This document shows, one piece after another, positions 1-64,000 of a stretch of DNA of 64,000 nt. The stretch comes from Cordylochernes scorpioides (taxonomy: Eukaryota > Arthropoda > Arachnida > Pseudoscorpiones > Chernetidae). A program made the position numbers and the translations under genes. The DNA lies in NCBI GenBank assembly GCA_030710605.1, contig CP092874.1:40434164-40498163 (forward strand), given 5' to 3'. Below the pieces are notes generated by a model. That model did not search any database and was not told the origin of the DNA. It saw nothing but the letters and a program-made list of their open reading frames with translations. Each line of letters starts with the position of its first letter. The first letter of the stretch is position 1.

Positions 1-379
1 TTTTGTTTCTTGATAACCCCCCTACTCATTCCTTCTGAGGCAGGGAGCTTATATTTCCCCGAACCTATACACCAGTGCTGCCGGTTGTTCGTTATTCTTT
101 TTCCTCTCCGTCACCGCGCATGGGATGGGGGAGGGGGGGGGGGGAGGCGATGTCATTTTTGTCTTGTGTCGTCAAACTCAGCTTGCCTCTCACCTTGGGA
201 CAGATGTGTTTGTTTGATTACAAATTTTGCACCTTCCATTCTTTATTCCTTTCCACCCATTAAGAAGGAGGTAAACAAAAAATAAATAAATGCATATATA
301 ATAATAATAATAATAATAAGGGAAAATCTAAAAAATATACGATTATCTATATTGTAGTCTATATTTGTAGTAGGACAGA
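1..379. other. Non-coding start of window with simple repeats
   Basis: No gene is supported here. The stretch holds a poly-G run near 129-143 and an (AAT)n microsatellite near 299-320. Short open frames over the poly-G run have biased composition and no recognisable domain. Confidence 0.6.
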
Positions 380-880
380 AGTAGCAGCAATGTTTGCCGC
401 ACTGTCTGCTAGTTCATTGCCATTGATTCCAATGTGTCCGCGTACCCATCACAGCCTGATGTGAGGTGCTCAGTTAAGGGCTTTTATTATTTTCGCCGCT
501 AGCGATGTTTGCATTGGTCCAGAGGAGCAGTTAGCTGATATAGCGGATCTACAGTCCGAGGCAATGGTCACTCCTGCTTTGTTTGGACTTATCTCCGCGA
601 GTTGAGCTGCCCAGTAAATTGCCATGAGTTCAACTTGAAAGGCAAGACAGTCTGGGTGAAGTCGTAGGAGAACTGGCTGATGTTCTTGTGAAGGGAAGAT
701 TATTGCAGCACCAATGCCTGAAACACCTTTGACACATCTATGAAAATTAGTGGCATTTTTACTTCTTCTAGGTTCAAATTGAAGGAGAAGAGTTGTCTAA
801 ATGAGCGGTATGGCAGCGCAGCAGGTCCTGGCTTCAATTCGTAGTTACCTTCTTTGATCTCTTTTAGGAAAGCCAGCCGT
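380..880 (-). pseudogene. LINE RNase H domain remnant (I/Jockey-superfamily type)
   Basis: Read on the minus strand, this conceptually encodes part of an RNase H domain like the one at the C-terminus of some LINE ORF2 proteins. Visible motifs in order are FQVELMAIYWAAQLAEI (carrying the Glu), an IASDCRSAIS segment (Asp) and WVRGHIGINGNELADSAAN (terminal Asp). At least two in-frame stops lie between the second and third motifs, so it is dead. No RT or endonuclease is attached. The I-type assignment is an inference from the motif style. Confidence 0.7.
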
Positions 881-1598
881 GCCTGGATGATGTTGTCAAG
901 AGGGTGTCAAGAGGGTGACTGCCTGTCAGGGATATGGCTGGTATGATTGGCGTGCAAGGGCCCTCTCTCAATATATGCTTTGCAAACGTGTAGTGGATGC
1001 TCCGGAACTGACAGTCACCCTCCTTGGAGGAAGCGCGAAGAGAATTATTGGGAGTATAAAAATGTAAAGATTGAATGTTTGAATTCTGTGAATATTTAAG
1101 GCACAAAAGGAAAGAGACCTTTTTACTTTAAGCATTTACATTTTAAGTTTATTAAGAACTCGGGAAAAATACAAATGACAATAACAACAAAGAAAAATGG
1201 CAGTCTATTTTTACACGGTTGCCAAACTAGGACGAGTATTTTATTTTTTATTTTCACTGAAAATGTCTTCCTTCGCCATGTTTTTATCGTCTAAATTACA
1301 TTATATTATTTTTTATTTGATATATATTAACATAAATATTTTTTAACAGAATTTTTAAAACATTTATTTACACAGAATTAGAACCCCACTCTGTAAAATA
1401 TTTTGTTTATATAATTTGATATGAGCTCTAAGAACCAAGGTTAATCAATTAGGTAATATATGTTTTGGTAACCTTTAACCTTGTAGGGTTTAAGGTGTAT
1501 GAATATATGCTCCAAAATATATAGCTACTTAGTAAATTAGTAAATTAAAAATATAACAGTTACAAACAATATAGACTTATAAAATTTCATCTAATGCT
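881..1598. other. Non-coding, AT-rich from about 1100
   Basis: Nothing recognisable apart from a short direct repeat near 898-911 (AGAGGGTGTCA). A minus-strand 80-codon frame at 864-1106 resembles no known protein. The last few hundred bases would contain the promoter of the downstream gene, but I see no clear core promoter motif. Confidence 0.5.
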
Positions 1599-2351
1599 AT
1601 GATACTCACGACAGTTTTGAGGTTCTCTAGAAGCATCATTCCATCAGGAAAATTTAATTTAAAAAGAAGCTTAAATTCCAGAATTTCAAGAAATGTCGAC
1701 ACCAAGAAATCTCATCTTTACCGTAATTTTCTCATACTAGGCTCAGGGTTTGGAATCTATGCAGCTTACAGAGAAACTGATCCATTCACCAATAAGAGCA
1801 TCTTCACTCCATGTAAGTACATCGACCAAGCGAAATGCAAATTGTTTATGAAATATGGAATTTTCAAAAATGAATTGAAGCCTACGCATCCACATTACAA
1901 ACTAGCTGAAGACATTTTTTATAAATTACTTGATTCGAATACGAAGTTGAAACCCTATATGAAAGATCTTCAATTGAAAGTGGTGAAAACTCGTCAAATT
2001 AAAGGTGCAAGGTTAGGTTCAAATATCTTTATTTCAAACAGAATGGCTTATCTCTTAAAAGATAATGAGGATGCATTAGCATTATTGATAGCTCGAGAAA
2101 TGGCTAAATCCCTCGTGGAACCTCATTCAAATACCTTTGAAATATTTTGGGAATCCATCTTACTAGCTTTCACAGCTCATTCTCTTGTTAAATTACCTAA
2201 GGGACAATATTTGGGTATGATCTTGGTAACTGGGGCTGTATTTGCTAGAATGATGTTTAACGAAGAAGAAAATAAAGCCAAAAGGAAGGATAGGTTTTTA
2301 ATAACAATGGAAATATTACATAAGGCGGGTTATTTTAGAATAGAAGAATGA
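1599..2351 (+). CDS. OMA1/M48-like protein lacking the zinc site (pseudoenzyme)
   Basis: Intronless 250-residue ORF. Residues 1-37 are rich in Arg, Lys and Ser and poor in acids, which suggests a mitochondrial presequence. A short hydrophobic stretch follows at 44-57. The body follows the order of an M48/OMA1 peptidase: a THPHYKLAEDIFYKLL helix (about 96-111), GSNIFISN (about 140-147, the place of the usual N-A-F/ P-x-G strand), a helix where HExxH is expected, a hydrophobic segment at 205-220, and a terminal helix ending HKAGYF. At the active site the sequence is REMAK (166-170), so both His are replaced, and the ExEAD region reads ENKAKRKD (234-241). All zinc ligands therefore appear lost, although Glu167 remains. 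OMA1 is an inner-membrane stress peptidase; this copy should not be proteolytic. It could be a host pseudoenzyme, a retrogene or an early pseudogene. The start is the first in-frame ATG. Confidence 0.6.
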   Translation: MILTTVLRFSRSIIPSGKFNLKRSLNSRISRNVDTKKSHLYRNFLILGSGFGIYAAYRETDPFTNKSIFTPCKYIDQAKCKLFMKYGIFKNELKPTHPHYKLAEDIFYKLLDSNTKLKPYMKDLQLKVVKTRQIKGARLGSNIFISNRMAYLLKDNEDALALLIAREMAKSLVEPHSNTFEIFWESILLAFTAHSLVKLPKGQYLGMILVTGAVFARMMFNEEENKAKRKDRFLITMEILHKAGYFRIEE

Positions 2352-2422
2352 AGAAAGGAATGTACTGAATACATTTTTTTTTTGTGAATATATTTTTTAA
2401 AAACTAGGTCTTTAGAATTAAA

Positions 2423-2428
2423 ATAAAT
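2423..2428 (+). terminator. Polyadenylation signal AATAAA
   Basis: AATAAA about 70 bases after the stop of the OMA1-like ORF, in AT-rich sequence. Its position suits the 3' end of that transcript. Confidence 0.5.
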
Positions 2429-2581
2429 ATTTTTCTTTATATTTTTTAAATATTTAGTGGTATTTTCAAAATCTATTTTGTTTGTTTTTTTTACACAAAA
2501 ATAGGCATATATAATTTTAATAACCTAATTTTGTAAAATGTATCTTTATCGGGATGTCAAAAAGTTTAATATACTTAAGTT

Positions 2582-2773
2582 TGAGTAAAATTAATCAGGC
2601 CTCCAGGAAAAAGTGTCTTTTCAAAACATTTTTATTCTCTAGCTTTCGGGCACGGACGCCCTTCTACATTATACCAAGTTTTCTCCTGTAGAAGGGCGTC
2701 CGTGCCCGAAAGCTAGAAAATAAAAATGTTTTGAAAAGACACTTTTTCCTGGAGGCCTGATTAATTTTGCTCA
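2582..2773. repeat. Foldback element, 86-bp arms, 20-bp loop
   Basis: Arms 2582-2667 and 2688-2773 are near-perfect inverted copies around a 20-base spacer. Each arm contains CTGTAGA, a GGGC/GCCC hairpin and GAAAGC, an arrangement like a decayed hammerhead ribozyme (CUGANGA, stem II, GAAA). Two opposed copies of a Penelope-like terminal piece, or a foldback MITE, are both possible. Confidence 0.7.
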
Positions 2774-2859
2774 ATATTGATACAAGGGATTATTTTATTG
2801 ATATTCCTAAGTTTAAAAAGTAATAATTCTATATACAGTTACGAGCGTCATTCTTCATC

Positions 2860-3130
2860 AGTCATCTCTGTCACCGTTTGCTTTTTTTTTTGGAATGGCG
2901 CCCTCCTATTGGTCGGCTACGATCACGCCACCTTTGCCCCCCCCCCCCCCCACTCGCTTTTTCGTTCTTGTAACCATTGTGTTGGAGCGGGTCGCTCCTT
3001 AAATAAATGCATATATTAGTTAATAACCAAATGGAATCCTCTCTTTCTTTTTCCCAGTAAGAGACGCCTACGGAAGCCAACAGTGCATAGACAGATAAAG
3101 CACATAGGCTATAGTTATTAACTAACATAT
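2860..3130. repeat. Repeat segment with poly-C run and shared leader
   Basis: Begins with a CTGTCACCGTTTGCTTTT leader that recurs near 13905 and 20745 ahead of other repeats. A poly-C tract follows near 2939-2952, then a pair of inverted pieces containing TTAGTTAATAACC. No coding sequence is supported. Confidence 0.45.
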
Positions 3131-3230
3131 GCATTTATATAAGGCGCCAATTTATAATTGTAACAAATAGTATTTGAATCAAAACATTCAATCGGGTAAA
3201 ACACGGGCGTTGCCCGGGTCATTCGAGTAG
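3131..3230 (+). mobile_element. Helitron 3' end (family H2)
   Basis: Matches the 3' tail seen at 14615 and 21433: GGCGCCAATTTATAATTGTA, then a GC-rich hairpin (ACGGGCGTTGCCCG) and a terminal GTAG at 3227-3230, a variant of the Helitron CTAG end. The 5' part is missing. Confidence 0.65.
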
Positions 3231-3670
3231 TATGTAATAAGTTCAATATACTTAGTTTAATATACTTAATTTAGTATTACAATGTGTTAGGGTATCACAT
3301 TGGTAATAATTTCCACACAACCTTTCAAAAAAATTAAGAATTTAAAATAAAAGGATTTAAAAGCGCGAATGTTTCTTTCTTAAGAATTTATTTAAAAAAA
3401 ATTATTTGAAGAAAAAAAAAATTGAAAAGATAAATTTAAATTTGCATTTTTAAAACACTTTTTTATTGAGCTACTTTTATATATTTTATTTACTCTTTAG
3501 CTGTTCAGAATTCCTGTGACATAGAATGCAAACATCCATCCTAGTGTTAAGCGCTTTTACTTGCGTACTGTTTTGGTTGCTGAGTTGAACCAGTTGACCA
3601 GAAATTTCCATGCTGAGGTTGAGTCTGAGAGGCTTGAAGGCACACACACATATATATGAAAAAAACAATA
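3231..3670. other. AT-rich non-coding sequence
   Basis: No gene recognised. A short piece near 3345-3385 (AAAAGCGCGAATGTTTCTTT) is shared with the flank of the X repeat near 8130-8165, so fragments of older repeats are present. Confidence 0.5.
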
Positions 3671-3747
3671 GAAAAAAAAGTGGGTCAGGTGTTGATATTA
3701 AAAATAAAGAAAGCACATGTGCTCCCCCGGTCAGGATATGCTTTCTT

Positions 3748-3783
<36 letters not shown>

Positions 3784-3988
3784 TTATAAAATCGATTCAG
3801 TAGAGAGTGAATATTTGCTTAAATTATTTTATTCTGATATCTATAAAGATCGTAAAGATACCTCGGGACCAAAAGATTTTTGTCGAAACGTCGAGGTGAT
3901 AAAAATATTTACTGGCCAAAGTATCTTTAATTTGAAGATCTATAAAGATATATATAGATGGAAAATTTGCCGGGAGGAAATTAATCCA
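3671..3988. other. Penelope-like debris and (TA)n microsatellite
   Basis: CAGGTGTTGATATTAAAAAT near 3684 recurs near 4544, next to a hammerhead-bearing piece. A (TA)n run occupies about 3753-3782. Near 3871-3905 a CCTC...GTCGAAACGTCGAGG segment resembles the stem and GAAAC part of a hammerhead but lacks CUGANGA. Confidence 0.4.
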
Positions 3989-4122
3989 TGGAAGCAATGG
4001 TCGCCTCTCCCGTTAAAATTAACGTCATAATCTGACGCCATCTATTGACCGTCGCCGCAACTAGCGGCATCGGGTCGGTGACAAAGCCGCAACACCAACT
4101 TTGGCAAACTGATAAGCGTCCA

Positions 4123-4167
4123 CCTAGAGACCATGGTTTCGGGCTAATGGCCCTCGTCAGTCTAGGG
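4123..4167 (-). ncRNA. Type I hammerhead ribozyme
   Basis: Minus-strand order: stem I 5' CCCTAGA, core CTGACGA, stem II GGGC with loop CATTA and GCCC, core GAAA, short stem III CCATGG, cleavage triplet GTC, stem I 3' TCTAGG. All invariant positions are present, stem I pairs over six or more bases and stem II over four. Stem III (ACCAUGGU) is palindromic, so it may work better as a dimer, as reported for hammerheads of Penelope-like elements. Confidence 0.85.
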
Positions 4168-4307
4168 CGGACTTTATTCCATGAGATCCACACGGGATCT
4201 AATGGAATCCTCACAATCTACCAAAGAGGTGTTTTGCTGGCAATGTGGCTGGGCCAAATCTATTGGCAAAACATAGATGGAAAATTTGCCGGGAGGCCGG
4301 GAGTCCT

Positions 4308-4352
4308 CCTTAGACTGACGAGGGCCATTAGCCCGAAACCATGGTCTCTAGG
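4308..4352 (+). ncRNA. Type I hammerhead ribozyme
   Basis: Plus-strand twin of the ribozyme in the other arm of the inverted repeat. Stem I CCTTAGA/TCTAGG (one G-U pair), core CTGACGA at 4315-4321, stem II 4322-4334, GAAA at 4335-4338, stem III CCATGG, and predicted cleavage after C4346. Confidence 0.85.
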
Positions 4353-4534
4353 TGGCCGCTTATCAGTTTGCCAAAGTTGGTGTTGCGGCTTTGTCACCGA
4401 CCCGATGCCGCTAGTTGCGGCGACGGTCAATAGATGGCGTCAGATTATGACGTTAATTTTGACGGGAGAGGCGACCATTGCTTCCAAAGATATATATATA
4501 TATATATGAAAAAACGAAAGAAAAAATAAAAGAT

Positions 4535-4780
4535 AAAAAGATCAGGTGTTGAAATCAATATTAAAAATATCATATCCTGACCAGGAGCACATGAGCTTTA
4601 CAGAAGGCAGAGCGCCATCTGGTGGAACAGAAATCAACTAAACATTGATTTAGCCTGTTCCCTGAAATTTGGCCAACCCAATTTCTTGATAAATCAAGAA
4701 AAGCCATCCACGAACGCGTTTCGCGCTTTTGGCGCTCGTCAGCGTGGAGTAGGCTGAACCACTGCGACCAAAATATATAT
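4535..4780 (-). mobile_element. Penelope-like terminal fragment with hammerhead
   Basis: Homologous to 55640-55990 in the opposite orientation. Shared features are a GAGCACATG segment, an AGAGCGnCATCT segment, AATTGGGTTGGCC beside the ribozyme, and the ribozyme itself. No reverse transcriptase is attached. Assignment to Penelope-like elements rests on known hammerhead carriage by that group. Confidence 0.55.
4708..4747 (-). ncRNA. Type I hammerhead ribozyme (GUU site)
   Basis: Minus-strand order: CCACG, CTGACGA, GCGC, loop CAAAA, GCGC, GAAA, CGCGTT, CGTGG. Stem I is five perfect pairs and stem II four. Stem III is the palindrome ACGCGU (two pairs in a monomer), which again favours a dimeric active form. 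The predicted cleavage triplet is GUU. Confidence 0.8.
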
Positions 4781-4781
4781 A

Positions 4782-5141
4782 TGTCATAATATATGATCTT
4801 CCAGGATTAATAAAACAAATCTACAGTCGACCAGAGAGAGAGAGAGAACGCAGCTAAGGCCGGTCACTTGATATAGCAGTCACATTCCAAGGGGGCGACC
4901 GCAGGGCCTTTTCTTGGAACCTCAGTTCTATGTTTACTCAGTCGGGGGGGTGGTGGACACACAAGACGTGCATTTTTTCCGCGGTGGCAGCCGCTAGCGC
5001 TCCCTCTCTCCCTCGGTTTGCTGGGTTCCATCTTCCAAACTTGTTGTTTCCTTATTTCTCGCTCACCACATTTACCACTATATTGCCACATCAAAAGTCG
5101 ACAGGATCATATCACACAAAAGTCGACAGGATCATATCACA
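4782..5141 (+). repeat. 5' LTR of Gypsy element A
   Basis: 360 bp with an (AG)n run near 4826-4845. Compared with element B, the end is extended by two tandem 25-bp units, each containing AGTCGACAGGAT, the sequence that lies just inside the LTR in element B. Confidence 0.85.
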
Positions 5142-5223
5142 GAAGAGTCGACAGGATAAGGCCTGGCCGGGAAGCGAATCCCTCATATACCGGAGTATGA
5201 AGAAACAAGAAGCCAAGCCACGA

Positions 5224-5516
5224 TGATCGACCAAACCCAACTCAACTCTAACCACTCCTCTTCGAGCCCTCAACCCCTTCCTCGCCAACCTTTGAACCGT
5301 GATTCCGATGAAGTATTCACTTACGACGGAGATGGAGCTGCCACGCACTTCTTCCAGCACTAGATCTACTCAAGAACGATCGCCGTGCCAGAGCAGGACA
5401 CCTCCCGCCATCATGGACAAGACTCCGCCATCTCCCTACCGCTACTGTGATGTACAACACTGGTACGCACAGTGTCACAGACAGAACTCTCCCGAAGCTC
5501 AATGAACTTACCTGCG
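5224..5516 (+). pseudogene. Gypsy gag remnant
   Basis: Parallels the start and end of the gag of element B (a DRSDEVFTYDGDGAATHFF-like stretch, then the zinc-knuckle region). The middle is deleted. In the knuckle the first Cys codon is replaced by Tyr (PYRYCDVQHW), so even that motif is broken. Confidence 0.75.
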
Positions 5517-6811
5517 CCCTAAACCAACATAACTCGTGAGTGTAATTGTCTCAACTTCTACGAATCATTCTTTAAATAAGTCATTCCTTGTAGATTGTCC
5601 CAATATTTCCATTTATCTCTCCACCCCTATTAACAGTGATCTTATTATCCATATTATATCTAGCTATTTGAAACCCATTTAATTATTTACCTTACCAGTA
5701 GCTGTAATAATCGTCATTTTTTTTAATTAAATATTTTCCATTTTAACCTAACTCTTAAAAAAAATCATTAAAAAAAAGGAATTCTACCTATTAACACTTT
5801 ACGATTTTTACAATTAACAATAGATATTTCATAATCAAATTATTTATAAAAATATGCCGCCAGCACCTAAACTTTTGTATAGACCTCTCCTACTTGTAAG
5901 CACGGATCACGAAAAATAATTTCTTTCCCTAATCGATTAAAATTCACCCTGTAATTCAGGCGTCGAAGAATTCCAACCACCACGTGAGCCTTGCTTACAA
6001 CCAACCCTTGGTGACTCTTATCTATCTTCCCCTTAATGCCCCTCTCATTCTTACAACTTTGTTAACTTTATACCAGCTCAGGACCTTTATAGAGAATTAT
6101 TGATTAATCAATTATCGAACTTCTATATTGTCATTTCAAAATCCTAACCTTCGCCCTTTATTTATGATAATTTATTTCGTAGTTCATCTCTAGCCTATCC
6201 ACCGACCCACACCATCTAGCCAATGGTGTGTTCGTCACAGGGTGCAGATTGACTAACTGCTAGATATTTATCAACCCCTTTTTGTTCGCACTTGAACAAT
6301 CTGCATCGAGCGACACAGTTCACTTCTTCTTCTCGCGCCACACGTTCGCCACACGGACCCTGTCTTCAAATCTATGTTTGTCCATTGTCCAAACCAGCAC
6401 GATATAGCCTACCTTCGATATTTCCCACGGAGGTACGTTAAACATCGTCGCTGATTCTGTCCGGTCCGTCATCATTTCGCGCAGACATGGGTCTTACTTT
6501 CAACCCACCGCGAAATCATCGCCTTGTACAAGCTCCCACGACGGTTCAAACACCTCGTGTACGAGCAGCTTGTCACTTGTAACGGACAACGCAGTCCTCG
6601 TCCCAATTTTCGGCACTGTGCGCGCATACTTCCCGCAAATTAAATATAAGTCCATCCGACTTCCTCACCTACACACGGGACTTTTCCCCTCGGACTCGCT
6701 ACACAAGTAGCTGCATAGATAAGTTAGATTGGCCCAGGGCAAGTCTCCCCTCGCTCTGTTCGCCGAGGTTCTAACATTGTATGTAGTTCGATATTTACCT
6801 CAGTCCTGAGC
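5517..6811 (+). other. Degraded interior of Gypsy element A
   Basis: No long frame. Pieces at 5560-5900 parallel the protease region of element B (compare 26640-27050), and 6626-6811 parallels 29855-30050 almost base for base. The 6240-6620 piece is not present in B and I do not recognise it. Confidence 0.5.
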
Positions 6812-7084
6812 TCACACAATTGCCAACCTCAACCTCATTTCTCGTACTCTACACTTATAGCATAGAAAGCCCATGACAAGTTTCCCCTTGCCATGTCCGC
6901 CTGAAAAATATCTTAAAGTGTAGAGTTCCCCAGTCTTAATGATCTTCAGAATTTCATCATATGTATGTGACTCTTCTTCTCGTTGTTCACACTCCTCCAT
7001 ATCACTTCCCTTATAATACATTAGATTTTGTTGTATATAGCCTTTTATAACCTTGATATTTTCAAAGATTTCCTTAAATGTCAA
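6812..7084 (-). other. Antisense ORF in 3' region of Gypsy element A
   Basis: A 90-codon minus-strand frame beginning MTFKEIFENIKVIKGYIQQN, also open in element B at 31342-31605 with one D-to-G change over the shared part. It lies between pol and the 3' LTR. No family is recognised. Because the two elements are nearly identical here, conservation alone does not prove coding. Confidence 0.3.
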
Positions 7085-7271
7085 ACTCCCCGGTGTTGTA
7101 AAACTGCTTGTAAATAATATATACTTGTGTATTATACAATATTTTATTTACATAAAACAATGTCACCATTACCTTAACTAATTTTAACTGTAAAATTATT
7201 TTCTCTATTCCTGGCTTCTCCAGCTTTAAATATACTTAAACCATGTTCAGCCTTCTTCAACGGGGGCCATA

Positions 7272-7637
7272 TGTCATAATATATGCTCTTCCAGGATTAA
7301 TAAAACAAATCTACAGTCGACCAGAGAGAGAGAGAGAGAGAACGCAGCTAAGGCCGGTCACTTGATATAGCAGTCACATTCCAAGGGGGCGACCGCAGGG
7401 CCTTTTCTTGGAACCTCAGTTCTATGTTTACTCAGTCGGGGGGGGGTGGTGGACACACAAGACGTGTATTTTTTCCGCGGTAGCAGCCGCTAGCGCTCCC
7501 TCTCTCCCTCGGTTTGCTGGGTTCCATCTTCCAAACTTGTTGTTTCCTTATTTCTCGCTCACCACATTTACCACTATATTGCCACATCAAAAGTCGACAG
7601 GATCATATCACACAAAAGTCGACAGGATCATATCACA
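7272..7637 (+). repeat. 3' LTR of Gypsy element A
   Basis: 366 bp, nearly identical to the 5' LTR, including the two terminal 25-bp units. The few differences are in (AG)n and poly-G lengths. Confidence 0.85.
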
Positions 7638-7739
7638 TATATATATATTTATTTATTTAAGCATTATGCTATGTTTAACCTGTAATTTTTAAAGTGTCCA
7701 ATTTAAATGTTTCAAATCTGAAAAAAAAAAATACAGAGA

Positions 7740-8125
7740 GATATACTATAATCTCAGCCAAAATGATGAGAAGCGATATTTTATATAGAGAGATGACCTG
7801 GCTTCGTGTCTTCTGCTCAGTGAATATTTTGCTGTTAGAATTTTGTTCCTGCCTTATAAAAATGATCTGGCTTCGTCCGTGGTCAGCTTTATAAATTTTC
7901 CTAGAAATAATTTTGTTTCTGACAATCAAACATGATATAGCAATATTGCCATAATCATTTTCTGACTAAAAATAACTATTTTTGCCCAGTACTTTGTCAA
8001 TTTCAATTTTTATTGGCTGACAATGTGACAATAAACTCATATAATTTTCTCTATGTCCTGTTAAATTTTTCCAGCCACTTTAGGTACTTATTGATAACGT
8101 GTATAGCTGACAAACATATATACAA
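7740..8125 (-). mobile_element. Helitron family H2 internal fragment
   Basis: Related to 14720-14960 and, reversed, to 20950-21320 and 25020-25281. Shared blocks are GAGAAGCGATATTTTAT, TTAGAATTTTGTTCCTG and ATCATTTTCTGACTAAA. Neither Helitron terminus is present and there is no coding capacity. Confidence 0.6.
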
Positions 8126-8127
8126 TA

Positions 8128-8450
8128 TATAAAATAAAAGGACTCAAAAGCGCGAATGTTTCTTTTATACATAAAACGAACTTCTACTGTCCTTACTGCG
8201 ATAAAAAAATATATTGGGAGGGTTTGGCTCATCAGTGGTGAACCCTCCCAGAGGTTTCGCCAATTTAATCCACCAGACCGCTTCTCGGAGCTCTGATACT
8301 GTATTGGATCATTCTGCTTTTATATGCTACACTGAAGGATGGAATCTTAGAAATGGTTTTCAAGTAAACTATGGACATAAGCTTATAGGACAGTAGAATT
8401 ACATTCAAATATTTGCTTCGAGCAATGCTCTTCAGCAAACTATAAAGACA
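8128..8450 (-). repeat. Repeat X, diverged copy
   Basis: Aligns throughout with the X units at 16.2-20.3 kb. Its outer inverted repeat (TTCTACTGTCCT / AGGACAGTAGAA) differs from theirs (CTCTACAGACCT / AGGTCTGTAGAG) at three positions, and both arms changed so that pairing is kept. This supports a structured nucleic acid. Confidence 0.75.
8216..8282 (-). ncRNA. Hammerhead-like core in repeat X, strand order rearranged
   Basis: Minus strand, in order: AGCGGT-C (stem III and cleavage C), TGGTGG (stem I), TTGGC-GAA (stem II and core), ACCTCT (stem III), GGGAGGG, TTCACCA (stem I), CTGATGA (core), GCCAA (stem II), CCCTCCC. Stem I pairs over six bases. The core nucleotides are complete, but the S1-S3-S2 order is not that of known hammerheads. 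One C-U mismatch lies in stem III. Confidence 0.45.
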
Positions 8451-8760
8451 AGGCCAGTTAGGAATAAATTAACACAAAACATTTTTTCAACGGACACACC
8501 GACCATCATAGCAGGGGACATAAACTGCAAACATCCTGCCTGGGGTTCCACCACCACTAACCCAAGTGGAAAAAGGCTTCAAAACGCAATCAACGTTATG
8601 GACGTATATGTAAGCTACCCCGACGAACCTACTCATGACTTATCTCCAGACATCATTGATATCGCCGTGCATAAAAACATCTCCCAAAGCGCATACTCTA
8701 AAGTCACACGAACTAACCTCTGATCATCTCCCAGTGCTACTTGTGCTACAGGATTTCAAA
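8446..8760 (+). pseudogene. Jockey-like LINE endonuclease remnant
   Basis: Conceptual translation gives TPTIIAGDINCKHPAWGS, then a DIIDIAV stretch and a TSDHLPV-like ending. These are the GDxN and SDH motifs of an apurinic-type LINE endonuclease. A frameshift precedes the SDH motif. The 5' half of the domain is absent. It joins the RT pieces downstream. Confidence 0.75.
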
Positions 8761-9040
8761 ATCTCCTACCCAAATACAAAAATAAAAATTTAAGATTGGG
8801 CCCTTTTCAAGTACAAAATGGAAATCTCTGAACCTCCTGAACTGATCCTAGACACATCTTTAAAAATAGACGAGGCCATTACCCACATTGACGAACAATT
8901 GTTGCAAAATTTGAAAGATTCAACAAAATATAAGGACCCGGAACTAGAACAAAGATATCCACCTCACATTAAAGAAAAATACGATCCACCAACAAACTAA
9001 GAAAAAAAAACCTGCGACCCCCCGAGATAAATCAGCCTAC

Positions 9041-10764
9041 ATGACGGCCCGGAGAGAATCACAGAAACTTACAAGAGAGCACGATAACACTAGCTGGGAC
9101 CACTTCATCGAAAACTTGAAAGTCACTGACCAAACCATATGGAAAGCCATCAAACGATTATCTAACTCTGAAAAACAAGAAATAACACTGAAGACAAACA
9201 ATGGGCAGACACTAACCACAGAAGAAGCAGCTGAATCATTTGCCAACAACTATGAAAAACAGTTCACCCCCAATCCCTATACATCCCACTCCAAACCTAC
9301 TCGCACATACATTAAATGTGTGAATTCATATATGAAAAAAACAACAACAAAGAAACAGGAGTAGAACCAACAAACATTGGTGAAATAAAAGCGATTATTG
9401 AATATCTACCAAATAAAAAAGCTCCCGGAATCAAAGAATTGCCTAATGAAGCTCTTAAACTGCTCCCTAATCATATACTATCATCAATAACCGAAATATT
9501 TAACGCCTCACTGCAGTTTGCGCACTTCCCTGACAGATGGAAAACGTCCATTATCTGTCCCATACTTAAAAAAAGAAAATCCATGCATGAACCAACAAGC
9601 TACAGGCCCGTCTCACTACTACCTGCCATCTCAAAACTATTCGAAAGAATTATTTTATGAAGACTCAGAAAATCCCTCGAAGAAAAGAATCCACTCAGAC
9701 CTGAACAATTTGTATACCGAGCCAAGCACTCAACATTGCACCAGCTAGTTGTTGTCACTGAAAAAATAAGAAAATCCAAGGACCTAGGCCAAATTACAGG
9801 AGCCGTATTCTTCGATATTGCCAAAGCATTCGATAAAGTCTGGCACGAAGCCCTTCTCTACAAAATGTGCAAAAAGTACCTTCCTGGAGACATCATAAAA
9901 ATAACGCAAAAATTCTTAACAAATAGAACATTCAAGGTACGAGTCAAAGACGAACTTTCAACAGCTAGCAACATCCTTCCTGGGGTCCCCCAAGGATCAG
10001 TCACAGGACCAACCTTATTTTATATATATATAGACGACTTCCCCTGTATTGAAGACACCTCTTTACACCTATTTGCCGATGATACCGCCATTTTGGCCCC
10101 GACATACGACTTCGTCAGACTCCACATGAAACTCCAAGAGGCCTGCATCTTTTCCACGCTCTGGTGTAAAGAATGGCGAGTCACAATGAACCCCCAAAAA
10201 AGTGAAGCAATAATTTTCTCCAGAAAAAAAGACAAAATTAAGAAACCTTTAGACGAACTCTTTGTCTTCGAAGACAATATTAAATGGAAAGGGAACATCC
10301 AATACCTAGGGATGACCCTAGACGAGCACCTAACCTTCAAAAAACACATCGAAAACAGAATTAATTTAGCGAAAGCTGCCCAACATCGATTATCCCTACT
10401 TCTAGGACCGAAAAGCAAATTATCCCTTCATTGCAAAAGAACCATTTACACGTCAATAATAAGACCAATACTCATATACGGCCACCGAATTTTTATGACA
10501 GCACATAAAACTATCCTTAAAAAGCTAGAAGTATTTGAAAATAAAATGATCATAAAAATCATGTCTCCACCCTGGTTCGTTCGGAACACAATCCTCAGGA
10601 ACGATCTAAATATCGAAAACCTCAATCACTACATTATTAGACAATCATTTAAATTCTACGAAAAATCCGAAAAATTAGAAAACCCCACCTTTAAGGAAGC
10701 CACAAACTACAAATTTGGAAAAAGGAAAATAAGAAATTTAAAACCTAGACAAATTCTCCATTAA
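9041..10764 (+). pseudogene. Jockey-like LINE ORF2 reverse transcriptase, broken
   Basis: N-terminal part at 9041-9364, then after a frameshift near 9350 a frame from 9316 to 10764 with one in-frame TGA at 9658. Motifs in order: KKAPGIKELPNEALK, SYRPVSLLPAISKLFE, FFDIAKAFDKVWH, LPGVPQGSVTGPTLF, FADDTAIL (catalytic FADD near 10080), and the CRTIYTSIIRPILIYG-like thumb. This would copy LINE RNA at nicked target DNA. No RNase H domain follows. The 3' end carries AATAAA near 10988. Confidence 0.85.
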
Positions 10765-11060
10765 TTAAGCCAGAATGACGAAAAGTGGAAAAAAGGGAAA
10801 AAAACCCACCTTGAATATCAAACAAGCCAGAAAAAACCTTCTCAAGAACAATATCCCCAAGGACCTGAGAATCCGGACCAAACGACATCATTATAAATTA
10901 TAATGGAAATGAACCCCTGTACATAACCACCCCCTCAGTATATTGTAAATATTATGATCTAGGTTGATCTTTTTGAGCGCCACCTAATAAAGTTATTTGG
11001 AACTGGAAAATTTGGAATCCGAGATATACAAGGAAACATCCCGCGCGAAAAACCCGAACC
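10765..11060 (+). other. 3' end of one LINE and 5' leader of the next
   Basis: A short 3' untranslated region ends near 11000 (GGCGCCACC-like, AATAAAGTTATTTGGAACTGG). The ORF1 of another copy starts 60 bp later. The two copies are therefore head to tail. Confidence 0.5.
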
Positions 11061-12514
11061 ATGGAAGACCTCCCTGCAATAGAAGTCCCAAACACTAATT
11101 TTACCAACCCCAAATACCCGGTAGGTACCCGTCAATTTTCAATTTGGAAACTGCCAGAATGCCCAGAATTAAAAAATAAAGAAGATTCTCAAGATTTGAA
11201 AAAATACCGCGGCGCTGTCGAAAACACCTTTGCTGAGCTAATAAATTTTATTGACTTTTACGAAAGGGAACTGCGCGAACTGCGCTCAAACTACCTAGAG
11301 CACGATACTACAAAAGCCCCCGCGAAGCGCCCAAGAGAAAAATCACCAGTAGCCGCAAAAGAAACAACAACGCAAATAACAACCTGGTGCTCCAACCAAG
11401 GGTCACAAGGAAATCCTGAACCAACATTACAAAAGAAACAGCCTGAAAAACCTCATGAAGCAGAAAGAGTCAAAATGGAATTCGAAGTGACACCAAACAA
11501 AACGCCAAATCATGAACAAAACCATAAAAACTTGAACTCAGGAAAGAAACTCAACGAAACATCGAATAACGGACCCAACAACCCAACCCCTATCTCCAAG
11601 ATCAGAATACCACCAATTAAAATAAGCGGGGTAAAGGAATGGTCAGGCATTAGAGATGGTCTTGTTAATTGTACAAAACAAAAGCCAGAATTTTACACAT
11701 CAGGGCGACACATAGACGTTGAGACCCACACAATATCAGACTACCGAACAGCTATCAAGGGTTGGAAGATCACCGCCACACCTTCCACTTCAAGATCTTA
11801 GACGACGAAAAGAGCCTTAGAGTGGTCGTTAGAGGTCTCGACCGTTGCATCATCATCCCCGAAATACAAGAGGATCTGGAAAACAAGGAATTCGAGAGGT
11901 CCAAACTTGCGAGACTACGAAAATCAGGAACAAAGGAGGAGCTCCCACTAATCCAGGTAACCCTTCCTAAGACTGCAGGGGGAAAATAAATCTATAAAAT
12001 CACAGATATCTGTGACATTAAGTGCAAAGTCGAGACTTACAGGGCTCCTAAAGGCCCCGGACAATGCCACAGGTGCCAAAACTTTGGACACTCCCAGTTT
12101 GAATGTAGGGAAACTCCCAAATGTGTAAAATGTGAAGAAAATCATTTCACATCCGAATGCACCAAAGAAAATGAAGTCCCACCCAAATGTGCAAACTGCC
12201 AGGGACAGCATACAGCAAGTTGGCGCGGTTTCTCACTATACAGAAAGATAAATAGAGTGCCCCAAACCCAAAATAATAGGAAATCAAACCCCAATACAGA
12301 AAAAGAAAAATCCAACTCTAGAGGTCCCCCTTCTGAAATTCCCCAACCCACTCAAAACAAGAACAAAACTCCATATGTCAATAAAGAACGTCCCAATCCT
12401 CCTTTAGCCACTAAGGTCAAACAACTAGAGAGCGCTATCAAAAAGGATCTCAGTGACCCCGCAATAATAGCCAACATTATGAAAAACGTTGTAGACACCA
12501 TTAGATGTAAATAA
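11061..12514 (+). pseudogene. Jockey-like LINE ORF1 (gag-like), broken
   Basis: Frame 11061-11801 starts MEDLPAIEVPN and contains a charged, low-complexity middle. A frameshift near 11780 moves the reading to a frame that runs to 12514 with a stop at 11987. Zinc knuckles follow: CHRCQNFGHSQFEC, CVKCEENHFTSEC, CANCQGQHTASW. ORF1 proteins of this type bind LINE RNA. ORF2 begins at about 12537 (RIVHWNACSLRNKK) but is cut off near 12602. Confidence 0.8.
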
Positions 12515-12602
12515 ATTACAAAAAATATATATAAAAATAGCCTTCGAATCGTTCACTGGAACGCGTGTAGTCTCCGAAACAAAAAACAACAATTAATTGT
12601 AG

Positions 12603-13800
12603 GTATGTTTTGATTACTTGCATCAATTTTTCACACAGGTCCTTAGTTTCAGAACGAGAAGTTTTTCTTGTCACACAACCTCAGCATTGCTTTGGTTTTG
12701 TTGTTCTACAATTATCGGCAGTGTTTCAGATATTTTTGAAATCGGAATTGGGTTGTTAGATTTGTACTGACCAGGGTATCTTGGCTGTTACTGATGTACT
12801 TTTGGAAACTTAGGGCAATCGCGGTAATTGGCTGTGTGCGCTTCTTCGCAATTTACATACTTTGGGGGAAGTTGTCTTGACTCTCTTGGGCAGTTCTTGG
12901 AATGGTGCTCCTCGGCACACTTGACGCATTTTGGTTTCAGGAAGCAGTTAAGTTGACCGTGCCCGAAACCCTGGCAGTTGAAGCATTGAGTCACACGGTT
13001 TGTTGTTCTGAAAGATTCTACTGCAATTTTCTGATTGAGAAGTTCAGTTATTCCTTAAATTTTGTTGTTATGTTCATTTTTCGGTAATTCTACCAGTACT
13101 AAATTCATTAGCCTTTTAGTTAATTGTCTATGAAGTCTCTTCACAGAGGTCTCAGTGAAGCCCATTGTTGCAAGTTCTATTGCTATATATTCAGTCTTGT
13201 AGGCTGTTGTCACGCCCTTTAATATCACTTTGAGCGGTTTTTCTTCTTGGAGTCCATAAGAGTAGTCGCCATTGTTTTTTTTAACGTATTCCCTGATTTT
13301 TTTGAAGTCTGAAATATGTTTGGCCTTGATAATGTGCTTATTTCCTGAGATCGTGCATTGGAATTTATCTGTGCACAGGTCTTTCAGCTCTTGGCAGAGC
13401 AACTTCCAGTCTGTTACATTTTCTGCTATTACAGGTGGTATTCTTGGCTTTTTTGCATGTGTAACTGTTGTCCAAGGACCATCTTCATCAATGTTTTCTT
13501 CGTTATCCTGAGAAGGGGTAGCTGCGGACGTTTTTTGAGGGACTTCAGTTACCTCGTTCATGGAGACATCGTTTTCATTATGCTGTGAGACAACTTCCAT
13601 TCTCGGTCTCTTTTGGCTACGTGATGTTGAATCTGATGGGGATTCGTGAGTTCGTTTCTTTGTTGAAGGAGTTTCTTCTACTTTGTACTCAAGGCCACAA
13701 CTTTCAAGAATTTTCAAAAGTATGTTGGTTTCGATTGTAGTGACCTTTTCGCCAGCTGGGCCGATCGTTGATTTGATTACAAGAGGCTGCATCTTTTTTA
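12603..13800 (-). pseudogene. Second Jockey-like LINE ORF1, minus strand
   Basis: Frame 13792-13055 begins MQPLVIKSTIGPAGEKVTTI and carries an RRM-like segment (about residues 125-240: WKLLCQELKD, then KPLKVILKGV). After a frame change, 12994-12788 supplies zinc knuckles CFNCQGFGHGQLNC and CVKCAEEHHSKNC. The third knuckle has Tyr for the first Cys (KYVNCEEAH). It meets the plus-strand LINE tail to tail near 12602. The sequence between 12603 and 12787 is its C-terminal tail. Confidence 0.8.
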
Positions 13801-13960
13801 GCTACTTTTTCCCAACGGGAAACTTGTTGTTGTTGTTGTTTATTATCGTTTGTTTATATGAAAATATTTCATTGTATTGTGATGATGATAACAATCAATA
13901 ATTCTGTCACCGTTTGCTTTTGTGAATGGAATAAATACCCAATAAGGCCATTTCTTATAA

Positions 13961-14031
13961 GCATCGGTGGTTCAGTGGTAGAATGCTCGCCTGCCACGCG
14001 GGCGGCCCAGGTTCGATTCCCGGCCGATGCA
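13961..14031 (+). tRNA. tRNA-Gly (GCC)
   Basis: 71 nt with A box TGGTTCAGTGGT, anticodon loop reading GCC and B box GGTTCGATTCC. The acceptor stem is perfect. The T stem has one A-C mismatch (CCAGG/CCCGG). A T-rich Pol III terminator follows. The 5' flank (GAATGGAATAAATACC) is shared with the second tRNA-Gly at 33770-33840, so this is a repeated unit. Confidence 0.85.
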
Positions 14032-14044
14032 TTCTTTTTTTTTG
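14032..14044 (+). terminator. Pol III T-run after tRNA-Gly
   Basis: TTC followed by nine or more T directly after the discriminator base. Confidence 0.7.
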
Positions 14045-14179
14045 TTACAATTTTTAAAATTCATTTATATCTATCCCTATATATAGTCACGACCGTCTTT
14101 CCTCATCGGCCTCTGTCACGGATGCGCGCGCACAGAAGGTCACGTGCTCGCCGGCAGCCAATAAAAATTAAATAAAAAC

Positions 14180-14266
14180 TCCCTCGAGCCGGATTTGAAC
14201 CAGCGACCTAAGGATCACCGTTGTAACATCTACAGTCCTCCGCTCTGCCAACTGAGCTATCGAGGG
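14180..14266 (-). tRNA. tRNA-Tyr (GTA), 14-nt intron
   Basis: 87 nt including a 14-nt intron one base 3' of the anticodon (after CTGTAG), as in eukaryotic tRNA-Tyr. The acceptor stem CCCTCGA/TCGAGGG is perfect. B box is GGTTCAAATCC, and a T-run follows on the minus strand. The 3' end ATCCGGCTCGAGGGA plus CCA equals the primer-binding site of the BEL element at 41621-41638. Confidence 0.9.
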
Positions 14267-14430
14267 ATACAAACTGTATGAATAAGTTTACCTTATAAAG
14301 TCAACTAATCCTATTTCTACACAAAATGTATCCCTATATATAGTCACGACCGTCTTTCCTCATCGGCCTCTGTCACGGATGCGCGCGCACAGGGAGGTCA
14401 CGTGCTCGCCGGCAGCCAATAAAAAAAAAC

Positions 14431-14517
14431 TCCCTCGAGCCGGATTTGAACCGGCGACCTAAGGATCACCGTTGTAACATCTACAGTCCTCCGCTCTGCC
14501 AACTGAGCTATCGAGGC
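14431..14517 (-). tRNA. tRNA-Tyr (GTA), 14-nt intron, second copy
   Basis: Same as the preceding gene, with a perfect T stem. The first acceptor base is G instead of C, giving a G-G mismatch at position 1-72. This could weaken 5' processing or aminoacylation. The intron is identical. Confidence 0.85.
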
Positions 14518-14614
14518 ATACAAACTGTATGAATAAGTTTACCTTATTAAGTCAACTAATCCTATTTCTACACACACAAAATGTACTCATGCATATATTA
14601 TATTATATTATATA

Positions 14615-15122
14615 CTAGCCGAATGACCCGGGCAACGCCCGGGTTTTACCCTATTAAAAGTACCCTATTCAAATACTATTCGTTACAATTATAAATTGGC
14701 GACGTGGATGTCACTTTTGTGAAACGTCCCGCTCCAAACTTTGTGTCTGAGAAGCGATATTTTTATTGAAAGATGATCTGGCTTTTGTTTTCTGCCTGAA
14801 TGAATGTTTTTCTGTTAGAATTTTGTTCCTGTATACAAAATAATGAACTGGTTTCACCCGTGGTCTCTGCTTTTTGGAATTTTTCCCGATATAATTTTGT
14901 ATCTGATAATCAAACATGATACAGCAATGTCATCATCATTTTCTGACTAAATATATATAGTTTTATAATTGATTTATATATTTTTTAAAATAGCCTATCG
15001 TCTTCCCCGTATTCTTTTACCTATGTATGGAAATTTTGGTTTGAATTAGTGAACTATTGCGAATTTGTATACCGGACATACAGACAGACAAACATACAAA
15101 CATTCATTTATATATATATAGA
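14615..15122 (-). mobile_element. Non-autonomous Helitron H2, complete
   Basis: On the minus strand it starts TC followed by TATATATATAAATGAATG and ends with a GC-rich hairpin (CCCGGGCGTTGCCCGGG) and CTAG (14615-14618), inserted between A and T. It is 508 bp with no Rep/helicase coding. It lies between tRNA-Tyr units. Confidence 0.75.
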
Positions 15123-15201
15123 GATATATAGTCACGACCGTATTTCCTCATCGGCCTCTGTCACGGATGCGCGCGCACAGGGAGGTCACGTGCTCGCCGG
15201 C

Positions 15202-15259
15202 TCCCTCGAGCCGGGTTTGAACCAGCGACCTAAGGATCACCGTTGTAACATCTACAGTC
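15202..15259 (-). pseudogene. Truncated tRNA-Tyr, fused to Helitron end
   Basis: Retains the 3' half, the 14-nt intron and the anticodon, then stops at GACTGTAG. The 5' half is replaced by a Helitron H2 tail (15260-15296). TCGGG is shared at the join. Confidence 0.8.
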
Positions 15260-15296
15260 GGGTAAAACACGGGCGTTGCCCGGGTCATTCGGCTAG
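15260..15296 (+). mobile_element. Helitron H2 3' terminus
   Basis: GGGTAAAACACGGGCG hairpin region ending CTAG at 15293-15296. It joins directly to the truncated tRNA-Tyr unit on its 5' side and to another Helitron on its 3' side. Confidence 0.75.
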
Positions 15297-15964
15297 TCTA
15301 TATATATAAAATTGAATGTCTGTCTGTCTGTCTGTACTCTATAGATTCAAAAACCATACATCCAATCGCCGTGAAATTTTGGGATATTATTAAGTATATC
15401 ACCGGGAAGGTTTTTGAAAAATAATTTCACGAATATCTTGAATATCCTTAGAGTTATTTGCAGATTTGTAGATTTAACTCACAAGCAGCGCCCCCATTGT
15501 GACGATGATAACAAGTTTTCTTATCACTAAGTTTGTTATCTTAAATATTATTTATCAAAATAAGATTATCTCAGGATGACACGGCAATTCATTCGAGACA
15601 AGAATAATGATACAATTAAAAGGCGAAGATACTATTCCTTTAACTTCCAATTACCGAGGGAACCAATTAATATTGATTTTATTCAACTTATCGAGTATTT
15701 TTCAAGGGACCGGGAAAAAATGTTCACTAGATAAAACTATGATTTTCTAATGTAGAAAATTAGGAAAGACAAAATTCAGGATGACACGGCACACAGGGAC
15801 CGGGAAAAAATGTCCACTTTATCGAGAGATTCAAATTTACGAGTTTCAAATTATCAAAATATATCTTTTTTTTAATAAGTTTTTAGAGAATTGTTTTAAC
15901 AAATGTTCGCTAGACAAACCTTTACTCGGGTAAAACCTCGGGCGAAGCCGGGTACGTAGGCTAG
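15297..15964 (+). mobile_element. Non-autonomous Helitron H1, complete
   Basis: Starts TC-TATATATATAAAATTGA with TGTC repeats and ends with ACCTCGGGCGAAGCCGGGT hairpin then CTAG at 15961-15964. It is 668 bp and has no ORF. Several partial relatives lie elsewhere in the window, some with the CGCTAG end. Confidence 0.8.
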
Positions 15965-16318
15965 TATATATATAAAATTGAATGTCTGTCTGTGTGTACT
16001 CTATAGATTCAAAAACCATACATCCAATCGCAGTAAAATTTTGAGATATTATTAGGTATATCCCCGGGAAGGGTTTTGAAAAATAATTTCTTGAATATCT
16101 TGAATATCCTTAGAGTTATTTGCAGATTTGTAGATTTAACTCGCAAGCAGCGTCACCATTGCGACGATGATAACAAGTTTTTTTATCTATAAGTTTATTA
16201 TCACTAAGTTTATTATCTTAAAGATTATTTATAAAATTTTACACAAATAAATTTACTGGCAAAGCGTTTCTTTTTTAAATCTCTACAGACCTTACTGCAA
16301 TGATATGATTTAATGAAT

Positions 16319-16384
16319 GAGAGGGCTTGGCTCATCAGTAGTGAACCCTCTCAGCGGTTTCGCCAAATTAATCTCTAGACCGCT
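16319..16384 (-). ncRNA. Hammerhead-like core in X unit 1
   Basis: Minus strand: AGCGGT-C / TAGAGA / TTGGC-GAA / ACCGCT, then hairpin GAGAGGG ... CCCTCTC enclosing TTCACTA-CTGATGA-GCCAAG. Stem III is six perfect pairs, stem II five, stem I five of six. Relative to the 8216 copy, stem I changed G-C to A-U and the enclosing hairpin changed G-C to A-U. On the plus strand the same bases resemble a weak Pol III A box (TGGCTCATCAGT) and B box (GGTTTCGCC), an alternative reading. Confidence 0.45.
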
Positions 16385-16496
16385 CTACTATTGTATTGGA
16401 CTGGTTTTGTTATATACCCTGCATTTTCTATGGAAGGCAGCTAAATGGTGTTTAGTGAACTATGGACATAAGCTTATAGGTCTGTAGAGGTACATA

Positions 16497-17802
16497 CAAG
16501 GTATGTCCCATAAGTTCCCGGACTGGGTCCATAAAAAATAAATAAATGAAAAATGTAAATGAATTTGACTGTTTATTATAGAAATAATATCTGGCTACAC
16601 GGTGGTACCAATATCGAGGCGGTACTTGCGCGCGCGCCAAGGTTATTCTAATTTATTTAAAGGTCACACCTAGCGCTGCGGCGATTTTACGATGGAACAA
16701 AAATTGAAGCAGAGGATATGCATAGAATTTTGTGTGAAACTTCAAATATCAGCAACCGAAACTTTTGAAATGCTTAATAAAGCATTCCCCAATGACGCCT
16801 CAAAGAGAACAACTGTTTTTGAATGGCATTCTAGATTTAAAGCTGGCAGAATTTCCATTGAAGATGATCCTCGTCAAGGACGCCCAAAATTTCAAAGGAC
16901 TGATGAAAATGGGCAAAAAATCGCCGATTTAATAGAAGAAAATCCTCGAACCACTTTGCTGGAGCTAGAGCAAGACACAGGCATCTCTAAAACAACGATT
17001 GGAAGGATCGTAACCGAAGATTTGAAGCTCAAAAAGACTCCTGCAAAATTCATCCCAAGATTCCTCACCAATGAGCAAAAACTGTGTCGGCTTGCAACCT
17101 GTGAGGACATGATGGAAATGACAAGAACGGATCCAGAATGGAAAGACAAGATAATCACAGGCGACGAGACATGGGTCTATGGCTATGACCCTGAAACCAA
17201 ACCTCAATCTGCCGAGTGGAGAGGTTAGGGTGAGCCTAGACCCAAAAAATCCAGAAAAAAGGTGTTGCTGGTCGCTTTTTCGGATAACAAGAGCATTGTT
17301 CATCACGAGTATCTTCCTGCAGGCCAAACAGTTATTAAGGAAATGTATTTGGGCATTCTTCGCCGTCTAAGGGAAGCGATTCGAAAAAAAAGGCCAGAAA
17401 ATGGACTAATGGTGGCTGGATCCTACACCATGACAATGCTCGCCCTCACACAGCGCACTTGATGACTAGCTTTTTGGCGAAAAACTTGACACAAATCCTA
17501 CTTCAACCACCCTATTTCCCAGACATCGCACCAAATGCCTTTTTCCTGTTCCCCAAACTCAAAGCAGTTCTAAAAGGAAGACATTTTGACACCAGGGATG
17601 ACATAATAGAAAAATCGCCGTTAGCATTGAAGAGCATTCCAAAAGAGGCTTATAAAAACTGTTTCGTCAATTAGGAGAAAGGATGGCGCTGGTGCGTTGA
17701 AGCAAGGGGGGATTACTTTGAAAAGTTTTAATAAAAAAAATTTAAAAAATTCTTACCTTTTTTTTTATGGACCCAGTCCGGGAACTTATGGGACATACCT
17801 TG
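16497..17802 (+). mobile_element. mariner copy 1 in X unit 1
   Basis: 1,306 bp with inverted termini CAAGGTATGTCCCATAAG extending through GGGTCCATAAAAAA, and TA on each side. Unit 3 and the inverted unit keep the same site empty (TACATACATATAAATT), which proves the TA duplication. Confidence 0.95.
16692..17674 (+). pseudogene. mariner transposase, inactive
   Basis: The first 178 codons encode the paired HTH DNA-binding half and TGDETW (first catalytic Asp). A TAG follows at EWRG (17226-17228). The frame resumes through LPAGQT, then a frameshift near 17420 precedes HHDNA (second Asp). Spacing to the third position is 34 residues (DD34D), but that residue is Ala (APNAFFLF). Stop, frameshift and catalytic loss each inactivate it. 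Confidence 0.9.
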
Positions 17803-17994
17803 TACATATAAATTTCAAGGTATTGCATCGAGCAAAGCTCTTCCGCGCAAAACTTGTTTTCATAACCATTATATATTAGTAAATTAAATTTTATTGCCCT
17901 CTATCGTTAAAATTTTACACAAATAAATTTACTGGCAATGCGTTTCTTTTTTAAATCTCTACAGACCTTACTGCAATGATATGATTTAATGAAT

Positions 17995-18060
17995 GAGAGG
18001 GCTTGGCTCATCAGTAGTGAACCCTCTCAGCGGTTTCGCCAAATTAATCTCTAGACCGCT
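17995..18060 (-). ncRNA. Hammerhead-like core in X unit 2
   Basis: Identical in sequence to the unit 1 motif. Confidence 0.45.
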
Positions 18061-18172
18061 CTACTATTGTATTGGACTGGTTTTGTTATATACCCTTCAT
18101 TTTCTATGGAAGGCAGCTAAATGGTGTTTAGTGAACTATGGACATAAGCTTATAGGTCTGTAGAGGTACATA

Positions 18173-19478
18173 CAAGGTATGTCCCATAAGTTCCCGGACT
18201 GGGTCCATAAAAAATAAATAAATGAAAAATGTAAATGAATTTGACTGTTTATTATAGAAATAATATCTGGCTACACGGTGGTACCAATATCGAGGCGGTA
18301 CTTGCGCGCGCGCCAAGGTTATTCTAATTTATTTAAAGGTCACACCTAGCGCTGCGGCGATTTTACGATGGAACAAAAATTGAAGCAGAGGATATGCATA
18401 GAATTTTGTGTGAAACTTCAAATATCAGCAACCGAAACTTTTGAAATGCTTAATAAAGCATTCCCCAATGACGCCTCAAAGAGAACAACTGTTTTTGAAT
18501 GGCATTCTAGATTTAAAGCTGGCAGAATTTCCATTGAAGATGATCCTCGTCAAGGACGCCCAAAATTTCAAAGGACTGATGAAAATGGGCAAAAAATCGC
18601 CGATTTAATAGAAGAAAATCCTCGAACCACTTTGCTGGAGCTAGAGCAAGACACAGGCATCTCTAAAACAACGATTGGAAGGATCGTAACCGAAGATTTG
18701 AAGCTCAAAAAGACTCCTGCAAAATTCATCCCAAGATTCCTCACCAATGAGCAAAAACTGTGTCGGCTTGCAACCTGTGAGGACATGATGGAAATGACAA
18801 GAACGGATCCAGAATGGAAAGACAAGATAATCACAGGCGACGAGACATGGGTCTATGGCTATGACCCTGAAACCAAACCTCAATCTGCCGAGTGGAGAGG
18901 TTAGGGTGAGCCTAGACCCAAAAAATCCAGAAAAAAGGTGTTGCTGGTCGCTTTTTCGGATAACAAGAGCATTGTTCATCACGAGTATCTTCCTGCAGGC
19001 CAAACAGTTATTAAGGAAATGTATTTGGGCATTCTTCGCCGTCTAAGGGAAGCGATTCGAAAAAAAAGGCCAGAAAATGGACTAATGGTGGCTGGATCCT
19101 ACACCATGACAATGCTCGCCCTCACACAGCGCACTTGATGACTAGCTTTTTGGCGAAAAACTTGACACAAATCCTACTTCAACCACCCTATTTCCCAGAC
19201 ATCGCACCAAATGCCTTTTTCCTGTTCCCCAAACTCAAAGCAGTTCTAAAAGGAAGACATTTTGACACCAGGGATGACATAATAGAAAAATCGCCGTTAG
19301 CATTGAAGAGCATTCCAAAAGAGGCTTATAAAAACTGTTTCGTCAATTAGGAGAAAGGATGGCGCTGGTGCGTTGAAGCAAGGGGGGATTACTTTGAAAA
19401 GTTTTAATAAAAAAAATTTAAAAAATTCTTACCTTTTTTTTTATGGACCCAGTCCGGGAACTTATGGGACATACCTTG
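18173..19478 (+). mobile_element. mariner copy 2 in X unit 2
   Basis: Shifted by exactly 1,676 bp from copy 1, with the same termini and the same target site. It arose by duplication of the occupied X unit, not by a second transposition. Confidence 0.95.
18368..19350 (+). pseudogene. mariner transposase, inactive, second copy
   Basis: Shares the stop, frameshift and Asp-to-Ala change of copy 1 at the same positions. The translated pieces are identical. Confidence 0.9.
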
Positions 19479-19670
19479 TACATATAAATTTCAAGGTATT
19501 GCATCGAGCAAAGCTCTTCCGCGCAAAACTTGTTTTCATAACCATTATATATTAGTAAATTAAATTTTATTGCCCTCTATCGTTAAAATTTTACACAAAT
19601 AAATTTACTGGCAATGCGTTTCTTTTTTAAATCTCTACAGACCTTACTGCAATGATATGATTTAATGAAT

Positions 19671-19736
19671 GAGAGGGCTTGGCTCATCAGTAGTGAACCC
19701 TCTCAGCGGTTTCGCCAAATTAATCTCTAGACCGCT
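19671..19736 (-). ncRNA. Hammerhead-like core in X unit 3
   Basis: Same sequence as units 1 and 2, in a unit without mariner. Confidence 0.45.
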
Positions 19737-20092
19737 CTACTATTGTATTGGACTGGTTTTGTTATATACCCTTCATTTTCTATGGAAGGCAGCTAAATGG
19801 TGTTTAGTGAACTATGGACATAAGCTTATAGGTCTGTAGAGGTACATACATATAAATTTCATTTGTGTAAAATTTTAACGATAGAGGGCAATAAAATTTA
19901 ATTTACTAATATATAATGGTTATGAAAACATGTTTTGCGCGGAAGAGCTTTGCTCGATGCAATACCTTGAAATTTATATGTATGTACCTCTACAGACCTA
20001 TAAGCTTATGTCCATAGTTCACTAAACACCATTTAGCTGCCTTCCATAGAAAATGCAGGGTATATAACAAAACCAGTCCAATACAATAGTAG

Positions 20093-20158
20093 AGTGGTCT
20101 AGAGATTAATTTGGCGAAACCGCTGAGAGGGTTCACTACTGATGAGCCAAGCCCTCTC
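20093..20158 (+). ncRNA. Hammerhead-like core in inverted X unit
   Basis: Opposite orientation. Stem III starts AGTGGT instead of AGCGGT, giving a G-U wobble in place of C-G, so pairing is kept. Confidence 0.45.
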
Positions 20159-20744
20159 ATTCATTAAATCATATCATTGCAGTAAGGTCTGTAGAGTTTT
20201 AAAAATAAAAAAGAAACGCATTGCCAGTAAATTTATTTGTGTGAAATTTTAACGATAGAGGGCAATAAAATTTAATTTACAAAGATTATTTATCAAAAGT
20301 AAGATTATCTCAGCATGACACGGCAATTTATTTGAGACAAGAATAATGATACAATTCCAAGGCGAAGATACTATTCCTTTAACTTCCAATTACCGAGGGA
20401 ACCAATTAATATTGATTTTATTCAACTTATCGAGTATTTTTCAACGGACTGGGAAAAAATGCTCACTAGATAAAACGATGATTTTGTAATGTAGAAAATT
20501 AGGAAAGAAAAAATTCAGGATGACACGGCACACAGGGACCGGGAAAAAATGTTCACTTTATCGAGAGATTCAAATTTACGAGTTTCATATTATCAAAATA
20601 TATATATATATTTTTTTATAAGTTTATAGAGAATTGTTTGAACAAATGTTCGTTAGACAAACCTTTACTCGGATAAAACCCGGGCGAAGCCGGGTACATC
20701 CTTTAGTTATTATTAAAATATACAAGTATCAGAGTCATCAATTC

Positions 20745-21433
20745 TGTCATCGTTTGCTTTTGTGAATGGAATGCTTTTACGTAATATACGTAAAATACGT
20801 AACTAATATGACTGAAATTTTAGCAGTATGTATAGTAGAATCTGGAAAAACCTATATTGAATATTTCAGGTCTCTATCCCGAATATTCTTCGAGTAATTT
20901 GCAAATTTGAGTTGCAAATTTGCTCTTTCGCTCGCAAGCAGCGCCTCTAGCGGTGAAGATGGGAGGTAATATCAGCTGACCTAATGTACATGTAAAACAT
21001 GTTTTAACAGGACATAGAAAAAAATATGGAAGAGATATTTGTCGCATTTTAGCCAAGAAAAATTGAAATTGACAGGTTCTGGGCAAAAATAGTTGTTTTT
21101 TTTTTAGTCAGAAAATGATTATGACAATATTGCTGTATCATATTTGAATATCAGATACAAAATTATATCCAGAAAAATCCAAAAAGCAGAGGCCACGGGT
21201 TAAGCCAGTTCATTTTTAGTATGCAGGAACAAAATTCTAACAGAAAAACATTCATTCGAGCAGAAAGCCAGATCATCTCATTATAAAAATATCGCTTCTC
21301 AGACACAAAGTTTAGAGCGGGACGTTTCACAAGAATGACATCCACGGCGCCAATTTATAATTGTAACGAATAGTATTTAAATAAAAGCCTTTAATCGGGT
21401 AAAACCCGGGCGTTGCCCAGGTCATTCGGCTAG
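20745..21433 (+). mobile_element. Helitron family H2 copy
   Basis: 3' end GGGTAAAACCCGGGCG, hairpin, then CTAG at 21430-21433. Internal blocks match 7740-8125 and 14615-15122. The 5' boundary is uncertain; the shared CTGTCATCGTTTGCTTTT leader is at 20747. Confidence 0.65.
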
Positions 21434-21435
21434 TT

Positions 21436-21929
21436 AATTATATAATTCACAAACATGACAATATCTTATTTTAAATTAAATAATGGTTTTCAAAAAATTA
21501 TGTTTCAGAAATAAATTTAAACGCATTTAACAATATTTATATTTATATACGTTTATAAATCTATATATAGGTGGATTGAATGTTTTCTAGAATGGTTTTC
21601 ACAAAAAAATTGTTAGTCAAACCTTTACTCGGGCAAAATCCGGGCGAAGCCGTGTACATTCTCAAATACAGTTAATTACAAATGTTCGTTTGTGGCAAGA
21701 TACTATTCCTTCAACATCAAATTACCGAGTGGACCAATTAATATTGATTTTATTAAACTTATCGAGTATTTTTAAAGAGACCGGGAAAATTTCAAATTAT
21801 CGAGAGTATAGACAAGTGTGGAATTAGTAGGGATTGAATGTTTGCCACGTAGAATCGTTTTAACAAATGTTCGTTAGGCAAACTTTTACTCGGGTAAAAA
21901 CCGGTCGAAGCCGGGAACATATATATATA
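21436..21929 (+). mobile_element. Two Helitron H1-like 3' fragments
   Basis: Each ends with an Arg-rich-looking GC hairpin remnant: TCCGGGCGAAGCCGTGTAC near 21655 and ACCGGTCGAAGCCGGGAAC near 21918. Both lack a clean CTAG. Confidence 0.55.
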
Positions 21930-22054
21930 CACAGTGTGGCAAATATTTTTTAAGAATGGGTTTGTAAAATAAAACAGAAACAAGCTAATTCAATTTCTAC
22001 TATTTTTTTATTCAAAATAATACCCTCCGGATTCAATACATATGTTACAACGTT

Positions 22055-23082
22055 TTAATAAGGAATTAAATGCCTCTTGCAGGCCACTTTGAGGAATCGC
22101 CTCCAAAGTGCTCGTCGCAGCTGTCTGGATGGTCGGGATATCATAAAAAAAAAAACAACCTTTTAACTTCACTTTTATTTTTGAGAATAAATAAAAGTCA
22201 CATGGTGCTAAATCAGGCGATTACGGAGGATGATTCAACACACATACGTTATTTTTGGCCAAAAAGCGACGAACAATGAGTGAGGAGTGACTCGGTGCAT
22301 TATCATGCAGCAAACACCAACTGTCTTCATCGCGATATTCTGGACGTATTCGAAGAATTCTGGCAATCAAATGTTTCAAAACGTTCAAATAATACTCTCC
22401 AGTAATGGTTTGTCCAGCGGGAACAAATTCTTTGTGGATAATACCTCTACTATCGAAAAAGGTAATCAGCATTGTTTTGATTTTTGATGGCACTTTTCGC
22501 GTTTTTTTTTTTTTTTTGGCTTGTGGAGAGTTTTTTGACTTCCATTCGGCACTTTGTCTTTGGGTCATACTGAAAACACCATGTTTCATCACCCGTAACA
22601 ATTGATTTCAGGAAGTTTGAATCATTTTCATAGGCAGAAATTATGTCCCTGCAATGTGGAATTCTCAATGATTTCTGCTCGCCCGTTAAAGTGTGTGGAA
22701 CAAATTTAGCACAGACTTTAGTTTTACCAAAATCTTCATGCAGAATGGTTCGAATCGTTTCTTTGTTGATGTGTAAAACCTCTGCCATCATTCTCAGGGA
22801 TGCACTGCGATTGTTTGCAACAAATTCTCGCACTTTTTTTATACTTTCTGGTGTCTTCGAAGAACTTGGTCGTCCAGTATTCTTATCATCTTCTAGCGTA
22901 TTTCCATCCGAAAAACGTTTATGCCAAATGAAAACATTTGATTTACTCAAACATAACGTACCATAAACTTGCTTCATCAAAACATATGTTTGCGATACAC
23001 TTCTACCAAGTTTTGCATTAAATTTAATGACCGCTCTCTGTTCCATCTCAGAATTCCGACGAACAAAAATTTTACTTTTCAA
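22055..23082 (-). pseudogene. mariner transposase (DD34D type), broken
   Basis: Frame 23082-22450 has the HTH half (KSNVFIWHKRFSDG, GRPSSSKTPE) and TGDETW. A shift in a long A-run near 22505-22520 separates it from the frame ending at 22221, which contains LPAGQT-like VPAGQT and LLHDNAPSHSS (second Asp). A stop replaces the Tyr of the usual PPYSPDL, after which SPDLAPCDF, with the third Asp, is still readable. It is a different subfamily from the 16.5-kb copies. Confidence 0.85.
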
Positions 23083-23143
23083 AAATCGCCTGTATGGTTT
23101 TAAAGAGTTAACAAAAATGTCTGAAACAAAGCCACGCGCTAGA

Positions 23144-24751
23144 GAAAATATCTTTATTTTACGGGGCTGCTAACCAAAATGAATGATTTTTGAGCCCCGA
23201 TGGACGCATAAAGCGGAGTATATACAAAGCATAGTTGGGGGGCCTGGGAATGGGTGGCCAGGGATCATCGCCAGGTGAGGCCAGGAGAGCCAGGATGTAG
23301 AGGAGGACCGGGGGGAGGGGGCAACGGGGAAGAGTTTCTTGAGAATCCGGGCTAATTGGCCTATAAATAAGGTCTTCTAGCCCTACTATGGTTGCAGAAC
23401 GCGAACTGGTGGCAAGGGATCCTAGGATCTGGCAGTGGAGGTGTCATCGCAGGGGGGAGGAAGCTAGAGAGGTCAGGGAAACAGCGCCTTGATGGGTGAG
23501 AAGCCTGGATGGAGGCCAGTTGAGGAGGCAGGAGGTCCTGGGAGCCTAGAACTTGAGGGCTCTAAGCTTCAAGATGGGGCAGCTTGAGGCTCTCGCCTCG
23601 TGCTTGTCTGGGAGGCCCTTGTCACAGCAGTTGGCGCACTTGGAAGTGTGCCAGTCGGCAACTGAGGGGCAGGCACGGCCTTCATGGCCGCCTTCACCGC
23701 AGTGGAAGCACGTGGGAGCTCTGGTGCATTGGGCAGAGTTGTGGCCGAAGCCACAACAGCGGAAGCAGACTCGTGCGCGGATGGACTCCTCGAAGTTGAG
23801 GATCACACCATCCACCACGATCCTTCCACGATTGCCCAGAGCTCTGAAGGTCGTGAGGTCCACCTCTATGAAGGCGGTGCAGGCCCCGTTTCTGGGTGCA
23901 GAACGATGAGCCACGCGCACCACCTTGTCCCCAGGGAGTTGGCTGACAGCAGGGGTTTCCAGCAGCGTCTCTTCAATGGTGGAGTTGGATGTTTCCTCAT
24001 CCACTTTGAAGAGGCAGATGCGAGGCAGGATCACCTTCTGTTGGCGGACCTTCATGCCATCCAGCTTGTTGGCCAGGGAGGTGGTAACAGCTGGGATGGT
24101 ATCGGGGTTGCTGGAGTGGAGGACAAGCTTCCCTTTGGTTCGCAGGGAGGCCCAAACGCCTTGGGGTAGAGTTTGGGCAGCGCGGACAGCTTTAAGCATT
24201 GCTCTTGGGTCAGCCTGTGGGTCATCAGAGATGACCACTGTGTGGGCCGCCGATTTTTCCCCATGGAGGACCACTTGGGCGGCCGCAGGCTTGGGGACGC
24301 GGGAGGGCGCAGGTTTTGCGGGACCATTGAGGTTGGTCCTCTTTGCGGGCGGGTAGGGAGCCTCAGGCTGCTTCCTTTTGGTTGGAGCGGGAGTGGCGGG
24401 CTTGGTGGGGTCAGTCATAGTGCTGGTTTCCTTGCAGGAGGGAGAAGGGCTGGTTTGAGTGCTGTGGCAGGCTGTCTGTGGCTTGATTTCGTCCAGTTCC
24501 TGAAAGGACGCGAGGGTGCCAGAGAGGTTCTCTACCTCGGCAATGAGGGCCTTGATCTGCTCAGACCGTAAGTTGATGAATTCCATTAGGCTTTGGAGCA
24601 GGTAATATCGGGAGGTAGGGTGAGGATTCTGAAATTTCTGCTCGAAGTTCTGCTTCACCTCTTCGTTCTCCATCTCCAGTTGGGCGAGGGTTACGATGAG
24701 CTTCTCGGCATTCTTCTTCTTCTTCCTAGAGGGAGCCATGACTCAACGGGG
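23144..24751 (-). mobile_element. ORF1-only LINE (half-LINE)
   Basis: 1.6 kb flanked by a 14-bp duplication AGCCACGCGCTAGA (23130-23143, 24752-24765). Minus-strand order: 12-bp leader, ORF1, about 400-bp 3' untranslated region ending with AATAAAGATATTTTC. No endonuclease or reverse transcriptase is present. It is GC-rich compared with the surroundings. Confidence 0.8.
23546..24739 (-). CDS. LINE ORF1 protein, intact, three CCHC knuckles
   Basis: 397 codons with no stop. N-terminus MAPSRKKKKNAEKLIV is basic, followed by a probable coiled coil (about 10-85), a Pro/Lys/Ala-rich linker (about 95-165), an RRM-like domain (about 165-320) and CCHC knuckles CFRCCGFGHNSAQC, CFHCGEGGHEGRAC and CANCCDKGLPDKHEARASSC from about 330 onward. 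ORF1 proteins of R1/Jockey/I LINEs bind RNA and may form the retrotransposition particle. Its openness contrasts with the dead mariner around it, which suggests a fairly recent insertion. Confidence 0.8.
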   Translation of the reverse strand: MAPSRKKKKNAEKLIVTLAQLEMENEEVKQNFEQKFQNPHPTSRYYLLQSLMEFINLRSEQIKALIAEVENLSGTLASFQELDEIKPQTACHSTQTSPSPSCKETSTMTDPTKPATPAPTKRKQPEAPYPPAKRTNLNGPAKPAPSRVPKPAAAQVVLHGEKSAAHTVVISDDPQADPRAMLKAVRAAQTLPQGVWASLRTKGKLVLHSSNPDTIPAVTTSLANKLDGMKVRQQKVILPRICLFKVDEETSNSTIEETLLETPAVSQLPGDKVVRVAHRSAPRNGACTAFIEVDLTTFRALGNRGRIVVDGVILNFEESIRARVCFRCCGFGHNSAQCTRAPTCFHCGEGGHEGRACPSVADWHTSKCANCCDKGLPDKHEARASSCPILKLRALKF

Positions 24752-24999
24752 AGCCACGCGCTAGATAAGGCTTCGAATATATATACGCATGCGCAATTTC
24801 ATAACTGGCTCTGCTATTGGCTTTTATCTAGCGTGAGTCTTAAAAATTATTTGCCACACTGTGTATATATATATATATACAGTATATATATTCAAGTGTC
24901 GTTTTACAATCACAGGCCGCAGTGTATTATAATATATATATATGTTGGTCGGCTATGCACGCCCTCAATATATAACTAATCTCGCTGAAATTTGAACAG

Positions 25000-25281
25000 G
25001 ACAGAGAGTTAAATCTGGAACTTTTTTTGTCGCGCTTTAACCAAGAAAAATTATAATTAACCATGTACTGAGAAACAATATTTTTTTAGTCAAAAATAAT
25101 TATGACAATATTGCTGTATCATGCTTGATTTACATAAAAAAATATTTAGGGGTATATTCACTAAAGAAGACCACGGGCGAATCCAGATAATAATTTTTAG
25201 TAGGCAAGAACAAAATTCTACCAGCGAAACATTCACTCGAGCAGAAGACACACGAAGCCAGGTCATCTCTATATATTAAAT
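25000..25281 (+). mobile_element. Helitron H2 internal fragment
   Basis: Matches 21020-21290 (GTCGCGCTTTAACCAAGAAA, GACAATATTGCTGTATCAT, AGAACAAAATTCTA). It ends at the U2-like sequence. Confidence 0.55.
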
Positions 25282-25325
25282 ATCTTTTCTCGGCCTTTTG
25301 GCTAAGATCATGTAGTATATCTCTA
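25282..25325 (+). pseudogene. U2 snRNA 5' fragment
   Basis: ATC-TTTTCTCGGCCTTTTGGC-TAAGATCATGTAGTAT matches the conserved first ~40 nt of U2 snRNA with a C-to-T change and a small deletion after AAGATCA. The branch-point pairing GTAGTA is present, but everything downstream is missing. The join to Helitron H2 falls where H2 copies read ATCGCTTCTC, which is also the U2 start. Confidence 0.8.
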
Positions 25326-25339
25326 GATATTTATATATA

Positions 25340-25644
25340 TGTCATAATATATGCTCTTCCAGGATTAATAAAACAAACCAACAGCCAACGAGAGAGAAAT
25401 GGGCAGCTAAAGCGAGACACTTTAGACAACTAACTTACGACCATTTTTTTGGCCACATTCCTGAGGGGGGCGTCACCACCTGGCGACTTTCCTGGTTAGC
25501 CCCCGGTTGTGTACACAGGGAAAACAGTCGTTCAGCTGATAACGTCTCGCTCGCTCTCTCTCGGCTGGCTGGCTGGATGATTGCTCTAACAACTCGTCGT
25601 GTGATTATTTCTCTCCTCAACACATTTACCACTATATTGCCACA
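25340..25644 (+). repeat. 5' LTR of Gypsy element B
   Basis: 305 bp. The following bases, TTGAAAAGTCGACAGGAT, occupy the primer-binding position. The same AGTCGACAGGAT follows the 5' LTR of the unrelated-looking element at 50040. Confidence 0.85.
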
Positions 25645-25728
25645 TTGAAAAGTCGACAGGATAAGACCTGACCGGGAAACAAATCCCTCATATACCAGAG
25701 TATGAAGAAAACAAGAAGCAATACCACG

Positions 25729-26562
25729 ATGATCGAACAAACCCACAACCAAGTTCCACAAGAACCAACGACCGACTCTACTGTAGCCGCTTCCCTTCGA
25801 ACTCTCACCCTCTGTCTCGACCAACTTTTAAACCGTGAGTCTGAAGAAACAATCACCTACGACGGAGATGAACCTGCCGCACACTTCTTCTCACAACTTG
25901 AGTCTCAGCCGAACTTCCACAACTTAGAGCCAGCACGCCAAGCTCGAAAGGCTCTATCATCACTCAGAGGCGAACCTCGCAAAATTGCACAAGACTTAGC
26001 GCTACTCAATAAGACTTATGAAGAGGTCAAAGAGTCACTCTGCGCCGTCTATCCCCGACGCCCTAGCTTCACCCTTCAAGAGTTCTATGAACTTAAATGC
26101 ACGTCGATGGCCGAGATCGAGACCTACTACAAGAACAAGGTCCAAATAGGATTGGCGATCAACCTCCCTAAGAGTGCCATCGTGCAAGCACTATCCAACG
26201 GTGTGCCACGTAACTATGGCAACCTTTTAAAGATGGCACAACCCTCGGGACCAGAAGAATGGTTGTGCTTAGCCCAACAGCTGACCTACGAAGGGGATAA
26301 CACCAGCACTAAAGCTGCCCAACAACGATCACCGCGCCAGAGCAGAACACCTTCCACCACCGTGGACAAGACCCCACCATATCTTTGCCGTTACTGTGGC
26401 GGACAACACTGGCACGCACAGTGTCAGCAGCGAGGGCCCTACCAGCGGACTTTTCGGACCTTTACACCTGCGGCCCACAGCGTCGAGCAACCCCAAAGAT
26501 CGACTGGGCCTGCAGGTGTCTACGAGACCGCAGCAACGACGAGCTCGGGAGAAACCAAGTAA
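25729..26562 (+). CDS. Gypsy gag
   Basis: About 277 codons from MIEQTHNQVP; in-frame ATG codons at 25702 upstream are also possible. The capsid-like helical part is at about 40-175, with LYNKTYEEVKESLCAVYPRR-like helices. A single zinc knuckle of unusual spacing, CRYCGGQHWHAQC (C-x2-C-x3-H-x4-C), lies near residue 222. The protein would package element RNA. Protease lies in another frame downstream, so ribosomal frameshifting or a mutation separates them. Confidence 0.75.
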   Translation: MIEQTHNQVPQEPTTDSTVAASLRTLTLCLDQLLNRESEETITYDGDEPAAHFFSQLESQPNFHNLEPARQARKALSSLRGEPRKIAQDLALLNKTYEEVKESLCAVYPRRPSFTLQEFYELKCTSMAEIETYYKNKVQIGLAINLPKSAIVQALSNGVPRNYGNLLKMAQPSGPEEWLCLAQQLTYEGDNTSTKAAQQRSPRQSRTPSTTVDKTPPYLCRYCGGQHWHAQCQQRGPYQRTFRTFTPAAHSVEQPQRSTGPAGVYETAATTSSGETK

Positions 26563-26599
26563 TGCCAGCTTCGGCAGCAGAACTCCTCCGAAGCTCAAT

Positions 26600-27355
26600 G
26601 AACCTACCTGCACCCTAAACCAGCATACACCTGTAAGTGCAATTATTTTAACCCCTATCATTCATTCTTTGAAGATGCCATTCCTAATTGACTCTGGAGC
26701 CAATGTTTCCATTATTAGTTTAAACCAATTTGAATATATTAAAAATGTTAATAGTTTCATTTGTTCCACCCCTATTAACAATGATGTTATTATCCGTACT
26801 ATATCTAGTCATGCCAAACCAATCGGATTAGTTACCTTACCAATACAATTTAATAATTTTAATTTTAATGAAACATTTTATATTTTAAATTCACCCCTTG
26901 AACATGGTATCCTATCTATTCATGTTATACAATTCTTAAGATTAACAATAGATTTTCATAATCAATTGATACTTCAAAATAGTGTTCCAGTACCTAAACA
27001 TTTGTACCATTTTGTATGTGACCTTCCCACTTGTAAGCACGGCTCGCGAATAATAACTACTAACCCTAAACGACCCATAATTCACTCGGTTAACTTAGGC
27101 GTTTACGATTTTCAACCTCCACGTGAGCCTTACTTACAAACAACCCTTAGTAATATTTATCAACCTTCCCCTGAATGCCCCTCTCACCCTTACAACCTTA
27201 ATAGACTTCCTACCAGCCCATGCGCCTCTAGAGAATTAATGATTAAAGAATTTATCGAACAACGCCCAGAACTGACTATCCCTTATCAGCAATTATTGTA
27301 TTCTTTTAAAGATATTTCCCTATCAATAAATTCAATGTATTACCACTCAACATAA
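26600..27355 (+). pseudogene. Gypsy aspartic protease region
   Basis: Contains MPFLIDSGANVSIISL (catalytic DSG near 26690) and a downstream hydrophobic LEHGILSIHVIQFLRL segment at the place of the second conserved protease motif. The frame ends at 27355, before RT, by a frameshift. The upstream open part of this frame overlaps gag and is unlikely to be coding. Confidence 0.75.
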
Positions 27356-29559
27356 CCCCTGTAAAACTCAAAATTATTTCCGATAAGGTTATTTCCCTCC
27401 GACCATACCGAACTCCCTATGCCTACCAGAAGGAAATTCAGGACCAGATATCTCAACTTCTAAAACATGACATAATCACCCCCTCCTCTAGCCCATATTC
27501 CTCTCCTGTGACACTCGTTCGCAAACGCGATAACACCATGCGTCTCTGCATTGACTTCCGTCGCGTGAACGAACTAGTACCCTCGGATTTGCACCCTTTG
27601 CCATTGATAGAAACGGTACTGGATAACCTGTCGAAAGCCAGAGTATTTAGCACCGTTGACATAAGCAATGCATACTATCAAATCCCCATCGCGGAAGGAG
27701 TCAACCACTACTCTCTTTCGTGACTCAACAAGGGCAATATAATTTCAAACGCTTACCCTTTGGGTTCAAATCAGCACCCCAAATTTTCGAACGTGTGATT
27801 ACCCAGTTGATCCACAAACACCACCTCTCTTTCATAGCCCATTATTATGACGACTTCGTTATTTTTTCTGACTCCTCAGAACAAAACCTTACGCACCTTC
27901 GACTTTTCTTTAAATTCTGTTTAGAGGAAAATCTCCAACTTAACCTTAAAAAATGTAATTTTTATCAAAATGAAATAGATTTTCTCGGCTACCACATCAC
28001 CGCAGGGACTTACACACCTAATATTAAAAATACCGAAATCATCAACGCTATTAGAACTCCTATCAACGTTAAAACCCTACAATCATTTTTAGGAGCCGTC
28101 AACGTATATCATAAATTCATCCCAGAATATGCTAGACTTCGCCACCCCTTAAATCAATTACTAAAAAAGAACGCCAAATGGCTTTGGAGCCCGAATTGTC
28201 AACAAGCCTTTGATAAATTGAAGCAACACCTCGCAACACAACCTGTGTTACATCTATTTCAAGAAGGGCTCCCATGCCAGGTCTATTGCGACGCTTCCAC
28301 GCAGGGCATCGCAGGTGTACTCAAACAAGTACATCCTGACGGTAACATCTACCCTGTACAATATTACAGTCGCGCGTTGCGTTCCTATGAGCGTAATTAC
28401 ACTATATCTGAACTGGAGTGCTTAGCCATTGTAGAGTGCGTTGACAAATTCCGAGTGTACCTCCTAGATACAAGGTTTGTCATCTACTCGGATCATCACG
28501 CCTTACAATGGCTAAAGACCATAAAAGACCCCACCGGACGCCTCTTTCGTTGGAGCCTTCGACTCTCAGCTTACGACTATGAGGTCAAATACCTCAAGGG
28601 CTCGCGTCAGTACGAGGCGGACCTACTCTCCCGTAACCCTTTCTGCGGATTCCTATCCACAGGTCAAATAAAAGATCATCAGGGCGAATTACGGAGGGAC
28701 ACAAGGTATATCCTCAATGACAAGGACCTAATGACCATCACACGACGGGGTGTCACTAAAATAATTGTTCCACCATCACTCCGTGGCACCCTACTACAAC
28801 GAGCCCATCGCGATTTCAATCACCCCGGCATTTCGCAGATGACCAGACTGATCGCAGCCCAATACTATTGGGACGGCATGACAAATGACATCAGGACACA
28901 TGTAAGAACCTGTTCAGTATGCCAATTGGTCAAACCACCAAAAGGACCTATCTACGGAGAATTGGGACAACTCCCCCCAGCGGTCCTGCCGTACGAACTA
29001 GTGTTACTAGATACTATTTCTGGATTCGCGAAATATGGGAATTCTCAGACCTTCTTACATGTCGTAGTGGACCATGCCACACGGTACGCGTGGGCATTTC
29101 CATCGCGGTCCACCAGCATTCTCACCTATACCCAAGTGATTAAAAAGGTGATGCAGTTTGTGTGGTTCTCCTAAACGACTTTTGACGGATAGAGCTCCTG
29201 CCTTCACCTCTCCGAAATTTCGTAGATTTTTGATTAGACATAACATTGGCCAACTTCTCACGGCAAGCAACAACCCTCAGGCCAACGGATTAAGTGAACG
29301 ACTAAACGCCACGATTACTGGCAAACTTAAACTGTTGCGCCTCCAACAACCTAAGACGGCCTGGACCAAACTACTACCTCAGGTCCTTCAGGCTTATAAC
29401 CATACCCCACATTCTGTGACCGGGTTTCCACCGTCATACCTTTTGTTAGGTAGTTTCCCGCTACAACTATCCGAGCATGTACAAAACTACCCAAAAATCG
29501 ACGACGCCAGAGAATTGGCCTATCAAAGGAAAACGAACAATTTATTTCACCGCCCGTAA
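27356..29559 (+). pseudogene. Gypsy RT, RNase H and integrase, frameshifted
   Basis: RT begins in the frame ending 27723 (MRLCIDFRRVNELV, VFSTVDISNAYYQIP), then a one-base loss near 27718 moves to the frame 27720-29174: RLPFGFKSAPQIFE, HYYDDFVIF (catalytic YYDD), RNase H (VYCDASTQGIAGVL, TISELECLAI, YSDHHAL), and integrase zinc finger (HRDFNHPG ... CSVCQLVK). A further shift near 29160 puts the rest of the integrase (LLTDRAPAF, ANGLSERLNATI) in 29158-29559. Typical Ty3/Gypsy order. Confidence 0.9.
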
Positions 29560-30068
29560 ATGATCGAGACCAACCCAAAAATACCTTCAATTTCCCATAT
29601 AAACACTTCAATCACACTCTAATCCATACTAAGACGGCTATTAACTCACTAAAGCAACATGACTACACTTACAATCAAGATGATCAAAGATATTTGAACC
29701 ACTTATCCCCTGAAATCTTTACCAATTACTAACCTGACAACAAGACTTTACGAACCCAGTAGTATCTAAATAATTAAGGTAGAGTGGCCCAAAGCAAGTT
29801 TCCCCTCGCTCTGTCCGCCTATATTCTACCTTTGCATCTAGAACTATTTTATCTTCGAAAATTAAATATAAGTCCATTCGACTTCCTCACCTACACACGG
29901 GACTTTTCCCCTCGGACTCGCTACACAAGTAACTACATAGATAAGTTAGATTGGCCCAGGGCAAGTCTCCCCTCGCTCTGTTCGCCGAGGTTCTAACATT
30001 GTATGTAGTTTTATATTTACCTCAGTCCTGAGCTCACACAATTGTCAACCTCAATCTCATTTCTAGTA
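29560..30068 (+). other. 3' untranslated region of Gypsy element B
   Basis: No ORF. From about 29855 it is nearly identical to 6626-6838 in element A. Two related GCCCAnnGCAAGTnTCCCCTC stretches near 29790 and 29953 form an internal repeat. Confidence 0.6.
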
Positions 30069-31365
30069 CAGAGGGTGTTTCCTTTCAAATGAAACGATTT
30101 CAAACGTCCGTTAGAACTTTATTTTTCGAACGTGAATTTTTTTCATGTGTTCTATGTGCTTCCCCTTCTTCTTGGCTATCTCCCTGCATCGGACTTTCCA
30201 AGCTGCGAACACTTCCTTGACTTTGGAGAGCGAAACATTCGACCACTCCTCTTGTGCGGCTTTCCAAAGTCCGGCCTCAGTTTTGGGACGTCGGTTGAAG
30301 AGCCGTTGTTTCAACATACCGAACCCGTAAAAATCCAGTGGGCTGGCGTCGGGAGACTTCACTAGAATGTCCGAGTTCCTGATAAAATTTAGGCCCAGGG
30401 TGTCCTTCATTTCTTGTAGGAACTGTTGGGTTTTGTTGGAGGTATGGGAAGAGGCTTTGTCGTGATGAAGGAACACTTTGTCCATTTCCCCTGGGTAAAG
30501 GTCCTTCAGTTGTTCGATGACAGGTTTCAGAACGCATTCTATATAGAATTCTGAGTTCACCTTCACCTTCGATGGAGCCTTTATGAGCGGAAGGACTCCA
30601 CGGCCAGTCATTACCCCGACAACCATGAAACCTTTAGGGAAAGTTTCGGAGCATTGGTGAACCCAATTATCCGGGACCTGATTGCCTCTTTTGATGTAAC
30701 AGATCTTCCGGATTCCATTGCAATACGTCACATACATCCATGCTTCGTCCAATGTTGCAGTATATTCCGATCTGGAACCGGCCAGGTGTTCCTCGTAGAG
30801 CTTCCGGGCATTCGTTGCACGGTTTTTCATGTGGAAAGGGGTGAGCTTGTGAACCTTGCCTTTTCGTCGGGTATCCAGTTCCAAATCTTTGTGAATGATG
30901 TTATTTATCGTTTTTAGCGATGTTCCACACATTCTGGAAAGTTGGCGCTGAGATGGTGGATTTTCAGTAGTTGCTAGCCGCTTTACCTTGGAAACCGTGG
31001 CGGGGGTCCGCACCGGACGTGGTCGATCGACTTGAAATTTTTGCCCATTGGATTCAGCTTCCCTTTTCTTTCCGATGCCATTTACTACCCTACATATTGT
31101 AGCTTTGCCAACATCTAGTCCTTCTGCTTTTAGCTTTTTCACTATGACGCTATAACTGTTTCCTTCTTTGGAAAGGGTCCGAATTGTTTGTTCGACTTGG
31201 AGCGTTAGTCTCTCTCCCCCCATGTTGCAAAAATCATGATACCTGATGAAAATGAATTCTCCAGAAGATTCTAGATCTATTGGAACCAGTGTCGTGTGCA
31301 GCATGCCTGCACGTGCAAAACGCGAGCGCTCGAAAATAGTTTCATTTGAAAGGAAACACCCTCCG
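30069..31365 (-). mobile_element. Tc1/mariner-superfamily element, DD41D
   Basis: 1,297 bp with 27-bp inverted termini (GAGGGTGTTTCCTTTCAAAT core) and TA duplication (30067-30068, 31366-31367). The empty site survives in Gypsy element A near 6838-6846 (CTCGTACTCTAC). Confidence 0.95.
30111..31223 (-). CDS. DD41D transposase, open reading frame
   Basis: 370 codons from MGGERLTLQVEQTIR; the frame is open further upstream only because it reads through the terminal repeat. HTH segments lie in the first ~120 residues (SVIVKKLKAEGLDVGKATIC; SQRQLSRMCGTSLKTINNII). Catalytic Asp in ATLDEAWMY, second in FLHHDKASSHT, third in SPDASPLDFYGFG. Forty-one residues separate the last two, as in rosa/VS-type elements rather than mariner (34) or maT (37). 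The C-terminus is Lys-rich. No lesion is visible, so this is the best candidate for an active transposase in the window. Confidence 0.85.
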   Translation of the reverse strand: MGGERLTLQVEQTIRTLSKEGNSYSVIVKKLKAEGLDVGKATICRVVNGIGKKREAESNGQKFQVDRPRPVRTPATVSKVKRLATTENPPSQRQLSRMCGTSLKTINNIIHKDLELDTRRKGKVHKLTPFHMKNRATNARKLYEEHLAGSRSEYTATLDEAWMYVTYCNGIRKICYIKRGNQVPDNWVHQCSETFPKGFMVVGVMTGRGVLPLIKAPSKVKVNSEFYIECVLKPVIEQLKDLYPGEMDKVFLHHDKASSHTSNKTQQFLQEMKDTLGLNFIRNSDILVKSPDASPLDFYGFGMLKQRLFNRRPKTEAGLWKAAQEEWSNVSLSKVKEVFAAWKVRCREIAKKKGKHIEHMKKIHVRKIKF

Positions 31366-31605
31366 TACTCTACACTTATAGCATAGAAAGCCCATGACAA
31401 GTTTCCCCTTGCCATGTCCGCCTGAAAAATATCTTAAAGTGTAGAGTTCCCCAGTCTTAATGATCTTCAGAATTTCACCATATGTATGTGACTCTTCTTC
31501 TCGTTGTTCACACTCCTCCATATCACTTCCCTTATAGTACATTAGATTTTGTTGTATATAGCCTTTTATAACCTTGATATTTTCAAAGATTTCCTTAAAT
31601 GTCAA
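31342..31605 (-). other. Antisense ORF in 3' region of Gypsy element B
   Basis: Counterpart of the frame at 6812-7084. Its last codons run into the DD41D terminal repeat, so that insertion truncates it. Confidence 0.3.
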
Positions 31606-31792
31606 ACTCCCCGGTGTTATAAAACTGCTTGTAAATAATATTTACTTGTGTACTATACAATATTTTATTTACATAAAACTATGTCACCATTACCTTAACT
31701 AATTTTAACTGTAAAATTATTTTCTCTATTCCTGGCTTCACCAGCTTTAAATATACTTAAACTATGTTCAGCCTTCTTCAACGGGGGCCATA

Positions 31793-32098
31793 TGTCATAA
31801 TATATGCTCTTCCAGGATTAATAAAACAAACCAACAGCCAACGAGAGAGAAATGGGCAGCCAAAGCGAGACACTTTAGACAACTAACTTACGACCATTTT
31901 TTTTGGCCACATTCCTGAGGGGGGCGTCACCACCTGGCGACTATCCTGGTTAGCCCCCGGTTGTGTACACAGGGAAAACAGTCGTTCAGCTGATAACGTC
32001 TCGCTCGCTCTCTCTCGGCTGGCTGGCTGGATGATTGCTCTAACAACTCGTCGTGTGATTATTTCTCTCCTCAACACATTTACCACTATATTGCCACA
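31793..32098 (+). repeat. 3' LTR of Gypsy element B
   Basis: 306 bp and nearly identical to the 5' LTR. It is preceded by AACGGGGGCCATA, a plausible polypurine tract. Confidence 0.85.
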
Positions 32099-32244
32099 TA
32101 TATATATATCTTTTTAGAAATCTATTCAGTAGAGAGAGTGGATATGTTTCCTCGAAAAATATATTATATATATTATATAAATATATAATAAAAAATATAA
32201 TGTAATCAATATTATTATCATTATTATCATAATAGTCTATGTTC

Positions 32245-32326
32245 TGGAAAATTATTTTCAATAATATTCGTTAGGCAAACTTTCACTCAGATAAAACCCG
32301 GGCGAAGCCGGGTACACATCCGCTAG
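32245..32326 (+). mobile_element. Helitron H1 3' end
   Basis: CCCGGGCGAAGCCGGG hairpin followed by CGCTAG, ending 32326. Confidence 0.7.
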
Positions 32327-32974
32327 TAGCTGTATAAAAATTCTCTTGTATATTATTAATTTTTTTATAAATTCTGTAAACTGATCTACATTCATGATGA
32401 ATTGATTACAGGAATATTCAAAAATAATTTTTGTTTCCACACCAGAACAAATGAACCTAATTTTAAGATAATTTGTACGTTGTTGATTATAGAAAGTTCC
32501 ATTTATATAGAGTTAAAATCTATTGCTTCACACAATTTATTAAAATGATTAATAATTTCCTTATTATATGATTCTTTAATAACTCTTTAACACTTTTTAA
32601 AATTGTCTTTCATTATTCTTAATAAGCGTTCATCTTTAGATCCTTTCCTTTATATTATATCTATAAAAATAAAATCCAAATTCGATGTTCCAGCCTTTTA
32701 CCGCTTGGCGCCGCACTGGTCGCGACGATGAATAAATTTGATTGGTTAATAATTTTACACGTAGTTTGTTAGTTTGTTCACACGATTAATGTTTTTAAAA
32801 GGTAAGATTATCCAATCGCCGTGAAACTTTAGTAAGTTATTTACTATACTACTGGGAAGGTTTCTGGTTTGAATTTGATTTGAAATAAATATTCGTCACA
32901 ATTTTATTTAAAATTTTCTACTTTCACTCGCATGCAGCGCCTCTCGCGGTATCTTGTAAAATTACATTTATAAA
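32327..32974. other. AT-rich non-coding sequence
   Basis: No gene. Near 32815-32880 (CCAATCGCCGTGAAACTTT) it resembles the 5' half of Helitron H1 and of 49600-49680, so a degraded Helitron lies here. Confidence 0.5.
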
Positions 32975-33722
32975 CTAGCGGACCCGCCCGGCTTCGCCCG
33001 GGTTTTACCCGAGTGAATGTTTGTCTAACGAACATTTGTTAAAACAATTCTCTTTTAACTTATAAAACGTACTCGGCTTCGCCCGGGGTTTTACCCGAGT
33101 AAAGGTTTGTCTAGCGAACATTTGTTAAAACAATTCTCTAAAAACTTATTAAAAAATAAAAAAGATATATTTTGATAATTTGAAACTCGTAAATTTGAAT
33201 CTCTCGATAAAGTGAACATTTTTTCCCGGTCCCTGTGTGCCTTGTCATCCTGAATTTTGTCTTTCCTAATTTTCTACATTAGAAAATCATAGTTTTATCT
33301 AGTGAACATTTTTTCCCGGTCCCTTGAGAAATACTCGATAAGTTGAATAAAATCAATATTAATTGGTTCCCTCGGTAATTGGAAGTTAAAGGAATAATAT
33401 CTTCGCCTTGGAATTGTATCATTATTCTTGTCGCAAATAAATTGCCGTGTCATCCTGAGATAATCTTACTTTTGATAAATAATATTTAAGATAACAAACT
33501 TAGTGATAAGAAAACTTGTTATCATCGTCACAATGGGGGCGCTGCTTGCGAGTTAAATCTACAAATCTGCAAATAACTCTAAGGATATTCAAGATATTCA
33601 TGAAATTATTTTTCAAAAACCTTCCCGGTGATATACCTAATAATATCCCAAAATTTCACGGCGATTGGATGTATGGTTTTTGAATCTATAGAGTACATAC
33701 AGACAGACATTCAATTATATAT
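32975..33722 (-). mobile_element. Helitron H1, minus strand, with nested 3' ends
   Basis: Two successive H1 3' hairpins (near 32985 and 33070). The outer one has CTAG at 32975-32978. The body continues to TGTCTGTCTG repeats and TATATA at its 5' end near 33722. Confidence 0.75.
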
Positions 33723-33769
33723 ATTTAAGATAATATAAAAGAGTTTTAAAAATTGTAAAAAAAAAAAAA

Positions 33770-33840
33770 TGCATCGGCCGGGAATCGAACCCGGGCCGCC
33801 CGCGTGGCAGGCGAGCATTCTACCACTGAACCATCGATGC
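33770..33840 (-). tRNA. tRNA-Gly (GCC)
   Basis: 71 nt, with perfect T stem CCGGG/CCCGG and B box. Position 7 is A opposite C66, one acceptor-stem mismatch. A T-run follows on the minus strand. The upstream flank (GGAATGGAATGAATACC) matches the other tRNA-Gly, so both belong to one repeated family. Confidence 0.85.
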
Positions 33841-34091
33841 TTAAAAAAATGGCCATATTTAGGTATTCATTCCATTCCGGATTAGTCCGCGTAAAAAAAG
33901 TTCTTCAAATGAAAAAAAAAAGAAATAGCCAAAAACTAATCAAAATGCAGCCGAAAATTTTCCTCAGGTTTATAAAAAGCGACATGCAAAATATGGTACC
34001 AATTGGTTCAGTAGTTTTTGAGTTTATCGCGAAACAGACAGACAGACAGAAATTGACTTTTATATATATAATATATATATATATAGAGATC

Positions 34092-34822
34092 TACTCTTCA
34101 TTGTTGGCTTTTTATCTTACATTCATTCTTCATTGTTGACTTTTTATATTACATTTACTCTTCATTGTTTGCTTTTTATCTTACATTCACTCTTCATTGT
34201 TGGCTTTTTATCTTACATTCATTCTTCATTGTTGGCTTTTTATATTACATTCACTCTTCATTGTTGGCTTTTTATCTTACATTCATTCTTCATTGTTGGC
34301 TTTTTATATTACATTCACTCTTCATTGTTGGCTTTTTATCTTACATTCATTCTTCATTGTTGGCTTTTTATATTACATTCACTCTTCATTGTTGGCTTTT
34401 TATCTTACATTCATTCTTCATTGTTGGCTTTTTATATTACATTCACTCTTCATTGTTGGCTTTTTATCTTACATTCACTCTTCATTGTTGGCTTTTTATA
34501 TTATATTCACTCTTCATTGTTGGCTTTTTATCTTACATTCATTCTTCATTGTTGGCTTTTTATATTATATTTACTCTTCATTGTTGGCTTTTTATCTTAC
34601 ATTCATTCTTCATTGTTGGCTTTTTATATTACATTTACTATTCATTGTTGGCTTTTTATCTTACATTCACTCTTCATTGTTGGCTTTTTATCTTACATTC
34701 ATTCTTCATTGTTGGCTTTTTATATTACATTCACTCTTCATTGTTGGCTTTTTATCTTACATTCATTCTTCATTGTTGGCTTTTTATATTACATTCACTC
34801 TTCATTGTTGGCTTTTTATATC
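34092..34822 (+). repeat. 32-bp minisatellite, about 23 units
   Basis: Unit contains TTCATTGTTGGCTTTTTAT, then TCTTACATTCATTC or TATTACATTCACTC. The two variants mostly alternate, giving a 64-bp higher-order period. All three plus frames are open only because the unit has no stop; none is a gene. It sits at the edge of a Helitron H1 copy. Confidence 0.95.
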
Positions 34823-34824
34823 AT

Positions 34825-35178
34825 ATAGAAAATCATAGTTTTATCTAGTGAACATTTTTTCCCGTGTCACATTGCCGTGTCATCCTGAGATAATCTTACT
34901 TTTGATAAATAATATTTAAGATAACAAACTTAGTGATAAGAAAACTTGTTTCATCGTCACAATGGGGGCGCTGCTTGCGAGTTAAATCTACAAATCTGCA
35001 AATAACTCTAAGGATATTCAAGATATTCATGAAATTATTTTTCTAAAACCTTCCCGGTGATATACCTAATAATATCCCAAATTTTCATGGCGATTGGATG
35101 TATGGTTTTTGAATCTATAGAGTACAAACAAACAGACAGACAAACAGACAGACAGACATTCAATTATATATATATAGA
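34825..35178 (-). mobile_element. Helitron H1 5' part, minus strand
   Basis: Minus strand begins TC-TATATATATATAATTGA (35178) with TGTC repeats. The 3' end is replaced by the minisatellite. Confidence 0.7.
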
Positions 35179-35401
35179 TTGAAAAAATACTAAAATGTGT
35201 TCCAATTATAATAATTTTTATATTTAATTTGAGAATTTAGTAATATAATATTCCAATGACGCTGTAAAAAAAAAAACTTGGCATTTCAATATTAATAAAT
35301 ATTTAAAGAAAATATCTTATTTAAAATTTAATATCTGTTTTAAAAAAATTATGTGTTTCAAAAATATATTTAAACGCATATAATAATATTTATATTTATA
35401 T
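35179..35401. other. AT-rich non-coding sequence
   Basis: Nothing recognised beyond similarity to 21460-21560 (AAACGCATnTAAnAATATTTAT). Confidence 0.4.
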
Positions 35402-35590
35402 TGTCACGATAGAGAAGACAAGTATTCCAAAAGCTTAATTGAAAATAATCTATTAATTAATAAAACATATATTGCAAAATGTGTTAAAGGATTTTTCAAG
35501 TGGTAATTTACAAGTATGGTAAGAGGTGATGATTATGAAAATATTAATCATGATAAACAACAGAATATTTTAAATAATTAATAAGTGACA
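35402..35590 (-). repeat. 3' LTR of Gypsy element C
   Basis: 189 bp between inverted TGTCAC and GTGACA ends, directly next to the polypurine tract. The 5' LTR is not in the window, so length is not cross-checked. Confidence 0.65.
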
Positions 35591-35601
35591 CTGCCCCCTT
35601 C

Positions 35602-35898
35602 CTAGGTGAACAGCGTCCCGCTGTAATTATCACTTGAACAGATCAGCTTGGTCCTCAGGGTCATGGTAGGGTTTCTTGTTTGGCGTCTCCTGGTTGGTTG
35701 GTCCACAGGTTCAACTTCGAAGGTCACATCAGGGAGTTTCCGAGTAATCTTATATGGCCCGAAGTACCTTTTCATCAGTTTTTCTGAGAGTCCCACCTTT
35801 CTTATCGGGATGAAAATCCATACTAGGTCACCGACGTTGTAATCCATTGCCTCGTGCTTTGAATCATATCTGGCCTTGTCCTTTTCTTGGGCTTTCAA
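35602..35898 (-). pseudogene. Gypsy element C integrase C-terminus
   Basis: Contains the GPY/F module (MKRYFGPYKITRKLPDVTFE), which contributes to integrase DNA binding. It is separated from the core by frame changes. Confidence 0.8.
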
Positions 35899-36163
35899 GG
35901 TTTCTAATCTTGCTAGCTGCCTAGTCTCTTCGACTCGCGAGGCAATCTTCTGACTGTATTCCTCTTGGAGATCTTCATGCGGATTTGGGAAAAGAGTGTC
36001 TACAGTTGTTTCGGCTTCGCATCCATGGATCAGTTTAAAAGGGGTAAAACCTGTCGTATCTTGTTTTGCGGTGTTCTAGGCGAACGTGACGTAGGGAAGG
36101 ATTACGTGCCAGTCCTTGTGTTCAACACTTACATACATAGCCATCATGTTGGCTAAGGTTTTG

Positions 36164-36489
36164 TTAAACCTCTCTGTCAGTCCATTCGTCTGAGGATGAT
36201 ACGCTGTCGTGAACCGATTGTATCGACGAGCATTGATTGGTGAGTTCCGCAATCAACTTGGATTGGAATACTCGTCCTCGGTCCGTGATGATTTCTCTGG
36301 GGGCTCCGTGCTTGAGAACAACAACTTCCATTAAGAACTTGGCTGCTTCTTTTGCTTCCCCTGTGGGTAAGGCTTTAGTAACGGCAAATCGAGTAAGATA
36401 GTCAGTACAGACTATGATCCATTTATTACCGTCAAAGGATTTCGGGAATCTCTCAAGAAGATCTATTCCGATTCTTTGGAATGGGAAGG
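36164..36489 (-). pseudogene. Gypsy element C integrase core
   Basis: FQRIGIDLLERFPKS (first Asp) and EIITDRGRVFQSKL (second Asp). The catalytic Glu region is displaced by a frameshift near 36225. The frame begins inside the BEL LTR, where the element is interrupted. Confidence 0.8.
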
Positions 36490-36765
36490 TGTTCGCCAAT
36501 CTTCTTTCTGGCTGGTTCTTCTTGTTCACTTTTCACTCTTCCGCCCAGAGGTATAGTCAGCGCCAAGGTCTTGTCTCAAAATGAAGCGAGTCTACCGAGC
36601 TAAACTACTGTGAAAACACCAGTCTCACACAGTTCCAAGTCAACATACACTTTATTCTCAAACACACTATTTATACAATAAATTCATACACACGTGACCA
36701 GGCACTCGTGGTCAAATACAATAAAAACATATATACACAGAGTTATAATAAATTAAACTCTAACA
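36490..36765 (-). repeat. 3' LTR of BEL/Pao element
   Basis: 276 bp; appears identical or nearly identical to the 5' LTR, which suggests recent insertion. Confidence 0.9.
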
Positions 36766-37185
36766 TTCCTCCCCCCGTTGATGGGTACCATCAAGATCCG
36801 GAGGGGCCACCGGCAGCAGCACCATCTTCACCAAGGGTCCTCGGAGCACTCCAACCGATGTTCGCACCGATACAACCCGCACCAGGCCGTCCTTACCAGG
36901 ATGGGTCTCCATCACTCTGCCAACAAGCCACCTTGCAGGGGGCATTAGACAGATGTAGCCCTTTTCCGTCTTTCGACCTCTACCCTTGGACATTCGAAGG
37001 TTCACAGGTCCAGCACAATCTTCACCACTTATTGAGAAGGGTTTACCCGGTGTTAATCTCTCCTTGGGAAAATCGCTCATTAGCTGGCCTGGAGTAACGC
37101 GATTGTATCGACAACATGTCACGCACTCTCGAATGCATCTTTTCATCTGATCTTTTACTCTCAGCATCCAATACTTCTGTCTCAC
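36766..37185 (-). pseudogene. BEL/Pao integrase, core deleted
   Basis: Zinc-finger side (KYWMLRVKDQMKRCIRECVTC) and FSISGEDCAGPV (start of the core, first Asp region) are joined directly to the C-terminal PARWLVGRVMETHPGKDGLV domain. The remainder of the catalytic core is missing. Confidence 0.8.
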
Positions 37186-37495
37186 GTGGACAGCATCAGG
37201 TACACACCTCCGTGCATAGTCCGCATGTGAACCGCTATATCAATCATCCGAGCCACCTTTTCTTATGAAGGTAATAGCGCAGGATGTTTTGTTCATATGT
37301 CACAGCTTGAGCCCATTCTAATCTACCGCCGACCCCAAGGATTCCTTGATCGTCGAGGAATCGGTGCTAAACCATAAATCTTGCCCGTGCGCTTCACTGA
37401 TCCTAAAGTGGTCAAACTTCTTATTGCCTCCTTGAAATGCTGGTACTGAATTGCTTGAAGTATTCTCCGATGAGCATTTCTCATTTCAGCTGTTG

Positions 37496-37930
37496 TTAAG
37501 TGCGACTGACATCGCTCCGCGCTGTAGCGGCAGTTATGGCAAAAGCGCAATATCCAGGCCACTTTCGGATATATCCATCAAAGGTCGAGCTCATCTCTCC
37601 AATGGCCACCAAGAAAGGTGTTTCACTGATGGCATGAATACTCAGGAGCTCAGTTTGACTTTGGTGCTCAAACACAGGAGGCATTCTAGGCCATTCTGTG
37701 GATTCCGCTGACAACCAGGCAGGTCCTGTCCACCAGATGGAAGACTGCTTCAGCTCGGACCCCAGAATTCCTCGCGAGGCAATATCCGCTGGATTATCTT
37801 CTGTGGGAACATAGCGGCACTCCCCGACTTGTGGACAACTTGAATCTCCGCGACATGATTGCCGATGAAAGTGGGGAGATTTCCAGACATAGTTCTTAAC
37901 CAATTTTAGACCATGGTAGAATCGGACCAA
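37496..37930 (-). pseudogene. BEL/Pao RNase H C-terminal and linker region
   Basis: CRYVPTEDNPADIASRGILG and WWTGPAWL are hallmark BEL/Pao motifs after RNase H. Confidence 0.85.
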
Positions 37931-37972
37931 CAGGTATCACTCTCCATTTTGATATCCAACTCTTCCATTATA

Positions 37973-38340
37973 CAGGGTGATCCAAAAGTCCCGCACAACT
38001 TTAAAAATTAATAACTCCCCGAATATTTGCGCTAGAGCAATGCGGTAAACACCATTGTGTTCAGGATGCAATGGGATTTTTTATGGCAAATAATGAAAAA
38101 ATCGAAAATGATTTTAGTTACAATTATATTCGCCAGATGGCGCTCTACCAGAATCAGAGATTCAGCGGCTAAATTGTTTGATAAATTGAAAAATATAACT
38201 GATCGACACGTATTTTTCCTTTTTGAATTCCAGGAAAGAACCCTAATAATATCAAATAACAAATTAATAAAACACCACTTCGCCAAAAGTATGAAGAATT
38301 GGTTAACGATTTTCAAATACAATCAGAGATATGTAAAATA
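37973..38340. mobile_element. Possible DNA-transposon end inside BEL
   Basis: Begins TA-CAGGGTGATCCAAAAGTCCC, like many mariner/Tc1 termini. No matching opposite terminus was seen, and no transposase. It interrupts BEL pol between RNase H pieces. Confidence 0.4.
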
Positions 38341-38499
38341 GGTAAATGCAAATTAAAACATGTAGCAAAAAGAAAATTGATATTTTAGATACGGTTTGTT
38401 TCCGAAGATAATAAATTTCTAATAATTTTAATTCAACTCTCACTCAGTATCGATTATGTTTATTTTAATTCATTTGAAAAATATGTATCTAGCTCCGAT

Positions 38500-38727
38500 A
38501 ATTTATTTTACTCTGGAATGCCGTTGTTGTTTTTGTCGTGTCCAATAAATAGGAGGCAATATAATTCGGAGGCATCACCGAATCCATACAATTTTACTCC
38601 CTGGGTATTCCCTCCGAGACCCAACCCCATCGGGGTATTCTCCAACTTCCTATTAAATTCAATTCCTTTCTAATGGTCCATGTTTCACTCAATGATTCAT
38701 CCATCGGACCATCCCAATGTAATTCCG
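38500..38727 (-). pseudogene. BEL/Pao pol segment after RT
   Basis: HWDGPMDESLSETW and a WRIPRWGW stretch in broken frames match the conserved BEL region before RNase H (W...IPR...GF.DAS). Confidence 0.65.
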
Positions 38728-39519
38728 TTATCCACAACCTTTAACCATTATTTTTCCTGTTACAAGGATAGGTACCAACCATCTTAAGGGATCTTCTAAC
38801 TTGGCGATGAAGGAAAGCATTTCGCTCGTGGTAGTCGCCGATGTCTTTTCCAACGACTGAACTTCACATAAGAAACAGTCTTCACCCTGGATCCATCCCA
38901 AACCTAATGTCCTTATAACATTGGACTGTTCAAATGCAATCCTTTTTGCGCAATGTTCTCTCGTAAAGCTGCCCAAAATCGTCAGATCAATTTCTTTAGA
39001 ATCTGTGGTCTCTAGGGCTTTGAAGGTGATTGAGGCTGGAGAGCGTTCGTTTTTTCCAATGTCTTCCTCTTCCAAGTCTATGCTGGATTCTTCTTTCTTC
39101 ATGCAAAGTATCTTGGAAGATATGGCTTTAGGGCTCTTTGTTTGAGCTCCTACCTCTACATCGCTTGAAGCCCCCACTCCATAACTCTCCACATCAAGAG
39201 GCTCTGAAGGCTGAGAATCCTCAATTGCAGACCTTTCGTCAGAATCTTCCATTGCAATCTCTGGAACCTCTTGAGAACCCTGAGCTTTACCTTTTGAAGA
39301 ATCAGGATCTGATGCCAAGGCATCGTCTGCAGGCTTAGAGGTATCGTCTGAAGGCCGAGAGCAGTCATAGGACTCTGAAATCCTCTTTAGAGATCTCAAA
39401 CCACTCAATATAATAGTCCTATGATCTACAGGATTCGCAATCCTTTCCGGTCTAGCACTTTCACCAGACTTTTCTGGAGACTTGTCTCCTAAATTAAGAC
39501 CTTTCGCTTGAGTAGGCAC
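38728..39519 (-). pseudogene. BEL/Pao RT C-terminal part with acidic insert
   Basis: The last third matches BEL pol: VIRTLGLGWIQGEDCF and SEMLSFIAKLEDPLRWLVP (usually FDPLG). The first two thirds are Ser/Glu/Asp-rich low-complexity sequence not expected within RT. The YxDD region is not readable. Confidence 0.6.
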
Positions 39520-39730
39520 TTGCCCCTTTGGAGAACTGGCCGGAGTATAACATTGGAGTTACTGCAGCTCCAGAAACAGTTTCCTTCGATACAAGTTACA
39601 TTTTATTGTTTGGAAGATATATGCCAATTGAACTTTTTTCTATTGGCTCTCTATTCACATAGGTGATCTGGACGATACAACCCTGCTTAGAAAGCGTCTC
39701 ACTTTCTCCAACCTTTGCATCATTGCACCA

Positions 39731-41257
39731 TCAGTTGTCCATCCTTTTCTTCCAAATAAATCTAAGGTAATCCCAATCATTGCTCTTAATGGCGATCATC
39801 CGGAAATATCTCTCCACGTCCACCAAAACTCCGAACTTATTCTCCCGAAGTTTTGTCCTTATCTCAGGGATTCCTCTTAATAGACCAGGTCTCCTCCTCA
39901 AAAATCGTTTCAACGAGAGTCCGCTGCGTCCCAGACAGGAAGCGTCGTCAAACACTGGCCACACAGGCGCAGCCTTGGATTCACACCCAAATACAGGGCG
40001 ATCAGACAAATAGTATCCGTTTACCCTAAATTCCGCATCTCCGAGTTGTCCTGCTTCCACCAATTTCCTCGATGCTGGAATTCTGACAACTCTTTCCTCA
40101 ATATCATCAATGGACTCAGCCTCACCATCTGCAATCTCCACTTGATCAGCGCCTTCAGCTACCGCTTTAGAATTGCTTACCGATTCACAAGCCTCAATTG
40201 CAGTTCCAGAATCCCCTACTTCATTGTCCTTGGTTTCAGCTTCAGAATCCTTTACTCCGTCGCCCTTAGGCTCATCTCCAGAGTCTTTTACTCCGTCGCC
40301 CTTAGGCTCATCTTCAGAGTCTTGTACTCCGTCGCCCTTAGGCTCATCTTCAGAGTCTTGTACTCCGTCTTCCTTAGGCTCATCTTGTTCTGCATATGGC
40401 CTTTCTGCCATCTTTGAATCAGTACCCTGTTCTGCATATGGCCTTTCTGCCATTTTTGAATCAGTACCTTGTTCTGCATAGAGCCCCTCTGCTACCTTTG
40501 AATCGGTACCTTGTTCTGCATCTAGCCTTTCTGCTACCTTTGAATTGGTACCTTGTTTTGCATAGAGCAGCTTCACTTCTTCGGTGTTCTTTGAATCCAT
40601 TCCTTGTTCCACATCCAGCACTTTCTCTTCATCTGCTTCAACGGATTCTTTCTCGACTTCAGCCCTATGACTTTCGTCAACTTCTATAACAGACTTCTTC
40701 TTGACTTGAGCCTTTTCACTTTCTTCAACGGCAATCTGCTTGGATGTCTCTTCTACCATTTGCTCGGATGATACCATAATCCCAGCATCTTCCTTAATAG
40801 AAGCTGGATCAACTCCTTTCATCAGGGTAACTCCGACAACACTTGGCTTCTTACTCATCCCGACTTCTAAACTGCTTCCATCGCAGATCCTCAAATCCAA
40901 TTTGGGCAGTCGGCAAACTCTTGTTCCAGGCAGCGAGCCCCTTTTCGAACTAGCACCATGGAGGGCTTGGAAGTGATTCGTCATAATTCCAAGATCTTTC
41001 CACTTCTCATAATACTGGCTCACTGTGTCCTTCTCCTCCTCTAGTTCCTTGTAATCACTTTCCTTGTCTTCTTGCATCAACTTCCAAATCAACTCATCTT
41101 CTTCCCGAAGATCTACTATATTCTTTTCGATGAGTGTATAATTCGTTCTTATCACATCCTCAGAAGGAGTTTCTTCATTCAACTCAGCTTCTGCCCTTTT
41201 AATCCATTTAGAAACTATTGTTCTTAGAACGGCTCTACTTCTTAATGCCCGCTTCAT
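39731..41257 (-). CDS. BEL/Pao gag-RT fusion ORF with acidic tandem repeats
   Basis: 508 codons. Residues 1-115 are helical and gag-like (MKRALRSRAVLRTIVSKW; RTNYTLIEKNIVDLREEDEL). The middle is acidic and includes five roughly 14-residue units (AEQGTDSKMAERPY) and four 11-12-residue units (DEPKGDGVQDSE). From about 405 onward it is BEL RT (VFDDASCLGRSGLSLKRFL; FGVLVDVERYFRMIAI, carrying one catalytic Asp). Protease and most of gag are absent, so this is probably a deletion derivative that stayed open. Confidence 0.6.
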   Translation of the reverse strand: MKRALRSRAVLRTIVSKWIKRAEAELNEETPSEDVIRTNYTLIEKNIVDLREEDELIWKLMQEDKESDYKELEEEKDTVSQYYEKWKDLGIMTNHFQALHGASSKRGSLPGTRVCRLPKLDLRICDGSSLEVGMSKKPSVVGVTLMKGVDPASIKEDAGIMVSSEQMVEETSKQIAVEESEKAQVKKKSVIEVDESHRAEVEKESVEADEEKVLDVEQGMDSKNTEEVKLLYAKQGTNSKVAERLDAEQGTDSKVAEGLYAEQGTDSKMAERPYAEQGTDSKMAERPYAEQDEPKEDGVQDSEDEPKGDGVQDSEDEPKGDGVKDSGDEPKGDGVKDSEAETKDNEVGDSGTAIEACESVSNSKAVAEGADQVEIADGEAESIDDIEERVVRIPASRKLVEAGQLGDAEFRVNGYYLSDRPVFGCESKAAPVWPVFDDASCLGRSGLSLKRFLRRRPGLLRGIPEIRTKLRENKFGVLVDVERYFRMIAIKSNDWDYLRFIWKKRMDN

Positions 41258-41489
41258 GGCTTAGACTTGCCTTTTGTTCTTAACTTGACCTTTATTTGCT
41301 TAACGCGCTATACCTCGGCCTTACCCTTTTAATCCAATTTGCAAAACTTTATTTGCATAAATTCTTCTTTTTTCTATGATTGCTTAAATTTGCATAAGCC
41401 TTCTTTTTTCTCGATGCTCTTAATGTCAACAAATTGGATTTACGATTTTAACTTTAAACTTTAATCAAGAGTGAATTCTTCTTAATCTG

Positions 41490-41620
41490 ATAACTTGAAT
41501 CCGGTAACTTATATCCGGTCAACTTAAAATCCGGTAACTTATAACCGGTAACCCAGATCCGGTAACTTATATCCGGTCAACTTAAATCCGGTAACTTATA
41601 ATCTTGAATCTTGAATCCGG
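41490..41620 (-). repeat. Short tandem repeats beside the PBS
   Basis: About eight irregular units with ATCCGGTAACTTAT or ATCCGGTCAACTTA immediately inside the primer-binding site. The shared ATCCGG also begins the PBS. Confidence 0.7.
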
Positions 41621-41638
41621 ATCCGGCTCGAGGGACCA
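41621..41638 (-). promoter_or_regulatory. Primer-binding site for tRNA-Tyr
   Basis: The plus strand reads ATCCGGCTCGAGGGACCA, equal to the 3' end of the tRNA-Tyr genes at 14180-14517 plus the added CCA, an 18-base match. It lies 3 bases inside the 5' LTR, in the correct orientation to prime minus-strand DNA synthesis. Confidence 0.9.
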
Positions 41639-41641
41639 AAA

Positions 41642-41917
41642 TGTTCGCCAATCTTCTTTCTGGCTGGTTCTTCTTGTTCACTTTTCACTCTTCCGCCCAG
41701 AGGTATAGTCAGCGCCAAGGTCTTGTCTCAAAATGAAGCGAGTCTACCGAGCTAAACTACTGTGAAAACACCAGTCTCACACAGTTCCAAGTCAACATAC
41801 ACTTTATTCTCAAACACACTATTTATACAATAAATTCATACACACGTGACCAGGCACTCGTGGTCAAATACAATAAAAACATATATACACAGAGTTATAA
41901 TAAATTAAACTCTAACA
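41642..41917 (-). repeat. 5' LTR of BEL/Pao element
   Basis: 276 bp, with ends TGTTAGAG and GGCGAACA on the minus strand. Confidence 0.9.
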
Positions 41918-42594
41918 GAAGGTTGCAGGGGGAATGGGTTTGATCAACCCAGGCGGTTTGTGGTTTGTCTGTTTTCTTCTTTGGCATTCTTTGCAGTGTG
42001 CTACATACTTTCGTATATCCTTGAAAAGTCCTGGCCAAAAGTATTTGTTTCTAACCCTCTCATAAGTTTTAGAGAATCCTAGGTGGCCCGCTGTAGGAGC
42101 GTCGTGTAGGCTTCTCAGTAGTTCCAATCGTAGGTGCTTGGGGATGACGAGGAGGTGTGGGTTTCCCAGGTGGTAGAAGTTCATTTTGTACAAGGTTTCT
42201 TTCACCAGTTCATATCCTCTTGGTTCGTCTCCGGATTCTTCTATTTCTTCTATCAATTTTCTAATTCTAGGGTCATTTTTCTGTTCAGTATCAAAGCAGG
42301 TCAGAGCAGTTATTGATGGTACATCATCATCATCTTCTTCTTCCGATTTGCTCTCGAGAGGACTTCGGGAGAGACAGTCTGCGCCGTGGTGCTTACGCCC
42401 GCTTTTATAAGCTAACGTTACGTCGTATGCTTGGAGTTTAATGGCCCACCTCGCCAGGCTTCCTGTCGGGTCTTTCAAATTTGATAACAAGCAAAGGGCG
42501 TGGTGATCCGTAACGATGACGAACTCGCGACCAAAGAGGTAGGGGCGGAATTTGTTTATTGCCCATATCACGGCCAAACATTCTCTTTCGTGTC
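41918..42594 (-). pseudogene. Gypsy element C RNase H and integrase zinc finger
   Basis: RNase H C-terminal half: HERECLAVIWAINKFRPYLFG, VIVTDHHALCLLS, YKSGRKHHGADCLSRSP. Integrase HHCC finger: HDAPTAGHLGFSKTYER and CKECQRRK. The frame runs into the BEL LTR at IPPAT and resumes at 36489 on the other side of the insertion. Confidence 0.85.
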
Positions 42595-42597
42595 GTG

Positions 42598-44166
42598 CAA
42601 CTTGTCGAGGGTGGCGACCTGTTCTTCTTTCAGCGTGGGCGCTAGCCTCTTCATGGTGGTCTCAGAGGTGAGGAGCTGCTGTGCGTCCTTGCAGTTAAGG
42701 CCGGGCAGCTTGTCCCAGTCGATGGAAAGAGTGGGGGTCTCCTCGATGTGCTTCAGCAGCTGTTTGAGGGCGGATTCTCCCCGGGCAGGCGTGGAGGGAG
42801 GTGAGGTCAGCTTCTCCACCGACATCTCGTGGTCGAGCGGAGAGATGCGAGGCTCGAGGAGCCGCTGGGCAGCCAGGGGAGCAGGGAGGGCGGCATGGGC
42901 GGGCTGGGCGAGATCCATCGGTTCGGCAGGATGGGGCGCCGAGGGGATCGCCGGAGACTCTGTTGATTTCTTTGCCGGTTGGACAGGGGACGCCGGTGTT
43001 GCGGGCGCCGGTGCCGGCTTCCTTGGCTGCTGAGGAGGAGGAGGAGGAGGGGGGGGAGGCCTTGCGTCGGTGGGAGACGCTGCTTGCCTGGGGCTGCCGT
43101 TCCCTTGCCTGGCGAGCGCTGGGCAGTTGGCTCTGCGGTGGCCCTGTTTCCCGCATTTTGAGCATTTGATGCCAAAGGAGAGGAAGGCCTGCAGGGTGTC
43201 TCCCTTGGACTGAATCTCCAGGCGGGTGGGCAGCCTGTCCAGTTTGATGCCGTCGTTGAGCAGGATGAAGGCCTCCCGGCGGCCGTCGGTGAATGTGAAC
43301 TCCCCCATTTTGACCAGGATGGGGGCGATGGAGGTGACCCTCCCGTATGGGCTCAGGGCGTTCACGACGGTGAAGTCCTCCACGAAGCCTGGCAGGTTGG
43401 CGACGACGATCCGTTCGGCCCTCTTGCGGTAGGGGAAGACTCTAAGGGTCGTTCCCTCGATCTCTAGGTCGCCCTCAACCAGACGGCGCGCAAGATCTTT
43501 GGTCGCCAAGCCCACGAGGAAATGGCCGTTCATTTTGCCGAAATGTGTGATGTTATTTGGCCCCCCGACCAGCTTGGACATTGCCTTTAGGTAGGTGTAG
43601 TCCGGGATCTCTGGGCACCGCTCCACGAAGATGTAGTTTTCGTGGGTAGATGAGTTCTGCCTCGCCTTTGCCTCGGCGATGTTGGCACGTGTCGCCTTGA
43701 TCTCCTTAGGCGGCACTGTTCTCGGCCCTGTTGGCCGCTTTAGCTGCTGGGAGCTGGGCTTCTCAGCAGGCCTGCTAGGCTGCTTGGCGGCGTGCTCCGG
43801 CGTTGTTGAAGTGCGGCGCCGTTTCTTGCTCTTCACAACGGTAAAACCCTCGTTGGCGTCGACCTCCGCCATCTCGCTGTCGGCCCAGTTTAGCGAGGCC
43901 GGGCTAGCTGGAGTTGCGCTGGTGGCAGCAGCAGTTTTCGGCGCGGTGACGTCACCACGCGCGGCGGCCGGATTTGCATGCATATCGCCTGCCGGCGAAT
44001 TTGCATAGTTTTCAGATTCTGAAGAATTTTCATTGAAATTCTTCAAATTTCCGTTTTTCGGGGCTAATTTCTCGCCCGCTTGCGACAGGTTGCTGGGCCT
44101 TTCAGGCACTTGATCAGCAGAGCCTGGGCCATCTTTTGGTACCAAATTCGACATACCATCCGCCAT
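42598..44166 (-). CDS. Tx1-like LINE ORF1, C-terminally truncated
   Basis: Starts MADGMSNLVPKDGPG. Order: Ser/Thr/Ala-rich N-terminus, NWADSEMAEVDANEG (about 95-110), basic segment with KKRRR, RRM-like domain (NYIFVERCPEIPDYTYLKAM to LPTRLEIQSKGDTL), one CCHC knuckle CSKCGKQGHRRANC (about 340), Pro-rich tail with a run of nine Pro. It stays open and runs into Gypsy sequence, so its last ~10 residues are foreign (KENVWP). Likely RNA-binding. Confidence 0.75.
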
Positions 44167-44241
44167 CAACACGCACGCCAGAGGCGAAAACGGCGGAGCT
44201 CGAAAAAGCGTGGCCGCTCGCTCGCGTGTGTGTGTGTGTGA
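42598..44241 (-). mobile_element. Tx1-like LINE, copy 2, 3'-truncated
   Basis: 5' end with (GT)n, complete ORF1 start, no ORF2. It follows copy 1 head to tail at 44241/44242 and stops at Gypsy element C near 42597. GC-rich relative to neighbours. Confidence 0.75.
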
Positions 44242-44365
44242 CAATTGACAATTTAAAAATATTTATTGTCATCTTAGACAATATTACACATTTTCAATCA
44301 TAGGGAGAGAAAAAGAAATAAGAAGATGAAGATAAGAGAAAATATAAACATACATGAAACATATT

Positions 44366-46549
44366 TTACAAGATGGTGATGGGAGATGGAGGAAGAAAAC
44401 CTCGGCGCTGGAGGGTCCTGGACCAGGCGATGAGCGGGTCCTCCACTGCTTCTCCGAACCCAACCTGTACAAAGTAGCGATAAATTCGCAACTTTGCCGA
44501 CGCCAAGATGGAAAGGGCGTCGTCCTCAAGGCCGGACCCGCCGAAGATCCAAGCCTGCAGGTCAGGGGGCCGCCCTATGATGTTGAAGGCCTCTCTGATG
44601 AGAGGCCTGATGGAGCGGCAGCACCAGTAACGGTGGCCGAGGGAGCGGTCGATGGACCCGCAGGCAGGACAGGAGGGGCCGACCGAGGCAGGATGGGCCG
44701 GATGTGGCAGGGCGTGGAGGGCTAGCTTGAGAGCTGCGTCGGCCACGTGACCCGAATAGGCGCAGCGCCGCAGCGAGGCCCAGTCGATCCTGGATGGTGG
44801 ATTGATGGTGGGCGTCCATCTCGCCAGGAATCTAGAGATGGGCGTGGCGGCGAGGCGCGGGCGATCCAGGGCCCGTCGGGCCGAGCGGGTCGTGAGGCCG
44901 TTGAGGAACGGCGTAGCCGTCCCTCGCAGCACCACGGCTGCAGATAGAGAACTAGATGAGGGTGCAGACTCCGCCCCGAAGCCCACGGCGTTCTCGGAGG
45001 TCAGCCTCCGACAGAAGGCGCCCAGGGCCGCGGCGTCAGCCAGGGCCGAGCGCGTAGGGCGGGCGATGAGGTGGTCCTCCACGATAAGGTCCCGGACTCG
45101 GGCTCCGCGCCAGCGAGCGGGGGCCAGGAGGTCGGGAGGGCGAAGGAACCGGCAGCCACCGATGATGGGGAGGTCCAGCAGCTGAGCTGTGGGGACCGCC
45201 CGGTGATTGAGGCTCAGGATCTTGGAGGCCTCCTCCCACAGTTTCAGTAACCGGAGACGGCGGGGCTGGAGTCGCGTGCCGTCTGGTGGAGGGCGGATCC
45301 AGGCCTCGCCGTCGCTAGCGACCAGCCAGTCGAAGCCGTTCCTGCCTCCGCGGAGCGCGACCTGCACACCCTTGAGGCAGGCGAGCTGGAGTTGGGTTGC
45401 CAGGTTGAGGAGGCCGAGGCCTCCGATGGCCACGGGCCTCGCCATGACGGCGGCGGGAAGCCACGCCGTGTGCTCGGGCCCCCAGACGAACCTCGCAAGT
45501 CTGGCCTGCAGTTTGGCGATGGTCGGGGGTGATGGCAGGTACCCGTGCAGGTGATGCTGGATGGTGGAGCCCACCAGCGAGTTCGCCGCTCTAGCTCGTC
45601 CGACGAGGGATAGGCCGCGGGTGAAGGGCGTCCATCTGCGGCAGGCGGACTCCAGAAGGGCGAGAAGATGCTGCTCCTGATGGACTACGGAGCTTCTGGG
45701 GGCGATGTCGAGCCCGAGGACCCTGATGGAGGTGGTCGACCAGGAGGCGCCGAGAGGGGAGTCGCCGCGGTTGCGCCAGGCTCCGCACCAAAGGCCCGCG
45801 CTCTTCCCGAGGTTGACGGCGATACCGGAGGCCCGCTTGAAGTCCTCGAGGACGGTCGCCACCCGCTCGAATTCTTCGTCGCGATGGAAAAGGAGGACGA
45901 TGTCGTCGGCGTAGGCGATGACGTTGCCCACGCCGAGGGTCAACTCCAGGCGACGAAGCAGCGGCCCCGTAGCGATGCTAAAGAGGGCGGCACTCACGGC
46001 GCAGCCCTGCCTTAGGCCGTTGAGGAGGGGGAAGGCGGTGGTGTGAAAGCCTCCAGCCCGGATCGTTGCGTCCGCTCCGGCGTACAAGATGCTAATCCAG
46101 CCTATGAAGGCCGGCGGGAGGCGGAGGGACGTCATCAGGGACTCCAGGAAGCCGCGGTCCAGGGAATCGAAGGCGGACTCCAAGTCGATGCCCATGACGG
46201 CCAGCGGCGAGCCCATGGCGGTTGCCTCCTCAACAGCATCCGTCACCTTAGCGATGTTCCAGGACGGGGACCTCCCGGGGACGGCGTAAGTCTGGCATTC
46301 CGGCACAAGGGTCCGCAGGTGGGGCTTGAGGCGCCGATGAAGGATGGCGGCCAGGACCCTGTAGTCGGCCGAGGGCAGCGCGACGGGCCTGTAGCCGTCA
46401 AGGCCGCGACCTCCGCGGGCCTTGGGCACGAGGCAGATGGAGCTGCGCCGCGTCGACGGAGGTAGGGCACCGCGGAGCCGTGAAGCCGCGAACACCCGGG
46501 CCAGAGCTTCCGCGAAGAAACCTCGTTGAAGGCGACGAGGAGTTCGCAC
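44366..46549 (-). pseudogene. Tx1-like LINE ORF2, reverse transcriptase part
   Basis: Opens after a frameshift near 46520 from the endonuclease frame. Motifs in order: SSICLVPKARGGRGLDGYRP, MGIDLESAFDSLDRGFL, LLNGLRQGCAVSAALFSIA, NVIAYADDIVLLF (catalytic YADD), a thumb with LGLDIAP, and a C-terminal Cys/His segment CPACGSIDRSLGHRYWC. The QGCxxS...YADD style suits the L1/Tx1 group better than R1 or Jockey. Long and otherwise open. Confidence 0.8.
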
Positions 46550-47835
46550 GGCAAGCCGTCCCAGCCGGGGGCCTTTCCGCGAGGGAGGTGCTCGATGGCG
46601 TTGGCGATCTCGCTAGGGCTGATGTCTGGCCGGTGGAGCGGGTCCCCCTCACTCAGCTCGCGGGTGGTGGTGGGCGCGCTGCTGGCGATGAAGGCAGCTC
46701 CCGCAGCTGGATCGGTGGTGGGACGGGCGAAGCGGGGCCGGAAGGTCGCGAACGCCCTCCGCCGAAGCTCGGGGCCCTCGATGACGTTATCTTCGTCGTC
46801 CCTGATGACGCTGACCGGGCGTCGGAGGCGGATGGCGCGTACCAGGTTCGGCAGCGATGGGTAGTCGGCCCGGATGGAGGAGGCCTCGAGCTGCGCCGCG
46901 ATGTAACGTCTCGCCCTGTAGACGTAGCTGTCTCTGGCAGCGTGGCGTGGGTCGTGCAGGGAACTGGCCTCCGCCAGCAGCCCCGCCTTGATGGAGGTCC
47001 ACCTATCCCAGAAGTTCCCGTCGTCGTCATCGTGCGCTGCGTCTTCCTCCAACTCCCGGATGTAGCCAGCCAGATGTTCGAGAGCAAGGCCCGAGCGGAG
47101 CATCGCGGCCAAGCGAGGCTGGGTGGGGGAGGAGACGGCGGTGGTGGGCGGGCCCACCTGGAGCAGCACGAGGCGGTGGTCCGAGAGGTGGTAGTGGCTG
47201 GTCGCGTAGATGGACACGCGATCCAGGACTCCAGCAGGGACGAGGATCCGGTCCAGGCGGTTCGATTCGACTTGGTCGCCGTGCATGGCGACTCTGGTGG
47301 GCAGGTGGGCGGCGTCGAACTGGGTGGCCACGTCGACCAGCGCGGCCAGGTCCAGAAGAGCGGCGAGGGCATCCGATGATGATGATGAGGGGCCCCGATC
47401 CCTGATGTTAAAATCGCCGATGATCCAGCAGGCCCCCTCCTCCTCCTGTGCCGCTGTCGCCGCCAGGAGCTCCAGTTGCCGGTTTCTCTCCCGGGGTTCA
47501 TGCGCCAGATGAACGACGATGGCCGTCATCTCCTCGCCGTGGACATCTATGGTTGCCAAGGCGATGTGGACCGGCCACAGGACGCGCTGTTGTATCACGG
47601 CTACGCCTGGCCCGAAGACGCAGGCGAGTCCAGATCCCGAGATGGCTACTGGATGGGCCAACACAACAGCGTTGTAGCCGAGGCAGAGGTCTTGGCCGAT
47701 GCCCAGATGAAATGCGTTTGTCTCCTGGACAAACGCGATGTCCACGTGATGTTGCCTTAGGAGATGACAAATGGCAAGGCTCCTCCCCCGAGTGGCGAGC
47801 CCTCGCGCGTTGATGGTGGCGACGCGGTAACTCAT
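46520..47835 (-). pseudogene. Tx1-like LINE ORF2, endonuclease part
   Basis: Begins MSYRVATINARGLATRGRSL. APE-type endonuclease motifs: FVQETN (Glu), WIIGDFNIRD, NRLDRILVPAG and HLSDHRLVLL (His). Then a linker to RGKAPGWDGLPCELL, the RT start, after which a frameshift ends the frame. The ATG overlaps the ORF1 stop as ATGA (47835-47832), which suggests termination-reinitiation. Confidence 0.85.
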
Positions 47836-49488
47836 TTGGGCCGTCCAACAAGCAGCACCGTCCTGGTCTTCTGGAGGGTCTTGTAGACAAGGGTGCTCGA
47901 GTTAGGGCATGAGTCCATGATGATTTTGGCCAGCTCAGTGAAGGCGGTGACCTGTGTTTCCAGCAACGAGGGTACTCGCTTCTTCATGTTGGTGGGAGAG
48001 GCGACGAGCTTCTGTGCGTCCTCCCAGTCTAGGCCGAGCAGCCCGGAGTGGTTGATGGCAATGGAGGGGAGCTTCTCGAGATGCTCTCGCAGCTGGATGA
48101 TTTGCGGGTATTCCCTTGGAAGGCGTGGAGGGAGTTGAGGTCCGCTCCTCCTCCGACATCTCGATGTCGAGCGGAAGGATCGCGGGCTCGAGGGGCCGCG
48201 GGGCAGCCATAGGAGCGGGGAGGGCAACAGGGGCGGGCTGGGCGAGATCCTTCGGTTCGGCAGGATGGGGCGCCGAGGGGATCGCTGGAGCCTCGGTTGA
48301 TGTCTTCGCCGGTTGGACAGGGGACGCCGGTGTTGCGGGCGCAGGTGTCGGCCTCCTTGGCTGCTGAGGAGGAGGACGAGGGGGGAGGGGCCTAGCGTCG
48401 GTGGGAGACGCTGCTTGCCTGGGGCTGCTCTTCTGCCTGGCGAGCGATGGGCAGTTTGCTCTGGGGTGGCCCTGCTTGCCGCACTTGGAACACTTTATTC
48501 CAAAGGAGAGGAAGGCTGACAGGGTGTCTCCTTTGGAACTGATGGTCAGTCGGGTGGGCAGCGTCTCCAGCCTCACGCCCTCGCGGAGCAGGATGAACGC
48601 CTCCCGGCGGCCGTCGTTGAAGGTGTATTCCCCCATCTTGATCATGATGGGGGCGATGGAGGTTACGGTGCCGAAGTTGCGCAGGGCCTCCACGATGGCG
48701 CTGTCCTCGACGAAGCCGGGCAGATTTGCGATGGTGATGCGTTCTGCCCTTTTTCGGAAGGGGACCTTCAGATGGGTTCCTTCGATGTCAAGGCCCACCT
48801 CCACCAGACGGCTCGCATGGTCCTTGGTCGCGAGGCCCACGACGTTGTGGCCGTTCATCCTGTTAAATTGGCTTATTCTCCCTGGCCCTCCGACCAGGTT
48901 GCCAATTGCCCGGAGGTAGGAGTAGTCCGGGATGTCAGGGCACAGCTCCACGAAGATGTAATTCTCGTGGTTGGTAGAGATCTGCCTCGCCTTGGCATCG
49001 GCGATGTTGGCGCGCGTCGCCTTGATTTCCTGGGGCGGCATTGACCTCGGCCCTGTTGGCCGCTTCCGTTGCTGGGGGCTGGGCTTCTCAGCAGGCCTGC
49101 CAGGCTGCCTAGCGGCGTGCTCCGGTGTTGAAGTGAAGCGCCTCTTCTTGCCCTTCACGACGATGAAGCCCTCGTTGTCGTCCACCTCCGCCATCTCGCT
49201 GTCGGCCCAGTTGAGCGAGGCCGGGCTAGCTGGAGTTGCGCTGGTCGTAGCAGCAGTCTTCGGCGCCGTTATGTCACCACGCTCGGCGGCCAGATTTGCA
49301 TGCCTTCCGCCTGCCGGCGAATTTGCATTTCTTTGAAATTCAGTAGAATTTTTGTTAGATTTCATCTCAATTCCGCTTTTCGGCGATAATTCCTCGCCTG
49401 GTCGAGACAGGATGCTGGGCCTTTCAGGCACTTGTTCAGCAGAGCCTGGGCTACCTTTCGGTACCGAATTCGGCATGTTTGTCGACAT
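47832..49488 (-). pseudogene. Tx1-like LINE ORF1, copy 1, one frameshift
   Basis: Frame 49488-47935 begins MSTNMPNSVPKGSPG, with the same order as copy 2: NWADSEMAEVDDNEG, basic segment, RRM-like domain and CCHC knuckle CSKCGKQGHPRANC. Near 48115 a shift is needed to reach the C-terminal part that aligns with copy 2 (DWEDAQKLVASPTNMKKR) and ends at 47832. Confidence 0.8.
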
Positions 49489-49560
49489 CTACACGCACGC
49501 CAGAGGCGAAAACGGCGGAGCTCGAAAAAGCGTGGCCGCTCGCTCGCGTGTGTGTGTGTG

Positions 49561-50031
49561 TGTGTGTGGTCTGTTTGTCCTTTATGCCTGACCAAACCAC
49601 TCATTGGAACGCCATGAATCTTTGGGAAGTTATTTAGTATAGTACTGGGAAGGTTTCTAGCAAATACAATTTTTGAAATAACTTTTCGCTTTAAAATAAT
49701 CAAGATAAATATTCTAATTTATCTGTTATAATTCAACAATCTGCTCTAAATATTATCATGATGATACGATGATTTTGTAATGTAGAAAATTAGGAAAGAC
49801 AAAATTCAGGATGACACGGCAATTTATTTGAGACAAGAATAATGATACAATTCCAAGGCAAGATAATATTCCTTTAACTTCCAATTACCGAGGGAACCAA
49901 TTAATATTGATTTTATTCAACTTATTGAGTATTTTTCAAGGGACCGGGAAAAAATGTTCACTTTATCGAGAGATTCGTTAGACAAACCTTTACCCGGGTA
50001 AAACCCGGGCGAAGCCCGGTACGTCCGCTAG
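49561..50031 (+). mobile_element. Helitron H1-like copy
   Basis: 5' half like 32800-32900 (ATTTAGTATAGTACTGGGAA), 3' half like 15720-15964, ending ACCCGGGCGAAGCCCGGT then CGCTAG at 50031. The Tx1-like LINE is inserted near its 5' end. Confidence 0.7.
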
Positions 50032-50039
50032 TATATATA

Positions 50040-50819
50040 TGGTAATTTAAAACAACAACCTCATATGGTGTAGATAACTTATAACAAGATTGCCATGTTG
50101 TATATAGAAACACATCTATAAATAATTATGCGCATGATTAATCTGTGTCTTTGCATCACCTATGTAACGTTATTTGTACAAAGTGGATAAATAAATAAAA
50201 TCTGTAATAGATTTAAAAGTTGAGCTAAAGCAGAGATCGAGCATAGTATTACCAAAACAACAAAAGTCTAAAGATGTAAGTCATAAATCAGGTAGATTCA
50301 CAATTCCCACGACAGGCCCACCACACTGTCACATGTGGTGGAATGCAGAGACCCCTCTCACACCTGGACAGGAAAAGGCGCCCTTTCTCAAACGCCCCTG
50401 TCACATAAGGTCCCCCCCCCGTCTTTTAACCATAAATACATCATTTTTACAGTGGCTTGACAGCTCAGTACAGTTCAGTCAGTTGAGTTTAGTTCACCCT
50501 TAGCGTCAGCTCACGTCGGTCGTACCTTATGTCGATCTCAACTATCATGTAGACGAGCAAGAAACTTCTATGTCTCCATCTTTCGCTCCTGGCTCAACTT
50601 TTATCTGTTTACGGAACTTTCTTAATGCAACTGTGTCTTCGTTTTTTTGTGTGGATATCCCCATCTTTCCACTCTGCCTCGACCACGACTGCCTGTATTT
50701 TGTGAGAACTTTTAAAGGTCTTCCAAGGTGCAGAGAAGTACTGGAAAACTCTACATCCTGACTGTTCCTCTCGGTCAACACAGTACAACAAGAGCTACCA
50801 GGACTTCAACATTATTTCA
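50040..50819 (+). repeat. 5' LTR of LARD-like element
   Basis: 780 bp. Contains a CATGTGGTGGAATGC region, a poly-C tract and a conserved AT-rich 5' third. Confidence 0.9.
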
Positions 50820-53800
50820 GTAGTCGACAGGATGACCAAAACGAAGGATGACACAACTAAGAGGTAAGAAGACTGTTCAGATAAGAAGCGAGAACGAGCA
50901 AAGATGGAGGAACAAGCCCGCCATACCAACGAAACGTCCAAGCAATCTCTCCACAAGATATTTACGGAAGAAACGCCGCCCCAACGGACTTCCGCATACC
51001 CGCTAACCGATCGCCAACGTCGGGAGCAAGCTGACCGCGCCAACGACAGCCCTGAACTTCCCGCAAGTCATGGAAACCGAGCAGCGATGTACCCAAACCC
51101 TGTGACAAGTTCCACACCTTCGACTTGACATCGTCGAGACAATGCTCAAGGCAACAAGCCACAATCAACTTCACAGATGCTACAAGCGTCTACAAGCTCT
51201 ACATGGAGCGTCTTCAACGTCAGCAGGAATACAAGCCAAGACCAAGTTTCCTGACTGAACTTTCACACAACTGTAAGTTTTTAAAAAAACCTACCTTAAC
51301 TTTATCCTCAAGTTCACAACTTGATTCCCTATAAATTTTGTATTTATATTTTCACTTTAAGCATTTTAAATTCAATTTTTACCTTTTTTATACCATTTTT
51401 AATTCAATTTTTAAAACTTTCACATTCTCATTGATCAAATTTACTTTAATTTTTAATCAGATTATAAATTTCAAGTTATTACTCTCAATTTTACTTATAT
51501 AAAAAAAAAAAAAAATTCGCTTATCACACATTTTTATCAATTTACTAATCTTATATGTCTTTCCTAAATTTACCTAAAATGGCATTATCCAAAGCTACGA
51601 CTTGAAAAAAAAATTTCATTATTATTATTTAAAAAAAAAAATCTCATTCATCATAATTCTCAACTTATTTTTGTTTTACTTATTAGTTATCTTTATATCA
51701 AAAGACCAATATCTTTATCAATTCTTAAAATTTGGTAATGTTCACCATTTTAAGTAAGCGCCCAATTCAAATTATTTGTAACTCTCACGACATTGCCCTT
51801 TTATAAGAATCATTTTAATTATCATAATCAACAATTTAAAAAGTATATTCAAATTTTAAATATAAATTAACATAGGTGAAACGCATTTTTTTTTAATTGC
51901 AAAAATCGGAAGATACAATATCTTCAAAAAAACCACTAGGGAAAACAACTATCTTTCCCAAAACAAGTTAGGAATAAAGATTCACTCCACTTCACCGCCA
52001 GTAGCTAATTTAAGTCACAGCCTTCCAAAACGATTACAATCGTTAATATTCGAGGATAAATACACTCCCTCGTCTTTTCCTTTTTACATGCATGATTGGT
52101 CATCAACACATTTCTTTCAAAAAACCTTACAACACCCTCGCATCACTATCTCAAATTGGCAACAATTTTTAGTGCGCGACTTAACACACAAATCCAAATT
52201 TCGAGTTACACAAGCGCCACTTAGCTCTATATCGTCGCCACAATAAAATAATTTCACATTAAGCGTGCCACATCCACTAACAGTCAAATATTCTCGATGT
52301 GTTTCATACAACAACCACCCATGACTTTATTAAATTTATTATTCATGGTGAAACAGGTTAGATTTTGTACCAAATTATGACTTCACGTGACACCTTTCCA
52401 TTCAATTCACTTCACAAGTGTCACAAGGCAACACAACAAAATTTTTCTCACTTCTCAGGCCAAAGACGCCCTTCATGCCTGTGACACTTCTCACCTCGAA
52501 GCGTGTGTCCACGTCGAAAGTTATATCTTTCACTCACTTCTAGCCTGAAATCATCGTATAACAATCTTATTAAGTCTAAACAACTTCGAAAACAACAACT
52601 ACAAACACCGAGAAAATCATATCTTTCAATTATAGCAGAAAATTGCCAAACTTCAACAAAAGAAGAGAGAGAGAGAGAAAGTCAGTTTCAAGCAAGACAG
52701 AAAATAAACACCCCGCACGTGTGACCACCCCACAAATAGAATTTCCGTGAAAAAAAGGAAGTGGACGCTCTTTATGACGTCACTCCCCTGGTCACTGTTA
52801 TCTTTTGAGAATATCTTCTCTCCCCCCTCAAGCAGTCATCTTGACCGCTAGCTTCATGATCGCCATTTTAAACAAATGTTTCAAACCAACCATTTAGATT
52901 TCCTCGAGAATCTCACAAATCTCACCAACGAGATATCACAACACAACATACATTAAACATTTTACATGTTAATTGATAACACCAATTTGGTTAAGTCTTA
53001 TATAGACTTTTTAACGCGAAAGAGAAATCATTCTCTACATACCAGCATTGAGGACAAACGAAAAGATCATTTCACATATTCCCAGTTTCAGAGTCATAGA
53101 AACACCGATGTTACCAAAGGGATATAATCTAGTCACACACCACAACTGTAACTTTTCGTCAAAAGAGACAATTTTTGTTCAACTTTACACTACTTAAAAT
53201 TTATCCAATCATTAATAACCTTCAATTATATTATAAATTTTGTATAAAATCTTGAATAATTATTCTTATTCTTACCTTTCAATTATATAAACAAATTTTT
53301 TAATCCAACATTTAAAAAAAAAAACCCTTTAATCAAATTTACTTTTATTTTTCATGATATTATTTTAGTATTGTAAAACATCTAATTGTTTCAAAAATTA
53401 TTTTTATTTTATTATTTATTATATATTTTATATATTACAGGTTTAATTTTGTCCACTTACACTTTTTGTACCCGCAATCATATTTCTATATTTCTATTCA
53501 CTATATTTTATTTGTTTAAATACCTTTATTATCTGACAAAGTTAATCATCCACTATCGGGCATCTACAACAATCGTTTTCAACAATCATTTTCTTTAACC
53601 AATTCCCTATATTTTTCATCACTATCTTTTCAGTCATTGCGTCACAACAACGTAGAAAAACGACAGCACTGCTTGACAATTTATTTTTTGATTTCGTAAT
53701 TTTCTCTTTGAGAACACCGTTCCCCAGACTTACCAATCCAAACTTCTGGTCTGAACATGCTTCAAGAGTTTATTTCATTTCATCCGCAGAGCAAATCACC

Positions 53801-54583
53801 AACGCATACACAAAGCGTTCACTTTTTTCAACTTTCAACTTCTTTTTTTTTCAGCTCTAGCGGACCACATTCAACCTTTGATTTCGAGTCAAGTCAGATC
53901 ACCTACTGTCGCTACAATTCTACTTATCGCATGGCTCTATTTCACTCCTTTCTCAATCATATTAATAAGCAACTTTTCTTCAACAACTTTTAACCCAATA
54001 ATCCTAAAATTGTGACAAAACACTGTAACCCTTATATAGGATCGCAAGTGAAACATTGCCAAGGAAGACAGCTCAAGTCTATATCCTCGCTTTGCACCTG
54101 GATCTGAGTATTTGGTTTACATGGGCACTTCTAACAATTACATATTCTTCAACAACCTTTCAACCCAATAACACTACAATTGTGACAAAGCACTGTTACC
54201 CTATACAGGATCACAGGTGAAACATTGCCTAGGAAGACACTCAAGTCCATATCCTCGCTTTGCACCTGGACCTAAGTATTTGATTGCATGTGTAAATCTC
54301 ACAATTGCTTATTCTTTAACTACTAACCCTGTCCAACGCCCACCAATATTCTCTTAGAATGTGAATTTTTATGTCATCATTTTATTTTAATAATCTTTTT
54401 TGTTAATCAAACAAAATGTCATTTTTATTTCACTTTTATATATCCAACAAATATCATCTTGTTATAGCCTTTTTAACCCTCACAGTTTAAATTAATTAAA
54501 AGAAATTTTAATTACTTACCTGTGTTAGAGAGGCTTTACCCGCCTAAACCCGGATAAACCCTTTCACTCCCGGGGCCCATCTA
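50820..54583 (+). other. Interior of LARD-like element
   Basis: A short frame at 50832 (MTKTKDDTTKR) ends quickly. A 74-codon frame at 50904-51128 is rich in Glu/Arg/Pro and could be a gag remnant. From 51350 on it is AT-rich. At about 53984-54310 a 165-bp segment is tandemly repeated twice, with AATTGTGACAAA and ATCCTCGCTTTGCACCTGGA in each. No domain is recognised. Confidence 0.6.
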
Positions 54584-55366
54584 TGGTAATTTAAAACAAC
54601 AACCTCATATGGTGTAGATAACTTATAACAAGATTGCCATGTTGTATATAGAAACACATCTATAAATAATTATGCGCATGATTAATCTGTGTCTTTGCAT
54701 CACCTATGTAACGTTATTTGTACAAAGTGGATAAATAAATAAAATCTGTAATAGATTTAAAAGTTGAGCTAAAGCAGAGATCGAGCATAGTATTACCAAA
54801 ACAACAAAAGTCTAAAGATGTAAGTCATAAATCAGGTAGATTCACAATTCCCACGACAGGCCCACCACACTGTCACATGTGGTGGAATGCAGAGACCCCT
54901 CTCACACCTGGACAGGAAAAGGCGCCCTTTCTCAAACGCCCCTGTCACATAAGGTCCCCCCCCCCCCCGTCTTTTAACCATAAATACATCATTTTTACAG
55001 TGGCTTGACAGCTCAGTACAGTTCAGTCAGTTGAGTTTAGTTCACCCTTAGCGTCAGCTCACGTCGGTCGTACCTTATGTCGATCTCAACTATCATGTAG
55101 ACGAGCAAGAAACTTCTATGTCTCCATCTTTCGCTCCTGGCTCAACTTTTATCTGTTTACGGAACTTTCTTAATGCAACTGTGTCTTCGTTTTTTGTGTG
55201 GATATCCCCAGCTTTCCACTCTGCCTCGACCACGACTGCCTGTATTTTGTGAGAACTTTTAAAGGTCTTCCAAGGTGCAGAGAGGTACTGGAAAACTCTA
55301 CATCCTGACTGTTCCTCTCGGTCAACACAGTACAACAAGAGCTACCAGGACTTCAACATTATTTCA
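54584..55366 (+). repeat. 3' LTR of LARD-like element
   Basis: 783 bp, differing from the 5' LTR mainly in poly-C and poly-T length and a few substitutions. Confidence 0.9.
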
Positions 55367-55370
55367 TATA

Positions 55371-55559
55371 TATTCTTTCATTGACCTTGTAGAACGAGAG
55401 TGGTGTACGCGTGCGCGCATGCTTTAGTGCAAAACACAAACATCCTCGATAAAGAGAGGCGAGTTGCCCCTCGAAATATTGGATTAATAAATTCTTTAAA
55501 AAATCCAATATATGCATCTTTTTTAAAATATAATTTTAATTATGGATTGCTCAATCTTC

Positions 55560-55599
<40 letters not shown>

Positions 55600-55635
55600 G
55601 AGTGTTCATGGTTTACAAATATATATATATATAAT
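55371..55635. other. AT-rich with (TA)n
   Basis: (TA)n at about 55569-55599. Near 55440-55490 CCTCGATAAAGAGAGGCGAG ... CCTCGAAATATTGG looks like the 3' region of some Penelope-like elements, but it has no hammerhead core. Confidence 0.4.
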
Positions 55636-55990
55636 AAAAATAAAGAAGGATTTCCTGGCAACGAGCACATGTGCTTTTTAGATGGCAGAGCGACATCTAG
55701 TGGAGCAAAAATTCGGCCTTAAATACCCATTTCTTGAATTATCAAGAAGCCTCTGGGAACCATATTCTTTGGTCGCAGTGGTTACAGCCTACCCCACGCT
55801 GACGAGCGCCAACAGCGCGAAACGCGTTCGTGGATGACTTTTCTGTATTAATCAAGAAATTGGGTTGGCCAAATATCACGAAGCAAGCTAAATAAACGTT
55901 TAGTTTATTTTTGCTAAGCCTCGCGCCTGAATCTGTCAATAAAAGGAAGTCGACCACAAGTGGATTCAAGAAGTTAGACCCTAAATACAA
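55636..55990 (+). mobile_element. Penelope-like terminal fragment with hammerhead
   Basis: Counterpart of 4535-4780 in opposite orientation, and better preserved. It contains AATTGGGTTGGCCAAAT 3' of the ribozyme and inverted TTCTTGAATTATCAAGAA. No reverse transcriptase. Confidence 0.55.
55794..55833 (+). ncRNA. Type I hammerhead ribozyme (GUU site)
   Basis: Stem I 55794-55798 with 55829-55833, core CTGACGA 55799-55805, stem II 55806-55818 (loop CAACA), GAAA 55819-55822 and palindromic stem III. Cleavage is predicted after U55828. It differs from the 4708 copy only in the stem II loop. Confidence 0.8.
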
Positions 55991-55999
55991 ATAAAAAAT

Positions 56000-56098
56000 T
56001 CATATGGACAAGATAGGGACTTTTGAAGCTTTGGTTGATACAGGCGCTGACTACTCAGTGGTCGACCTCAGAACGCCCTCGATACAGGCCATGGTATA
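56000..56098 (+). pseudogene. Gypsy element D protease fragment
   Basis: MDKIGTFEALVDTGADYSVV contains the catalytic DTGA. The frame ends at a stop soon after (AMV then stop). Confidence 0.7.
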
Positions 56099-57300
56099 AG
56101 TAAACTAGCAAAAACTTGTGCAGGACCCGATGGAAAAAAATATATGTGATGATTTAAGACCATGGAATTGTTGTAAATAGTCTAGATATCTACTACCACA
56201 TGTTCCACCCCATGACTGTATATAACTTCTTATGTACTGCACATAGAAAGCCTCAACTAACATCAATCTGTACCGCGTAAGAATCTAATAAAGTATAACA
56301 ACTGTACAGATAGAAGGAATGGAGACTAACAGGAGAAGATTAAGGTTAAAACTAATCAGGCTTAGGTGAGAGTAGAAGTCAAACCTAAGAAGTAGGCCTA
56401 GAAGAGAGCCCGACTATTAATAAAGTCACAGTTAACCTTCTGACCCCGGAAACCCTGCGAGCTAAGTTTAAGCCAATATTTCCTGACAGGACCGGACGTA
56501 TCTGGTGACCGCAAAAGTTATAAAAGTAGAGAGACGCCCAATATTTCCGGAACAAGGCCGGACGTATCTTCCATCAAAGAAAGCCGCAAGGCCAATTAGA
56601 GAAGACCATACCTAAGTAGGTCAACCAATAGCCAACGGCCATGTGACATATTCCGACCAATTAGGAAAGAATCACCTAAATAGGTCAGCCAATTAGAAAG
56701 AAGCAAGGTCGTGGTGTTAAATCGAGAAGCAAGAATAGTTAGTCTACGCTTGGCTCTCAACAAGGTAACACTTGCTCTAAAGATCTCCCTCTCTCCTCAT
56801 CCCATTCCTTCTTGACGTCAGACGCTTCTTAGCGGAATCTCTGTTTGTTTATTTCACCTTTGGCCCAGCTGTGTCGCCTTCCACCACGACTGCACGGTAG
56901 AGTTGACATCGAGGGTCGTCTAGCATCAGGTAACACTGGTCCCAGAGGTCCCAAGATATCACATATATACATAGTAGGAAGTATATTTTTAAATATAAGT
57001 ATTATCACACATATACACATGATAAGTATTATTACACAAATTTGTGATATTGAAAACGCATTTACGGACATTAATTCTTGGAAGAGATTTCCTTTTTTTT
57101 TTGCTCAACCCTAGTACACGTGGTACAGGTTATGATAATCATGGTGGGTAGAGGTTGACGACTGCTTTTACTTTAAGTGCACCACATGTCTACACATATA
57201 GACAACAGTTCGACCTTGCACTTACAAATGTGCCAGAGCTTCGTTTGGTTACTTGCACTCGCTGGTGGGGAGAGATTTCCTTAAGAAAATGACCGCGAAA
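56099..57300. other. Unassigned 1.2-kb non-coding insertion
   Basis: Separates protease from RT. It has paired motifs (CCGGACGTATCT at about 56495 and 56561; GGTCAACCAAT / GGTCAGCCAATTAG) and TTATAAAAGTAGAGAG, like the promoter part of a solo LTR. Boundaries are not clear. Confidence 0.4.
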
Positions 57301-57489
57301 ATAGATTGTTAGCAAGAAACTATAAAATACGATTTGATGAATAATCATGACGAAAGCAATTTTGAGATGTTGAAAATAAAGAATGCCAAGGATTCCATTG
57401 TACCTGAATGTTCCAGTAAATTGATCAGGGCATTGGTAGAAACAGAGGATGGGGAATATATTATCGAGGAAAGCAGCAAAATGTTTTAA

Positions 57490-58911
57490 ACAAATGAACT
57501 TGGTCTAGCAAGAAGCTTGATCAATGTTATAAATAGGGAAGCACATATCTGGATAACTGATCCGTATCCTCGACCGTTAAAAATAATGAAAAACCAAACA
57601 TTGGCTTTTGGAAGTAGTCCAGCGAAAATAAATGTTAATCGAGAAAGGGAGGTAGAAGAGAACGAGGAACCTAGATTCCAAATAAACGAAATATTTTCAT
57701 CAAAGGAACAGAAGGAGTTAAAACAAGTTTTGGAAAGGTATGGAGATCTGTTTTCGTCGATATTAGGGAGAACCAATTTGGCAAAACATCGGATTGATAC
57801 AGAAGATGCGAAGCCAATTAAACACAAGCCCTACAGGGTAAGGGCTAAAGAACGAGATATTATAAAAGAGAAAATTGATTATATGCTTACAGAAGGCATA
57901 ATTAGGCCATCTTCTAGTCCCTGGTCTTTCCCAGTAATATTGGTCAAGAAGCGAGATGGTAAATACAGATGTTGTGTGAACTACAGAAAACTGAATAACG
58001 TGACAGTAAAAGATGTCAATCTGATCCCTAGAATAGACGAAGTTATGGATACTCTCCAAGGATCTACATACTTCTCAGAATTAGACCTCAGATCTGAATA
58101 TTGGAAAGTTGAAGTCAAAGAAAGGGACAAAGAGAAAACAGAAAACGATTATATGAATTCAACGTGATGGCTTTTGAACTTTGCAACGCGCCTGCTACCT
58201 TTGAGAGAAATATGGAAAAAATGCTTGGAAATCTGAGATGGCAAATTTGTCTTTGTTATCTGATGAGAAGCGAGATGGTAAATACAGATTTTGTGTGGAC
58301 TACAGAAAACTGAATAACGTGACAAGTAAAAGATGTCTATCTGATCCCTAGAATAGACGAAGTTATTGATACTCTCCAAGGATCTACATAATTCTCAGAA
58401 ATATATCTCAGATTTGTATATTGGAAAGTTGAAGTCGAAGAAAGGGACAAAGAGAAAACAGCTTTCACTACAGCGCATGGATTATATGAATTCAACGTGA
58501 TGCCTTTTCGGACTTTGAAACGCGCCTGCTGCCTTTGAGAGAAATATGGAAAATATGCTTGGAAATCTGAGATGGCAAATTTGTCTTTGTTATCTGGATG
58601 ATGTTATCATATATAGCCCGGATTTCCCAACGCACCTCAAAGTTGTTTTTAGATGTTTTCGTGAATCTAATTTAAGGTTCAACGACAAAAAATGCCGATT
58701 TGCTTTTGAAGAATTGGAGATTCTCGACTATGTAACGAGCAAACATGGTATAAAACCCGCCGAACATAACATCAAAGCTGTCAGAAACTTTCATCGGCAC
58801 ACAAAGGTCAAAGAAGTACAATCCTTTTCGGGAATGTGCTCATATTATAGAATATTTATCAAAGACTTCTCAAAATTTGCTGACCCTTTGACCAACTATT
58901 TTGCTATTTAA
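57490..58911 (+). pseudogene. Gypsy element D reverse transcriptase, partially duplicated
   Basis: Frame 57517-58167 has KPYRVRAKERDIIKEKIDYM, IVILVKKRDGKYR-like and FSELDLRSEYWKVEVKE (first catalytic Asp). A tandem duplication repeats 57949-58263 as 58264-58590 with further decay. Frame 58546-58911 supplies CYLDDVIIYSPDF (YLDD) and the connection region SFSGMCSYYRIFIKDFSKFA. It ends at the Mag insertion. Confidence 0.85.
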
Positions 58912-59186
58912 ATAATTTTCTAGAAATTTATATCAAACAAAAGAAGTCTGCACTTATAAAAGAAAAAAAAAAGTTTATTTCTCTTCCTTAAGAATATTTA
59001 CATGCAAGCCAAGCAAAACTAAAATTAAAATTAAAATTGAACGAACAAAATTTACATATCTCTTGATAGAATGAATTTACCTTTTCTTGGTCAAAAAACA
59101 ATAGAAAAATAAATTAATTAATATTCAATTATTATCTAATATTCAATCACTCATATTTAATTATTTTTTTAAGTTCATCCACATCA
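58897..59186 (-). repeat. 3' LTR of Mag-like element
   Basis: 290 bp, followed inward by a CTTAAAAAAGGGGGAG purine tract on the minus strand. Confidence 0.85.
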
Positions 59187-59216
59187 ACTCCCCCTTTTTT
59201 AAGATAGCAATACTCA

Positions 59217-61730
59217 TTAAGGTACATATCTATCCGGTGGTCTCCTCTCTCGTAGTGGATATCTCCGGGAAGGTGTAGATTCAGTCGGTGGTCCAGGTGT
59301 AGATTCTGCTACTATTGTAGCAGGAGTCAGGGGACTTGACGTCTGAGGCCTTGGGTAGCTTATTCCTTCTTCTGATAACGAAACATCCTTTCTCTCCATA
59401 CTTCTCCTCATATAGTTAGTGTGTACTTTCCTTTCTATTCCATCAGTTTCTATCATACAGCTGTTGCTTCCCACTATTCTCTTTACAATCCCAAACATCC
59501 ATTTCGGTTTTCCTCTTTCCATCCATCTGTATCTTACTCTATCATTTATTTTGTAGCTATTGTTCTGTTTTTTATTTTTCAATCTCCCCACTCTTACTGA
59601 TTTCTTGCTCAACATGGAAATCTTCGTTCTAATCTCGCGATTTAAAAATATTCCAGCCGGGGATTTTTCCGTTCTAGTCAAAGGACTCAATCTATATGCA
59701 TATAAAGCCTTAATCAAAGCAAACTCAAGGGGTAATTCTCTTTCCTCCGAAATAATTCTTTTCATAGCTTTTTTTATCTCTCTTACAGACACTTCCGCTA
59801 GTCCGTTGCTCTCCGGATGGTAAGCGGGGCTAAACATCGCATGTATGCCATTTCTTTCGAAAAATGTCTTTATTTCATAACTTCTAAACGGGGGCCCATT
59901 ATCCATTACCGCCACCTCCGGGATACCATATCTCGCTAAACATTCTCTCAAAAAGTCTATGCAGAATCCCGCCGATGTATTTGGAACCATTTGACATTCT
60001 ATCCAATTAGAATGCGCATCCACCAATATCAAAAAAGTTTTTCCCGCAAAATAGAAATAGTCAAGATGAATTCTCTTCCAAACTTTGTTTGGTGGAGTCC
60101 ACTCGGTAAATTCCTGTTTTGGCAGCTTTGATGTGTTTTCCATACAAGTGCTACAGCTTTTAGACAGTTTCTCAATTTGCTCATCCATTCCCGGCCAATA
60201 GACAGAACTTCTGGCCAGAGGTTTCATTTTATTTACTCCAATATGATTTTCATGGATGATTTTCAAAACATATTCTCTTAAGGAATCGGGGATGATCATT
60301 CTATTTCCGAAAAATAGGCAATTTCTTACTATTGTTATCTCGTTTTTAATTATATTATAAGGTTTTATATCTACCTCTGAGTCAACATCATACTTATCGT
60401 ACTTGACTAACTTATATAGTTTTCTAAGAGTTGGATCTTCTTGGGTTTTGTACGATACCAAGACGTAATCTAATATCGAATTTTCTATTAATAATATTTC
60501 TCCCATTTCCTCTTCCTTCTCCCCTTTTTCAGGATTTGGAAATCTTGAAAGAAAATCTGCAAGAGGTATTTCAGTTCCCTTAGTATATTTAATTTCAAAA
60601 TTAAAATTTGATATTGAGAGTGACCATCTATGTAATCTATTTGCCACTAAGGCTGGTAAATTATTTTTATCGCCAAAAATGGCTAGTAATGGTTTGTGAT
60701 CTGTATTAATAATAAATTTTCTTCCGTAAAGGAATTGTTTTAGCCTGTTTAAGGTAAAGAATATTGATAACCCTTCTTTTTCTATTTGGGAATATTTCTT
60801 TTCTGTGTCATTTAGTGTTCTTGAAACAAAAGTAATTGGTTTCTCAGTGCCGTTTACAATATGGGAAATATATCCTCCAATACCATAATTTGATGCATCA
60901 CAAGTAACATAAAGAGGTAAATCTTGCGAATAATGCGTCAAACAAGTTTTTGTACTAATCAAATTTTTACATTTTTCGAAAGCCTGATCATGTTCATTTT
61001 TCCAATTCCAATTATAACTTCTTTTCAATAGAGAGAATAAAGGATTTGCCTGTATGGATAAATTTCTAACGAATTTACTGTAGAATGACAACATGCCCAA
61101 GAAAGATTTCAATTCTGAAATGTTACTCGGTTTAGGACATTTTTTTATACTGTCCAATTTATCCTCAAGGGGATAGATTCCATTTTTATTTATTCTATGT
61201 CCCAAATAATTGATTTCATCAACAAAAAACAAAGATTTTTCTTTATTAATTGAAAAATTAAAATCCGATAATTTATTCATGACTGTTTCAATATCTGAAA
61301 TATGCTCATTTACATCAGACGATCCAATAAGAATATCGTCTAAATATATTATTACATTTTTAAGACCGGAAAAAATATTGTCCATAGTTCTTTGGAAAAT
61401 AGTCGCTCCGGACTTGATACCGAAGGGCAGCCTTTTATATTTAAAAAGGCCTTTATGGGTAGAAATAACTGTTAATTTTTGAGATTCCTCGTCTAGAAGT
61501 ATCTGATGATATGCGCTTGATAGATCAATTTTACTAAATATACTTTTACCAAAAAATGAATGTAAAACATTATCGATGTTCGGTATCGGATACTTAACAT
61601 CCTCGATAAATGGATTTAAGGTTCTTTTAAAGTCCGCACAAATTCTAATTTTGCCGTTTTTCTTAGGGACGCATACTAGCGGTGAAGCTATTGGGCTATC
61701 CACTATATTTTCAATAATATCATTATTCAA
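59217..61730 (-). CDS. Mag-like Gypsy pol: RT, RNase H, integrase
   Basis: 837 codons open. RT: ADFKRTLNPFIED, KIDLSSAYHQILL (Asp at ~69), RLPFGIKSGATIFQ and YLDD (129-132). RNase H at about 275-400 with TCDASNYGIGG, QIEKEGLSI and NTDHKPL. Integrase at about 490-720: zinc finger (HENHIGVNKM; CSTCMENT), HLDYFYFAGKTF (Asp), VMDNGPPFRS (Asp), HPESNGLAEVSV (Glu). C-terminal DRVRYRWMERGKPKWMFGIV segment binds DNA. True start of the pol product lies in the gag-protease frame, so the N-terminus shown is arbitrary. Confidence 0.9.
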   Translation of the reverse strand: MNNDIIENIVDSPIASPLVCVPKKNGKIRICADFKRTLNPFIEDVKYPIPNIDNVLHSFFGKSIFSKIDLSSAYHQILLDEESQKLTVISTHKGLFKYKRLPFGIKSGATIFQRTMDNIFSGLKNVIIYLDDILIGSSDVNEHISDIETVMNKLSDFNFSINKEKSLFFVDEINYLGHRINKNGIYPLEDKLDSIKKCPKPSNISELKSFLGMLSFYSKFVRNLSIQANPLFSLLKRSYNWNWKNEHDQAFEKCKNLISTKTCLTHYSQDLPLYVTCDASNYGIGGYISHIVNGTEKPITFVSRTLNDTEKKYSQIEKEGLSIFFTLNRLKQFLYGRKFIINTDHKPLLAIFGDKNNLPALVANRLHRWSLSISNFNFEIKYTKGTEIPLADFLSRFPNPEKGEKEEEMGEILLIENSILDYVLVSYKTQEDPTLRKLYKLVKYDKYDVDSEVDIKPYNIIKNEITIVRNCLFFGNRMIIPDSLREYVLKIIHENHIGVNKMKPLARSSVYWPGMDEQIEKLSKSCSTCMENTSKLPKQEFTEWTPPNKVWKRIHLDYFYFAGKTFLILVDAHSNWIECQMVPNTSAGFCIDFLRECLARYGIPEVAVMDNGPPFRSYEIKTFFERNGIHAMFSPAYHPESNGLAEVSVREIKKAMKRIISEERELPLEFALIKALYAYRLSPLTRTEKSPAGIFLNREIRTKISMLSKKSVRVGRLKNKKQNNSYKINDRVRYRWMERGKPKWMFGIVKRIVGSNSCMIETDGIERKVHTNYMRRSMERKDVSLSEEGISYPRPQTSSPLTPATIVAESTPGPPTESTPSRRYPLRERRPPDRYVP

Positions 61731-61753
61731 TAAAAATAATAGTTCTTCTTCAA

Positions 61754-63010
61754 TTAAATTTCTAATAGCAAAGGGAGCAGGTCAAATTTATAAAATTTTG
61801 GTGCAAAATTATTTTTTACATTAATGTGTACGGAAATATCTTTTATTGGCAAGACTATATCTTCGAAAAGTTTATAATATTTATTAAAAATAAAATTAGT
61901 ATCAAAATTATTATTTTGTTGGACATTAATTTGTACCATATCAAAATATACTATCCAGTCTTTTCCTATGAGAAATTTATTATTTTCAATATTTGTTACT
62001 ATTAAGTTTAAATGGCCTATTTTATTTTTATATCTTACTTTTACTTTACATTCTCCAATAGAGGAAATGCCCTTTCCTTGATAATCGGTAAAATAACATT
62101 TAGACGGAAATAATTTAACATGTTCAAAATATTTTAAAAATAGATCTTTTGACATAGTTGTTAAAGCTGCACCAGTGTCAATTTCTGCTAAGAATTTTAT
62201 GTCGAAGACATACAAAATACTCTCAAATTTATTAGTCAGATATTCTATATTATTGATGGACTCACCATTCTTTCCCGAAAATGATTCTCCGTGGGCAGAC
62301 GCTTCACTCTTCCTTGGTTGAAAATATCCATTCTTAGATTTTGAATGACAAACAGTCGATATATGTCCCAATTGTTTACAAGAATAGCAGAAAGAATTTC
62401 TAAAAAAACATCTGTCCGAATGATGATTCATCTTTCCACAATGCTTGCATTTAGAATGTAATTTGTTTATTTCTTTAGTTTCAGCATAAGACTTCATTTT
62501 CAACACATTACAATCTACCGATTCTATTGTGGTAGCAATATTTACTGCCATATTAAAAGTGAGCTCAGGCTCTTGCAGTAATCTTTTCAAAATAACTTGA
62601 TTAGAAACTCCTGCAATGAATTTATCCCTTAGGTGTTCGTCAATATTTAAGCCAAAATTACATTTATTAGCTTGTTTTTTTAATTTAAGGACATATTCTT
62701 CTATTTTTTCGCCATGTTCCTGAATGAATTGGCTGAACTCATATCTTTCAAAAATGATATTTAGCTTAGGTGTAAAATGAGTAAGTAGAACACTAACAAT
62801 TTCTTCGAATTCTAATGCACAAACATCTCTAGGTGAGATCAATTCTTTCAGAATACCATAAGTATTTGGTCCAATAGACATAATAAAAAAAGGAACAATC
62901 TTCTTACCTTCAATTTCATTCACAAAAATGTACTGTTTGAATCGTTGAATATAATTTTCAAAAGGTTCTTCTTTCATTACATAAGGTTCGAACGAAAGTC
63001 TCGTCGCCAT
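61754..63010 (-). CDS. Mag-like Gypsy gag and protease
   Basis: 418 codons from MATRLSFEPYV. Capsid-like helical part 10-165 (FENYIQRFKQYIFVNEIEGK; YEFSQFIQEHGEKIEEYV), zinc knuckles CKHCGKMNHHSDRC (188-201) and CYSCKQLGHISTVC (208-221), protease DTGAALTT (278-285) and FLIGKDW at about 345. The frame is lost near 61790, where a single-base change separates it from pol; the residues after FYKF are out of frame. Confidence 0.9.
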   Translation of the reverse strand: MATRLSFEPYVMKEEPFENYIQRFKQYIFVNEIEGKKIVPFFIMSIGPNTYGILKELISPRDVCALEFEEIVSVLLTHFTPKLNIIFERYEFSQFIQEHGEKIEEYVLKLKKQANKCNFGLNIDEHLRDKFIAGVSNQVILKRLLQEPELTFNMAVNIATTIESVDCNVLKMKSYAETKEINKLHSKCKHCGKMNHHSDRCFFRNSFCYSCKQLGHISTVCHSKSKNGYFQPRKSEASAHGESFSGKNGESINNIEYLTNKFESILYVFDIKFLAEIDTGAALTTMSKDLFLKYFEHVKLFPSKCYFTDYQGKGISSIGECKVKVRYKNKIGHLNLIVTNIENNKFLIGKDWIVYFDMVQINVQQNNNFDTNFIFNKYYKLFEDIVLPIKDISVHINVKNNFAPKFYKFDLLPLLLEI

Positions 63011-63013
63011 TGT

Positions 63014-63301
63014 TATTTTGCTATTTAAATAATTTTCTAGAAATTTATATCAAACAAAAGAAGTCTGCACTTATAAAAGAAAAAAAAAGTTTATTTCTCT
63101 TCCTTAAGAATATTTACATGCAAGCCAAGCAAAACTAAAATTAAAATTAAAATTGAACGAACAAAATTTACATATCTCTTGATAGAATGAATTTACCTTT
63201 TCTTGGTCAAAAAACAATAGAAAAATAAATTAATTAATATTTAATTATTATCTAATATTCAATCACTCATATTAATTATTTTTTTAAGTTCATCCACATC
63301 A
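63014..63301 (-). repeat. 5' LTR of Mag-like element
   Basis: 288 bp; the gag ATG follows within a few bases on the minus strand, so the leader is extremely short. Confidence 0.85.
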
Positions 63302-63306
63302 CCAAC

Positions 63307-64000
63307 CTTATTAAAAAAGTGTATACTTTATCTGGACAGAAAGGCAAGAGGAAGCGTTTCAAACCCTGAAAACAGCACTATTAAGTCCACCAATTTTAGG
63401 TCACTTCAATTCAAATGCGCCTACCTATATTCATACTAATGCGTCCAACATCGGCCTAGGTGCAACACATGTCCAAGAAACCGGTGGTGAAGAGAAGTTG
63501 ATCTCATATTTAGGTCGTAAAGCAAAGCAAAATTATTCAACCACCGAAATGGAATGTCTGGCCGTTGTCTGGTCAATGTCAAAATTACGGCCCTACCTTT
63601 ATTTAAGACACTTTAAAATAGAAACGGATTACCACGCCTAATGCTGGCTCAAAACCTTGAAGGACCCAACAGGTCGATTGGCAAGATGGGCATTGAAAAT
63701 GCAAGAATATGACTTCTATATAATACATAAATTAGGAAAAAAGCATCGTGACACCGATGGCTTATCTAGGGGACCCTTACCAGTAACTGATTGGAATGAG
63801 GATTTTGAAAGGCTATTTTTAAATCAAATAACAGACGAAGAGGATAAATTTATCGAAAGTGTTAAGAAAAACATTAATGGAAGCAGGCGATCAATTGCGC
63901 AAAACTTTAAAGAAGAAGATGGATGCCTCTTTAAGAAAACCCCGAACCCTGAAGGCAGGGCGTGGTTGCTTGTGGTTCCAGAGAAGAAAAAGAGAGAAAT
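63307..64000 (+). pseudogene. Gypsy element D RNase H and integrase start
   Basis: Continues the RT of 58911 beyond the Mag insertion. RNase H: YIHTNASNIGLGA, where the usual first catalytic Asp is Asn (codon 63438-63440), TTEMECLAVVWSMSK (Glu) and ETDYHA followed by a TAA at 63639-63641. Then KHRDTDGLSRGPL and the integrase leader. Runs off the window. Confidence 0.85.

Follow-up and report, generated by a model that had tools for sequence, protein, structure and literature searches.

Five copies of a repeat, here called X, were observed in the window (the whole stretch of DNA analysed, 64 kb), each carrying a hammerhead core whose strands follow one another in a non-circular order, and as judged from sequence and predicted pairing the ribozyme is of the already published type-SGC topology. 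We propose that X is a small retroelement, non-autonomous and of the same kind as metazoan retrozymes, in which a type-SGC (non-circularly permuted) hammerhead would replace the usual type I, and we give this reading a probability of roughly 0.7.

Core, strand order and pairing of the ribozyme

A position-by-position check found the invariant hammerhead nucleotides (CUGA, GA, G10.1-C11.1, GAA, A15.1-U16.1 and C17) in all five X copies, and a motif scan returned the linear block order S-G-C (S1-S3-S2) for each of them; both the full core and the strand order had been claimed in an initial annotation of this DNA and were borne out. Read 5' to 3' on the minus strand, the copy at 8.2 kb (A8) has the cleavage strand AGCGGUC followed by UGGUGGA, then the GAAA strand UUGGC GAA ACCUCU, while its third strand, UUCACCA CUGAUGA GCCAA, sits within a 7-bp hairpin (GGGAGGG/CCCUCCC). 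Stem I of A8 has 7 bp (UGGUGGA/UUCACCA, one G.U), stem II has 5 bp, the second hairpin has 7 bp, and stem III has a U.C mismatch at the fourth pair. The four array copies have a stem III of 6 bp (with one G.U in E20), a stem II of 6 bp including one G.U, and a stem I of three pairs, an A.A mismatch and two pairs. The earlier statement that helices I, II and III can pair was correct as to the presence of the stems, but it had left the mismatch in stem III of A8 unmentioned and is qualified by the A.A mismatch in stem I of the array. The helix that connects stems I and II at their unlinked sides was 7 bp in all five copies, as expected from the second hairpin proposed around the S2 strand, and the proposal that loop-loop contact of two hairpins builds the core holds as a predicted structure. 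Nucleotide C17 was spaced 17 nt from G12 in A8 and 16 nt in the other copies. Coordinates are collected in Table 1, where C17 is both the name of one array copy and that of the cleavage-site nucleotide.

Table 1. Positions of repeat X, its ribozyme copies and associated features in the window
Feature	Position	Strand	Details
Monomeric X element A8, approximate extent	8123..8450	-	About one circular unit, ends weakly aligned; from alignment to the 368-bp unit over the circular join
Outer 12-bp stem of A8	8182..8398	-	Arms 8182-8193 and 8387-8398; 12 of 12 pairs in five of five copies
Type-SGC hammerhead ribozyme, copy A8	8216..8282	- (sense = minus)	All invariant nucleotides; stem I 7, stem II 5, stem III 5 of 6, interaction helix 7 bp
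Interaction helix enclosing block C of A8	8216..8249	-	8249-8243 with 8222-8216 (GGGAGGG/CCCUCCC)
Block C of A8	8224..8242	-	Stem I 3' strand 8242-8236, CUGAUGA 8235-8229, stem II 5' strand 8228-8224; alignment
Block G of A8	8250..8263	-	Stem II 3' strand 8263-8259, GAA, stem III 3' strand 8255-8250; alignment
Block S of A8	8269..8282	-	Stem III 5' strand 8282-8277, nucleotide C17 8276 (predicted cleavage 3' of it), stem I 5' strand 8275-8269; alignment
Left target-site duplication, 13 bp	16220..16232	+	AAAGATTATTTAT
X array within host repeat R	16233..20280	.	One truncated and two further units with two mariner copies, followed by an inverted run of more than one unit
Ribozyme copy B16	16319..16384	-	Nucleotide C17 at 16378 (predicted cleavage site)
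Mariner inserted in X	16497..17802	+	TA target duplication; Mos1-type HTH domain in ORF
Complete 368-bp X unit	17803..18170	-	Flanked by a mariner copy on each side, with the TA counted a single time; GC 0.348
Ribozyme copy C17	17995..18060	-	Nucleotide C17 at 18054 (predicted cleavage site)
Second copy of the mariner	18173..19478	+	Within the 1676-bp duplication
Ribozyme copy D19	19671..19736	-	Nucleotide C17 at 19730 (predicted cleavage site)
Ribozyme copy E20 (inverted)	20093..20158	+	Nucleotide C17 at 20099 (predicted cleavage site)
Right target-site duplication, 13 bp	20281..20293	+	AAAGATTATTTAT

For a match, all three blocks had to fall within 160 nt, in whichever order, and form at least 11 bp overall, with minimum lengths of 3, 4 and 3 bp for stems I, II and III. 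The scan gave five matches in the 64-kb window, which were the five X copies, all in SGC order; the cyclic S-C-G order of hammerhead types I, II and III was not found in the window for blocks within 160 nt. Across 1000 dinucleotide shuffles of the window, 33 matches were obtained over all six block orders together. Two of these were SGC (stems of 3+5+3 bp, best flanking helix 5), one of the 33 reached at least 15 bp, and none had a helix of at least 7 bp around the C block, as all five X copies do. An earlier and stricter scan had produced 2 matches in 40 shuffles, neither of them SGC, and missed A8 owing to the mismatch in stem III. Run as a positive control on 40 IMG/VR loci preselected by a related pattern, the present scan gave 36 type II (GSC) matches. 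That two stable hairpins merely happen to hold hammerhead strings in their loops would be in keeping with the mismatch in A8 and with the relatedness of all copies, but with no three-block match plus a flanking helix of at least 7 bp in any of the 1000 shuffled windows, and with stem I pairing that survives a two-sided change, we consider such a chance likeness highly improbable. A covariance model built from the five copies and run on the window recovered them all, followed by seven matches at E values of 0.15 to 7.1, five of which lay on the opposite strand of X copies.

All covariation in X comes from a single evolutionary comparison, A8 against the array, since the array copies are near-identical to one another. 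Pairs changed on both sides numbered three in the outer 12-bp stem and one each in stem I and the second hairpin (G-C, A-U in either case). The initial annotation had cited these same compensatory changes in support of the structure; its counts were confirmed, but for the ribozyme helices the covariation is only suggestive, as two-sided changes in 2 of the 23 pairs of the four helices were equalled in 54 of 500 column shuffles, with two lineages only. The five counted pairs of stem II were invariant and hence uninformative on covariation. Two-sided changes of the outer stem were reached in none of 500 column shuffles; sequences that share ancestry may exceed this control even where there is no structure. 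Identity between A8 and an array copy was 57/64 in the ribozyme, 36/65 in the stretch before it, 12/20 just 3' of it, 28/48 at the far end and 9/12 in the outer arm, and columns 70-98 next to the outer stem kept 25 of 28 positions, matching the level of the ribozyme.

Type SGC as a known class

Eckert et al. 2023 (PMC10085705) describe type SGC as a non-circular hammerhead permutation in which stems I and II are connected by a short link on one side and by a helix on the other. As reported there, the five SGC examples expected to be functional cleaved in cis during transcription and gave products of the predicted size, at rates between 0.007 and 0.13 per minute, with 0.19 per minute in a shortened construct. 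A sixth example without the nucleotides at the cleavage site stayed uncleaved, and mutants that break and restore pairing in SGC-3 back all four stems. The same paper states that SGC motifs came nearly all from metatranscriptomes, with HRIMA-1 from contigs bearing hairpin ribozymes, and that none of the RNAs, except one GCS candidate, was located in the genome of a known organism; the origin of the non-circular permutation is discussed in it and left unsettled.

Compared with the account in PMC10085705, X resembles type SGC and HRIMA-1 in its S-G-C order, core nucleotides, stems I to III and extra helix, and its helix begins 0 nt after stem III, as in a few of the SGC examples given. The link between stems I and II is 4-5 nt by our count in X, against typically 3 nt in the described SGC examples, and X is DNA-encoded within a repeat whereas the latter are almost all metatranscriptomic RNA. 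The suggestion of an undescribed topology is accordingly ruled out by the published type, which includes the helix joining stems I and II. A trans or multimer-active ribozyme, also suggested earlier, is not needed because the tested natural SGC examples described in PMC10085705 cleave in cis. In its fullest form that explanation has the S and C blocks of one unit combining with the G block of the next into a conventional hammerhead, so that cleavage would require tandem copies. Tandem copies of X do exist, and PMC7229834 describes animal hammerheads that perform better in dimeric form; we nevertheless hold it to be a poor prospect, as the inverted part of the array has a single ribozyme and the 7-bp helix enclosing block C agrees with type SGC, with its cis-cleaving examples.

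Rfam 15 gave no hammerhead at X, and both strands around A8 and E20 were without a ribozyme match; the present Rfam families miss an element such as X. Patterns specific to X returned no match in IMG/VR contigs and none in GTDB contigs (a set that may omit the genome of the window itself), and no relative of X was seen in either. Forty loci were found on scanning IMG/VR contigs for the SGC core. These were rejected as SGC relatives, since in 39 of the 40 (the exception being L019) the G and C blocks of the match have the usual arrangement of a type II (GSC) hammerhead and the upstream GGTC is extra; such hammerheads have the same three blocks as X, but in cyclic order and without the pseudoknot. 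The general scan of the 40 loci gave 36 GSC, 2 SGC, 2 SCG and 2 GCS matches in 389,226 bases, and the two SGC matches, in L007 and L020, had flanking helices of merely 2-3 bp. Both loci (L007 13302-13372, L020 8324-8394) are type II hammerheads in which the extra upstream GGTC could, in SGC order, form 5+4+4 bp with the G and C blocks already in use. Type SGC in an animal was named in no title or abstract opening among the matches listed for hammerhead literature on insects, arthropods, satellites, Helitrons and retrozymes, a body of titles and abstracts that includes few subscription journals.

The repeat unit and its array

The array interrupts one copy of a host repeat, R, of which three other copies run through the site. 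The 13-bp sequence AAAGATTATTTAT flanks the array on both sides, with a G where the three uninterrupted R copies have a T. Thirteen base pairs is a usual length of target-site duplication for target-primed reverse transcription. The left part of the array has a period of 1676 bp, made up of the X unit and the mariner, with 99.9% identity over 1943 bp, and the duplication is therefore recent. The right part (19861-20280) is inverted, free of mariner, and runs head to tail past one unit; the roughly 50 bp that open it recur at its end (19853-19906 against 20228-20280, 96%). Reading about 50 bp past a full unit is expected from a circular or multimeric template. An arrangement of inverted and direct copies is what twin priming can leave, and the array may have arisen in this way.

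The tandem of X and mariner spans 16233-19850, and a transcript running X-mariner-X, if cut twice, would yield a circle with a DNA transposon in it. Unequal exchange of the ordinary kind is the likelier source of the 1676-bp tandem.

A8 seems to have been opened within the same AT-rich stretch as the unit, although its ends are weakly aligned, and no target-site duplication of at least 8 bp was seen at it. A 39-bp segment at 3340-3378 matches 8127-8165, the sense 3' end of A8, at 92%, and is perhaps a fragment of X or a tail shared with another element. Circular folding of the unit was predicted to be only slightly more stable than that of shuffles and not unusual, with z of -1.1 for the array and -1.5 for A8, and with 27 and 16 of 200 shuffles, respectively, being as stable.

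A real ribozyme could also belong to an element mobilised otherwise, for example like a SINE or a satellite, in which it would trim transcripts with no circular stage. A target-site duplication is compatible with every kind of target-primed element, A8 is nearly monomeric, and the recent 1676-bp duplication resembles an ordinary tandem duplication; the inverted part, free of mariner, passes one unit head to tail, and neither a tRNA nor any other gathering-level Rfam family was found at X, which together make this alternative unlikely in our estimate. The initial annotation had raised a tRNA-like Pol III promoter on the other strand. This was not supported, and a tRNA-like head of X was rejected: none of the four tRNAs that ARAGORN placed in the window lies at an X copy, and Rfam around A8 and E20 gave no tRNA even at E values up to 10. 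Rfam matches to miRNA families at 19781-20048 (best E 4.9e-11, far below gathering scores) were attributed to the long inverted repeat present there and not retained.

The target-site duplication also bears on whether X is a DNA structure, such as Helitron or Helentron subterminal repeats or a foldback element, in which the hammerhead is fortuitous or a relic. X presumably resembles a Helentron, covariation between copies is seen in its outer inverted repeat, and beyond that repeat there is a short GAGC..GCTC hairpin. However, the outer repeat does not lie at the ends of X, the core with its flanking helix occurred in no shuffle, and the 13-bp duplication at the array speaks against a Helitron or Helentron and against a DNA transposon with a short fixed duplication. 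Helitrons, to our knowledge, make no target-site duplication. We would be surprised if a DNA structure of this sort accounted for X.

X as a proposed retrozyme-like element, and the rest of the window

The 2020 paper on metazoan non-LTR retrozymes was reportedly written by Cervera and de la Pena. In PMC7229834 (2020), metazoan retrozymes are low-GC tandem repeats of about 150-450 bp with a type I hammerhead, whose target-site duplications, when present, are longer than 4 bp; as a group they have no LTRs, primer binding site or polypurine tract, they are expressed as small linear and circular RNA, and its authors propose that the circle is reverse-transcribed into tandem copies. Set against that account, X is alike in its low-GC unit of a few hundred base pairs (368 bp, GC 0.348), in having more than one unit head to tail, and in the target-site duplication of 13 bp at its array, and it differs in that its hammerhead is type SGC where those of PMC7229834 are type I. 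Unit size, GC content, head-to-tail read-through and target-site duplication are our grounds for proposing a retrozyme-like element whose ribozyme is of type SGC; we did not file X within the type I retrozyme family, as a type I hammerhead was not found. The hammerhead satellite pDo500 of Dolichopoda cave crickets (PMC2837043) is insect repeat DNA that also has a hammerhead, but it is a satellite family.

We infer that X would be transcribed, cleaved, circularised and reverse-transcribed as follows. The transcript would read as the minus strand, and its stem III hairpin would bear the cleavage strand and the GAAA strand, with the second hairpin exposing CUGAUGA in its loop. Pairing of the two loops would bring stems I and II alongside each other and form a normal hammerhead core, with a predicted cut after C17 of GGUC (8276 in A8). 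Transcripts of several units would in this manner release monomers of about 368 nt, which a host ligase could close into circles, and a non-LTR reverse transcriptase could copy these back into DNA, sometimes going round the circle more than once. A site read as TATAAAAG in the sense direction lies at 8317-8324 (minus strand), about 40 nt 5' of the predicted cleavage site of A8, and the array carries TATATAAC at the aligned place; this could be a putative promoter that starts transcripts just 5' of the ribozyme.

We incline, with less assurance than for X itself, to the broader view that there is a class of animal retrozymes in which pseudoknotted type-SGC hammerheads cut the RNA circles. The type would then be a mobile ribozyme encoded in animal DNA, besides being a feature of metatranscriptomic RNA, and genomes would offer a way for a non-circular permutation to be made, copied and kept. 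By occurring as DNA within a repeat element, type SGC would gain an assayable host, a role in retrozyme-like RNA processing, and related copies for covariation.

Other features were observed elsewhere in the window, and from its Mos1-type mariner ORFs, its retroelement reverse transcriptases and its two tRNA-Tyr genes of 89 nt the host is probably an animal. A protein search with the ORF at 1599-2351 gave no match at E 0.001. A 251-bp tandem duplication at 14072-14574 holds one tRNA-Tyr gene of 89 nt per copy, a length that we take to suggest an intron, and tRNA-Gly genes were found at 13961 and 33770. A 32-bp minisatellite of 22.7 copies (34093-34819) is open in three frames on the plus strand. 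The region 42000-50000 forms a GC-rich island (55-65%, with 30-47% GC in the rest of the window) and holds an ORF with an RVT_1 reverse transcriptase domain; over the whole window, the ORFs include Mos1-type mariner and retroelement reverse transcriptases.
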